In this document: positions 1 through 64,000 of the stretch, one piece after another
Numbering within the stretch: position 1 is the stretch's first letter
Layout of the letters: every line of letters begins with the position of its first letter
Assembly (NCBI GenBank): GCA_017506865.1
Contig: JAFCMP010000030.1
Span: 1-64,000, forward strand
Direction: 5' to 3'
From: Tribonema minus
Lineage: Eukaryota; Sar; Xanthophyceae; Tribonematales; Tribonemataceae
DNA length: 64,000 bases
Program-made: the position numbers and the translations under genes
Notes under the pieces: generated by a model
Databases searched by the model: none
The model's input: only the letters and a program-made list of their open reading frames with translations
Told to the model about the DNA's origin: nothing

Positions 1-147
1 CTAACCCTAAACCCTAACCCTAACCTAACCCTAACCCTAACCCTAACCCTAACCCTAACCCTAACCCTAACCCTAACTAACCTAACCCTAACCCTAACCC
101 TAACCCTAACCCTAACCCTAACCCTAACCCTAACCCTAACCCTAACC

Positions 148-188
<41 letters not shown>

Positions 189-290
189 CCCTAACCCTAA
201 CCCTAACCCTAACCCTAACCCTAACCCTAACCCTAACCCTAACCCTAACCCTAACCCTAACCCTAACCCTAACCCTAACCCCCCCTAACC

Positions 291-331
<41 letters not shown>

Positions 332-411
332 CCCTAACCCTAACCCTAACCCTAACCCTAACCCTAACCCTAACCCTAACCCTAACCCTAACCCTAACCC
401 TAACCCTAACC

Positions 412-452
<41 letters not shown>

Positions 453-472
453 CCCTAACCCTAACCCTAACC

Positions 473-551
<79 letters not shown>

Positions 552-658
552 CCCTAACCCTAACCTAACCCTAACCCTAACCCCTAACCCCTAACCCTTA
601 ACCCTAATCCTAACCCCTAACCCTAACCCTAACCCTAACCCTAACCCCTAACCCTAAG
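1..658. repeat. Telomere, CCCTAA array
   Basis: Almost uninterrupted CCCTAA units run from the first base to about 658, so the window begins at a chromosome tip with the C-rich strand on top (TTAGGG on the 3'-ending strand). Variant units are scattered through it (CCTAA, CCCTAAA, a C-run near 280) and become more frequent after about 560 (CCCCTAA, CCCTTAA, CCTAATCC), which is the usual decay at the inner edge of a telomere. Unique sequence begins at about 659. Confidence 0.98.
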
Positions 659-2361
659 GTGCATATACCCCTTCGTCAACCCATTCCAGTCACACAAGTA
701 CGCAACAACAAAAAATATGCCGTCATCAGCACATTTGCGCAAAGCATGCATGCTGTGGCATTGTGACGCAACAAGCAAGAGGCATTGTCAAAGCCACTAC
801 CTTCACAAAGTGTAAAAAGACACATCTATTCCGGTTTGTGCTGAGCCGACAAATGTTGCTGTGGCAAGAGCAGGATTCGCATATGGCGCGGAACACAACT
901 GCAACAGCTGCAGGCAGCTCCCATTCACACCAGTGCATACATGGAAGACGCACATGTGAAACAGGCTCCGAAGCTCAGCCACCGCTGCTTGTGCACCCTC
1001 ATTTGCCTGGAACTCCCAGGTCAGTGGATCCGTGGCTTCTACAGCTGTGCGACAGAGCGGGTGGTGATACAGCAGCTGGATGACCGCTATGAGCGGACAC
1101 AGCGTAGCCGCCGTGTTGTTCTTCAAACCAATGTACCACGTCCGTTGCGCCACCTGTCGATTGGTAGGTTGGGATTGGGTTGGTGTGAGACGAGGTAAAT
1201 TGTGAGCACCATTCTGATGTCACACGGCACACCGTGAAGCGCTCCCTGCAAGCATACAGGAGCGACTAGAGATGAGCACTGCCCCCAGTTGAATGTAGAC
1301 GGGCACAGTGTAGTACACGTAGCAACTACTAGTAGCTTGCGAAAGGCATATACTGCATGAGTGGCGGAAAGTTGCAGTCTGCTGTTGAGACATGCAGAGA
1401 AGAAAGTGACCCAACTCTGGTTGACGCCGCTGAAGCACCATGCCTGATCCGCGAGTCTAGTCTAGGGTTGTGGTCAGGATCTATGGCTTGTCAATATGCT
1501 TGTCGTCGACGGTACTCGTGAGACACTTGCATGATAGTTCAAGATGTGTAATGAGGCACCCCCAGGTTTATTCAACTCTCGGGCTGCTTGCCAGGCGCAG
1601 TGCATTCATGAACGCACTACAGAATGGTTGCTGAGATAAGGCATGGGGTTGGTGATTGATCGCTGCAATCGAAGCAGTACATGGGTGGACAATGATACCC
1701 AGTTCGAAACCACCTGGTCCACGCAGACTAAGACTAAGCCTGATTGATACAATCCTACCCCTAAATGTGGAAGTCCGACAGCAACTGCTTTTGAAATCAG
1801 ACACGCCATATGTTGAAGAAGGATTCAACGTTTCAGGGTGTACTTTAAGTCAGCAGTTTCTGTGTTGCTGGTTTCTGTCGTGCTGCTGGCAAAGAGGTAG
1901 ACTTGCTGTTGGCAACGGCACCTGCTTCAAACAGGTGCACAGCCGCTACTGACATGAACATACACAGCAGCGCCTGAAGTCATAACGCAAACGGCGGGCA
2001 CAGACGGTCGTCAAACAAGTCTCCGCAATGAACTCAACGCTAGCAGCGGCATTACGGCAACGACCAAGTTGTAACCTCCTTATGTGCGGTGCTGCGATGG
2101 TGCGTAAAAGCGTTGTCACATACTGAATTCCAACACTGACCATGGCATGTTGGAAACATCCTGACTGGATTTCTAATCGTGACCCCACCCCTGCAGATGC
2201 CAGCGCGTCTTCAAGTCGGTGCATCTATGAGTACTCGAGCATTGTGCAGGCGAAAATGATGCTACAAGAGGAGGACAGGTACGCTGGTGTACGCATGTTT
2301 CTAGCTCCGGTCACGGTGTCATGATTATATGATGTAACTGTCAGGGACTGCACCTTACCTC
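659..2361. other. Subtelomeric spacer, no recognised gene
   Basis: There are only short overlapping reading frames on both strands, none with a recognisable family, a good start or supporting splice sites. A minus-strand frame at 1946-2224 could be a downstream exon of the acidic exon at 2362-2604, but I cannot join the two convincingly. No repeats were noticed beyond low-level simple sequence. Confidence 0.5.
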
Positions 2362-2604
2362 GTTGTCCTGCCCCTCTTCACCACGCTCCTCCTCATCGTC
2401 TGAATCGGCGGCATCACTGTCCTGCCCCTCTTCTGAATCATCAAGCTCCTCATTGTCCTGCCCCTCTTCACCAAGCTCCCCCTCTTCACCAAGCTCCCCC
2501 TCATCGTCTGAACCGGCGCCGTCATCATCTGAACTCGCTCCATCTGAGCCAGTCTCGCTCCCTGAGGCCTCCTCAATCACATAGTCCGAATCCGCAGAGC
2601 TCAT
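2362..2604 (-). CDS. Possible first exon of an acidic low-complexity protein
   Basis: A minus-strand frame starts at an ATG (2604-2602) and encodes about 81 residues that are nearly all Glu, Asp, Ser and Gly. It contains near-repeats of EEGELG and EEGQDNE. The frame meets a strong splice-donor sequence (GAG then GTAAGG) just below 2362, so it is more likely a first coding exon than a complete gene; the remaining codons to the stop at 2341 would be intron. Acidic serine-rich tails of this kind occur in many nuclear proteins such as histone chaperones, but composition alone gives no function. The next exon, which would lie towards the telomere, was not identified. The opposite strand is an equally open serine/proline-rich frame and is treated as a shadow. 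Confidence 0.35.
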
Positions 2605-4129
2605 GACGCCTAACCAGCTGCACTACCGGCGCTGTTCCCGTCTGACAGCTATGGGCACTGCATAACCCCTTCCCACAGGCTGTCTGGCGGTTTAAAGCTG
2701 GTGTGAGTCACAAAGGAGTTCATCACGATTGTCAGCAAAAGGAAGTCATGCAGTGCACTACAAAATGAGAAGAGCCGCCATCGTTGATGTAAAACATCAT
2801 GTTGCAGTATTGGTGTTGGGACACCGGTGTGTCAAGCTGCATGCATCTGTGTACCAGGCTACTGGAGCTAGTTTAACTTACACTTGAATCGTTTAACTTG
2901 CACCTGAAGGCATCTCTGTACACGCAGACATTGATGCTGCACCCTTAACGTTATACAGCAGAATACACGGTGGCGGTGACTAGTTAAATGTTGATCCATT
3001 ACCAGTGTCTCACTCAGGAGCTGGTAATGCTCCAATTGGAACCAACATCCAGGTGCAAGCTGTACATGGTTCAAAGACCACGTATGGCAAATTACACAAT
3101 CCTTCGATTGACACACTGATGCCGTAAATGAGTTCAGATATACTGTCAAGGGCAACATAGCAATCCTGCACAGCGTATGCTGTGAACTGAGTGAATGCAC
3201 CTGGCTCACGCACAGAAAGCAGCCGCATCGCGGGCCCGAAGCACCACGTTCGCAAATTGATCGCACAAGTGCACGACGCTGACGACGTCACATCAGTTCT
3301 CTGAGTTGAAATGTACCACTGGCTTCATGTAGTACTTTACGACCAGCCGCTGTTGCGCGCAGCTTGAACCACGGGCAGCAGAACCACAGCACATACGAAC
3401 GACAACTTTGCGAGCTGGCACGCGCTGCAGGGCTCGTGAGAGCTGGCCGCTCAGCGAATCATGGGCCATAGCAGCGGCAGCACTTATACACGAATGCTCG
3501 CGATGCAGGAACGAGCGGTATATAGCCTATATATGTACATGCCGTGGGCTCTGCTTGCGAAAACACAAAATCATGCAGCACCAGGCCTTCTCCATCAACA
3601 AAGCACATCGTACATGTTGCCGCGAGGGCAGGCCATCGTCATAGCGACTGCATGTGCACGTACCAAAGTACTTGGCGAATCAAACAACTGCCTGCCCAAG
3701 CGGATGGCTTTTTGTTTGCTCGTGCTGCCAAGCTCAGGAGCGCATTTTCAAGTAATGCATTGCAGCACGTGAGGGCGAGAAGAACAGGCTGAACAGGTAT
3801 ACATGGAGGAAACTAAACGTCGTATTTCAATGGTTTCTGGCACCTGGTGGGCGCTGGTGCCCGCACGAGCTATCGCCATCACCCCAGCTCCTGCGATTTT
3901 GTGCCAACACCTTCAGAGATGTGGAGGCCGACGCTGATCACGCGCGCGCAATGCACCTGTAGGCAGCAGCAGCACCTCCTTCCTGAGCACCTTCGCAACG
4001 CTCCCAAGGGCCGCCTCTGTGCGTTGTGTATCAAAGCAGCCTACCACACGCGATTTTTTAATGCTGCGGCACCGCTCAGCAAAGCTGGTTTGCTCCCAAC
4101 CCCTCGGCGCCAGGCTCCGAAGGCCTATA
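2605..4129. other. Subtelomeric spacer, no recognised gene
   Basis: Several frames of 70-130 codons overlap on both strands but none looks like a known protein, and none has a consistent start plus splice sites. The last part (about 3850-4129) leads directly into the telomere-like tract at 4130. Confidence 0.5.
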
Positions 4130-4151
4130 CTAACCCTAACCCTAACCCTAA
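4130..4151 (+). repeat. Interstitial telomeric tract at retroelement junction
   Basis: Three and a half perfect CCCTAA units lie in the same orientation as the terminal telomere and directly abut the broken 5' end of the retroelement copy that follows. The arrangement is what results if telomerase caps a truncated retroelement at a chromosome end. Confidence 0.9.
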
Positions 4152-4784
4152 GGGCCGCCGGGGAGTCGCAGGATGGACATCGTGCTGCCTGCCGACGCCT
4201 TCCCGGTGACCGGCTACGACGACCCGACACGCCACCTACCGCTCATGGTGGACGTTACCTGCTTCGAGGCACAGGTGGCGTCGCGGGCAGCGAAGACTGC
4301 AGCAGACCCCGAGCGATGCTGCCGCGACCAAGAGGCCGCCAAAACTACCCACTATTCTGGTCATTATGATCAGAATTGCTACAAACTTGCCACTTTGGCA
4401 ATAGGGTCATTTGGCAGCATCGGGGAGCAGGGGCGGAAGCTACTGGAGGCTGTGGCGACGGAGTATGCCAGCAGGATGTCAGTGCCCGGAGGAGCGCGCC
4501 CTAAAGCTCTCAAGGGCATCGCCCTGGCGCGCTTACGCTCGGCACTGTCGGCAGCGCTCCACATGGCGTACTCTGGCCGTGTCATGACACACATGGCAGA
4601 ATCCAGGGGGGGGGGGCACCTGGAGGAGGACGTAGGGGAGGACCCCGAGATGCCATTTGGCGGCGGCGGCGTTTGAGTGGTTGTCGTTGCGACACTTTCA
4701 GACTGTCATACGACATGTAGATTCCTTACAGCTAGATGCCAATCATCTGGGCTTTTTCGCGCCCTGAGCGAGAATTAATAAAAA
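4152..4784 (+). mobile_element. 5'-truncated non-LTR retroelement (endonuclease end)
   Basis: This is the last part of a retroelement reading frame plus its 3' untranslated tail. The readable frame (4173-4676) encodes the restriction-like endonuclease region: an R-M-D motif, V-D-V-T, then K-T-T-H-Y, followed by a helical C-terminus and a Gly-rich end. It lacks the upstream zinc-finger segment present in the copy at 60540-61562. The two copies differ by about five substitutions over some 630 bp, so one is a recent duplicate or both are recent insertions. The tail ends in an AT-rich terminus with an A-run at about 4784. The 5' break joins telomeric repeats. Confidence 0.85.
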
Positions 4785-4806
4785 TTTTAAAGTACATGAC
4801 ATTCAA

Positions 4807-4860
4807 GTTAGATGCCATTCATCGGGGCTCTTTTGCGCCCTGAGCGAGAATTAATAAAAA
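4807..4860 (+). mobile_element. Second truncated copy of the retroelement 3' tail
   Basis: About 54 bp matching the final part of the retroelement tail (GATGCC, CATC, then GCGCCCTGAGCGAGAAT and an A-run) lies 22 bp downstream of the first copy and in the same orientation. It is an extremely short 5'-truncated insertion. Confidence 0.8.
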
Positions 4861-5471
4861 CTACATAGCATACACTCAGTGGTTGTCCTTCAAGGGAGCC
4901 GTTGCATGCAGTCGCGTGGCCTGGATGAAGCATCCGGTTTGATACTTCTATGAAATTCTGAAATACCTGCGCCAATCATAACTCTTCCAATTAAGATCTT
5001 CCTGCTTGTGATGCACATGCCGCCACGCACCTTTGCCAAGTGCAGCACCGCCGCAGCGATACTTGTCACATGGTCTTTCAGCTCGCGCAGCGCTCCCAGG
5101 CTCGAGCTTGACTTGGTGTTGTCGCTTTCACCATCTTCAACTCGATCTCCTGGCGCTTGACGACAGGCTCTCCACGCAGTGACGGGCACGCGTTCGAACA
5201 GCCCGTCGGTTTCAGACATGTTGAATACGCCATGGCACGGGTGTCCAGCATGCTGCCCTTGTAAGCGCACGGCAGCTGTGCGTGATAGCCGACTTGGCGG
5301 CCACAGGTTCTGAGCACTGATGGCTTGAAAGCCGTTCCCCAGGGCTGGTCATGGAACACTATGTCCGGCTGCGCAGGCAAGTTGAGGAACACATCGTGCA
5401 ACACATGCTGTGATGTAGTGTGCTCATGTCCCACATGCAAGTACATAGAGACACTTTTAAGGTGTTCACAA
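4861..5471. other. Spacer with an unassigned minus-strand frame
   Basis: Two overlapping minus-strand frames (4890-5270 and 5078-5446) are open for 120-126 codons. One contains a helical, Leu/Ala-rich stretch and meets a GTGCGT donor-like site near 5034. Neither resembles a family I know. They could be decayed retroelement sequence, given what flanks them. Confidence 0.35.
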
Positions 5472-5546
5472 GATGCATGTAGATTCTGGTATCAAGCTGG
5501 ACACCACCATCTGTTTTTTTCCGCCCTGAGTGAGGATTATCAAGAA
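5472..5546 (+). mobile_element. Diverged retroelement 3' tail
   Basis: This stretch carries the tail signature of the element in older form: ATGTAGATTC, an AGCTGGA block, CATCTG, a T-run, then CCGCCCTGAG followed by GAGGATTA. It has the same orientation as the copies at 4152 and 4807, and its divergence marks it as an older insertion. Confidence 0.65.
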
Positions 5547-5599
5547 GCACTCACTGTGTACGATGTGTTCGACAGGCGGAGCCGCTCGATGGTTTTGAG

Positions 5600-5795
5600 T
5601 ACTTTCCATGTCGCTGGCGCGGGAGTTGGCGGAGCGCGTCATGGCGTACACACGCGGAGCGCGAATGCTGGGCTGTGTTGCAGCGCCGGTATCCAAGCTC
5701 CTAGGACACAGCGCAGACTAGGCTGCTGCATTGACGCAAGCTTTTCGATTGCATAGGCAACCCGGCCTCCCTTGGGCCTTTATAAATACAAGTCC
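5600..5795 (+). mobile_element. Retroelement-like fragment, second family
   Basis: This matches, with perhaps 20-25% differences, a segment at about 41145-41345. On the plus strand both encode a short peptide with AERVMAYT / AERIMAYT followed by GARMLG, reminiscent of the ALHMAYSGRVM segment near the end of the retroelement frame. Both end in a shared CCGGCCTCCCTTGGG block. It looks like the end of a related, older element. Which strand was coding is not certain. Confidence 0.5.
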
Positions 5796-7365
5796 ATACG
5801 TAATTTCCAGCACAAGGGAGCAAGTTTATGCCGCCTGGCTCTAATGCAGCGTATGCAGTGCGCGTGGGGTCCAAACATGCTGTGAGCTGGTTCTCAAGCT
5901 TGCCTTATGTTTGCTTTATGATACATAGGTAAGAACCATGTGTACATGTTGCTTCGAAATGACTCAGGTAAGAACCATGTGTACATGTTGCTTCGACATG
6001 ACTCACGGCAGTGGAGCCAGCAGCATATGTATTTGAGCTGCACAACCGGTTGCTCGAATGAGTTGTCGTGGGTACAGGCCGTTTGAGAGCCCATCAAGGA
6101 GTTGAGCAATAAGGTTCTGACACAAGCTGGACCTGAGCAAATGCTCGTTTAAGCTTCAAGTTGGCAGTTCTTCTCATGACATACGAAGTAGTTGATCAGT
6201 TTGCACGTGTCGAGAGGATGTCATAAAACATATGGGACTGGGAAGTACATATGGGTTGCATTGGGCATCTGTCTAAGGTGTCCGCTGAATGCCGCAAAAC
6301 TCCATCTGCATGCGCTGGCATTCAAAACTGTCTAAGGCGCCGCTGCTGGTGTCATTGGCTGCGCAAATTCTGCCAGATTATCAAAGAGCACAAAACGAAG
6401 TGATGAAGAGCTGACACACGTGAGCGCTTCCTAGACCACAAGTAGTAAAAATGTGCACCTCAACTTTGACAGTATGGCTGGCTGGCTGTCCGCTTTGTCA
6501 ATCCTGTAGCTACTTTGTGAAGTAGTTGACTCGCCAAGTGCTTGGTACCTTGTGGTTTTGATTAGCATCCACACTGCTGCTGCTGCTGCAATGGCCCAAA
6601 AATCTCAGTCTTGAGAGCCCTGCCGGGCGTGCCAGCTTGCAATATTGGCAAACACATGTCAATCTGCTGGATAGAGGCTGAGTGCAACACTTGCTGGTAC
6701 CAAACGACCCAACACCATGTACATGAAGCCATCTCATGGCAACACACAAAAGTCTGCCTATCAAGCCCATTTCTTTCTAAAGGGTATACCATAGCTCTGA
6801 ATGAACATGCGTTATCAACAGCACAAGCGTACAACAAAAGGGTGCGATGGCATGAGCCACTGCCAGAATGTGTGCGTGACACGGCAGAAAGGAAGCAGGA
6901 TATTCATTACAAAGGATTTTGCGGAAAGCATGAATCTGATCACTGGCCCCTTCGAATGTTGAGGTGCTCAGTGCACTGGTGTCCTTTCTCTCACCGCCTA
7001 TTGGTCTGATGGTGTGTTGGCAGCTCAGCTTCATACAAATTACTCAGGTGCTGCCTGGAAAGCGCAGTCGGCAACAGCTAAGAGCAGGACAGGCAAAAGC
7101 AGCATCTGCGGATACCACTATGCAGCATAGGTGTAGGACAGGCCTTTACGCCTGCCATCAACAGTGCAACTGTGCATGCCCTCTCTGCCGCGCCTGCGTG
7201 CGTTTGCTCTACTTGGCATAGGTGTGTGCGCAAGCTGTGCGTCCCGCAATGAAATGGCTGCGGCTTCCCTCAAATCACCCTCAGCTCAGATTGGCAGCAC
7301 CTGGCAGATCAGCCTTGAGGGTGGACGCTACTGCGGAGCTGAGCTGTAAAGCAGGTGGCACCAAA
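5796..7365. other. Spacer downstream of G6PD
   Basis: This is the 3' flank of the minus-strand G6PD gene. It holds a 39-bp tandem duplication (about 5927-6004) and otherwise only short overlapping frames without recognisable products. Confidence 0.5.
5927..6004. repeat. 39-bp tandem duplication
   Basis: Two adjacent copies begin AGGTAAGAACCATGTG and run to a GACTCA end. They differ at one or two positions. They contain a GTAAG donor-like motif, but no gene was found around them. Confidence 0.85.
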
Positions 7366-10300
7366 TCATATCTTGGCATTGCCAGTAGGCGACCACCTGT
7401 AGTTGCTGTTGTACTTGAAGCCCACCCGTTCAATGAGCTCATCGCTTTGTGGGGGTCCCCTGCTGCCATACTCGTATGGGATGGGGCCTGCACATGTGCA
7501 TAAGAGAACAGTAGTACAGGCTCAATGACGAAAGAGTGTACACTGTCGTGACAGAGTGATCCTCAGAATCATGAGCCAGTGCCGGTTACAGAGCACCACT
7601 GTTTGAATCCCCCGTACAGTAGATGCCAGTTGCAGTGAGATGAACCAGGGACATTAGCACAACGGCACCAACGCAATCATGACCATTAATTGGCCATACC
7701 TGCAGAACTTGTAAACATGCTGGAAAAACTGATGAGGCATAACCAGAAGGTAATGTGGCATGAGGTTATGGTGGGTGCAACCAGACAAGCTTTGTCAACA
7801 GTTCAATTTTACCATCAGCACTTTCAAATACATGATTTGCTTTTTTACCAGGCTTATATTGCGTTCCTGGGCAGCCTTGGCTTCTCCATGCATGACTGGG
7901 TGATGTCACAGGTCAGACATAAAGAGTGTCATTTGAGCTACTTGCTGGCGTTCAAGTGGAATAAAGTTGCGTCTACTCCGGGGAGGGCAACAACAATGAT
8001 CACTGCATACATACAATTGATGCAACAGACATTGGCGATGATGGTGGCCCCACCCAAAGCATTGCAAATGGCCTTACTAGAAAGATGGCCAAAAGTGAGG
8101 TTGCTGGCCATCAAGCTGCCATGCCTTACGGCAGTTGCACACTTTTGAAAGTGTGTATTGCTCAACAGGACGAATCCAGCTGTAGCTTCTAACATTCGGT
8201 TCATAGTTCCCGACCCCATTTTTCAAGCATTCGTGACTTGCGATCGTCCCGATGAATTTCCCTGCAAACTGGTGCAATGCAATCACTACGTACCACTCTA
8301 TCATCACATGTGCAGTGAGCGCAACAGCTCCATGCCTATCGCGTGCTATCTTCATCTCCTAAACAATTGCGCTCAAAGCTGCCGACCTCGATCTTCAAGC
8401 AGCCGTAACTTGCAAACGCTTTGATGGTTTTGCATGCAATTTTGTGAGCGGCAATCACCATATGCCAGTCTACTTGTACAGATACAGCGAGTGTGCCAGG
8501 ACCATCTCTTTCACGTGGTATATGCATTCGTCTGCATCGTTGTGCTCAAAGTCGCTCCACTTTTCAAGCAGTTGTCGCTCGCGAACGACTCGGTGAACTC
8601 CCACGCAAATTTGAGAGATGCCACCGCTACGTCTCAGACTAAAGACACAGATGTAGAGAGCGTGCCAGCTCCATTGCTATCGCGCGGTATACCCATTCTG
8701 CTGCGTTGTTGTTTGTGCCCAGGCGTCTTGCTCGTTTCGGGCTGTTTTTCGCGCTCATTTTCGAACGATTAGAATGCGCAGAGACGGAGGTGCTGGCGAT
8801 GACAGTGATGACTTTTGATGCTGGAAGTCAATCGCAAATCGGCTTTCTCCACCCCGATTTCACACTGCCAGGCTATGACTTTGCTTAGCAGCACGTATGT
8901 CAGCGATGCATAATACACGACACCAGCTTCCCCCCGTTTTGTGAAGGCACTTTATAGCTGAAGTGCGCATAAGTCACCGCGAACAGCACGCGCTGCACAG
9001 CCCTCTGGTAGGCTGACTGATCATGAGCACATCTATGGAATCGCTTAAGAAGGCTCAGATCAACTCCGCCTGCGTCGCAAGCTATATCAGCTCAAAGTTG
9101 TGCGCGCGCTGATGTGTTTTTGCGCAAACTCCAGAAAAAGTGGGGTCGGGAACTGTGAACCGAATAGTGGCTTGATTGAAGCTGCAACAGCAAAGTTTGA
9201 TTGAATGCACTTACGACCCATCTCGCCACTGTCGATGGCCTTCAACAGGGGCGTAAATATCTCCCAGCTGCTCAGCAGTTCATCACTCCTGACGAATGTT
9301 GCTTGCTTGCCACGCAGCACCTCGAGGATCAGCCTTGTGTAGGCCTCCGGGTTGTATGCAGAGGGGTACCTATGTGTGGCAAGACAGGCAGTGGCAGGCG
9401 GCGATACATGATGATCATGGTCGCATTGCAGTTTCGGAGTAATGTGCAGGTAACAAGCAGCACTCAGATGAGGCAAGTGCCTGAAATATATAAACACGTA
9501 CGATATCACGGCCAGTCGGCGCCTGCCAAGTCGCTTCCAGGCATGCTGAACCCTCTCATGCAGAAATACCAACTCTCACACGTCTACAAATACGGAGGTT
9601 CGACCTTGACTGGAGCAGGTAGGTGTGTGGTTTTGAGCTGGTGGTGCATCCAAAGCTGCAGTTGAAAGTGCGCCACCCGCAAATGGAGTGCGATAGTCAC
9701 TGCACCTGGTGCAGAGTTCAAGCAATGCTTCAACTTGACCTTGCTTGCAAGACGTCGAGTAAAGCGTACTGACAGGCAAGGGCCGCATTTGGTGCGCTTG
9801 TCTCCATACATAATCAACGTGGCATTGACATAAGGGGCAGTGTATTGATTTGCAGCATCACAAAGGCCTTGATGCATTGACCATCACGTACTGTCCGGTT
9901 GCAGGCGTGCATGGTATACACCAGTTTCTAAAACACGTGGCAACAGTCATGCACACATTGCAAAGCGCATGCACGCACACCGCTGCGGCTGTCTGGATGC
10001 AAGCAACATTCTAAAACAGCACACCCACGTTCGTTCTGCGCTGGCGCTTCTTGAGTGAATATGGATGAAAACACGTGAATGCTGTGGCATATTGCAGATA
10101 GATTTCTAGTGCCCTTTGGAGGCCCGTGAGGAACGATTAAGTGATTGAATCGAAAACCAGCCAATCAGATCGCGCGCAGCTTGTGACCAGGGTCGCTGGC
10201 CATGCCCAGAGTGGCTGCGCTGCGCCATGACTACTAGATACCGAGTCGCCGCTTGCTGCCTGCGCCATAAGCGGTGTGCTGAAGGGCTGTTGTGCGCTGG

Positions 10301-13300
10301 TCGCTAGCGCTGCGAGTGACGTTGCGTTGGCCATGTATGTGAAAACCAGGGCGTTGTACATACTGCAATTCAGAATTCACGCCTGGATTCACGGCGCAAA
10401 CTGGCTGTGCAGAACAGGTCTCAAACTACTGGCAGTGCCCCATGCCAATGAGGAAAAGCTGACCAGATTGACCTCAAGCCGCGAAGATCACGGGCTTACA
10501 GAATGCGCAAATCATTGATACACAAGCAATGACATCAGGGCTTACCGGTTGCGGTAGGTGAGGTCCATTTCACTCTGGATGGGCCTGCTCCTGAGGCCTG
10601 GTGCCTTGATGTTGGTCTTCAGATAGGTTGACTCATCAGGCTGCAACACGACGGAGGCAGACATGCGTATGGCTTCAAGTGGTTCCCATGAGCTAGCTTA
10701 AATCGCAACTGCAAAACCGGCCGCCTGAACCATTTGTGTGGTGCTGTGTCATGTGAAGATCGCTGGACGAAGTCACCAAACCGCGCATTAAGCCTCAAGA
10801 CAGAATGCAAACACAAGGCTCATTTATATACTGACGGCAAAGTGAACAGACTGACTGACTTGGCAACAAAAGCCTCAGGTGTGCTGTACCAGTATTGCAG
10901 TATTCTGGTGGGTCCAGTGCTGTCTGTACCTGAGAAATCAAAGGAGCACTGAACTCGCAGTCTCAGATTTTAGGAATACCACTGCCTTGTGCTTTGCTCA
11001 CTCTTCACACCAACTGCACGTGCTGCAAATGCCACCTGTGGACCTCACCTACTTAACATGACATCAAGGCAACGTATCAGCGAAGGCCACTCTACTGTCT
11101 GTTGGCGTAATAACAGCACAGCTGCTTCCTTTGGCGTACTTGCGGTTTAGAGACTTGACCGCGCCAATCAGTTTTCTGGTGCTGAGCAGAGCGGGAGAGT
11201 GGAAAATGCATGTGCTTGAACTACAACTGCTGCCTGTGTGTTTTGCGCTACAGCTCTACTTTCACCCATGATCAAAGGTCATGCAAAGCCCATGTGAAGC
11301 CAAACAGTGCGATGTGCCTCAGGGCTACTACATGGCTGCAAGGGAGGGTAGGATATCCTGACATCAGAGCTTGAAATCAGGTAGAATTGGGGCACAGATA
11401 AAAGATGTGATGCGACTGACCTGAAGCCTCAAGACCAGCTCATTGCGTGGGCAAGCCTCTCCTTCAAACATGAAGGCAGCCCCAGGTGGATCCTTGAACT
11501 GAATGCGAATCTGCAGTATCGACAGCGATCGAATCCCATCAGAGCTCGGCATTGCGGTATGCATGGGCAGGAGGGGCTGCAAAGCAAAAATTTGCTGCAA
11601 TATACATCATATGTGCACAGGCATGCATATGGCATGAGACAGATGTCACTGCAGAGCAATGACCGCACATCCTGATGACAGGTTTGCCACAAGTGCAAGT
11701 GCATGGGTGCAGTACCACCACCAGCACCTTGTTCAGGCTAGATTGCAGTGCATCAGCAAATGCTACCATGAGAAAAATAGGCCGGCCTCCAGACATGACA
11801 AATTTGTGTCAGCAAACACAGCAAAGGTGATACTCTGACCTGTGCAGCATGTAACATGTGCTCTACCAGCCAAATCATGGCTAGAGCACCACAGTGGTGC
11901 TGTGGTTTCACGCGCATCATGTGGCAAAGCAATATTTTGAGTCACGCTTTGTTGCATACTTCAAGAGTAGGATATGAGGCCTTGTGCAGACAGAGCACCG
12001 CTGGCCAAAAAGTCACAACCCAACATGCCACCATCATGCAGTATTCAGAGAGCACTTGTATACCTCGAGGTACATCACATAATGAAGTGTTGCTTGCCTC
12101 TGCCTTGCGCTCGTTGAGAGCTTTGCCCGCTTTGAAGATGAAGGGCACGCCATCCCACCGCCTGCAATAAACACCAAAAGTAGAGGTCAGCAATGCCATC
12201 TAGTCTATACTTTGTGTTCTTCAAAGTATGAGATATGCTGCAACCTAATTGGCGACAAGAACTGTGACTTCTATTGCTTATGCCCGCCAATCTGACGATG
12301 TGTGGCTTGACAAGAAATCATGCTGCAAGTGCCCTCAAAGAAAAAGTGAGGTACAGTGCATCTGTTGGGTCCAAGTTGCCAACACAGCGACAAGTAGTTC
12401 ATCATGTGGTGAAAAGGCTTTCAATCCGCGATATTGGCAGGCCTACTTAAGATTATGGTTTGCGTGTAGAAGATATGCTGCTTGGCGCTTGGCGCCACAT
12501 AGATGTCAGTGAAAGACCGCTTTTGACGCACAGTGTCAGACCGCTTGGCAACACACCATCATCGACCCAGGGTACCTGTTATCCTTGGAGAGTGTCCTTG
12601 TCATTATGGTACCTTCATGTTGTCAGATGACGTGCGGTCAACATAAGTAAATCCTTGTGAGGCATGACCTACTGGACACTGCCGTGTCCTAGCCCAGTTC
12701 TCACCCCAACCCAGACCCAATACGGACTGTTTCCAAATCTCACCTGTTGTTGACCCTGAGGACGACCGTGGCAAATGTTGGTGTGACAGACTCCTTGGGC
12801 ACAGTTTCATCATCCAGGTAGCCAGGCTTGGAGCCATCCTTTGCAGCAACATACTGCCCAAGCACCACCTCATTGAGGTCAATTGGGGCGATGCACTGCA
12901 GCACCTGTGTCAAACGCAAATGCGGCCCGTATGAGAAAGTCTGTAGCGTAAAGAACCATGCACTGAGGCAGGTAGTGATGTGACGTGCAGTCATTTCAGA
13001 CATCAATTGGAAGCGCAGTGCAAAGGGCTTGTGTCGAAAGACACTCATTATGATGCTGATCATACCAGCTAGGAATGCATAGTATGGAATGTGAGACAGA
13101 AGCACCAAAAACCCGCACCGTGGCTGCTCACGCAGTGTACGCAACTGGTGCAGGTCTCTAGCCCTCCAAAACGTAAGCCTTGCGCGGCTGGTTTACATCG
13201 AACTGGGTATGTCTGAAAAAATTGGTCCAGTCAGATAAACCGCCACACGCTTGCAAGTCAGAAAGTAGGCGCTGCACATCTCCCGTGTGGTTTAAATCGT

Positions 13301-16300
13301 ACTTAACACGCACAGGTAAGCACACCAATAAAGCAAGTGCAGTTTAAATCGTGATTCACACACACATTTTTAAAGCACACCAATGAAGCAAGATGCTCAG
13401 TGACCAAAAAGGCTAGTGAATGTTGTGAAAAAGAACGACCATTGATATGCTGCGCTTACTTAAGTCTACAGTGGCCAATGTGCAACTCACCTCAACCTTG
13501 GCATCTCGGATGAAGTGGCTGTAGCCTGGGCCAGACACCTTCACAGGTGGGGCCATGGCAATGAGGGCAAACACCTGCAGCATGTGCAGCACACAATGGG
13601 CTTAAGCACAAAGAATTGACTTCAGCTAACCAGCACAATTATGTTTGAAGCACCTTGTGCAGCACATGATGGGGGCTTAGGCACAAATAATTGACTTCAG
13701 CTAACCAGCACAATTATGTTTGAAGCACCTTTCACTTAACAGCGAGAATACTTATGAGCGTATAGCTGCAATCCACACTGAGGTGCTGCCAACGCCATGT
13801 CCTCAACACACTTCAAGCAGCACATCCAGCTGCAGTTGTCAGGCCCCTAGCAACTTGAACTTTGATGCGTTGTATGCGTGTACACTTGCAACACTGCGGT
13901 TGCAAGGTATCTGGTCTTTTAGAGCCAATGCTTGTGTTGTGATGTGCGCCATCACACCAACACACTAAGTCATTCATTATCTCCGCCCATACAGTAAAGG
14001 CTCCGAGTTGTAGCGTTGACGAGGGTTTCCAAGTGGTGTACAACAGCATATGCCAGAGCTGGTGCGAATGCAAGCGTAGGGACAAGCTAGCTGAAACAGC
14101 ACCTAGTGCTATGTGGATGAACAGTTTCAGTGCATCTACAGCAGGCAGTCCCAACCCTAACCTTAACCCTAACCATAAACCCTCCGTTCACGCCTGCAGT
14201 GAGATCACCCTGCTGCATTTGCAGACAGATCTCACAGGCGAAGAACTGGTCGTACAAACTATCTTGCAACAAAGGCTTGGCACTATGACCTGATCAGCGC
14301 TTTGCAGCAGAGTAGTGCGCAACCCCAGTACGGGCTAGCAGGGCTGAGCTGAGCATGGACCAGGCTTGCTGACCTACCTGCATGAGGTGGTTCTGTATGA
14401 CGTCCCGGATGATGCCATTGGAGTCAAAGTAGCCACCACGACCCTGTCATAGACAGGAGTCAGGAATAAATTCTCCAGGTTAGGTGTAGGCACATGTATA
14501 CAAAAATGACAAACTGGTTCGTTGTGCAGCAGTTCAATCATGATTCATGAGGCGCCGAGTGATGGTCGTACTACATCCGATTGGTGATCGCCGACCGATA
14601 CATGCGTAGTGACAGATGAGGTCTGCCTGTCAAATTGGGGATGAGAAATGATAAATCTCCAGATGTCAGGAACACTGTATGCACTAGAGACAAGCACCTA
14701 ACATTGAGGTGTGGACTGGGGCCAAATCCTCACCCTAAGCAAAGCTGCAGAGCCCTGTGATCTGTCGTCCATCGCTACGTGGCATGATAGTGCCCGTATG
14801 CGAGCTTACTACGACAAATGAGTGCTGCACGTCATGTGCACATTACAAAGTCGCCCACAATGTCGGACTCAGTTACAATACTACTTGCTTGGACATTGAT
14901 AAAGGGTGAGTCAAAGCAGTTGTGAAGCATATCTGAGTCGGTAAATTGAAATGACATAGAGGTACAAAGACCAGCAGCATGATGCAGCGCAGCTGCACCA
15001 CCATCAACATAAAGGTGCTGCACCAGTGAACAGGTGACCGGCACATGATGTAGTGGTATACGATGCGTGCACATGATTGGCCAGCCAGCGACCAGTCAAT
15101 TCCGTCATGCGCAGGTTTGATGCGCTTCCGCAAGCACCCTGCGCCTCCTTGAACCCACCTCCAACTCGTGGCGCAAGCAATAGCTACTCAGGGCTGAAAC
15201 CAGTGTGGCTCTTCAGTGCTGTTGCAAAACAGGTGTAAGCTGCTCACCTCTGTGCCAAAATCCTCCTTGAAGGTGAAGGTGACACTGGCGATGTGGTCAC
15301 GCGACCAGAGGGGCTCAAACAGCGTGTTGCTGAACCGCATCACCAGTAGGTTCTGCAGTCAAGAGGTACATGCAAGATGCACACAAGCCATATAAGACAG
15401 TGTGTTGCGGAAAAGGCAGAGCAGGCATTGCAGACATTGTTTTGCATCGGACGTCATCGGAGCTCATCGCAGGCCGTCATCAGGCATACCACATGGTCAT
15501 ATATTACAGACAATGTGCACGACTGCTGAGCCTGTCAAAAGCTACACATTTGAGCTCACCTGCACCATCTCCTTGCCGAGATAGTGGTCGATGCGGTACA
15601 GGTAGTTCTCGTCGTAAAGAGCTCCCAGGTCATCAGTCAGCTTCTTGGCGCTCTCCAAGTCATGCCCGAATGGCTTCTCAACTGCAAAAGCAGGCACAAA
15701 AGAGAAGAGGTTGTAACGACCAGTACGTTCGATTCTTCCACGTTGGCCATGTTGCGCTTTGAGCTTTGTGCATGTACATAGTGTTTGCAATTTGGCATGG
15801 TCAACCATCAACAGCAGTCACCTCTTCATTATTTGTCATGCTGGACATCCGTTGCATATGTAATGACCCTGCGTCGCTCATGCTGAAGGCAGTTGCGACC
15901 GTGACCGCTACCACTGGTAAATGGCAACAACTCACTCTGACCCTGATTTAGAACCAGATTATCGTTCACCTGACCCTCACCCCTAAACCAGATCTGGCTC
16001 AACGTCAGCTCAAGCCTCACAGTCGGCCAGCGCAGGACGACTGAGTCAGGGTGAGGGTTAGATTTATTTAAGGTCATGCTTGATCTGAAGCAAACAATTT
16101 GCAGCACCCCTGACGGTTGTAATAACGCAGTCTTCACTCCCACACAAGAAGAGACCAGGCCTGATTGCTGCCATCCCATATGCTATTCTGTTAGCTGACA
16201 GGGACATCTATCATTCAGCGAGCAAGGACATGGTGTCTTTTGTTAGCCAATATGTACACAACTTTCACGTGACATGACCTACCAGCAAGCAACCAGGTGA

Positions 16301-19300
16301 AAGCCGCAAAAGTGTTTCGCTCCTCGCACCCCTTTATCAAGTACTTGCATGGCATGAAGCATCCTTCCATGCGTGTGAACGTGCACATATCCGTATACAT
16401 GAATACGTTGCATTTCATCACGCTCACAGCAGGTCGCTCTCAATCTGATTGTCACTCTCACCAATAAGCCTGCTCCACCCTGATGGGCTCATGGCAACAT
16501 CCTTGATCGCGGCAGCAGTGGGAAGGAACACGCTAGGCGGCACCGCAAAGTAAAAGATCCTGCGATCATCGACACGTGATTGCAGAACAAACCGTGAGGG
16601 CAGGGTTGCAGTAGTCAACACGTGCTACGTCAACCTTCAGAGCATGCTTCACACTGCAGAGAACCTTGTCAAAGATGCACCACAGACCAGCTGGCTGTGA
16701 GCACACCCAAGAAAATACTAAACGAAATCAAAGAGAGCAGAGCTCAATACATGTTTGGTCCTTGATGGGTACTGTGACGTGTCACATCAGACAGGTTTTG
16801 CATGGTGCTCTCAATAAATTCCTCAGTCACCAACACGGGCTCTCAGAGACGCACCTCTGAAAGCCCATCAGAGGAGAGTCCACTTCTGGCACGACAGTGG
16901 CGGTATGGGCTGTCAGGTCATAATTTGACAGTTCTGCTGTGCTGAGATGCCCCATGGTTGGGTTTGGGTCAGACATTAATTCTACCCCCAACCCTGACCC
17001 GGCACCCAGCACGCTTGCTTGACACTGTGCCCATCAATAAGCTGACAAAACAGCTTTGACATACCGCAGCATGATCTCTGCTGAGAGGCAAGCACACGCT
17101 GGTCATGCACCAGCAGTTGCAGAATGCCTACCTACCCAGATTATACCTGAAGTACAGGTGATTCCCCTACAGCTCAGGATTCATATGTGAAGTTGATGTC
17201 CAGCCCTCTGACCCCCATTTGCCGCTCATTCTTAAAACCATGTTACACTATCAGCTCTTCAGCTCCAGACTGAGTTCTAGCCCTGTTAGGCTTAGGGTTA
17301 GGGTAAAAAGGTTGGTTGCGCCGAGGTGCCATGATGTACAGGCTACAACAAAGTCCATCCAAAGGGCAGGTGGTGAAGTCGCATCAAGAACAGAGGAATC
17401 GCCATAGCACACGTGGGACACCGGGCATCAAGTCTGCCTTCATATACTGTGGTGCATGTAGTGAGACATACCTGTTGGCCTTCCCTGTGGCACTTTCAGC
17501 TTCCCACTTCTCAACGTCCTTGATCATGGCCTTCATGGCCTCATGGTCATCGTAGCCGCCTGAGACCAGCACGCCAGTCAATCAAGAACATCTTTCTGTA
17601 TTAGTAAAGGTCAACGCGAACGAAGCCTGGCGTCATATCTAAAATAGAATTACAGATGGCACAAAGCATAAAGTGCGCAAACGGCTGCTTGCAGGCTCTT
17701 TTCATATTTCTATTTTGCAAGCTAGAAACCTGCAATGAATTCAGTTGACGAATCCTTATTTTACGGGTCGTGAGTCTGCGCAGTCACACCGTGTTGTGAC
17801 AGCAGCCGCAGCATGCCAACTTCCACTGACCCCTCGTCCAAATACTGAGTACACGCCTGGTGGCATTGCTGCACTTGCATCAGTGCCAACCTGCACGATT
17901 GAATCATACTGCAGCGCCATCATGGGGTATGTACATGTCAACAATTAAACGTCCTCTAGTGCATGACTGCACCGCAATTGTAATGGCTTTCTGTTTTGAG
18001 TATATGCTTGTTGAGGCTAAAGGTAAGGGTTCGGCTTAAGTTGCACAGTATGTGTCCGCAAATCGACCCAGAAGAAAGAAAGGTCAATGCGCATCATGCA
18101 AAACTAATAACACGTTTGAGAGAAGTGCGTAGGCACTTGAGATGTTGCAGGTACCCAGTACCTGTTGTGCGCAACCTGTGCTTTCACAGTGGTCTGCCAG
18201 AGAGCAGCTCATGTTGTCACAAAACCATACCTGGAGACACATGTGCACATACAGAAGGATGTGCACACGCACACATGAACGTGGTGTGCAGTATCAGATA
18301 CATACATACCTGATCGATAGAAAACCCTTTCGAAGAACTTTTCGAGCGCAGCCTTGTCGCTGGAGGCCTTCTCCACAAATGGACGCAGCTTGTCCCTCAG
18401 CTGCTCATCGGTCATGTTGGATCTGTACAGACGCAGGACATCATGATTTAGTTCACCGCAAAAGTACAGAGTGAGTACAGCCTGACTACAGTCACGGCAG
18501 CACGAGTATGCAAGCAAGGTCTAGTGCACAATGGCAGTGGTTGCAACCAATGTTTGCTGCAAGCCACAGCGCCTCAAAAAATCAGCACAGATTCATAAGA
18601 TTCCTCTACATCTAGAGTTGTGCTTCAGAATCCTAGCCCAATTGCCAAGCATACCTCTGCCCTGCACTACAGTACATGGTGGCGCATACCACTCCAAAGG
18701 AACCCGTAGAATACCTACCACCTCAAAGGAACCCGTAGAATACTTCAAGTGCACTTGCAAGCAACCTCCTACCAATGTCTGGCAACTGGCTTAGCACGTT
18801 AGGCAAATTAGACCTGCTGCAATGTGTCATCTTCACCAAACTTTGTGCTAGCGCACCTTGCGTAACCCACTATGGCCACTGAGCTGGGCAGGAAGCCATG
18901 CTCAAACAGGTCGTAAAGCGCAGGAAACGTCTGCACGCAATGTCAATCGCACGAACACCGGAGGGTGAGAAAGACAAATGGTCATGCCAGGATGAATCAA
19001 ACTCAGAGTTTGCACATGACTCTGACCCCAGCCCGATTCCCTGACCTAACTTGATCTCTCACCCAGCCATGGCACATGCGCTATGTCACAATCAAACAGC
19101 AGCGGTTGGTGCTTGAATTGTCGAAGCGAGTCAAGTGCTTGTTTTGACGAGATACTTCGAAGTACATGAGGTGACATAATGTGCTCTCAAGGCTTCAGCC
19201 AAGTACATAGTGAGTACATTTCCCCTGCACAGCAATACATTTGTAGCATCACATCAGCGCAATCAGGTCAGGCAAGCACAGGACAGGGAACGCAACATTG

Positions 19301-21708
19301 AGTTTTGTAGTGCATATGTGCACAGCTGCTTATACTCCTTGCTCACCCCCGCAACCGGCAAGCAATCAATGGTTTCATGCAGTATGACGCAGCCAAGGCC
19401 AGTGCTACACGATGATGTTGTGGTAAAAGTGCATTTAAAGCGATAGGTGTCATGCATGGGCACGTGCAATTTGCTCGAGAGCCTGCGATGGAATCCAGAG
19501 TAGCATGCAGCCCTACTCTGACAGTAGTACTCTCGCCATCGTAAATAGCGTGTTTTGTGGCATGAAAAGTGCTTGAGGTAGCTGTTGCCGCTGATAGAGG
19601 TGCCGTTAGTGAAGGACATGTACGATCCACCACAGCTTGCCAAAATCTACAGAAGAGCCGAAAACAGCGCACGTTGCAACGCAGGCTACTTGCAGTTCAA
19701 TTGATGGCTGGCCTGAGGTGATATATTCAGGTGCAAGGTGTATCAGACCTCTTGTACTGGCTATGTGAGCACGTGTTGCCCCTTGCATCTTTGCTCAACC
19801 ATTGAGACAACGACTTTCGTCCCTGATTGGGGATAAGGGTCAAGGTCAGAGTCCGAGACTGGTTCTGTGCAGGGGCACCAAGAGTACCAGGAGGTGACAC
19901 AACTGCATCTGTTGGGGTTAGGGGTGGGGACATTTGATATATATAATTAAACCATTCACGAGCATGAGGCTAGCAGTCACTTGCCTTCTTCTTGGCCAGG
20001 TCGCCAGATGCCCCCATCACAATCACCGTCAGGGCAGAGTCAAAGTAGCGGCAGTCCTCGCTGGTTGGGACGCATCCCACATCCTCCTTGGTCTGTGGGG
20101 GACACCCAGGGGGTGCAGTGCACTGAAGCTGACAACTGCGCATTGAATAATTAACAATAACCTATGCAGCGTGTCAATTCTTGAATTTGAAAGCTTCTCG
20201 ATAACTCGTGTCGAACCCTGAATGATGAAGCGAATAAATCACACCAAACGATGAAATGCTTGAAATAATCACATAATGATTGAAACACAAGGGGTAGCCT
20301 AACATTAAACCTAACCCTAAGGTAGTGAATCGCACAAGCATAAGAACAAAGGAGAACAGGGCTTCTTGTCCAATATGCTCAGAGAAGCAGTGGCGATACA
20401 ATGCCGCTACGTTGCAGTACATAATGCAACTAAGCCGCTTGCACATTGCATGTTATTAGGCATTGAGTAGCATGGCGCTCTGAACACGTCCATACTTAAT
20501 CAAAATTTCTGCCACAAGAAGTACCTCCATGTATCCCTGCTGGTAAGGAAAAGGTTAACCTTCAGGTAAGCGGGGGACGTGGGGTGACTTCTGTGAGTTA
20601 AGTACACTCAATTAGGTAGGCTGAGGGAAGCACACTCAATTCGGTAGGCAAGAACACTCAATGGAGGTAAGGTGCACGATGATTAAAACATGCGGTCCCA
20701 GCCCTTACCCTAGCCCTAAGCACCATTACGTCTATTCGCTGCATTCACTACTGGGCAATCTGACAGCACAAGTCAGATGTTTGCTGCCTGCACTTTTGCA
20801 ATAGCTGGTAAAACGTTTGTGCCAATGTGCGTGACATCTGCCTCAGACTGGGCCTACTTCAACTTCAAGTGCCCATAAGTGATGACACAAACTGCGCACC
20901 TGCTGCGAATTGGCTTCTGCATCATGCGCAGGAGGGTCTGCCTTAGGCCTTTTGCTGGGCCTAGCTATCTCCTCCGTGGCCTGATGCAGATGTCACAGCA
21001 GCGGTACCAATCGTTTTTTTTTCGCTGTTGGCTAGACAGATGGCAATGTTTTGCAACACAGTGCTGTACCAGCACTGTACTTGTATAACACAAAGTTCTG
21101 CACAAATGATGTGAAGCACGACACAGCCAGAATTTCTGTTTAGTTGTGTGACCACACTCTGGGAACGCATCGAAGCCTGACCCTAATACACTTAGTAAGT
21201 CTACCCTGTTGCACCAGTACGTTTGTACATGAAAGCTGTGGATGTCCGCATATTGCTTTCATTCGACACAAATTCACCGTATGTGATGTAAGTTACAGCG
21301 CGACTACATGTTGTATACATTCGGTTTTGAACCTGAAGGTAAAATTTAGTGTGGCAGTACCCTCAGTTCTATCAAGATATGGGGTGAAGATCGGTTGTGA
21401 TGTGACGTAGAATCTTGTCTGCAGTTGAAAAGGACAACAAAGAAGCCACTCTGGTTTGCTTTTGGTCCCAACCCTAAAGTAATACCCCTCATGATCTTGT
21501 TGAACACTAGAGTTGAAGTTAAGTTTCAGCTGTGAATGACAGCTAGCAGCATATTACCAGGGCTGGTCAGTGACCACGCTTGAGACATTCACGGCCGCTG
21601 TGCTTAACGAACACACAAGGCATTGAAGCACTAGACAGAGGGTCGACTCTTTGAATTCACACTTTCAGATCTGACCCTCACCTCGCCTGTTACAGGAAGG
21701 TCGGGCAT
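7366..21708 (-). CDS. G6PD: Glucose-6-phosphate 1-dehydrogenase, 16 exons
   Basis: This enzyme oxidises glucose-6-phosphate to 6-phosphogluconolactone with NADP+, the entry step of the oxidative pentose-phosphate pathway. Exons on the minus strand (high to low): 21708-21682, 20092-19985, 18930-18857, 18422-18310, 17559-17472, 16559-16462, 15681-15560, 15352-15248, 14443-14378, 13574-13491, 12904-12744, 12161-12098, 11510-11421, 10640-10546, 9369-9215, 7487-7366. Every junction keeps frame and the product is 523 aa, normal for the family. Visible motifs are GASGDLAKK (36-44, NADP), EKPFG (171-175), the active-site RIDHYLGKE (199-207), RWDGVPF, and the C-terminal YGSRGP. Two introns use GC donors (after 19985 and 12098). 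The start ATG (21708) is the least certain point: the frame stays open upstream to an acceptor-like CAG near 21919, including a hydrophobic stretch ending AAAAF, so a longer targeted form is possible. As drawn, the enzyme would be cytosolic. Confidence 0.93.
7488..9214 (-). other. Last G6PD intron (1.7 kb) with an opposite-strand frame
   Basis: This is the longest G6PD intron downstream of 19 kb. It contains a plus-strand frame of 152 codons (7690-8148, without an ATG at its start, His/Met/Gln-rich and helical) that I do not recognise and that may be open by chance. It also contains a degenerate repeat array described separately. The flanking exons join in frame to give [16 protein letters not shown]. 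Confidence 0.7.
8220..8745. repeat. Degenerate tandem repeat, period about 171 bp
   Basis: Three diverged copies can be anchored on TTTCAAGCA-like starts at about 8220, 8393 and 8562, each followed by a CTTGCGATCG / CTTGCAAACG / CTCGCGAACG block and later by GCTCAAAG just before the next start. A fourth partial copy may lie at about 8733. The sequence at 8190-8222 also recurs inverted at about 9130-9165 (TTCGGTTCA, then AGTTCCCGACCCCA). Confidence 0.6.
13290..13394. repeat. Diverged 52-bp tandem duplication in a G6PD intron
   Basis: Two copies begin GTTTAAATCGT at 13290 and 13342, and both contain GCACACCAAT followed by GAAGCAAG or AAAGCAAG. A similar GTTTAAAT plus CACACACACAT string occurs near 22015 upstream of the gene. 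Confidence 0.7.
13590..13737. repeat. 75-bp tandem duplication at the 3' end of a G6PD intron
   Basis: Two near-identical copies share ATTGACTTCAGCTAACCAGC (13615 and 13690) and the following CACAATTATGTTTGAAGCACC. They lie immediately upstream (in gene sense) of the exon at 13574-13491, so the duplication covers the end of the intron next to the splice acceptor. Confidence 0.9.
18695..18743. repeat. 29-bp tandem duplication in a G6PD intron
   Basis: The 20-mer CAAAGGAACCCGTAGAATAC occurs at 18695 and again at 18724, with similar ACCAC flanks. Confidence 0.9.
20602..20670. repeat. Short triplicated motif in G6PD intron 1
   Basis: ACACTCAAT followed by T(A/C)GGTAGGC or a close variant appears three times within about 70 bp, next to telomere-like CCCTAGCCCTAA sequence. 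Confidence 0.6.
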
Positions 21709-22681
21709 GCTGGACGATGTTTTGTCCTCAGAATCCGTACTGTCCAGTGCTTCTTGGCGTGCTACACAGCTGGTGACGGTGCCAGGCCTTGTTGTACAGG
21801 TGTCGAAAGCTGCTGCAGCTAAAGAGTAAAGACGGAACAGCAGCAGGAACACAAACAGCCCCTGACTGCGGATACGCGCAATGATAGCCTGTGGTGGCTA
21901 GGATCGCAGCGTCTATACGCCTTTCCGTCACGTGTTGGTGTCAGCTGCGTCAGTGGTGTGTGTCGTCGCTGCGGAGGAAGGTGGCCGGTCACATCGGGCC
22001 GAAGTTGAAGTTTCGTTTAAATTTGGTTCACACACACATACGCAGGACCTCGTACGATACATAGAGGTGAGCGACAATTGCATGCAGGTGTGATTGTATT
22101 ACGCTGTCCCAACGTCTGCAGCCGCCGGCCGCCAGCCCCTTTGAGGTTCCTCACCTCTGACCATCTCGGAACAAGATCTTTTTTTTTAGCAGATGGCCTC
22201 GATGAGGGCCGGCGATGGCTCCTGTGCCAGGTTCATGGTTTTATTCAGCTCTGATGCAGGACTGATTACCTTTCACCTGTGTTTAAGCCTCCAGTCAAAG
22301 TGGGAGTGCTCATGGCCTGCGAGGTACTATCAAAGTTTGCGCCTACACCAGCGCAGGTGAACAGAGGGGCGATGGGAGCAAGCAGTAGGTGATGCTTCAT
22401 TGACGCACACTATCCTGACAGCCCGCTGCAGGGCATGTTCGATGATGCCCGTACTGTGATTCTTGACCCGATGGCTGACAATGATGCCTTGGCCGGCACG
22501 ACAACACCTTTGGCACAAGGAGCAACGCACTAGTGTAGACATGTCATCTGTAAGCGTGACATTATCGCTTTGTGCATGATGCTGGGGAATTGACAATCTC
22601 ATGTTTCATGCTGTTTGTGCTTATTCCTGCTACTGCAGCCCTTAACAGATCTCTAGCAGCAGCTACTGCATCATCAGGATC
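21709..22681. promoter_or_regulatory. Divergent spacer between G6PD and 6PGDH
   Basis: This 973-bp gap separates the start codons of two oppositely transcribed pentose-phosphate genes and must hold both promoters. No clear TATA box was found. Part of it may be G6PD 5' UTR or an upstream exon (open frame to about 21919). A minus-strand frame with a real ATG (22602-22330, 90 codons, with a C-x2-C-x2-CC cluster) sits just upstream of the 6PGDH start and is unassigned. Confidence 0.5.
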
Positions 22682-25600
22682 ATGGCGGATGTTGGGCTGT
22701 ACGGACTGGCTGTCATGGGGCAGAACTTCGCCCTCAACATGGCAGACAAGGGCTTCTCGGTGAGAAACATACTGCCCGTGTATGTTGTGACGTCACAAAA
22801 AGCAAAGAGGGCGTCTGCAAAAATACGTCTGCATGTTGCGCATGTATTGACTCGGCATTGAACTAAGCGAAACTTGAATCATTTTCACTTGAAGTTCGCT
22901 ACAGCACTTTGTGCTGCTGGCTTTGGGTTAAGGTCAATTTCAGCCGCTGCTGCCTGCTACCATTTCTCACACAAACCTTCACACAAAGAGGACCTGGTTT
23001 CACAAGGATGGTCCCGCTTGCACCGTCTGCCGCGCGCATGTAAGTGCATGTAATCAACTTCATGAGCTTGCAGCTGTTTGTCCCAGTAACTCTCCTCCGC
23101 GTGAATAATCAGTGGTGACAATGACGATGCTGTTTGATCCGAAGCACTAGTTGTATAATTACTCTTACAAGCTGTCTGCCACAACCATGAGGACCTCAAC
23201 TTTATTACTTTGCATGTACCACTTGCAACAACCTGTGGATGCTGACAGCCACGTCTGCCATTTAACCGTATGGCAGCATGAAGTCACACGCTTGCCTAAC
23301 CCTAAGCCTACCCCTGTTACTTTTGCGTCTGATTATGTTTGGGGCTGCTACAGGTGTCTGTGTGCAACCGATCGCCGGACAAGGTTGATGCCACTGTGGC
23401 GCGTGCCAAGGTGGAGGGGGACCTGCCTCTCAAGGGGTACAAGGACGCTAAGGAGTTCATTGAGGTATGTAAGGGTAGGGTTAGGGTTAGCACTGAAGTT
23501 GTAATATCATTGGTGCTAAACTGTGACGTTCGTTAGTTTTGCGGCAGCTGCGCTAACCTTGCTGCAGGCATCAAATGCAACACGCAGAAAGGAAACCAAT
23601 CAGCCCACTGTTGACCCTAAAGGTGTCATCTGTTGATTGGCTGGACCTTTTTTTTTGAAAACTGGCTGCAGATAGCCAAATTGCCGGCGGGCAACACAAC
23701 TGCTTCATGGTGCTGGTGAAATCTCTGGTGTTACGTCTGAGGCTCTGAGCACAGTGACACTTGTACCTCAAGCACGCTAGGATCACGATCATCCGCCAAA
23801 TGTTCATTGATTAAGGTGTACCCAACCCGAAGCCGCCCCCCTATCTCGTCGCTCACCTCCCGCTGTAACCTGGTGTGTTGCTATGAACCGTGTGTTGCAG
23901 TCGCTGTCTAAGCCCCGCAAGGTCATCATGCTGGTGCAGGCTGGTGCCCCTGTGGACTCTACCATCAAGGTTAGTCAGTTACTCCAATTTCAAACTCAAC
24001 ATGAGCATACTTTGTTTGCTTTGCCTCGATGCCGCCACCCAACTTATTGCCTGCTCCTTTGCAGTGTGTGCCTGAGCATGATTTTCATATGAGCTGTCCT
24101 GATGCACCATTGATGGCGAACTTCTGCGTGGGCTGGTCCAGCAACTTTGTCGGCTGAACCATGGAACTGGAACCAACAATAAAAACAGGAGCTTTACACT
24201 GGACTTACAACTTTAGTGCCTTGATTATAGCCGCGAAATGGCGCACTGTGGCTTCACGAAGGTTGCGTCAGTGAGTACAGTGTGCTGTTGTACGTAAACC
24301 ATTGCTTGCCCAGAAATTGTCAAAGAAGACACACAACTACTACTGCCAGTGTATCACAGTTGACGTTCTCAGCTGGAAGTGCTGCACTCGGTGTGTACAC
24401 AGGTGCTGAGTGAGTTCTTGGAGGCAGGCGATGTTTTGGTGGATGGAGGTAACGAGTGGTTTCCTAACACCATCAGGCGTGCCCAGGAGCTTGAGGTGAG
24501 CAACTTCAACATTGAAGGTTGAGTCACCTGGTTGACGCATGTGTAGCACTTGGTGAACCACTGTATATTGATGTGTGGCCACAGGCAGCAAAGTCTTGAT
24601 GCGCATGCGAAACACCAGCAATGGGTATCTACGAGTTTCAGGTGCAGTGTGGAATATGACCCCCATGTAGGGTATGCATGTATGGAAACGAATCAAAAGA
24701 TCGTAGAGCTCCCAGTGACAAGGTTTGGTGAGCTGTGGAATTGAATGCCTTGCACCTATAACCGTGATCGCCGCTGCTGCAGCGCATGGTTGCGAGTCAA
24801 AATGTATGTTGAGTGGCTACATCACCTCTTTGACTCGCGACAACATGGCCTTCACAGCAAAATGGCAAGAGTAGCTTTCAGTCTACTGCGTGATGCTGAT
24901 GGTTGGTTGAACAACAGCTGGTGCTGTTCAGCTTGCCTTTTATGTCAATCCTTGCATGGTAGAGTGCGTTCTGCGCGCAGCCCATACACTCTGAAATAAC
25001 GGGTGCTTCTGGAGGCAAGGAACGCACACACTATCAATGTGTGCATTCAGCAGCAGTAATGTACTTTCTCCAGGTCCTTGTTCACATTGGCCTTCGCACT
25101 TCTGGGTTTGCCCAAGTGACATCACCCATTTGTCTTGCCATTCTGCTCTGTGTGTGCAGCCCAAGGGCATCCACTTCGTTGGAATGGGTATTTCTGGTGG
25201 AGAGGAGGGTGCTCGCAACGGACCCTCCCTCATGCCTGGGGGCCCCAAGGAAGCGTTTGAACTGCTCAAGCCCATCCTGGTCAAGGCCGCTGCGCAAGTG
25301 GACGATGGACCGTGTGTCACATACATTGGCCCGGTGAGTGTGTTGATGTTACTCGTATTAGGACTTCGTAGCATATCATCAGCACTTTTGGAAAAATGTT
25401 AATGAGCGTTCATGTGATCCCCAGGGTTAAAGTTATGTTAAGGGTGTTGGTTAGGTTCAAATGCCACCTGCGCTAAAGGCCAGGGGTAGTACGTTCACTC
25501 GGCATGTTGCGAGCGACGGGCATGGCACAAGTGTAGTGTATGCCAGACGCACTGCCCGCCAACAAAGCTGCCGCTGTACGATTCATTTGGACCTGCAGTT

Positions 25601-28600
25601 TGGGCAAGAGTGTGTCGAGGGCTGCTACTGTCAATCAAAAAGGCGGCGTGTGCTTTCGGGCCACTGATGTTGCACAGATGCATACTACAAAGTGCTATGA
25701 ACACTGTTGTATAAGTATTACTTCAAAGTACAGTCGCAGGTAATTCATCAACATGGCATTGTCATGTTATGCGAGCGTCAACACCTCATGCCAAAGTGCT
25801 GCCTTGCACGGTTCATCAACTTGAATGGCAGGTTGGCAGCGGCAACTACGTCAAGATGGTGCACAACGGCATTGAGTACGGCGACATGCAGCTGATTGCT
25901 GAGGCCTATGACATCCTCAAGCACATCGCTGGAATGACCAATGACGAGCTGGCTGCCACCTTTGCCTCCTGGAACCAGTAAGTGCCGGGCCAGTCCTGTA
26001 CAGCTGATTGGTTGTTGTTGCACGAGCCGCATACCACACTGTCGATGTACATTATCGGGGCCCTTGTACTGGCTGCCAGTGCAGCTGCAAACCAGTGAAA
26101 CATGTTTCTGTTAGTTCATGAATCAAGTCTGCTGCCACAATCTACGGTTTCAGCTTAGGGTTAGGGTTAGGTGTGCGATATGTGGTGTGATTTGTGATTG
26201 TGTGAGTCTAAGCATCACCACGATTTGATCATGAAGCCACTGCATTGCCGTTGATGGTTTTATGGATGCGTGCTGCCTCACGGAAGCACGTGACACCACC
26301 TCGCCACACCCTCCAGTGAATGCACCAGCAGAAGCAACAACACTGTGACATTTGGCAGTTCGAACATTGATTGCATCAAGTTGAAGTTGTCAGGTCAAGT
26401 TGGCAGCTGGTGTCATCAAGCGCAGCCACGCGACAACAGCAGTCACTTCAGCAATGCACTTGAAAATTGAGTCTGGTGGTGAAAACTTGCAAGCACTTGC
26501 TGTTTCCTTAGGGTTAGGAAGACCTGCTGTAAGCTCTGGCAGTTTCTTGAAGTGTAATGTCTAGACTCTTGATGCCTGTACTGTAGCGACCGATGTTCTT
26601 GTCTTCTCTTTCGACAGGACGGAGCTGCAGTCATTTTTGATTGAGATCACCGCAATCATCTTCACCAAGAAGGATGACCTGACATCTGAGGGTTATGTTG
26701 TGGACAAGGTCCTCGACAAGACAGGTGAGTCAGCAAACGCAGTCGCTGATGCTTGGAACAGCAGTTCACAAGCGTCCTGCGTTTATGCAGATCGGTTTGA
26801 GCCTTGCTGCAGAAACGCCAAACATCTACACGTCATGCAACAAAACATACACTGCGATGTGACTTCGATGCATGCTTGATTGATGATTGAGACAGGGTGC
26901 GACGCAGCAATACTTCACATCATCGGGGCAACATGTGCCTGTTGAGCCACTGCCAAATGGTCACAACGTCAAGTGTCACAACCACGCGCATTGTACCTGT
27001 TTGACATTGACACCAGGCATGAAGGGCACCGGACGGTGGACTGTACAGGAGGCAGCAGAGCGCAGCACACCAGCACCTACCATGGCCTGCGCGCTCGATG
27101 CGCGCTACCTGTCAGGTATGTATGCATGCCACCTTCATGTGTGCGGTACGTTTGTGTACTGGGTGCTGGTACCCCTGGTGCTACGTTACAGGTATTACAG
27201 GTACATATACGTCAACTCAGTGATAGCAGTACATTAGGAAAGCACAAAGGTGGACATCACGTGATTTCAGTTGAATGGACTTGGTGCTTGCTGCAACTGG
27301 TAGGGGTATTGCAGCTTGCTATCTGTGACTCGAGAGCCGTGACACGTTTGCAGTTGCTTTGTTGTACAACTGGTTTTGCTGTTCCTGTCTTTTGACCGCT
27401 GCAGCTGCGCGTGTTGTTGGCAATGCCTTCACACACTCTGTTCTCAGCCTGAGTTTGAGCAGCACGAAGGGGTCCAATATATTTCGCTCCTAAATCACGC
27501 GCTGCAACAAACAATTCGTGCAGCTGCACTCCTGTCTGCCGCTGACGCTGCTTCCTGTTTCCTCGCATGTTGCTGATTTCAGCCCGCAAGGACGAGCGCA
27601 TAGCAGCCTCTAGTATACTCAATGGTCCCGCTGAGTTCCCCAAGGTGGACAGGGGGCAGCTGGTGGGCGATGTGATGGCAGCCCTCTACTGCGCTAAAAT
27701 ATGCTCCTATGCACAGGTGCGCACGCCTACTAACGTGATGGGCGCATTTGTGCAGTGTAGGGAATGTGCAAGGTTATTTATATGTGCAGTTGGCGTCAGA
27801 TGCACCCAAACTTCATTGTGGTGTTGACAGAACATTTGTGACGCCGTGGATCACGGTATGTAGCTTAGTGCCATCACATGTGACACTTGGTTCTTTCAGT
27901 TCGCGTATGGTTTTCAAGGCTCTTGTTCTACCATTTGCTCCTCAGGCTGTGTTGATACACATATATGTATGTATTCATACTGTGCCTGTTGCCGCACTCT
28001 TGGTGTTTCAGGGCATGAACCTGATCAAGGCGGCAAGCGAGCACAACAACTGGAACATTGACCTGGGCGAGTGCTCTCGCATATGGAAGGGAGGCTGCAT
28101 CATCAGGTAACCCTAAGCCGCATGCGTCTACATGGCTTGTGACTCGTGGTGTATGTAATGGCGTCATCACTTCATTTGACGCAGTACTGCCACCTGTTGA
28201 GCATCATCATGAAAGCGTCATCGAGTGCATGCATTCATGTGCACCTGCAACAGCGGTGTCCCCAGTGTGCACTGGCACCCGACAAATGCGAGTAGCTGAG
28301 CGGCACGGTGTGGGCATTCGAAGACATGCGCACAAGCTCAGACATGAAGTGCGCAGAGACATGTACCTATAAGTGGTATACAATACGCCATGCCGCGTGA
28401 CAACACAAATTACTGATAGACAGCAGAGGCACTGAGGAAAGGATTGATTCTCACAATTTATGAAATGGAGAGGGTGTCGTTGACTGTTGCAGTGCACCAT
28501 TTTGGCAGCACTCAATCCCTTCAGTTGCCTCTTGCCAGGGCAATTGCATCCCCTGAGGCACCATGCAGGGGGTGCATCATGTGCAAGATTTGACATTAAA

Positions 28601-30235
28601 TAGTGGTACCTCATCAATGTGACCAAGCCATGAATGTAGCAGCCAGGACCAAGTAGGGAGCTTGTGCATGTACAAAGTGCAATAGCCTCATCGTACATGC
28701 GCATCCTCTCACCAACAACCCCGTTGTCTCTGTGTCCTCTCATCAGGGCTGCTTTCCTGAGCAACATCAAGTCCGCCTACGACAAGAATGGGCAGCTCGC
28801 CAACCTTCTGGTCGACCCTGACTTTGCTGCCAGCTTGAACTCCCGCCAGAACGCCTGGCGGCGGGTGGTGTCTCTGTGTGTTGCCAGGTGAGTTGCATTG
28901 TAATGCCTATGATTGGACTGTTGCATGTATGCAGTGACACGTGGTCACTTAACTGCGGCATTGTACTCACTGTTGGCTCTGGTTTTGCCTTGTCGTGTGC
29001 AAGGCGCACTCTTGTTGAAGTTTTTCATGAGGAGCACCATGACTAAGTTGGCTAAGCGGAGGGCCAATCTTGTATTGATGTGCAGAAACCAAATCACCGT
29101 TGAAGCGCAGCAACAAATTGAGATATCTTGTGGGACTGCAGTTTGTTTTAACTTAAAAGAGGACAGAGCTTCATTATGAATGTTGCGGCTCTCAAAACTG
29201 ATCGAATTGTTGGTGGTAGCAAGGTTGATTTTTTTCAAGTGAGCAAGGCCATGGTTCATGCCGAGCCCACTTCTGCACTGCAGCTGCAAAACCCTGTTGC
29301 ATTTCGGTCCAATGGCGGCACACTGTTGGGGCGTGGAGCGTTTGAAAATGTGCTCATAACATCCCTCTCACATGCCTTCATGTCGTTTTGTGCCCTCGTC
29401 TAAACCTCACTCTAACCTAACCCTCACCCTCTGTGCCTCTTATCAGCGGCGTGGCGTGCCCGTCAATGAGTGCATCGCTGAGCTACTTTGACTACTACCG
29501 CCGCGGCAGCCTGCCTGCCAACCTGGTGCAGGCGCAGAGGGACTTCTTCGGTGGCCACACCTACGAGCGCACTGACAGGTGAGCTGAGCAACATGCTTCA
29601 AACCTGACGTGTATATCTTGAAAAAGTACAAATGTAGTAGTTTGTTGAGATGTGATGCACCAGGTTTTGGGTCTGACTGGTCATCTACTTGCTTTTGCTA
29701 GCGAACCAAATTGCTGCTGTGTTATGCAAGTACATACAGTGCACAGCATATGTTTACTACCTTTTGCTTTCGAGCTCATGGTTGGGTCATTTGGCACCAG
29801 ATGCAAGTGGTTCACTTGAGCCGGTATGGTTTGATGCACTTGCCTCCATAATTGCGTGAGCGTTAGTTGGGGATAGCCCGCGCTGTGGTTTGTAGAGGCC
29901 CTTGAAGCCTGCATTTGTCTCACTTTTAAAAAATATATATATCCACAGGCCAGCGTGAGATCTACTGCTCTGCATCATATTTGAAGTGTGCTTCAAGTGT
30001 GCTCGCTTCTCGCCATGCATGCACACCACAGTGCAGAAGCGATGCGTCTTGATTGTACATGTGTGTGTGCAGCTGAAGCAAAGTAAGATGATCCCCATCA
30101 TGGCTTCAAGTGTTCATCATCTATAGCTCGCTGCTTTGTTGTGTTCTTTGCAGGCCTGGCACCTTCCACTGCCTCTGGGACGACAGCCACAAGGACATCG
30201 GGGACCTGGCCTCTCGCATTGCGGGCAACCTCTGA
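22682..30235 (+). CDS. PGD: 6-phosphogluconate dehydrogenase, decarboxylating, 13 exons
   Basis: This enzyme converts 6-phosphogluconate to ribulose-5-phosphate and CO2 with NADP+, the third step of the oxidative pentose-phosphate pathway. Exons: 22682-22759, 23354-23464, 23901-23969, 24403-24495, 25160-25333, 25832-25977, 26618-26724, 27017-27115, 27583-27716, 28012-28106, 28747-28887, 29447-29578, 30154-30235. All introns are GT-AG, the frame is kept throughout, and the product is 486 aa, the usual length. Visible are the Rossmann motif GLAVMG (8-13), NRS (31-33) for the NADP phosphate, substrate-binding S129-G130-G131, the catalytic cluster K183, H186, N187, E190, Y191, and the family's C-terminal YERTD region. 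The protein starts right at the Rossmann strand with no presequence, so it is probably cytosolic. It lies head-to-head with G6PD. Intron 2 begins with telomere-like TAGGGTTAGGG repeats. Confidence 0.97.
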
Positions 30236-31753
30236 TTCAGGTGTGTGCACGTCATGTGCTCAGCACTTCGTGATCAACTGCTCAAATCCCCAGGTTGACA
30301 TGTAGGGGCATGTGGTATGCAGTACACCTGCCGTACTTGCAAAGCTGGAACAATTGAGAATCAGCAGCAAGTTGGGCATGATGTGCTTGCTGCGTTGGGT
30401 TAGCGCCCCTATGTATATCACTTTGATGTACGTCAAAAGCTTTTGAAGTTTGATGTTGTTTTATTGGTTGAAGAGCAGCTGGGGGCGGACACTGTGACTG
30501 GCTGCTAAGCTTTCACACGATGGCTTGCTGGATGGCAGCTGTTGTCATGCCTGGCTCCTCTCATGCGCAATTTGCTGCCATTCGTGCTTGCCGTGATTGC
30601 AGGTCAACAGCGCTGGTGATGTGAGCTGAGCCTAGGGCTTGGGGCGCGGCAGATCTAGGGTGTAGAGTTGGCTTGCCAAATGGCCGCTTGCTCCACCCGC
30701 AGCCCCGTCTGTGCGTGCAAAGCAATGGATAGGATACTGGGAAGCAAGACCACACAAGCATTTGGGCTCGAAATAGCCTCTGCTTCACTGCCGAGATTGC
30801 CTGCGATGTGCGCTGCGCTACTTTTTTGCCGCTGAATAGCCGCGGCAGCAGCGGTGTACCACTACACAGGTCGCAACAGCGGCGTTAGTGTTGTTACGCA
30901 GCTGATGCGTGTGCTAAACTCAGCACGCTACTACGTCTCCTTTGTGCAGAATGACACCAAGGATTTACTTGCAGTATCAACACTTTCTTTTATGCCCGCT
31001 GCTCTCTGTATGCTTGGCATTGCACTGCTTGTAATTACACTACAGCTGTATCATCGCACCAGATTGACGTGGGCATTGCCAACTTGTGCACTATTGCATC
31101 GCCAACTTTGCTTTACATCTTCATTTTGCTGTGGCTCATTGTATGCACATATGCTGAGTCTGCAATGCTGCAACACAGCTGCACTCGAACACTACGTGCA
31201 TCACAAAATAAAGCGCCTCACTGCAAGCCTTTGGTGGATGCAACGTCATGCGGAACACGGCGCAAATGTACGTATTCGTCATTGCATCTCAACTTGTCAG
31301 CAGGCATCTCTTTGGCAAGAAGGCAGCTGGAGCGCCATGTCAGCAACAACTTCTGTGGAGCATGTGGTGACCAGCAGGATATTGATCTATAGTCAGTGCC
31401 AAGACGCATCACCTCTACCGCTAGCACGCTAAAATGGCAAGTCAAATGCGTGTAGGCACACAATCGTGTACGGCGGCACCAGTGGAAATGGAGCCTGAAA
31501 AAAAATGCCATTCACAGACCACTTCAAAGCACAAGCACGACGAGTCCAGCGACAAATGCAGTAACAACAGTGGCAACGTATGCGCAAGATGGTCAAGACC
31601 ATGACTCCATGTGTGCTATTACCCATTGCCTAGCTGGTTTTGCTGAAATCTGTTGCTGGTGAGCTCAGATCCTTCGGCCAACTCGGCACCATTTCATGCT
31701 TGCGCCAATGTATCTTCCGTCTCGCTTGGCACGTCGCCTTGAGTTACTGCACT
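30236..31753. other. Convergent spacer, 6PGDH and NOT3 3' flanks
   Basis: This holds the 3' untranslated regions of two convergent genes. A 192-codon plus-strand frame (30854-31432) begins at GTG rather than ATG, is Cys/His/Leu-rich with no recognisable domain, and is about the longest open frame expected by chance in this window. I do not call it a gene. Confidence 0.5.
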
Positions 31754-34700
31754 TCATGACAGGATCTCATCCTCCAGGAATGAGTACTCAAAGGTGAAGT
31801 CGGACTTGATGCGCTGGCACCACCCAGTCTCGTAGTCAAAATACACGTATGTGCCTTGCTCATAGTCATCCGTTGTGACCTGGCAACACGCGAAGAACAG
31901 GAGGTTTTGGGGGGGGGGGTTGTGCATCAGAGCAGTGCGCATTTGCAGCTGGGTGCAAGCATATGTGTAGTGCACACTTTCCACACACTACTGTTGTGGC
32001 GTTGAGAGCTGTTGCATATACACGATGCGCGTGCAAGGTGCAGAGGCTGACAAAGTATATGAATCCGCATCAGCTCCCTGATTATGCTAGCTTAGCTCCA
32101 TGATCACGAAAGTAACTTACATTGCCAAATTAGTGCACTGTTACCCTCGACTGCTCCGTTGTGGCATGCGCATACAAGATCGTACTGCAAAAACTGACAC
32201 TACTAATGCACCATGATTTGTCAAAGCAATTGAGCAGCACTTGAAGCCAAGCAAGCTGTTGCAAAAGCAGGAGCACGCACATGTGCTGCGAGCATTGAGA
32301 AAGAGGTAATTATGAGCGGGTACATGACTGACCTTGGGCTCTTCGTGCCGTTGGAACCACGTCATGTACTTTTTGTGGTACCGCCAAGATTGGCCCTTGA
32401 GTTCCTTGGCAGCCAGGTACTGCTGGTAGGTGCCCTGATGAAGGCGACGGATGCAGCAAGCACGAGGACCATGTTCAAGCTGAGAATTGCTGATGCAACG
32501 CACAGCAAATCCAATGGAGCTGCCAGCGCACAGGCGATGTACCCAAACACTTGTGCATCAAGGTGGTGACTGTGCAGGTCAAGCACAGATGAGGCTACTT
32601 GGTCAGAGGAGAAGCAGAGGCAGTGGCTCTGAAGCCATGCACAACACTACCCTCCTGCTGGTGTCGTCATATCAGATGGAGAATTGAAAGTGTGATGGTG
32701 CGGTGCAAGAGAGGATGCTGTTCAAGGATTGCGTGCAAGGACTTGAGTGATGCGGGCGAAGGTAGGTATACTACCAAGCACAATGCGTTTCAAGTCTCAA
32801 CCTTGTGCAACACAAAGCATGGCGACATGCTTACTTCAGTATACTTCTCGAAGTACGCCGCCAATGTCTAGTCAGTTGCAAGTCCAGTGCATGCTTATGA
32901 ATATATTTGTAAATCTGCCAAGCTAATTTGCCGCTCAACTCTAGTCTAGGTGCAAAGAGGGTACAGTGGCCTTAACCCTAACTGTACTTCTGGCCCTGAC
33001 TCCAAGTGGAGTCTTGTGCTGCAGACTTGCAGCAGTGCACAACAAATGCTGGACTCTGCCGTCAACAAAGGAGTGCGCAATTAATCAACACTGCATGGCC
33101 AGGCAAAATACGACCCTGCACCCCACCACCCCCTCAGGTCATCACAACCATTTGGAGCACACAGTATTCATCGCAGCCATGGCGACACACACTTTGGTAC
33201 ACTTGCATACCTGCTGGTAGTAGAAGATGAAGAAGAGAGTGTCTGTTGACAGCTTCTTGAACATGGCCGGCGAGTCAAAGCCAGGGCTAGGCTGAGATGG
33301 GAAAGGAGCAGGGGTCCTGTGCAAACACACAACAAAGCAGAGATACGAAAAAGCTCATGTGTGTGCTCATTCGATGAGGCGGTCGAGCGCCTCACTGCTG
33401 TTGCAACTCGTTGGCTATCAGAGCCAGAGTTTCATGATTGTTGGCAGTCACTTGGGCGCGAAGCTCATGCACGAAACAGTGGCTGATAGCACAATTATCA
33501 TGGTTGTGGTAACCCTTGCTGCAAGATTCACTGCTCCTGTTTTACATCGGACATGACTGCCTTAGCTGGTATCGAGAGCCAAGACATGCAGGGAAATTAG
33601 TCAAAGCCAGGGGTACTGGCGAAACCAGCACATGCATGGCCACAACAGAGAGTAATCTAGCAAGCAAGCGTGTCAGATCATACATGCAATTTCGCAGCAA
33701 AGGTGCTCTCTAGCCACTGCTTAGCCTGATGATTATATGACAGCTGTTTATAATGTGATCGTACTTGGCCTAATTCAGAAGTACTAATAAAGCCAATTGG
33801 GTCGTCCCAGCCTAACCCTAACCCTGATTGCACGTGGCGGGTTTTCAGAATATCTGACGAGGGGTTGTCATGCACCTTTTCCTACTGAGCACGCTTCCTT
33901 TGACCAGTATACTTCAAGTTTACGTGTGAAGTACATCAAATGAGCGTACCTGTATGGGTTGCGAGGCAAGTACATCTTTGGCCGCTCTGAGTCTTCCGCC
34001 TGTATAACAGTGTATAACATACGGTACAAGCACAAAACATCAGCGCGTGCTTGACGCACAGACAACATTGCATATGCGTAATGTGCCGCACGGTCTTCAA
34101 GTTGTCAAACGCAAAATCACGGTTGATGCCGATGACATTTGATGTGTTGTGATATGCTGCTGGTGAGTCGCAATTTGCGAGTCTTTAGCAGACACATGGT
34201 GGCACACAAAGCAGAAACTCAGCAACGCCGCAAGCGCGGTATGTTCGAGCACATCAATCACTACTGCACGTGGTGGTATGATTTGGCATTAGGGCACAGT
34301 TACGAACAAGACCTACAACACCCACAAAGAAACTCACCTAACATTGCATTTCACGTAAGCCGACCTGCGATGCATGCATCATGCTCTGTGCCCAGCAATA
34401 GTTGAAGAACAGGTACGAACGAGTGTGACAGGTATGAATGTACCTGCAATGCACTTTTACACACACATGTTATTGTACCTCAAAAGGCCCACCTCCAGTG
34501 CAAACGCTGTGCTCTGTGCCAGCTGTGGCCAAGTCCCTACTGATTTGTAAGCATGTATGTACCGAACCTGTACTGCATACATACATACCTGCGGCGCAAA
34601 CATCATGCTCTGCGACAGCTGCGCATCCGTCTGCTGCGCCTGGCCCTGCGCCTGGCCCTGTCCGAGCAGCATCTGGGGCAGCAGATCAGCCTGCTGCTGC

Positions 34701-37700
34701 TGCTGCTGTTGCTGTTGCTGCTGCTGCTGCGCACCATTGCTCAGCGCGCCGAGCGTGCTGCTCAGGCCGCCCGCAGTTGCGCCTCCTGACACAGAGATCA
34801 AGTTCAGCAATGCAAGTCAGATACAGTGGCGTCAGAATATGGCATCAAGAACGAGGAGGTCAGAGCGAGCTCACAGAGCGTGCCTGCCCATTACATATCG
34901 CGTGCGCATTCAACAGCAATGTGTTACTCAAATGCAATAATCATCTTTTGGTGTCACACCTGCCAGACGTGGGGAAGTTCATGCACGTTTCACAACCCAC
35001 TATCATGGATTCGAGAACATGCCAAGCTAGTGGCTGAAGGTCGCATACTGTTTATTCTCTGCTGTCATGCAGATGCTTGAGGGATTCTGCTGCGAGCCAG
35101 AAACGCCATTGAGATGATGCAGCCTGTGATCCCCGTACTGCAAATCTTTAAATTACAGGATCAACTGGCGTGGCACCCATTCCATCAGGTACTGGCTTCG
35201 CTGGTGCTGCCAGCTGATGATAGTGTGCGCTGGATATACGTCGATGAATACTGGTGGTGCGTGTAATGTGTTCACGGTTTGCCATGAAACACGTCAGCTA
35301 CTGGCACCAAATACTGCATGTCTGGCTCCAAGGCAACTCAGGAACACATGCAGCTCAACCACAACAACCCAATGCTCACCAGCCAGCAGTAGTGCCGCGC
35401 TTGTACCAGATGGCAATGTGTATTCAATGCCCAGCTTGGCAGTATATGTGCTGCATTAAGATGTTACAGCATCAGTGTCGCGCGTGATATGCCGATTTTC
35501 TGATGTCAACACCGTCACTAGTACCGAAACTGTAACTTCAAGGCAAGATGCGTTCAACCATCACAACGCTCACCGGCCAGCAGTGGTGGCGCGCCGACAC
35601 CAGATGGCGCAGTTGCTGTTGGCTGCCCCTGCTGCTGAGCGAGTGGCAGCCTTGAGCCCTGCTGCTGCTGCTGCTGCGCACTGAGCTGCTGCTGCTGCTG
35701 CTGTTGGTCCAAGTGTGAGTCTCCGAGGCCCTTGAAGCTCATGTGCTTTTCCAAGGCAGCAGGTGCTGCTGCCGCTGCTGCCGCCGCATCCGCCTGCTGC
35801 TGCTGCTGTTGCTGCTGCAGCGCAGCTGCTGATGCTGCAAGTAAATGATCAAAAAGAGCTTGTGAGAAACGTATAAGCGCTTCAACATTGATGTTGAGAC
35901 AACGTGAAAAAACAAGTGGCGTACTGCCAGGTCATCTTTGCATACCTAGGTCAGAGTTAAATTAAAGTGGTGGTTGTGGTACATCAGGCCTGTCATCCTC
36001 TCCGTCATCACCAAATACTGGTGCTGATTCCTGCACCTTCAAATGGAGTGACACCAGAAAAGTGCTTCAGACGACGCTGGCTTAATTGAGTCATGCTTGC
36101 GGAATATGCTTGCACGAGCTTCCTGCAAAAACATTGCCAATGCAAAATTGTGACGTCAACCCCATTTATGACAATTAATTTCTGCCCGCACACTGAAGTG
36201 GTGGCTTCCGCTGCTGAGCACTGGTGTCTGACCCTTGAGCTGTTGCACTCAGCCACATCAGTGTGTGCCATTGCAGCTGCATAGTCATCTCAAAGGCCCA
36301 TGTGATTACATATATGTGTAAAGCTTGTGCACTATGACAAGATGATGGTGTCTGCTGTATGGCAAGGTGGCAGTACCAGTGCAAGCAGTGGCAACACTTG
36401 TGGCTTGAGATCAGAGGATGTGTAAACGCACAGTGGTCCTATGCACAGTGACGCATCAAGAGCTCAATGGAGCACATAACCATCGCACATGTGTGCCCAG
36501 ACGCAACCACCTCGAAAAAGCCAAGGAGCAGACACTAACAATAACACTGGGGCTTGTGGTCAATGTACAAACACATGCAAAAAACACCTCGGAAGCTGCT
36601 TTACCTGCTGCTGCTGCTGTTGCTGCCGCTGCTGGGACCGCAGCTGCTGCCAACGCTGCGGCATTTGCGGCGGCAGCAGCAACAGCGGCACTGGCAGCAG
36701 CCGCTGCACTGCCGCCTGATCCTGCCAGCGAAGCAGGTCCTGACGCTGCTGCCACCTGTGCTGCGGTGGGCTGAGCGGCCTGAACGACAGGCGATGGTGC
36801 TGATTGCGCTGCTGCTGGTGGTGCTGCGGCATGCTCTGCCGGGGGGGTGGCCGACCTGACGGAGGAGGGTCTTGGGGGCACCTCCTGTGTGCAAGGAGGG
36901 GGGAAGAGAAACGGTGGTGTAATGATTGTCGAGCGCAAACGACCTGTAGTGGCCCAAACTCTACGCAAAATACTTGGGTGCAACATGACTGCAAGTTCAG
37001 CAAGGTACTTCAATTGCAGCACAACTTAGGGGTTCCATGAAAAGAGAAGACTGCCAGGTGCACATGATGTAAGCACCCGCCAGCGCGGCTGCTGGTTTGG
37101 GGTCAAACGATGAGGTCAACGCTGCCGCTCACCAGAGAGCATGACATGGAAACCACCAGCAGCAGCAGCAGCAGCATAGTTCAGCATCGTCACACACGTG
37201 CACACGGTACTGTTCCCGCGCAGCACCTGGCAAAGCTGTAACCGACAACAACATTCACAGACGAACAACCATACTACATTTCAGCTGTCCAAATCACAGA
37301 CACTCAGCAAAGGGCCTGTCTGTAGTCGCTCAAAAAATGGTGGTGATGCTCACCTGAGAGGGCGGCCCTCCCGCAGAAGCAGCGCGGCTCAACGACGGCG
37401 CAGACGCCCCGCTGGCACTGCTCTCGCGCGACAGCGGTGGCGTGGCACGTCCCATCGGCGGCACCGCAGCGGCAGCGGCAGCGGCGGCGGCGGCGGCAGC
37501 GCTGCCGTTTGCCACCACTGCTGCGGCAGTGGGGGCGGCACTGGAGGCGATGGGTGAGGGCGCAGAGGGGGGTATGGTGGCTGCGGTTCCGCTGCCGGTG
37601 CTGCTGCTCCTACTGTGGCTGCTGCTGCCGGCTTTGGCGCGGTTGGAGGGAGTTGAAGTTGCTGAAGGGGCGGCGGCGGCGGCGCTGGAGGGCGTGGGTG

Positions 37701-40700
37701 GCGGCTTTGCAGCGGCTGCATGCTCTACAGGACAGAATGCAATAGATCACACGGGCAGAAAAGGAGCGGTGAGACGGAATTGTGAAAATCAGAGGCTCAG
37801 AGCCTTGCTGTGATGTCATGGTAGGGTCAGCAGGAGGGGTGCGGATTGGGGCCGCAATGGCACAGCTTATGCAAAAACTGATGTACGAGCCTCATGGGGC
37901 TTTTCAATTGTGCTGCGAGGAACACTGTGCACACAGAGCTGTATTGAGCTGTGTAGTACACTTGAGGGCCATCACGTCAATGGAAAATCAAGAGTAAGAG
38001 CCAATTTGAAACTGCATGATTAGACCCATTGTGCATTCAGAAACTGAAGCAATGGGATACTGGCTCGTCAAGCTGCTCAAGTCAGTGTAGGCTTCAGCAG
38101 CAGTGAGCAAATGCTGAGTGATTTTTGCGAGTGACTCTGCCGTACTTGCGCTGTTCCAGCTGGCAGCCATTGACTCAATAACTATTCCACAGAAACACAA
38201 AAAACACCCAGTGATGCAATAAAAGGCTGGGAATCTCTACCAGTGCAAGCACAAGATACTTGAAGTAACTGTGGCCATAACTACACTTGAAGTAAAGACA
38301 GCAGGTCACAACTACTTAAAGTAAAGACAGCAGGTCAAAGCTAAGTACTGCCATCTTTGCTGCATGTGACACAACACGCTCAGTACACAAACAAGCAGAC
38401 ACCATGGTGTAACACAGGCCATACAAAACGCATCATCTCACGCTCAGGGGCTTGCATTACTACACCCCACCTGCTGCTGCTGCGGCGGCGGCCGCCGCTG
38501 CTGCTGCCTTGGTCTCCCTCTCCTTGTCCTTCTTGCTCTGCACCACTGGTCGACCAATCACAATGGGCGCACCGCCGCCGGTAATGCTGGACTTGCTGGC
38601 CTTGCGGGAGAGCCTGCTGCTGGTGCTGGCAACTTCCGCCTGTGCGTCAAGACAGGAAACAGAACATAGCAGCATTCATAGTGATCGGCGTTATTCGAGG
38701 CTGAGGCGCGCTTCAACTCGCACGCTGCGGCTGTAATCTGACTTGCTGTTGGTGCTGGCAATCTCTGCCTGCGCATCAGGACAGGTGGCATGCCATCTAC
38801 TTCTAACTTGTTCCGATCCCTGACTTTGTGTATTTCTTGTGTGTCGAACTCGTGGCGTACTTCATAGTGTTCAATAGAGCAAATGCTATAGCTAAGCGGG
38901 CTGAATTGGCAGTGCACGGCTCAGCTGCTGAATTGGGCGCGCGCGGCTGAGCTGCTGAGGCGGGCGCGCGCGCGCGCTGAGCAGGTGAAGATGCTCAGAT
39001 GCAGGATGTCTCATATGGTACTGGCGCACTTGAAAGTGTACCATAGCTTGCTTTTTAAGTGCAGCTGGTGCTCAGGACCGAACACAAACCAAAGTGGCTT
39101 CCTGAGCTTGCGTTTACAATGTGTAGTTCGAGGCAGTGGCATACTCCCAAATGAATTGTAGTGATGTACTTTTCGCTCACCAATGACAGTGGCTAGCTGG
39201 CTGCCACATACAATTAGTTTTTGCAAACAGTCTCCGCCTGGGCTGCACGCTCCACATGCCGCCTTGGGCCACATTGGTATGACAGCTGCATGTCAGCCAG
39301 AGACTGCGCCGCGTGTGACTGCACACCATAGCCATCACCTCCCACTCCTCATGCCCCCTGTTGATTCCTGGTTTTTGGCTTCATTTTGTGCCAACATTGC
39401 CGAAAACTCTGAAATTGATAATTGAAGTTCATACACACCTCATCGAAGTTCTCGTCGGTGTCGTCAGCATGCGCGCCTGCAGCGCAAATGCAGCCAACAC
39501 AGCAAATGTTGGCAACATGTTGAGTGTGAGAATCGCATTGCCTGATAACAAGTGCAGCTGCATGATTTTGGGCGTAGCACATGACAGTATGTGTACCCTA
39601 TCTCAGCGTAGTATCCCCAGTGACTAAGCATGTAACCACGCTTGTCATACCATATGCTGCAAGCATTTTGTGCGGATAATGTCACTGCACCATGGTGCGC
39701 ATGGTGCACAGGCATGTACGCATGTCAGGTTGAGCACCTCTTCTGTAATCTCCGCCACGTGGTGGCTGTACTGACGTAGCGTTTATGCGGTCTAATCCGT
39801 TGGCAGGCAACCTGCACGATTAACCCTCACCTTCACCATACGTCTGCACAGCATACATGCTTGCAGCTTGTTGAAATGAGTTCTTATAAGGCACAGGAAG
39901 GCGCACACGACGTACACTACACACACCAAGACGTGCAATCACTCACAGAATGACACAGTGGACCTAGCTGCTTGCATGACCTCTCAGCATGTGTATCATC
40001 ACAGCGCTGAGATCTTGCAGACGACCATCGTTGCAAATCAGAGCACGTGCAGGACAAACTTTGTTGGTTAAGCGCCTCCCACGGACTTGTCGAAATCATT
40101 GAATGCATTGGAATCGGCAAGTTCAAGTCCACCTCTGCCGCACGTGCGTGTACGTTTGGTTGGTTGGCCCAGCCAGAGGGCTTTTCGATCTACGTTTGCC
40201 CCCTGTTGGCCAGTCTGTCCAATCACATGCCATCTTCTCGTCATTTGTGTGCCACAGATCCTGCCCATCACAATCATCAATGCAACTGTGTGCCAAGGCA
40301 GTGGCGCTGACTATCTTCACTGCCGAGCATACATACACAAACTGGCATGTAAACTACGCAAATCGCCATCTACATAACAAGGACAAACTGCATTCCCCAT
40401 CCCCTGGGATCTGAGTCAGCATTACTTTACCCAGGTCTCACCCTCACGGACAGGCATAACCCTTGCCCCTACATGATATGTTGAGATATCATGCCAAAGC
40501 CATGATACATACATACCTGTAGAGGATCTGCGTTCGTCCTCATCGCCATCCTCCTCTCCTGCGCGCCCGGTCTTGGGCACCACAATCTTAGGCATCGCAG
40601 CAGGACCCAGAGCATCCAGGTCCAGTACCTACAAGACGAACGATTGCGCACGAGGTAAGTAGTTGTAGCATGAACAATTCCATACTTGAAGTATTCTTAC

Positions 40701-43700
40701 AAGTAGCTGCGCGTCAGATGCGGCATGGCAGTAAGGGCCAGAGAGCACATGCAAATTCGGCATCCACAGGCAGGTTCTATGGCGGATTCAGCAGTACTCC
40801 GATCAATCACCAGAGGTTCGAGGCTCAAAGCAGCAGTTGCTGGGGCCACAGCTCATTCGCAACCCCTGCTGACACCATTACTTAGGGTTAGGATGGGGTT
40901 GCATCAAACCACGCGCCCATTAGAGTGCGTGCTGAAGGACGCACAAGTGATTGACAGCGTCCACACGGTCCAATTAGCAACTAAGTACGCAGCGCACACA
41001 CGGCAACGAACAGTATCCGACGACACCTGTGACACGGGTGAATCGGGGAGATGCTACGTACGTTTTCGCCTAGGCAGGACATGCAATGGGATGTACGCAC
41101 CAGCATAAGGTACGCTGTACAACAGAATCAAATGCTCCAAAGCAAGTACTGTGGGGCTGGCAGAGCGCATCATGGCGTACACAGGTGGAGCGCGAATGCT
41201 GGGCTGGTTTGCAGCACCAGTGTCCAGGTCTTGGGGCACAGTGCAGACTAGGTTGGTGCATAGGATGCAAACCCTAGAGGTTAGTTTTAGCTTTAGGGTT
41301 CGCACACTGGGCATCCGGCCTCCCTTGGGGCGTTCATGAAGATATAAGTACTGGACTTTTATGTGTTATGTAGTACTATGCATACATACCTCATAGAAGT
41401 CATAGGCATCCTCGCCGGACTCAATGGCCTCCGGGTCAACGCTGGTCTCTACATAGTAGTCCAGATCGTCTTTGATCTGTTCCACCTGCTCACAACAAAA
41501 ACAAACAGCTCAGCGTCAGCAATACGACTATATGACCTTCAGTATGCGGCAGGCAATGGTAATACTAACACGCACCACAATTTCGCTCTACATAGCTTGT
41601 GTGGCATGTAACCACCACTGTAACCGCTTCCTGCACGAGGCTGAAGCACTGTGTGAATGAGAGTATCATCAGTGCACAGCAGCAAACAAATCTACGCGAC
41701 GTAACCTTCACCCTAACGTGTAGCTGCGGCTGTGACTGCTACCAGGACTAGGCTAGGCAGTGTGTGGCATGGCAGTATTATCAGCGCACAGCAGCAGACA
41801 CCTCACGCCTCAACGACCCTGGCCTGCCAGATGGATGCTATGTACTCACTTGCTGATGAACACTCATGCATGGTTAATGCATTAATATGCAATGACATTG
41901 ATGCACGAGGCATACATGAAGTCTACAACTATTCATTCGTGTAGATTGATTAACCTGTTCTGTGCCCAGATCGCCATTGTCCAGGAGCCGCATGATCTGC
42001 TCCAAGCGGCCAATGTGGTAGCGGTGCTGCATGATGCCATTGTCCAATATGCGGATGCGCTCCAACTGTCACAATGCAGCACAACACATCACACAAAAGC
42101 AGCAGAAGCAGTAATGTGTGTCAGCTCAGCACTTGCGTGCATGTCATTGAGGTTTTGTCTGACAAGGTGCAGCTTTCAAAGTGCACCACCGCAGCAGGCG
42201 GTGCGTTAGGGCTAGGGTTAGGTGAGAGTCTGGCTTGGGTTCAGGGTTAGATGCAGTGAAGCTGTCAGTTTGTCCTGCGGTGAGCACTTTAACAATGCTG
42301 AGAGCCTCACGCTGCTAATGTGCTCCCTCTGTTGATCACTGCTGTTGCTGCATCAAGTGAGGCCGCTGCTCCAGCTTGCTGCTAGTGTGTTGCATCTGCG
42401 CATCGCACAGTGGTGCTGAGCATTGCTGCTGCCGCTGGTGTGTCACTTCCGCCGTGTTGTCAACTGCTTAGGAGCGATAGGCTAGCATGGTGTAGGGCAA
42501 GGAGGATTATGACCCATACCCTAAGCTTTGAATAAGAGGTAGAATCAGGTTGCCCAAGACAACTCTGAGGTCGCTCAAACAACAGAGCAGCCGCACCCAT
42601 TACGTGCACAGATGCATACACCCCTTCACAAGCCGGTTATTTTGAACTTTGAAGTTGACATCAGGACAGCTGCTCTTACCTCAGTGCTCTTCTTCTTCTT
42701 GTTGCCGCTGTTGAGCTTCTCCAGGTCTGCCTCAAAGCTCTCTATCTGCTCTGTAAGATCATCGATCTTTCCCTGCAGGTAGTCCCTGTTTAAGCACGAC
42801 AAAAAAAAAACCAAGTGAGGAGAGACGGCAACTTGGGAGTCAGACAAGCGATATCATGTCAATGAAAGATTCCAGAAGTCATTTGATATGATGGCTGTCC
42901 ATATGGTATTGCTTCTGGACGCACTTGTGCACAGAGGCTTTTGACGCTAATGATGGAATGTTTAGCCTTGAGAGCTTAGGGTGAGGGTTATGAGTAATGG
43001 TCAGGTTAAACTCAATAGAGCCTAACCTTAACCAAAAGACACGCGCCACAAGCACGCACTACATGCTCTATAGCCAATGCTCCCAAAGATTGAAAGGCTT
43101 TACCCTCAATTCTATCTTTTGTCCAGACTTACAGCCTCTTCCGCATCTGCCTTCTGTACCACAGCTAAGATTCCTGCACAACGTTGAAAGTTGCTGTGTA
43201 AATCTAACACATATTTTGTCTTTTTTGCAGCCTGACTGCAACAGCTGAGATTCCTGTACAGTGTTGACAGACGCTGCATCAAACGCACCTTTTGTCTTGT
43301 CTTGCAGCCTCTTCTGGATCTGTCATGGCCGCCCGTGCCAGCCCCTCTTTGCTGAAGGCCTTGGTTTTGGTCTCCTTTTCGCATATCTTGAACTGCTCCA
43401 TCTGTTCCCACAATCACACCAACAGTGCCGTCAGCATAGAAGCAATAGCTTAGGGTTGGGGTTGGCCCACAGATATTGGGATAAAGGTGAAGCTGGTCAA
43501 TGGCACGACCACTGGTTTGTTGCACATGCAATTGATCAAAGACATTTGCAAGCCATCCAGTCATTGTCATGGACAGGTAGGAGCGTTTGAGTACTTGACA
43601 TCGGGAGGCTGTGTACAATCTACTCATAAGATTGTGCGGATGGTCAGAACGGCAATATTATCATGACACTTGAGTCAGATCCTAACCCTGACCCTGACCG

Positions 43701-46700
43701 GGCTCTGACCGGAAACCTAACGCCGAGTCTAAGGAGCAGCGCAAACTCTCCGATGTGGAGCAGGTGACAGGGTAAGAATTAGGGCAGGTATGCTATGCTC
43801 GCCTGCAATGCTCATCACTGTGTGGCCATTTGCTTGCGATGGGCAGACGTGTAATGTACTTGCTGCAACCACGTATATGACACGTTTTGGTACCTGTGGA
43901 AACTCAGGAAACTCAGCAAGCTATCAGCTGCAGACAAACACAACAGACCTGCCACCAATTGCTCTCATTTACATCGGTGTGTTGCAGCTGCTGCCTCAAC
44001 TTGCAGTAATGGCCCGCCAAACCAGTGCGACAGGAGAGCACATCAACTTGCAGAAGTGATGAATGTAGCTGGCATCGCCAGTACTGCTGCACTCACTTTT
44101 GTTTCAATGAGCTTCCGTGCGTCCATGAGTTGTCGTTTGTCTTTGATGTCATTGGAGGCAATCCATGTTTTGATGGAGTCTCTGTGGAGAACAAGAGTCA
44201 CAGAAACACACACGACATGGGAAAGGGCGGAGGTTGCAGCTGACAACTTGAAGAGTAGATGCTCAACCATGCAAGTTCGCATCTACATCTATGGCTGCTG
44301 GCTTCATCATCTGCTTTTATATACTTCGAAGTATGCTTCTGACTTTGCTGCCGAGGGCCATGACCCTTTTTTTTTTTAACCTACATTGACAGCTTCATAC
44401 GAACGCATGCATGGGCTGCTACCCACGTGCATATTGGACCAGTACCCATTCATTGCATGAGGTCATGTCACTCATGACCCCATAAACACAACTATTCCTG
44501 CGCGACTTCTTCATGACCTTCTCAACACAACAACATATAAATTCGCGCATACGCCTGCCCCCCTGTTGCACGAAAAAAACCTCTTGCATGGAACCTTACC
44601 ATTCATAAGTTCACATCCACTGAACTTCACCTGTGCCGCTGCAGCTTCTTGATCTCCTTCTTCAAGTCGCCCTCGTACTTCTCCTTCTGGTTCTGCTGCT
44701 GAGCACTGTACACCTTCTCCCATATCTGGTCAAACTCCGCAACGCCCTCGTCCACCTTCTTCAGCGTGCGGTCGATCTCAGCTGCGCGTCAGGAGCGCGC
44801 ATTGAGGTTAGAGTTGAAGTTCAAGATTAGGCAGCGGTAAAGTCGTGTGACAGAGGTGGGGCTAGAGCTGCGAGCGCGGTTGTTTATCAAATTTTCAGTT
44901 CCGTTTGAACTCCGCCTTCATCGCACGTGATTCCAGTGAGCAGTGGATCAGGGCTGTGCAGCAAGAGTGCTGAGCACTGATGCGTAGGGTGAGAGTTTGG
45001 GAGTAGCGGGAGTTTGGGTAATCTGTGTTGCCAGCACTGACTTCTAAAGATGCCAAGTGCATCATACACACATGTGCCGGGGCGCAAATCTGGTCAGCCA
45101 GTTAGCCAGCAGCAAAGCGCCCTCCCTATAAGGAGGTGAACAGCAAAATTCAAGTTGAAGTTCGCGGCTGCTGAGCGCAGCAAGCCCGTTCTCATGGAGC
45201 GCAGCCTCTGTTCCGCTGTCAGCGACCATGGTTCGGTGCGCGAATGACTGTACTGTGAATCGTGACAGCAATCATACTGTAGTTGAGTGTTCAGAGAAAG
45301 GCATCATTCGGATATAGGGTTAGGGTTTGCACCCTGAGGTGTTGAGCTTGTGAAAGCTGTGCACTGTCCCATCAATCCACCTGATCATGTGGTACCTTGG
45401 CACTCCTTGTGCCTTCAGAAAGTGGTCTCCCCATCATGATGTGGTGAAAGCTAACCCTTTTCCGAACCGCGAGTAGACAAGGCCAAACTCTATTCACACA
45501 TTTGCATCAACCATGATTAAACTCGTGTGATTAGGCTTGAAATTGGTGATGTGCAGCTTTTGATGTTGTGCGTCTTGGCTGCGCCCAGCTCCCAGCATGT
45601 TGTATCACCATCTTCTGACAAGCTTACACTGAAAAGAAGCCACCAGTCCAGTCATACAGCAAGCCTGACACGCAGCGCCAAGCTTAGAGTTAGAGTTGGC
45701 CCAACACCACGGCTTCACATGAAGCGCCCCGTGGCATTGATGCGCGTGCATGAACTTCCGTAATTACAAGTGGAAGACCTAGTCGCGCTGGTAGGAGTTG
45801 ATGGCATTGCCCACATAACCCATGGCGAAGCCATATCATTTGGTGTTGTGTGATTGTGGAGCGACGGGCACAGAGCTATGTGGTGTCTGAGGGCACATGC
45901 TGCAACCTTGTAGGTTGAGTCGCTGCCTTTGAGCAATTACAGCCGCTGCGTCAAGATGCATATGAAACAGAAAGCGGCTGAATGCTGACGCGGCACAGTT
46001 CATCACGCCGTGCTCATGGTTACCTTATGTCACCACCAGAGTACCTGCTGCGCCAACTCGAGCTCTGCTCATCAGGCACATTTCGGGTCTGGCTGATGAT
46101 TGACATAAGACTCTCTGCTGCTAACGCGAATTCAATTGAGCAGTGCCACCTTTTTGCATCATGTGCAGTTGAACGAATAACGGCACTGCAACATCACTGC
46201 TGCAAACTTCAGGTGACGGCCGCTGCTCACAGATTTAGGGCCTCAACCACTGTGGTTTTGTGGCACTGCTCAACTAGGGTGCCGCCATAGCATCATACAC
46301 GAGAAGTTCATTGAGACACCACAATTTGAAAGACAAACTGGCTGATTGATTTGACAATGTGTCCTGCGGTAATGTGATCAAAGCAAGCACCAGTCATCTA
46401 TAGCTCAAGTGAACGCTCAGAGAGAGAGAGTCCGTGGTCTTTCTCTCACAGGTGAACCTTGTCCTGATTTCTCGCTAACAAGGCGTTTCAGATAGCATAA
46501 GGTGCGTTCAGATAATATGAGGTGCGATTTATGAGCATGATACACTCATGCATATCTATTCCAGATAACCATCATCGCACAACCTGTGTTCTAAACCCAC
46601 CCCTACGGTACAGCCCTACTTCAAACACCGGGCATAGTGCGAATCCACCGTTGTCAGCTCTAACAATGCACAGTGGCCACCGACCACTTACTTTGCAGTT

Positions 46701-46716
46701 TGCGATTGGTCCCCAT
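31754..46716 (-). CDS. CNOT3: CCR4-NOT transcription complex subunit 3 (NOT3/NOT5), 18 exons
   Basis: This is a structural subunit of the CCR4-NOT deadenylase complex, which shortens mRNA poly(A) tails. Exons (high to low): 46716-46692, 44781-44631, 44181-44097, 43401-43289, 42785-42680, 42065-41955, 41485-41390, 40628-40517, 39476-39439, 38639-38471, 37724-37354, 36884-36605, 35834-35574, 34785-34589, 33999-33950, 33316-33211, 32434-32333, 31879-31754. All 17 junctions keep frame and the product is 832 aa. The N-terminal Not3 coiled-coil (about 1-229) starts [18 protein letters not shown] and includes [18 protein letters not shown]. The middle (about 230-700) is Ala-, Pro-, Ser- and Gln-rich, with a run of 13 Gln in exon 14. 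The C-terminal NOT box (about 705-832) has [37 protein letters not shown] and [11 protein letters not shown]. The 8-codon first exon is separated by a 1.9-kb intron. It was chosen because its RKLQ plus split codon joins exactly to EIDRTLKK, and the ATG lies in a CACCATGG context. Confidence 0.94.
34668..34735 (-). repeat. Polyglutamine CAG tract in NOT3 exon 14
   Basis: A near-pure CAG/CAA tract on the coding strand encodes 13 consecutive Gln. Further CAG-rich stretches in exons 12 and 13 encode Gln or, in a shifted frame, Ala runs. These tracts are likely to vary in length between strains. Confidence 0.85.
38612..38790 (-). repeat. Duplicated 5' edge of NOT3 exon 10
   Basis: The exon 10 start with its splice acceptor (GCGGAAGTTGCCAGCACCA after CAG) is present again 129 bp upstream in the intron as GCAGAGATTGCCAGCACCA after GCGCAG. 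The copy stays open for about a dozen codons and no obvious donor follows. See findings. Confidence 0.8.
38935..38985. repeat. GC-alternating tract with short tandem repeat
   Basis: GGCTGAGCTGCTGA-like units are repeated and interspersed with GCGCGC runs, the longest about 14 bp of pure GC alternation near 38963. The tract lies in the NOT3 intron between exons 9 and 10 and has the sequence type that can adopt Z-DNA. Confidence 0.7.
41145..41345 (+). mobile_element. Retroelement-like fragment in a NOT3 intron
   Basis: This is a homologue of the subtelomeric fragment at 5600-5795 and shares the GAGCGCGAATGCTGGGCTG block and the CCGGCCTCCCTTGGG end. It lies in the intron between NOT3 exons 7 and 8, in opposite orientation to the gene. 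A short TTAGTTTTAGCTTTAGGGTT stretch is embedded in it. Confidence 0.5.
43112..43320 (-). repeat. Repeated 3' edge of NOT3 exon 4
   Basis: The last codons of exon 4 (GAAGAGGCTGCAAGACAAGA, then CAAAAG and the GTGCG donor) recur twice, diverged, in the following intron near 43235-43212 and 43151-43112. The outermost copy contains GAAGAGGCT directly followed by GTAAGT and preceded by an acceptor-like TACAG. Confidence 0.75.
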
Positions 46717-48479
46717 GGTGTTCCTCGGGCTTCCACAGCGCCACTAGGGGACAGCAACTCGATGATACTCCAGCAAGCCTGCACAATAGGCACACTTGGC
46801 TCCTGTTCGCCTAGCTGGCTGCTCAGCTTCCTTCCGCCGCCCGATTCCAAAAGCGTTCAATGGCGATAACCTTCCTCGCACCGTCCAAGACGAGCTCACA
46901 CAGGATCCTCTGCACCTGGACAAAGAACTCGAAGACTGACTCGTGCATATGGGGCAAGTAAGACTCGCCGCTCTTGATGATCAAACTGGATTAATAGCGC
47001 TCGCTAGCTTCGTGCCAGAATCCAATCACAACAGCGGAGGAGCAGGAGGCAGTCGTGCACACAGGTGAGCGTGCGCTCGGCCGATTCCGCACCTGACACA
47101 CAGCAGCGCTACTTGCTGTGCATGCGTTTCGTTTAGTCTGCGCTGGTTCATGTTTTTGGCTGTTCAACATGCGCAGCCTCACAAAGATGTACACTGCGAT
47201 CTAATGATCGCCACGATAAGCATCAGTTAGCTGGGCTTTCGCCAGCTTCTTGCAAGGTTTGAGTGACCACCCCGGCGCCTCACAATCTTGCAAGACGGGT
47301 GGTAGATTCGCAAGGCGCAGGAGTTCCGAAGATCCATAAAGCTGACACGCACGCGCCAGCTGTCAGCTGCATAAAGCATCGATGGAGGCTGAAGTCGGTT
47401 TCTGCTGCTGCAATGGATGTGGCCGCCAATATCTTGCTCTTGGTTCTCAGTCGCAGCCTTTTCGCTTTGGGCACTGGTGGTGTTGAAATTTTTAGACAGG
47501 CCGATGGTTGGATCCGCACTGACGATCCAAGCCCATGCCTCGCAAACAGACTACACCCGCAAACGCAACTTAACTGCTGTTGTCTTAGATGCTGGTGTGG
47601 CTGCTGACCAGATGGCTCGATCTGTTTTCAACGAGGTAGACTCAGAATCTCTAATGGCTTCCGGTCAGTCCGGTGCCATTGCGAACGGCGACACCTTGTA
47701 GTATGCTTGCAGTGATTGCTAGCCATCAGTCGTGCTGTGGACAATTACTCAGCAGTGGGAAATGGATTCAGACAAGTTGTCCAGGAAGTAATTTGTGCTT
47801 TAGAGTGGGACAAGCTTGTGACTCAATTAGTGAGAAATGAAATTTTCTTACTCGAAGTATCTGCTGTGCGCACATCAGCGCGTACCGTGGCGCAATCGAC
47901 TGCGGATTTTGCCTGTATACCATAAACCAAGGTGCTACTGATGCTGCGGGGCATTAAAATAACACTTTGAAAGATGCGGCAGTGCGACAACACAAGTTGG
48001 AATACTTGCCCCACAACTGTCACACAGTAAGATGTATGCAGGGTGAGAGCCTCAACACTTTCATAGTGAACATAACCATAATGCAGTGCTACATGTTATT
48101 CAGCATGCTTGTTTTACATCAGCAATATTGGCCTCCGAAGAATGGATGATCACGCATAAGTGCACCAGTGCCCACCAGCACCCAATGTGCTGCAATGGGT
48201 GTGCCAGAACGTCAGAACACATTATGTATGACCAAATCAATACGGTTTGCCTGCTGATAGCGTTTTGCGCCGCTCCTGAGTATCCAGCTGCAGCTAATTC
48301 TTATTCATGGAGGTTGACTCGACGTCTGTCGCTGCTGCCAAGTTCACGTCTCAGATTCTCGCAGATTTTGTCATGTGCGACTTGCGGTGTAATCTTGATT
48401 GAGCAGGTTCTTTCGGATCAATCATCTGCTGAACGCGCCACTGACCTCAAACGCTCGTGCCTGACACACTGCAGCAATC
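46717..48479. promoter_or_regulatory. Divergent spacer between NOT3 and the peroxidase gene
   Basis: These 1.76 kb hold the promoters of both genes. Upstream of NOT3 on its strand is a 41-codon frame with ATG (see separate entry). On the plus strand an ATG frame at 47417-47701 (94 codons) is followed in another frame by an open stretch at 47716-47925. Together they look mildly protein-like but are broken and unrecognised, and may be a decayed coding sequence. Confidence 0.4.
46823..46948 (-). CDS. Possible upstream ORF in the NOT3 leader
   Basis: A 41-codon frame starts MHESVFEFFVQVQRIL and ends with TGA 106 bp before the NOT3 ATG. If NOT3 transcription starts above 46950, this would be an upstream ORF that could limit NOT3 translation. 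The predicted peptide is amphipathic-helical. No independent evidence supports its translation. Confidence 0.25.
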   Translation of the reverse strand: MHESVFEFFVQVQRILCELVLDGARKVIAIERFWNRAAEGS

Positions 48480-51400
48480 ATGAGGGCATCCACAGCAGGG
48501 TTGGCGGTGGCCCTGAGCCTCATGGCACCAGGCTACGCATTTGTGCAGCCCAGCTCTTTTGTTGGAAACAGGGCGCAGCTGTCAGCAGTGAGGAGCAGCG
48601 CGGGGATGCAGATGGTTACCAAGGAAGAGCTCTTGGAAGCCAGGGTATGTATGCTTTGACAGTTGGGACGAGACATGTCATTTACTCGTTTAGACTATTA
48701 CTTGTACTCGTAAAGCAGTCGTACACAAGTACTCGCATTTGTTTTATGAATTCTGGGGCTGTAGTCGTACAGGACGAGCACTCGTACATGATGTCTGAGG
48801 CAATATGTGTACCGCACAAGTACTCGTACCCCAGTGTTATTCTTGTACGCTCACAGTACTTGTACTCATTTGTTCTTCTCGTCCCAACTTAGGGTATGTA
48901 TGCTTGACTCAACAGCATGCGTCATACAGACTGAAGCTAGCTTGCTGCTGTGCAGTTTGCCGCGAACATTTTCCTTAGGGTTAGGGTTAGGTTTTAGCTG
49001 GCAGCGCCTTCCTTGCAGTGTGCACGCCCAAAGCATACCAACTGGCTAGATGGCATGAGCGTCATCCAGGCACATTGTGTCTGCGTGCCCGGTGTACTCA
49101 ATCCGGTTATCCATGTACAACAGACACACTAAAGGTATCTTTGCCAGTATTTGAGGCTGGTATCATGTGCCCGTGAGCGCAGGAAAGGGTAGGCAAGGAC
49201 AGTGGATCTTGCTATAATGTACTTGGGCTTTGTGAGCGTGATGTAGGGTGTGCCTGACGCTCCCATCGGAACTGTATGCTACGTTACCTGCGATGAGCGG
49301 GTCGCATGTTGACGGTTGATTCGCGCATTGAGTTTTTGTGCAGATTGAGAATACTCACACTGAATCAGGTGCAGTTGACATCTTGTCAGCTCAGCTAACC
49401 TAACCCTAACCCAAGCGTCGGCGTTGGGAATGTGTCATGGTTTTGAGCAGGGTTGCATAGTTGTTGTTAGAAATATATGTGAGTGGGCTGTCCAGATAAA
49501 CCGAACTGCATTGGAATTTACTTTCATGGATCATGATGGTGTTGGCTTAAAGTCTTAAAATTCTCTCACTTTCATAAAGCACGTCATACCCATGCATCAA
49601 AACTAGAAACCGCGGCCAACTCAACTGATCATACCAGCAGTAGCGATGCTATGCATGTGTGAATTGACTAACGCTGCTTGTGCCCTGCTTTTTTTTGTGT
49701 GTTTCCACTGCATTGGCTCATGACAGGAAGCTCTGGTGAAGCTCATTGACTCCACTAACTGTGCACCCATCATGGTCAGGTACGCTGACTTTGCACCATT
49801 TGGTGTGTGTGTGTGAGTTCTTGCTTGTGTGTCTCGTCCAAGGGTTTCATGTGATTTGTGAAGCTCGTGCCATGAGGAGCTCACAATCCTGTGTGAGCAT
49901 AACGTTTGTGTGTGTGTGTGTGTGTGTGACTGTGGGCCTGTAATATACGTTGTGCCCCGTCTCTGATGAATGTTGTGCACATGAGAACATATGTCCTCAA
50001 AGGTGCCCTCGTTTGCTATAGATGTGGCGCTGGATCCCAAGGCTTATCACTGTTTCACTGTTTTGTGTTGCATATATACAACACATGCATTCCCATTTGA
50101 GTCTTACTGATGAAACACCAATGCTGTCACACTTTCCCAACAACATTTGAGACCATGAGTGGGTAGCCATTAGATGTGTTTGTTAGCCACGTAGTGTGTC
50201 GGAGTGCACACAACTGTGCTTGACCTGTTTACTTCCAGTCCTGGTGTCGTTCAATACTTCTCTGGCAGCACATGCTAGTGAGAGATGAGTCGCTGTGGCA
50301 GTGCACATTTATTGGTGTCTCATATCATATCTTTTGAGCCCTTTCTGCACTGTAATGCCCTGCTCCTGAACCGTCATCAAGTTCAGCACTTGCGGACCCT
50401 TGTTGTACTCTCATGTACCATTCTTGAACTACTGTGAACTCCATCCTGGCCTGGCACGACTTCGGCACGCACACAAGGACACCCCCATCAACTGTACTAC
50501 CATGTACCCATTCTGTACTCTAATGTACCATTCTTGACCTTTGTTGAACTCTAGGCTGCCCTGGCACGACTCTGGCACATTCAAACAAGGACACCGCCAT
50601 CATCTGTACTCCCATGTACCCTTGCTGTATTCTCATGTACTCTCACTGTACCCTGATGTACCATCCTGAATCACTATCACTATGAACTCCAGGCTGGCCT
50701 GGCACGACTCTGGCACGTACAACAAGGACATCCCCGTCAGCGAGTGGCCGCGCTGCGGTGGTGCCAATGGCAGCATCCGCTTTGAGCCAGAGATCAACCA
50801 CGGCGCCAATGCGGGTCTGGTGAATGGCCTCAAGCTGCTTGAGCCCATCCACAAGAAGCACCCCAACGTCGGGTGGGCAGACCTGCTGCAGCTGGCCAGG
50901 TGAGCATATGAACATTGGTTCACAAGTTTTGGGTCTGGGCGAGAAAGTCCTCACGTGGCGAGCAGCATGTACAGTTGAAGTTATGGAATGCGGGGGCAGG
51001 ACGAAGTGGGGGGGGGGGGAGTGCATCATGTGCGTTCATGATGTTCGCGTGCAGTACTGACGGGTGTGTACCAGGGACGGGTATGTATAGTACTGTCCTT
51101 CATGCATTACTACTGCACGTGCTGCTCCGGGATGTGCAGTTGAAGTTGTGAAGTTGGCAGGGGTTTAGGTTAGGGGGCTGCGCTCAAGGCGTCCACGGAG
51201 CTTGCTTGCATTGCTGAGCAGGCATACTGTTTATCTACACGGTCTATGTTGATGCACTACCTATGAAGAAGCTCAACTTCAATCCGAGCAGCCTAAGCAT
51301 GCACATCTGAGCAACAGGAGGATGCTGGAGGCTTCGCCTCAAACTGCATGCTCTATATTGTCAACAAGCGTATTGACATCAGACTGGTAGTCTGGCAGCA

Positions 51401-54400
51401 GCCAGCGGTAAGATGAGTCCAGGAGTGAGCATGCGCACTTCAGAGGCACCAGTGCTTGATTGTTTGCGGTAAACGAATGCGCTTGATGAACGAACAAACC
51501 AACCACAGCGCCAAACAGCTAACAGAAGGGAGTTGACTTTGCTATTAATGCGACAATGTGTCAATAGTTGAACGTGTCTGCATGAGATGGTACTTCCATG
51601 TGACATGCCATTCAGTGTTGCGGGAGCTGAGCCATACCCCTGTTGAAGTTGCTCCCCAAGTACGTTGTGGATTCTACTGCACGATGATTGATCTGACGCA
51701 TGAGGATCCCACAAGGTCAGGTGCAATGTAATCAAGTACTGTATGTGCTCATGCAATCATCGGCTTGCTCTTGCTGTCTTGCAGTGCCACCGCTGTTGAG
51801 GTTGCAGGTGGCCCCAAGATCGACATGAGGTATGGTCGCAAGACCGTTGAGTCACCCGAGGGGTGCGCTGACGAGGTGAGTTGAAGTTTGAACTTAAAGT
51901 TCAGGCTGATCGACAGTAATGACAGTTCATCACGTTCAAGTTATTTGATTTAGAACCTTGGTGTTTCATGGTAGCGTTTGCCGTATGCTGCTGAGTCTTT
52001 GGCGTGCATTCATAGTGCGTGATGTTTACTTGTTTGACTTGGGATGCACCTAGTATAACTCAAATGTCACCCTTTCTAGTGTCTGTGTTGCACCTTGTGC
52101 TGCTCATCTGTTGTGCGTGTTGTTAGTACTGCTGTTCCCATGCGCTTTCATCCATCCTACTGCTAATCACCGCCGTGCACAACATCTTAACAGCCCTAAC
52201 ACCACTGCTGGCCCTCCTCACCTGATGCATCGCAACAAATGGCCAGGGCTACCTGCCCGCCGCCGCTGCGCCGTTCCCGGACGGTTCCCCTGAGCCCCAG
52301 GGCCACCTTCGCAAGGTCTTCTACAGGATGGGCTTTGATGGTGAGTTATTGTCGTGTATTTGTATTTGCTATCTACAGTAACAGGTACGCGAGTGTGAGC
52401 ATACCTCATTTTTGTAGTGTGCAGCCATGTGGATGGGAATTTACGGCGTTTTGCTGCGTGTTTGCGTGGGGTATGTGTTCCTGCAGTGTCTTAACAGCAG
52501 TACATTTGTATCTTCACAACAACTGGGATTGTATCTTCACAACAACTGGGATTGAGTACGGGCATATGGTGTCTGTGTTGTGATCTGCAACTTGTACGTA
52601 GAATGTGCACGCGGTTGGATTCACCCAGTTACGGTAACAATCAGGAATCACTTTGGGGGCCAGCCTGATCAATTTCTGACCATAAATGGGCTCTGGGGCC
52701 AGACCTTGCAGTATGCCATGGGTGTTGCTGCTCCATTTGCACTGAGCAGCACACACAGCTTATGAAAACGATTCAAAACATTGTAGAGCTCTAGGTGACA
52801 AGGGATGGTTAGCCGCTAATATCATCCGCTCTCGTCAAGCGACCTGGCTAACAGTCTGCTGAGTTAACAGCACTGCATACACAGGTGACATTGGCGATGA
52901 TGAGGGACACTGATCATCATGAGGTTGATTTTTAATGCTCATGCCCCCTTGTATTCCCCTGTGTACCAGACAGGGGCATTGTCGCGCTGAGCGGTGCTCA
53001 CACCCTGGGACGTGCCTACCCCGAGCGCTCGGGCTTTGGCAAGGACTCCACGAAGTACACTGTGAGTACAAACTGAGTATGCAAGTAAATCTTGTGCACT
53101 TGATTGTTTGTACAGGGTTGTAGCACACATCGAGTACACAGTTGCTGCATAGCAGGCAAACGCTATGTTTTAGGCATTGCTTTCGCAGTGGTGGTGTTTT
53201 TAGAATATCACTGCTTGCATTCCCGTCTGAAGATAATTCCTGGGGTTCACGTGGCTTCTCTATGCTCCATATATACTCCAGTGGCATGATCACATGTGTC
53301 AGATGCTCAGACTCCAGCGGCTGCAAGCAGTCTCAGCGTGTTCTTCATTGCATTCATGTTCGTCAAAACAGCAGCGGCGTGATGCAAAGCCATATGTTGT
53401 GCTTTTTGTTTCATGCAGGATGGCAGCACTGTCATCAGGGGGGATGGCAAGCCCGGCATTGGCCGCAAGGGAGGCCAGAGCTGGACCTACAAGTGGCTGT
53501 CGGTGAGTAACGTTTGAAGTGGCTCTTGCAGTACTATCTTAGAGTAGTTCTACTGTCTGAAGTCACTCGATGCTCAGCACTTTTCAGTACCCAGCACCCT
53601 AAGTCTCAGTCTATGTGGCTGCTGGCCAACTTGCCTGCCCTGATGTCCGAAAACTCAAATGGTGTGGGGCGATGCTCTTGTTGGGCTTCGATGCATTTGA
53701 GGCACAGCCTCCATTGTTTTGTAGAAGTACTTGATAAGAATAGGGGTTTAACGACTTCATCACCTCGTCATCATGTGCAATTTCGTAGCTGATGGAATCG
53801 ATACGGTGCCACGATGCTTCTATGTTGTCATATGCTTTTACATTTTGGAGCTTTTGACACAGATGCAGCTTGTGTTGTATCTGTCGTAAGTGCAGGTTAG
53901 GTTTTAGGTGTTTTTAAAGGCCGGCTCATGGTTTGACGTGTAGTTTTCAACTTCGCATACGGCCTGTTAATCGCAACACTGCTTACAGGCACTAACAGTC
54001 CTGCATGCTTTGTTTGCATCACACAGTTTGACAACTCCTACTTTAGCATCATCCCCGAAACTGACGAGGAGCTGCTCAAGCTGGAGACGGACAACGCCCT
54101 CTTCTTGGATGAGGCCATGCGCCCCATTGCGCTCGAGTACAAGAAGGACCAGGTTAGTCATTATGCAGGGTGTCTGATGTCTTGTACAGTGTGTTGGTTC
54201 TGTTTTTTGATCTAGGCTCGCGTGTATGCTACCAGAACTGTTCAAGTGGCAGAGAGATGGATGCACATGACAATCAGCAGGGACTGAAGGGTCAGAGTGG
54301 GGTTGGGATTGTTGATGATTCAACATGGCTTTTATCAACTACGGACTGCCTTGGCTACGTAACAGTATTGAGCACCGAAACGCCACTGATGCCGCAACCT

Positions 54401-54810
54401 GAGACGACGTCATGTTGCACACATATAATGGTCATGTTGGGTGCATCGAGTTCTTCCACACTCTTCTCAATTTGCGCTCATGTGCATACCGTCAGCTTTG
54501 GCACGAGCTGTGTGTGTTTGGCTGGACAACTGTCATGTAGTCCGTTTCATGAATCTATCCATGAGGTGCCACACAGCACATCTGACTCTGTCACCATTTG
54601 CCAAACCCCATTTGCGCATAGAGCCCCCGATTGTGCTCAACGTGCGTTGAACGTGAAGTATAGCTTCCCTGTTGCCGTGCGTGCTAACGTTGACATTGTA
54701 TATCGTCTGGCACGTCACAGGACAAGTTCTTCGATGACTACGCCAAGGCACACAAGCAGCTGGCAGAGCTGGGCTCGGTCTTCGAACCTGAGGGAGGCAT
54801 TGCCATTTAA
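48480..54810 (+). CDS. APX: Plastid-targeted ascorbate peroxidase (class I haem peroxidase), 9 exons
   Basis: This enzyme reduces H2O2 to water using ascorbate, and probably works in the plastid. Exons: 48480-48644, 49727-49779, 50693-50899, 51785-51875, 52247-52340, 52970-53061, 53419-53502, 54027-54152, 54721-54810; all junctions are GT-AG and in frame; 333 aa. Residues 1-20 form a signal peptide ([20 protein letters not shown]) followed by F21-V-Q-P, and then a Ser/Arg-rich transit region to about 45. This is the two-part presequence of secondary red-lineage plastids. The distal haem pocket is R73-L-A-W76-H77, the proximal His is H214 in [11 protein letters not shown], the proximal Trp is W256, and its Asp partner is D284 in [11 protein letters not shown]223 in ERSGF corresponds to the ascorbate-binding Arg of plant APX, which favours APX over cytochrome c peroxidase. 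An insertion of about 20 residues (about 232-253) before W256 resembles algal APX/CcP hybrids. Introns 1 and 2 carry unusual repeats. Confidence 0.94.
48661..48890. mobile_element. Inverted-repeat element in APX intron 1 (introner-like)
   Basis: The 13-bp ends are AGTTGGGACGAGA on the left and its exact complement on the right, enclosing about 200 bp rich in GTACTCGTAC/AAGTACTCG-type inverted motifs. The element is flanked by AGGGTATGTATGCTTTGAC (48642-48660) and AGGGTATGTATGCTTGAC (48891-48908). This 18-19 bp direct duplication includes the end of exon 1 and its GTATGT donor. It has no coding capacity. Confidence 0.75.
49909..49928. repeat. GT dinucleotide microsatellite
   Basis: About ten GT units lie within APX intron 2, with a shorter run near 49803. 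Confidence 0.9.
50401..50760 (+). repeat. Triplicated start of APX exon 3
   Basis: The junction between intron 2 and exon 3 is present three times: CCTGGCACGAC occurs at 50451, 50561 and, in the real exon, 50698. Each copy is preceded by TGAACTC and CATGTACC blocks and followed by AAGGACA-C-CC. The second copy still has an AG acceptor (CTCTAGGCTGCCC); the first has lost it. The repeated segment encodes the distal haem-pocket motif. Confidence 0.92.
52508..52553. repeat. 23-bp tandem duplication in APX intron 5
   Basis: Two exact adjacent copies begin GTATCTTCACAACAACTGGG. Confidence 0.95.
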
Positions 54811-56258
54811 GTCAAGGGTGCCACGACACACTGCAGCCAAGCTCAGCACAGCCTAGGTTTGGGTTAGCCCCGGAGTTGAGAGGCTTGTCTCAACGAGCAA
54901 GCTCAGAGAGGAGGGGGCAGCAGCAGCACAGGCTGCAGCTTTAGGGGTGTTAAAAAAAGGGATTGCACAGGTTGAAAACGTGTCACACGCGCATTCGTTT
55001 TTAGAGGTAGTGTGGGGGCAGGCATGTATTGAGGCTGCTGGTTTCCGGCCGGGTACATGTGCTACACGCTAGCAATGCATGACGCACCACAAAAGTACAA
55101 GAGGTTACACTTTACCATGAGCACCTGGCCGGCTTATGTGCTTGTTTGTGTGTGTAACCTGCTGCCCTTTAAATTGATTACCAGATGACAGTTGGCTGAA
55201 CTGCTCAAAGCCTGGGTGCTTCTCTTGTACTTCACGAGAAGAAAATACTTCTTTCCCAACTTTGCAGCTACTGAAGCACTCGTTGGCTGCCCCACAAATT
55301 TGAGTGTGCTCAAGTGTTGCGAGCACGCACAGCACCAAGCGCCCTGCAATCATTGACATGCTTCAGCTCATTGAGAGTTTTTGGTTGTAAAATGAGGTTC
55401 GGTTTTCAAATGATGCCACTGAGGATCTCAAAAGGTTAGAGTTGGCGTGCTTTGAAGCATGCTGTTCATCAGGCCATGTGTGATCCAGACGTGAGGCAGC
55501 TTGAAGGCTTGTCGATTGTTGTTTGATATGTTAGCGCATGGTCGAGAGGTGACCGCTTTGAACTATGCACATGCTTGCCAATGACAGCAGCGCAAACAGT
55601 GAATGAGTGTACCTGAAGTCAAGCTGTAGTACGTGCCACGTCAAGAGTTGTGATTGATGCCGTGAAAACCCAGGTTTTGACCTTCACTCTCCACTGGACA
55701 GCAGGTAATGTGTTGTATCAGCAGCAATGTGCTGTTCCATTGTGGCAACATTGGACACACCACCTGCTGCTGCGGCGACATAAGACAAGGCTTGACAATG
55801 CACATTGCAAGTCGGCCACAAATGGGCTGCAAGTAGGACCAAGTCAACGACATTGTGCCTGTGGCACTGAGGATTGAGCGATAGCTTATGGAAGTCGAAC
55901 TAAAACTATTTGTAGTGTGCAGTGCATGAATCTGAAATGGAGTGAATTATTCGCATGATAATATCAGCTGCCAACGCCATGCGCTGTGCACCATCAAACA
56001 CAATGAATTGCAGCAAAGTGCCGTGGTTCAGCTCATAACAGCGTGCTTGGCAACCACTTGAGTTGAGATCAACCATGTTGATGCTTCATGCAGCATGCCT
56101 GCTCGCGTCAGATTGGGTGAAAAGGCATTTGGCAGCAGTTGAAGTGTCTCAAACTGGACCGGCACATAGCAAGGAAGATACTGCGTATGACCAGTGCATG
56201 TACAGCAGTGTGGGGTTGGTCAATGAACCCACAAACACAACCCCTACTACACAACATT
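54811..56258. other. Convergent spacer, APX and SPC2 3' flanks
   Basis: This contains only short frames with no recognisable product and no repeats longer than a few units. It should hold both 3' untranslated regions. Confidence 0.55.
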
Positions 56259-58493
56259 CTACTTCCGCTTCTTTGTCTCTGCCGAAATGGCAGATGCAAC
56301 GGCCTTGGCCATGTCTTCAACTACGCCCTCTTCATCAAAGTACCCTTCGACATCAAAGTAATTTCCCACATTCATCTTCACAGCCCCATCCTTCGTTGCA
56401 GCATCACCGGGCTGCTTCCGCCCAATCGATATTGGCAGGAAGCTGGTGATGAGCGGCATAAGTTCAAGTTGGAGTTTTGTGGCATGCTTCGATGCGGCCC
56501 CTGCAAGAACTTCAATTTCTGTTGTGTAGATCTCTTGGAAGCGAGGGAAGGCGGTGCGAATGCGCAGTGCAACACCCTTGTTGTTGGGTTTTGTGATGAG
56601 TATGACGTCTTGTTCAATGCAGCTCATCACCACCTGGGGGCACACATGAGGGCACAGGCGTATACAAAAAAGCACCAAAGCTGTAGGATGAGACAGTACA
56701 GGCAAATATGTTGTGCTGCTTGAGCATAGAGAAGCATTGGCTATGCACATTGTATGTATGGTGTGAAGAGTGCAATACAGCTTGTATTGCACAGCTTGTA
56801 TTGCACTCTTCACACCATACATACAAAGGGCCAGAATCAACTGCACGGCAACGGACTGTTCCTTCAAACAATTGGAGGCTTGCATCACTGTTACTGCAAA
56901 ATCAGAGTCAGCACACACCAAGACTGTGGCGGCAGACAAGTCTGGACATGCATGTGGCCACAAGGTGATGCCAGGAGCAGGTTACCATCATGGGGTATGT
57001 ATGGGATGTGCAAACATGTGCTGTTGGCTGCTTGCGTTCACACAGTTGCGTGTGTAAGCCGGAACCCGAGTTCAAGTCTGGCCGAGTCTGCCGCTGTCGT
57101 TGTAACCTCAAGTGCTGCCGATCTTCAACTTTGTCGCGAAGCCAGTAGCTTGACAACTACAAAGAAGCTTTAATCATTCATGGAGTGAAACAAGAGTACG
57201 ACATATGCCATGAGTTCTCAAGAAAGGAGGTGCTAGACGCGGTTTACACAGATGAGCCTGTCTTATTAGGCTTGAGGATGTTCATGAAATTAGAACCTTC
57301 ATGAAGCAACAATCGAGATTTTTTTCGGACAGCAAAAGTTGAAGTTTCTTTCAAACTTGAAAGCTGTTGCAGCAACGCTCAACAACTGTTGTACCAAGAA
57401 AAAGGCTACTGGAGCAATTGTCACATTTGTATTGACCTCTTCTACACTTCAAAATGTGATTCATGGCTCACCTGAAGCAGCGCACTGCATGCAAAGTAGC
57501 TGATGCAGCAGACCGCCAGCACAGGGCGGCTTTCTGGAAAAGGCTTGGGGTAGAGCTGAGCCAGGCCAGCAAAAGCACACGCGACCACCATCAGCAGCAG
57601 CTTTACGTTGCTCCACTTGTGGTCCTCCTGAGCGGCAGAGTGGGGAGCGTCACAAGTTGATGAGTTGAACAGGGCAACTTCACCATCAACTCGATAGACT
57701 AGAATATGCAGTAAGGCTGGTGCAAGGCGACAAAGTGCACACACGACCACCATCAGCTGCAGCTGAATGCCTGTCCAAATTCAATCTAATCCTTGCGCTC
57801 GCTAGTGGTAATTTGCAAACATGCTCACTGAAGTATCAACATCATCTGAGGTACGAAATTGATGCCCTGGTTGTGCAATGCGGTCCTTGTGCATATGCTC
57901 AACATCACTCAACCAGTATTGAAGCTGGATATACACCAACAGGCACACTTGATACAAGTGCCCAATCATCAACGCCCAAAAACATCGAGTTGTGTTTCAG
58001 GGCGTTCCTGTAACATGCACTTATATGCTATATGTGCAGATGCGCTGATGCAAGAAACTTCAAGTACAACATCATTTTTTTTGTGTGCTCTGAGACCGTG
58101 CCCTTCAAACTTCAAGTACAACATCATCAATTTTTGTGTGCTGTGAGACCGTGCCCTAGCTGTTGCCTTCACTTTCTGCTGCCCACAATTGCAATCAGGC
58201 CAGCCTCGCACAACACACACTTCACTGTGCTCTCACGGCACATGCTTAGAAGTATACATATGGTACCAAGGCCTAGACTTGCTCTCAGCAGAAACCTGTG
58301 CAGCGTTCGTGCTTGTAACGCTTGCTGCAACAGCTAGTTTACACAAGTGCTACAGGCGTGAACACCTTTTAGTTCAGAAGCCAAGAATGAAACATCAATG
58401 CGACTGCACCGCGATGAACTGCATTTGCAGCTGCAACCCTGCATCCAACCAAATTCGGTGCTGGTCAGGCGCCCTTGACCCCTCCCATCACCC

Positions 58494-58524
<31 letters not shown>

Positions 58525-59975
58525 ACACACATACACCTAAACACCTTCTGACGAATATTTGTGGACTATTTGTCACAAAGCGCTCATGCGCACCATGTAT
58601 AAAACAAAACACGTATGAAACACTGCAGGTGCGCTGCGCCCGTCGTACCAACACCACCACCGCTCGTTGCGAACTTAGGGTAAGGGTTAGACTAGGATGA
58701 GGGCTAGTTACGGTTAGGTACTCTCTCGCTCGCGCACAAGTTCATTGTACATAGCTTGCATAGCCGGCTGTGTCTACAAGCACTGTTTTTGTTACGAATG
58801 TGTTTATGTGTGTGTGATATTGTAGCCTGCATCGCCTTCTGTGTTTTCATGTGCGTGTGATTGTGATTATAGCTGAGATACATACATACCTCAAACCCCA
58901 TGTCCATGACAGCCCTCACCACCGCCTCATCCATCGCCTGCTTGACCTGTACAAATAATAACCAAGCCACAAGCCACGCCAATATCATCATTCAATGCGC
59001 AATCCACAGATGTCAGTCAGTCTTGAACAGGTTGGTTGCACCCTTGCATTTCCATCTGCCGCCAACGGTTTTTGACAGGTGCTGCACAGCCAGCTGTCAA
59101 TGTCACGAAATACGCTAACAGACGTGTTTGGAGGAGGGAGCGTGCAGTACAAAATGTATGGGCGCAGCTCATCACTCTCGTGTACCGCTGCTTGACGTGC
59201 AAGCCTGCTTGATTGTAATATTGAGGTCAACAACTGGGTAGTGAACCTTAGAGTCACAACCTCACTTGCATCACATATTCAGACGCTCTTGACTGTCCGC
59301 ACTTATTGTCCGGACAGGAGCGCTGCCGGGACGAGTGGCTTGCTTACAAGTGCATTCTCTTTGCACAAGTACATATATGGCATGATGCATGGCAGCAAGA
59401 GCTTGATACAAGCCAGCGCTGAACCGCAACTGCATGTGTGCTGACGCTGAATGTTTGTTTGAAGTAGCAGTGCTTCCTGGTATCACACAAGCCAACACTT
59501 ACTGTGCTCCTACCAACAGCAGCTACACGCAAGAACAGAAATCATCAACCAGCACCACGATTTTTCTTTTACATAATGCCAGTCTGTCGGATTGCTGGTA
59601 CCAGTACAGTTCAGCACTCGCTGTGCCACGTGCGACTGAGGTTGAAGTGACTAGACCTCCGCAAACTCAATATGTCACTAATGCTGCGAGGAATTGAAAA
59701 GCTGCTGGTCCAAGAAACGACATATAGCATACACGCAAATTACATGTAGCATGTACGCCCTGGTGGGCAATCCTGTCACAGGTTCGCGTAGTTGAAGAGT
59801 TGGCAAAAAATCATGATAGGTGAAGTTTGAAAAGCGAGCAATCTTTGCAGTGGGCACACAAGCCTCCTACGGAAGCGATACTCTGAGCAACGAGTTCATC
59901 TATTACCTTTAGGCTGTCTCCAGTGTCCACCTTAGAAGGCTCTCGTTCCTCCTCGTGGGCGATAGTTTTAGTCAT
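56259..59975 (-). CDS. SPCS2: Signal peptidase complex subunit 2 (SPC25), 4 exons
   Basis: This is a non-catalytic membrane subunit of the ER signal peptidase complex, which removes signal peptides from secreted and membrane proteins. Exons (high to low): 59975-59907, 58946-58890, 57627-57472, 56633-56259. All junctions are in phase 0 and the product is 218 aa (human SPCS2 is 226). An acidic N-terminus leads into VKQAMDEAVV. Two membrane segments lie at about 50-68 (VKLLLMVVACAFAGLAQLY) and 77-98 and are linked by the family hallmark PFPESRPVL. The C-terminal cytosolic domain ends in KKRK. The start at 59975 is chosen because the next exon joins GDSLK to VKQAM as in homologues. An in-frame ATG at 60122 would add an unlikely 49-residue extension. 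A 77-bp palindrome and a microsatellite lie in its introns. Confidence 0.93.
56750..56826. repeat. 77-bp palindrome with perfect 30-bp arms
   Basis: The left arm 56750-56779 (TTGTATGTATGGTGTGAAGA, then GTGCAATACA) is exactly complementary to the right arm 56797-56826. The 17-bp centre repeats the inner TGTATTGC motif, so smaller alternative hairpins can also form. It lies in the last SPC2 intron, about 120 bp above the acceptor. Confidence 0.95.
58055..58155. repeat. 52-bp tandem duplication in an SPC2 intron
   Basis: Two copies share AAACTTCAAGTACAACATCA (58055 and 58107), then TTTTTGTGTGCT and GAGACCGTGCCCT. Confidence 0.9.
58490..58532. repeat. C-run followed by AC microsatellite
   Basis: About twenty C residues are followed by about ten AC units, in SPC2 intron 2. 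The exact length is prone to sequencing error. Confidence 0.9.
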
Positions 59976-60170
59976 GATTGTCGTGCTCGCTGGTGCGCCG
60001 CCGTCTCCAATGTCGCAAGTTGCTGCACCTCCCTCACTTCCACCACCTTCCTCTGCCTGGCGAAGAAGCGAGCCGGTGCAGCTGTAATACCACGCGCACA
60101 ACACAGTAAGCAAACATACCATTTTCTCAATGTACCTACCGTATCAGCGAGACACGTGGCGCGAGGGGGC

Positions 60171-60224
60171 TTGCACCCCTCCAGGGAGTTGCACCCCTCC
60201 AGGGAGTTGCACCCCTCCAGGGAA
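60171..60224. repeat. 18-bp unit repeated three times upstream of SPC2
   Basis: TTGCACCCCTCCAGGGAG occurs in three head-to-tail copies, the last with one change at its end. They lie about 200 bp upstream of the SPC2 ATG, where a promoter or leader is expected. Confidence 0.95.
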
Positions 60225-60330
60225 ATGCATTGCAACTGCAGAGCAATCTCAAATGCATGGGGAGATGCCATTTGGCGATGTTGTAGAGATGTGATTGTCA
60301 ATGCGGATTGAGACGCCGTGTCTCTCAGGA

Positions 60331-60427
60331 CACATGTGGATTCTGGTAGCAGGCTGGGGCGTGGACATCTAAGTACCACCTGGGCTTGTGCGCGCGCGCC
60401 GGCGCCCTAAACGAGAATCACAAAAAA
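60331..60427 (+). mobile_element. Diverged retroelement 3' tail
   Basis: ACATGTGGATTCTGGTAGCA, an AGGCTGG block, CACCTGGGCTT, GGCGCCCTAAACGAGAATCA and a final A-run follow the tail layout of the retroelement. It lies directly upstream of the longer copy and in the same orientation. A perfect 20-bp palindrome (60470-60489, TGTGTATGCTAGCATACACA) separates the two. Confidence 0.6.
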
Positions 60428-60539
60428 GTATACTATCATGTCATGATTCATATGATGGTAGTGAGTGTTTGTGTATGCTAGCATACACAGCCTGGAAGCT
60501 CTCAGCAGGGAAGGCGTGTACAAGCCCGATACCCATTAA

Positions 60540-61562
60540 AATAAGGTGGAGGCGGACCTGCAACAGCTGCCGCAGGGCACGCAACGCACGCAAGCACTTG
60601 CTCGATTCCGGTCGCAGCGCCACATGCACTCGATCGGCATGGCATTCCTCAACGAGCCCATGTACTCCACAACGGCTTCGTTCGATGGCCTATCCTGGCA
60701 GCTGGCCGTCAAACGCGCCATCGGAGTAGAGGAGCAGACGGCAGGCTGCAAGCTGTGCGGGAAGTCGCCGGGCGGCACCCTGCATGCACGGCTGTGTCAA
60801 GCGCCACGCGTCAAGGCGCACGACACCATCGTCCACAATAGCGTCAAGAGGGCCACGCAGCGCATCCTGCGGCAATACCTCAAAACGGGACTGGTGGACG
60901 AGGACTACACGCCGTTTCTGGGGTCCGCCGGGCCGCCGGGGAGTCGCAGGATGGACATCGTGCTGCCTGCCGACGCCTTCCCGGTGACCGGCTACGACGA
61001 CCCGACACGCCACCTACCGCTCATGGTGGACGTTACCTGCTTCGAGGCACAGGTGGCGTCGCGGGCGGCGAAGACTGCAGCAGACCCCGAGCGATGCTGC
61101 CGCGACCAAGAGGCCGCCAAGACTACCCACTATTCTGGTCATTATGATCAGAATTGCTACAAACTTGCCACTTTGGCAATAGGGTCATTTGGCAGCATCG
61201 GGGAGCAGGGGCGGAAGCTGCTGGAGGCTGTGGCGACGGAGTATGCCAGCAGGATGTCAGTGCCCGGAGGAGCGCGCCCTGAAGCTCTCAAGGGCATCGC
61301 CCTGGCGCGCTTACGCTCGGCACTGTCGGCAGCGCTCCACATGGCGTACTCTGGCCGTGTCATGACACACATGGCAGAATCCAGGGGGGGGGGGCACATG
61401 GAGGAGGACGTAGGGGAGGACCCCGAGATGCCATTTGGCGGCGGCGGCGTTTGAGTGGTTGTCGTTGCGACACTTTCAGACTGTCATACGACATGTAGAT
61501 TCCTTACAGCTAGATGCCAATCATCTGGGCTTTTTCGCGCCCTGAGCGAGAATTAATAAAAA
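60540..61562 (+). mobile_element. 5'-truncated non-LTR retroelement with zinc finger and endonuclease
   Basis: An open frame from the truncation point (stop at 60537, first GTG at 60546, no ATG start) to a TGA at 61454 encodes about 302 residues. A C-x2-C-x8-H-x3-C knuckle (68, 71, 80, 84) is followed by a restriction-like endonuclease signature: R135-M-D137, V161-D162-V-T, K192-T-T-H-Y196. This order of CCHC then PD-(D/E)XK nuclease is that of the C-terminus of R2/CRE/NeSL-type elements. The reverse transcriptase part is missing, so this is a dead 5'-truncated copy. The tail to about 61562 ends in AATTAATAAAAA and is nearly identical to the subtelomeric copy. Confidence 0.85.
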
Positions 61563-63009
61563 GTACGTTTCCTGCCTGCACTTCAGCTTGAAGTTTGTCC
61601 TGTTGCCCTCTTGCATGCCCGCCCCCATTGCCTTAAGTGCGGAATCACGGAATCACAAACGCCGAATGGCGCAAGTCAGCTGCTGTTCTGCCACTGTCAT
61701 GGCAGCTTGTGTGGCAGGCTACATAGTGTGACAAATAACTGGAACACTTGTAATCTACGTGCCGAAAATTCAATCATATTGCCACAACCATGATGATGTT
61801 ACAACGTGACCTTTGAAATTGCGATTACACCTAAATATGATGTGAGCCACAACCATTATAAATCATTCGGAATCGTGATATGGCAATTGCTTAAATTGCC
61901 GCAGAAGGCTTGAGAGCAGCTGCAAACATTGAATGCAGAGGTTGAGCTGCGCGCCTAGTTTTTCAACAGCAGCTTGAAGTTGAAGTTTGCCTGTTCACTA
62001 CACTAGTGGACTGGACTTGCTGTACAAATGAACGAGCTCCTAGAGCGGTTCACACCGCAACAAGCACGGACACTCCATTTCATCTGATGCACAATGGTTT
62101 TAACAATGTCTCGCTACCTCAAGTCTGGAAGTTACATACGTCTTAAATCTGTTTGTCTAATAGCTGTCAAACTTGGCTCTGAGATCGTTGCAACTGTAGT
62201 CTAAGGAGTAGAAGACAATGGATGGAAGGCAGCCGTGAGGTACATAGTCAAGTGCAGAACTGCCAGGCAATGCTTCGGTCGCTCTAGGGGTGGCTCCACG
62301 AAGACATGCCGAAAATATTTTCTCAGCGGCGGGTCCTCAAATTGCAGCGACCTTCATTCACTACCACGACACACCAGCAACCGGCGCAAGACAAGGTGCG
62401 CGTGTGTGACTTTCAATTGTAAAGCTATCTGCCACGCGTTGAAGTACCAGGCTGCACTGCGCCACCCACCCTGGGTCACACGTCGCTTCATTTTTAGGTT
62501 GGCCGTGTCCTCGGCATCGATTGCCTTGGAGAGCAGACGCCAGCGTTGAAGTGCAGATCATCCACTGCGCGCAACACACACACGGGGGTTGTGACTTTGC
62601 TTGCCTTGGTGCATACCGACGCAACGAGCCCAGTGCATCAATGTGCGGCAGAGCGCACCACAGCGCATACAGTACAGTAGTACTTCATTGTAAACAACGC
62701 AGCAGGATGGCCAAAGAAAGCAGATCTGATGGAACATCTCTGTTTGTACCACGCTTCAAGTGTCACCTGCCCTGGTGAACTACACGCCACCAGCCTTTGT
62801 TGTGCTTTAGCATGTACTCTGTTCGTGCAACATCAAGAATTTCACGTAAGTGAGAAACTGTTTCTTGCAACGAATCACCTGATTCCTCTCGATACAAATT
62901 GTCACATGAAGAGTTTGACCTGCCCATCCTTGCGCCGCTTCTGCTCACATACTACCTCTGTTGTCCACCGGCAATGTGCATTAACGCAGGCAGCTTCCAG
63001 TGTTTGATC
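61563..63009. other. Spacer with two possible minus-strand exons
   Basis: No recognised gene. On the minus strand, 62927-62763 (ATG frame, 54 codons, with LREILDVARTEYMLKHN) ends near a GTGACA donor-like site. The frame at 62557-62354, without ATG, reads protein-like (AIDAEDTANLKMKRRV, SAAWYFNAWQIALQ). They could be exons of one unrecognised gene, but I could not join them. Confidence 0.3.
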
Positions 63010-63462
63010 ATGTTCTCACACAAGGCGGCGTACTACTACCTGATGCTGGTGGCCATGGTGGCCGCAACGGCTGTCAGCGGAGCGGAGGTGCCGCTGGCCA
63101 GGTCGCTGAGGCGTGGCGATGACTGTCAGATTGGTAGCCTGAGTGGTGGCCATGTCTGCCAGGACGTCTCCACCTGCTGTGACGGTACAACGTCATGCTG
63201 CTGCGCCGACTGCAGCAGCTCTTCGTCGTACCAGACCGCAATCACCAGCGACACCGGCAGCAGCAGCACCATCCCCCCCAAATGCACTACTGCTCCCAGC
63301 AGCTTCCCGTCGGGTACGCAGATCTGTTGCTCCAACGACACTCAGACGGGCTACAAGATTCAGTGCTGTGCGGTGACGTCAAACAAGACGTCATGCCCCG
63401 CTTCCAGGTGCACCTCAACACAGCTTACCGACATTTGCAAAGCCACTGGCCCTTTCGTCTAG
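63010..63462 (+). CDS. Small secreted cysteine-rich protein
   Basis: This is an intronless frame of 150 aa. Residues 1 to about 24 form a signal peptide (charged start, YYYLMLVAMVAATAVSG core, cleavage before AEVP). A short proregion-like stretch ends in RSLRR (31-35). The mature part has 16 Cys (39, 50, 56, 57, 63-65, 68, 92, 106, 107, 119, 120, 129, 134, 143), including CC and CCC clusters, and a Ser/Thr-rich linker (69-90). Two N-glycosylation sequons, NDT (109) and NKT (125), are present. I do not recognise the family. The even Cys count suggests disulfides in an extracellular domain, while the clusters could also bind metal. The frame is open upstream of 63010 but the signal peptide fixes the start. 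A possible 5' UTR intron acceptor (AACGCAG) lies 21 bp upstream. Confidence 0.65.
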   Translation: MFSHKAAYYYLMLVAMVAATAVSGAEVPLARSLRRGDDCQIGSLSGGHVCQDVSTCCDGTTSCCCADCSSSSSYQTAITSDTGSSSTIPPKCTTAPSSFPSGTQICCSNDTQTGYKIQCCAVTSNKTSCPASRCTSTQLTDICKATGPFV

Positions 63463-64000
63463 ACTCTCGGAGAAGCCATGGCTCAGTCCAGTGATTCAGA
63501 ATCGGCCTGACTCTGACTCTCAGAGACAGTGCATTGAGCTCAGACAATCAATCCCGTCCAATATAATATATAGCATAAATACGAATCGACGATGCTGCCT
63601 TTCCGGGAATGACAATTGGCCGAAGCCTCAAGACTGAGGGTGAGACTTCCACCAACTTCAAGTTGTTGAACTTCAGAATCTGGCTCAGCAGCTGCGTAGT
63701 GTTTTCAACATATACAACTGCCCAACCACACACACAAAGCAACATAATACACGGTAAGCGGACACCATCCCGGTCAAATACTGCGCACGGACAGCTGTCC
63801 GCTTCCTTTTCATCTGTGCCACTGTAGCCCACATGCTCGCCGGTCGCTTCCGAGATGTTTCTCAGCATGCATCATATGATCATTGATCAGTAGTTGTTTG
63901 CATAGCGTTTCTCTGTTATGTATGATAGTGGTAGGCTACTAGCAGGCCAGACCGTCAGTGACTGTTGCGAACACTGATGGCATATGATATCAGATATTCT
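63463..64000. other. 3' flank, nothing recognised
   Basis: Downstream sequence of the cysteine-rich gene. It contains an AT-rich stretch (63559-63580) and short frames on both strands, none of them convincing. Confidence 0.5.

What the first reader, a model, noticed from the sequence alone, without database searches (positions are those of the whole stretch)
4130..4784. Fossil chromosome end: truncated retroelement capped by telomeric repeats
The retroelement's broken 5' end joins directly to CCCTAA repeats that point the same way as the real telomere 3.5 kb away. The 5' end faces the tip and the oligo-A tail faces inwards. This is the geometry of elements added at chromosome ends and then capped by telomerase, as described for telomeric HeT-A/TART (flies), Zepp (Chlorella) and rotifer Athena elements. 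That this element helps maintain ends here is an inference.
Basis: partly seen in the sequence, partly recalled or inferred. Interest (0 to 1): 0.85.

Follow-up and report, generated by a model that had tools for sequence, protein, structure and literature searches.

The report
Telomere-attached repeat beside a broken retroelement

Summary
In detail: a 22-bp CTAA(CCCTAA)3 tract joins the broken 5' end of a LINE (4152-4784), 3.47 kb inside a real 657-bp telomere. The proposed actor is wrong. The LINE is dispersed (1,652 exact copies of its 3' end), targets GTAC, and none of 61 other 5' breaks examined is telomere-capped.

The tract belongs to the outer neighbour. Window 658-4129 is a truncated copy of a repeat (element A, 3.8-3.9 kb complete). 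Its inner end occurs nine times genome-wide (up to 3 mismatches), 1.1-38.8 kb from contig ends. Nine of nine point tip-outward, carry a (CCCTAA)n stub of 8-47 bp in one phase, and meet different inner sequence (here a broken LINE, in C68 an interrupted LSU rRNA gene). Three copies are cut at different points and joined straight to telomere.

Best reading: a broken arm was healed with telomere repeats and element A was added outside later. This is the geometry of MoTeR/FoTeR/Athena elements or yeast Y' units. No reverse transcriptase was found in element A, so membership is not established. Interstitial tracts are common here (46 sites on 2.45-Mb C1), so the tract alone proves little.

The parts
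1..657 (+). terminal telomere, (CCCTAA)n, capping element A at its cut outer end
   Evidence: Sequence; Tandem Repeats Finder 108.7 copies of a 6-base unit
658..4129 (+). element A, copy truncated at its outer (5') end; 3,472 bp, complete copies elsewhere 3.8-3.9 kb
   Evidence: Matches at contig ends; complete copies continue outward beyond 658 to a shared end ATCCCTAAAGGTG
4107..4133 (+). inner end of element A, CAGGCTCCGAAGGCCTATACTAA and neighbouring bases, found nine times genome-wide
   Evidence: Pattern search with up to 3 mismatches: 9 places, control 0 (window match 4111-4133)
4130..4151 (+). telomeric stub CTAA(CCCTAA)3
   Evidence: Sequence; same phase and position in 9 of 9 inner ends
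4152..4784 (+). LINE copy, 5'-truncated, last 633 bp; bystander
   Evidence: 99.4% to a longer copy; dispersed family
4806..4860 (+). second, older 3' tail of the same LINE family directly inside the first
   Evidence: 91% over 55 bp

Best explanation
The CCCTAA tract at 4130-4151 is the inner border of a telomere-attached repeat unit (element A, 658-4129), not a cap that belongs to the LINE. Most likely order: (1) an ordinary LINE copy lay in this chromosome arm; (2) the arm lost its end by a break in the LINE and was healed with telomere repeats; (3) element A was added outside that short telomere, either by retroposition onto or into telomeric repeats, or by break-induced copying from another element-bearing end through CCCTAA homology; (4) the new end lost the outer part of element A and was capped again at 658. 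Shown: element A's borders, copies, orientation, stub and telomere caps, and the ordinary behaviour of the LINE. Inferred: the order of events, the healing step, and the route by which element A came.
For: Nine inner ends in the genome, nine tip-outward, 1.1-38.8 kb from contig ends. Each is followed by a stub of 8-47 bp starting in the same phase, then by sequence with no similarity between copies except the stubs. In C68 the inner neighbour is an LSU rRNA gene interrupted in an expansion segment. Three copies are cut at different points (658, about 2376, about 2770) and joined directly to telomeric repeats. Four outer ends share one boundary and are tip-outward. The LINE shows no telomeric caps in 61 other breaks and no end clustering.
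Against: Truncation is normal for this LINE, so its break need not be a chromosome break; 18 of 61 other breaks also lack a duplication of 5 bp or more, so its absence here is weak. No empty site or allele is available. Terminal telomere was seen only at C30, C7 and C531; other contig ends were not read. Interstitial tracts are common. The short motif CTATACTAACCCTAA alone is not end-specific: 11 exact places include C246:651940, deep inside a contig. In C68 the unit lies 38.8 kb from the contig end and its outer edge meets unrelated sequence.
Confidence: 0.6

Rival explanations
1. Element A is a mobile unit that carries CCCTAA at its own 3' end and inserts at ordinary subterminal sites; the inner junction is an insertion site and was never a chromosome tip.
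For: Fixed phase of the stub in 9 of 9 inner ends, down to 8 bp in C54:360.8 kb; sharp borders at both ends; copies not at the very tip (C68, C54) exist.
Against: Only end-near places and only one orientation, nine of nine; the continuation of the LINE or of the rRNA gene was not seen on the outer side, though little outer sequence was read.
Confidence: 0.2
2. The tract is one of the many interstitial telomeric tracts made when breaks are repaired with telomeric repeats, and its contact with the LINE is incidental.
For: 46 places on C1; L014 shows (TTAGGG)3 inside another copy of this LINE with LINE sequence on both sides. Mammalian precedent: PMC2246262 (outline with one-sentence abstract seen).
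Against: The outer neighbour is element A with its own defined end, not the rest of the LINE, and the same junction type recurs nine times.
Confidence: 0.07
3. One reading: the LINE is added at chromosome ends and capped by telomerase, like HeT-A/TART, Zepp or Athena.
For: Orientation of this single copy, 5' to the tip.
Against: 0 of 61 other breaks capped; GTAC follows the tail in 74 of 86 other copies; 43 of 61 breaks have a duplication of 5 bp or more; no end clustering.
Confidence: 0.03
4. The junction is an assembly misjoin between a subterminal repeat and a LINE.
For: Both sides are repeats; reads were not available.
Against: Nine independent junctions of the same form on seven contigs.
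Confidence: 0.05

Closest known systems
MoTeR (Magnaporthe oryzae) and FoTeR (Fusarium oxysporum) telomeric retrotransposons
   Same: 5' end toward the chromosome end, 3' end followed by a short telomeric tract, truncated copies capped by new telomere, stacking, different elements sharing a 3' border (PMC7367193 and PMC12857005, passages read)
   Different: No reverse-transcriptase or endonuclease frame found in element A; host is a stramenopile alga
Athena and other endonuclease-deficient Penelope-like elements
   Same: Short telomeric stretch at the 3' end and 5' truncation (PMC5537684, passages read)
   Different: No RT frame found; relation untested
Yeast Y' subtelomeric units (recalled, no call)
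   Same: Block between terminal telomere and an internal telomeric tract, shared by several ends
   Different: Y' encodes a helicase; none found in the element A frames scanned
HeT-A/TART, Zepp
   Same: The 5' end of the LINE faces the tip in this one copy
   Different: The LINE is dispersed, GTAC-targeted and not telomeric
Interstitial telomeric sequences from break repair
   Same: Short (CCCTAA)n tract inside a chromosome
   Different: Here the tract is the border of a defined subterminal unit

Membership tests
MoTeR/FoTeR telomeric retrotransposons (for element A) | Confined to chromosome ends with 5' end toward the terminus | tested here: met
   9 of 9 inner ends within 38.8 kb of a contig end and tip-outward; real telomere seen at C30, C7 and C531 only
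MoTeR/FoTeR telomeric retrotransposons (for element A) | 3' end followed by a short telomeric tract | tested here: met
   9 of 9, 8-47 bp
MoTeR/FoTeR telomeric retrotransposons (for element A) | Single frame with reverse transcriptase and restriction-like endonuclease (complete MoTeR1 and FoTeR; MoTeR2 shares borders with MoTeR1) | tested here: not met
   Longest frame in 658-4129 is 141 codons, shuffled mean 142.7; four element A frames, one running over the junction, gave no Pfam match at E up to 0.1; a coding partner elsewhere was not found in a truncated RVT_1 list
Athena-type Penelope-like elements (for element A) | Penelope-type reverse transcriptase | tested here: inconclusive
   No frame in the window copy; the outer 0.3-0.4 kb of complete copies was only partly read
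Yeast Y'-like units (for element A) | Spread by recombination between telomeric tracts | not testable with these tools
   Needs strain or lineage comparisons
HeT-A/TART-like end-building LINE (for 4152-4784) | Copies at chromosome ends with telomere-capped or end-facing 5' breaks | tested here: not met
   0 of 61 other breaks capped; no end clustering
Interstitial telomeric tract from break repair | Tract inserted between two halves of one formerly continuous sequence | tested here: not met
   Outer side is element A, not the rest of the LINE; the feature is met at L014

The most novel reading that the evidence does not exclude
Element A is a retroelement of a stramenopile alga that attaches by its 3' end to bare or barely capped broken chromosome ends, bringing or copying the CCCTAA stub itself, so that it heals breaks (here in a LINE, in C68 in an rRNA gene) rather than only settling on finished telomeres.
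Probability: 0.15. Interest if true: 0.75.

Novelty: new member of a known kind. Interest (0 to 1): 0.45.

Why it matters
It gives a xanthophyte alga a readable set of chromosome-end layers: telomere, end-specific unit, telomeric stub, older broken sequence. Nine such junctions in one assembly would let the two known ways of decorating telomerase-maintained ends, retroposition and recombination, be tested in a stramenopile. It also shows that a telomeric tract touching a transposon must be assigned to the right neighbour before it is read as telomere biology of that transposon.

Tried and rejected
LINE as telomere builder: rejected from the junction survey and the distribution. Chance contact of a LINE break with a tract: about 0.4 expected genome-wide, superseded by the nine shared junctions. 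Structural RNA in the window: none at Rfam gathering scores. Coding content of element A: four stop-to-stop frames (one running over the junction) gave no Pfam match; frame lengths equal mononucleotide shuffles, 49 of 100 reaching the observed length. LINE domains: no Pfam and no PDB sequence match for the 304-codon frame; its zinc-finger-like and VDVT motifs resemble restriction-like-endonuclease LINEs from recall only. Autonomous partner: the RVT_1 search scored 150 of 1,416 candidates and did not print all matches; no printed hit lies in the element A intervals, which does not exclude one. Short-motif search CTATACTAACCCTAA: 11 exact places and 90 with up to one mismatch (control 3); 7 of the 11 are element A or its diverged relatives, the other four (C246, C289, C501, C530) were not read, and C246 is interior.

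Sample limits: the 60 LINE loci are not random: 30 are the best matches, 30 the first places (C1 and C2, of 1,652). Duplicated 3' junctions were counted once; 25 of 88 copies run off the fetched stretch and are outside the break count; the window's two tails were left out of the 61. The LINE reference covers only its last 2,133 bp. Several of the 23 ends on C1 are tandem tails at one place. In the end-distance test 5 of 29 copies lie on contigs under 150 kb; on the other 24 it is 2 observed against 2.3 expected within 20 kb.

It also said three element A frames were scanned; it was four.

Full report
What is there. The window is the left end of contig C30 in a genome of 158 Mb and 554 contigs. 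The organism is very probably Tribonema minus: the LINE protein at 60540-61451 is 98% identical to annotated proteins of that alga, and one listed protein's contig length (1,038,083) equals that of C301 here. Bases 1-657 are terminal telomere. The 22-bp tract at 4130-4151 and the LINE's break at 4152 are as described.

The LINE. A search with 4130-4870 gave 52 matches, 40 of 1,758 candidates scored; 39 of the 51 others start exactly at 4152. Its 26-base 3' end occurs 1,652 times exactly, control 0. I examined 60 loci: the 30 best matches (one is the window) and the first 30 places. Duplicates removed, they hold 88 3' ends, 63 with the 5' break in view; two of these are the window's own, leaving 61. 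None of the 61 is capped by telomeric repeats. One, L049, has a tract nearby, but 7 bp outside an intact 10-bp target duplication and 17 bp from the LINE, so it was part of the target neighbourhood. The tail is followed by GTAC in 74 of 86 other copies, and 43 of 61 breaks show a duplication of 5 bp or more. The window copy shows none, weak evidence since 18 of 61 lack one too. On C1 its 23 ends are uniform (KS p = 0.56); of 29 copies with known contig length 7 lie within 20 kb of an end, 6.4 expected.

The other side of the tract. Window 2600-4129 matches eight other places and 658-2599 extends several of them. Beyond the inner end each copy shows GGCCTATA (GGCCTGTA in C43), then CTAACC..., a stub of about 8 to 47 bp, and then sequence without similarity between copies apart from the stubs. 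A genome-wide pattern search with up to 3 mismatches gives nine inner ends: C7, C30, C73, C54 (three), C68, C531 and C43. They lie 1.1 to 38.8 kb from contig ends and all face the tip. In C68 the inner neighbour is LSU rRNA, aligned with confidence up to an expansion segment and then interrupted by a 124-bp tandem copy, a second stub and the first stub. In the window it is the LINE.

The outer end. Complete copies in C54, C73 and C43, and the outer part of one in C524, share the boundary ATCCCTAAAGGTG; a pattern search finds these four ends, all tip-outward. The window copy is cut at 658, the C531 copy near 2376 and the C7 copy near 2770, each joined directly to telomeric repeats. The C68 copy is cut near 3074 and joined to unrelated sequence. 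The relative at C54:360.8 kb shares only 3285-4129 at 91%; the outermost C54 copy shares only its last 74 bp. Two further diverged inner ends (77-78%) lie at C54:365.7 kb and C524:8.6 kb, so the right end of C54 carries four in a stack.

How it probably works. A chromosome whose sequence stops inside a LINE or an rRNA gene and is followed by a few telomere repeats looks like a healed break. An end-specific unit outside it, always in the same direction, is what either telomere-targeted retroposition or copying from another end through CCCTAA homology would leave. I cannot separate these two. Element A has no long frame, four of its frames gave no Pfam match, and an incomplete RVT_1 list shows none beside it. 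Shared borders with different bodies lean slightly toward an element family; truncations capped by telomere fit erosion and healing under either view.

Against a single-tract argument. Interstitial telomeric tracts are common here: 46 places on C1, 21 in one orientation and 25 in the other, extrapolating to about 3,000. One of 15 distinct sites inspected is (TTAGGG)3 inside another copy of this LINE, with LINE on both sides (L014). The 15-base motif CTATACTAACCCTAA by itself also occurs in the interior of C246. The tract is informative because of the nine matching long borders.

Comparison. [quoted passage not shown] FoTeRs have 5' toward the terminus and 3' ends followed by 3-7 TAACCC (PMC12857005, passages). 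Most Athena copies carry a short telomeric stretch at their 3' end (PMC5537684, passages; PMC7943196, passages). Element A matches this geometry but fails the coding test, so I call it a unit that works like these, not a member. Literature on Tribonema chromosome ends: a search for Tribonema minus with subtelomer found one paper, on Ectocarpus, whose passages do not describe this; two other searches listed no paper whose title or abstract start describes it; PMC13236599, which names the alga, was not opened.

Noticed in passing
L014 (C1:271501): (TTAGGG)3 sits inside another copy of the same LINE with LINE sequence on both sides, an interior insertion of telomeric repeats.
   Followed up: partly
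L096 (C68:1410400-1411220): LSU rRNA gene interrupted in an expansion segment by a 124-bp tandem copy that includes a second telomeric stub, then element A.
   Followed up: partly
L032-L036, L063, L067, L080, L084: The LINE often has several truncated tails at one GTAC site with the target duplication repeated between them, as if it inserted repeatedly at the same spot.
   Followed up: partly
C524:11185-22546: Five matches to a 196-bp dispersed repeat at a regular 2.79-kb spacing near a contig end, suggesting a subterminal tandem array.
   Followed up: no
window 5607-5802: 196-bp repeat with many copies at 97-99% (40 of 1,516 candidates scored), SINE-like in size.
   Followed up: no
window 17292, 26155, 48975: Three more short telomeric tracts, in the TTAGGG orientation, opposite to the terminal telomere.
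   Followed up: no
window 60541-61562: A longer copy of the same LINE (1,022 bp, 99.5%), followed by GTAC.
   Followed up: partly
window 2341-2622: Minus-strand frame inside element A with a very acidic low-complexity translation and an 18-bp tandem repeat at 2461-2502.
   Followed up: no
C412:413635-414020: A piece of element A (window 992-1145) occurs twice in inverted orientation at 77% identity.
   Followed up: no
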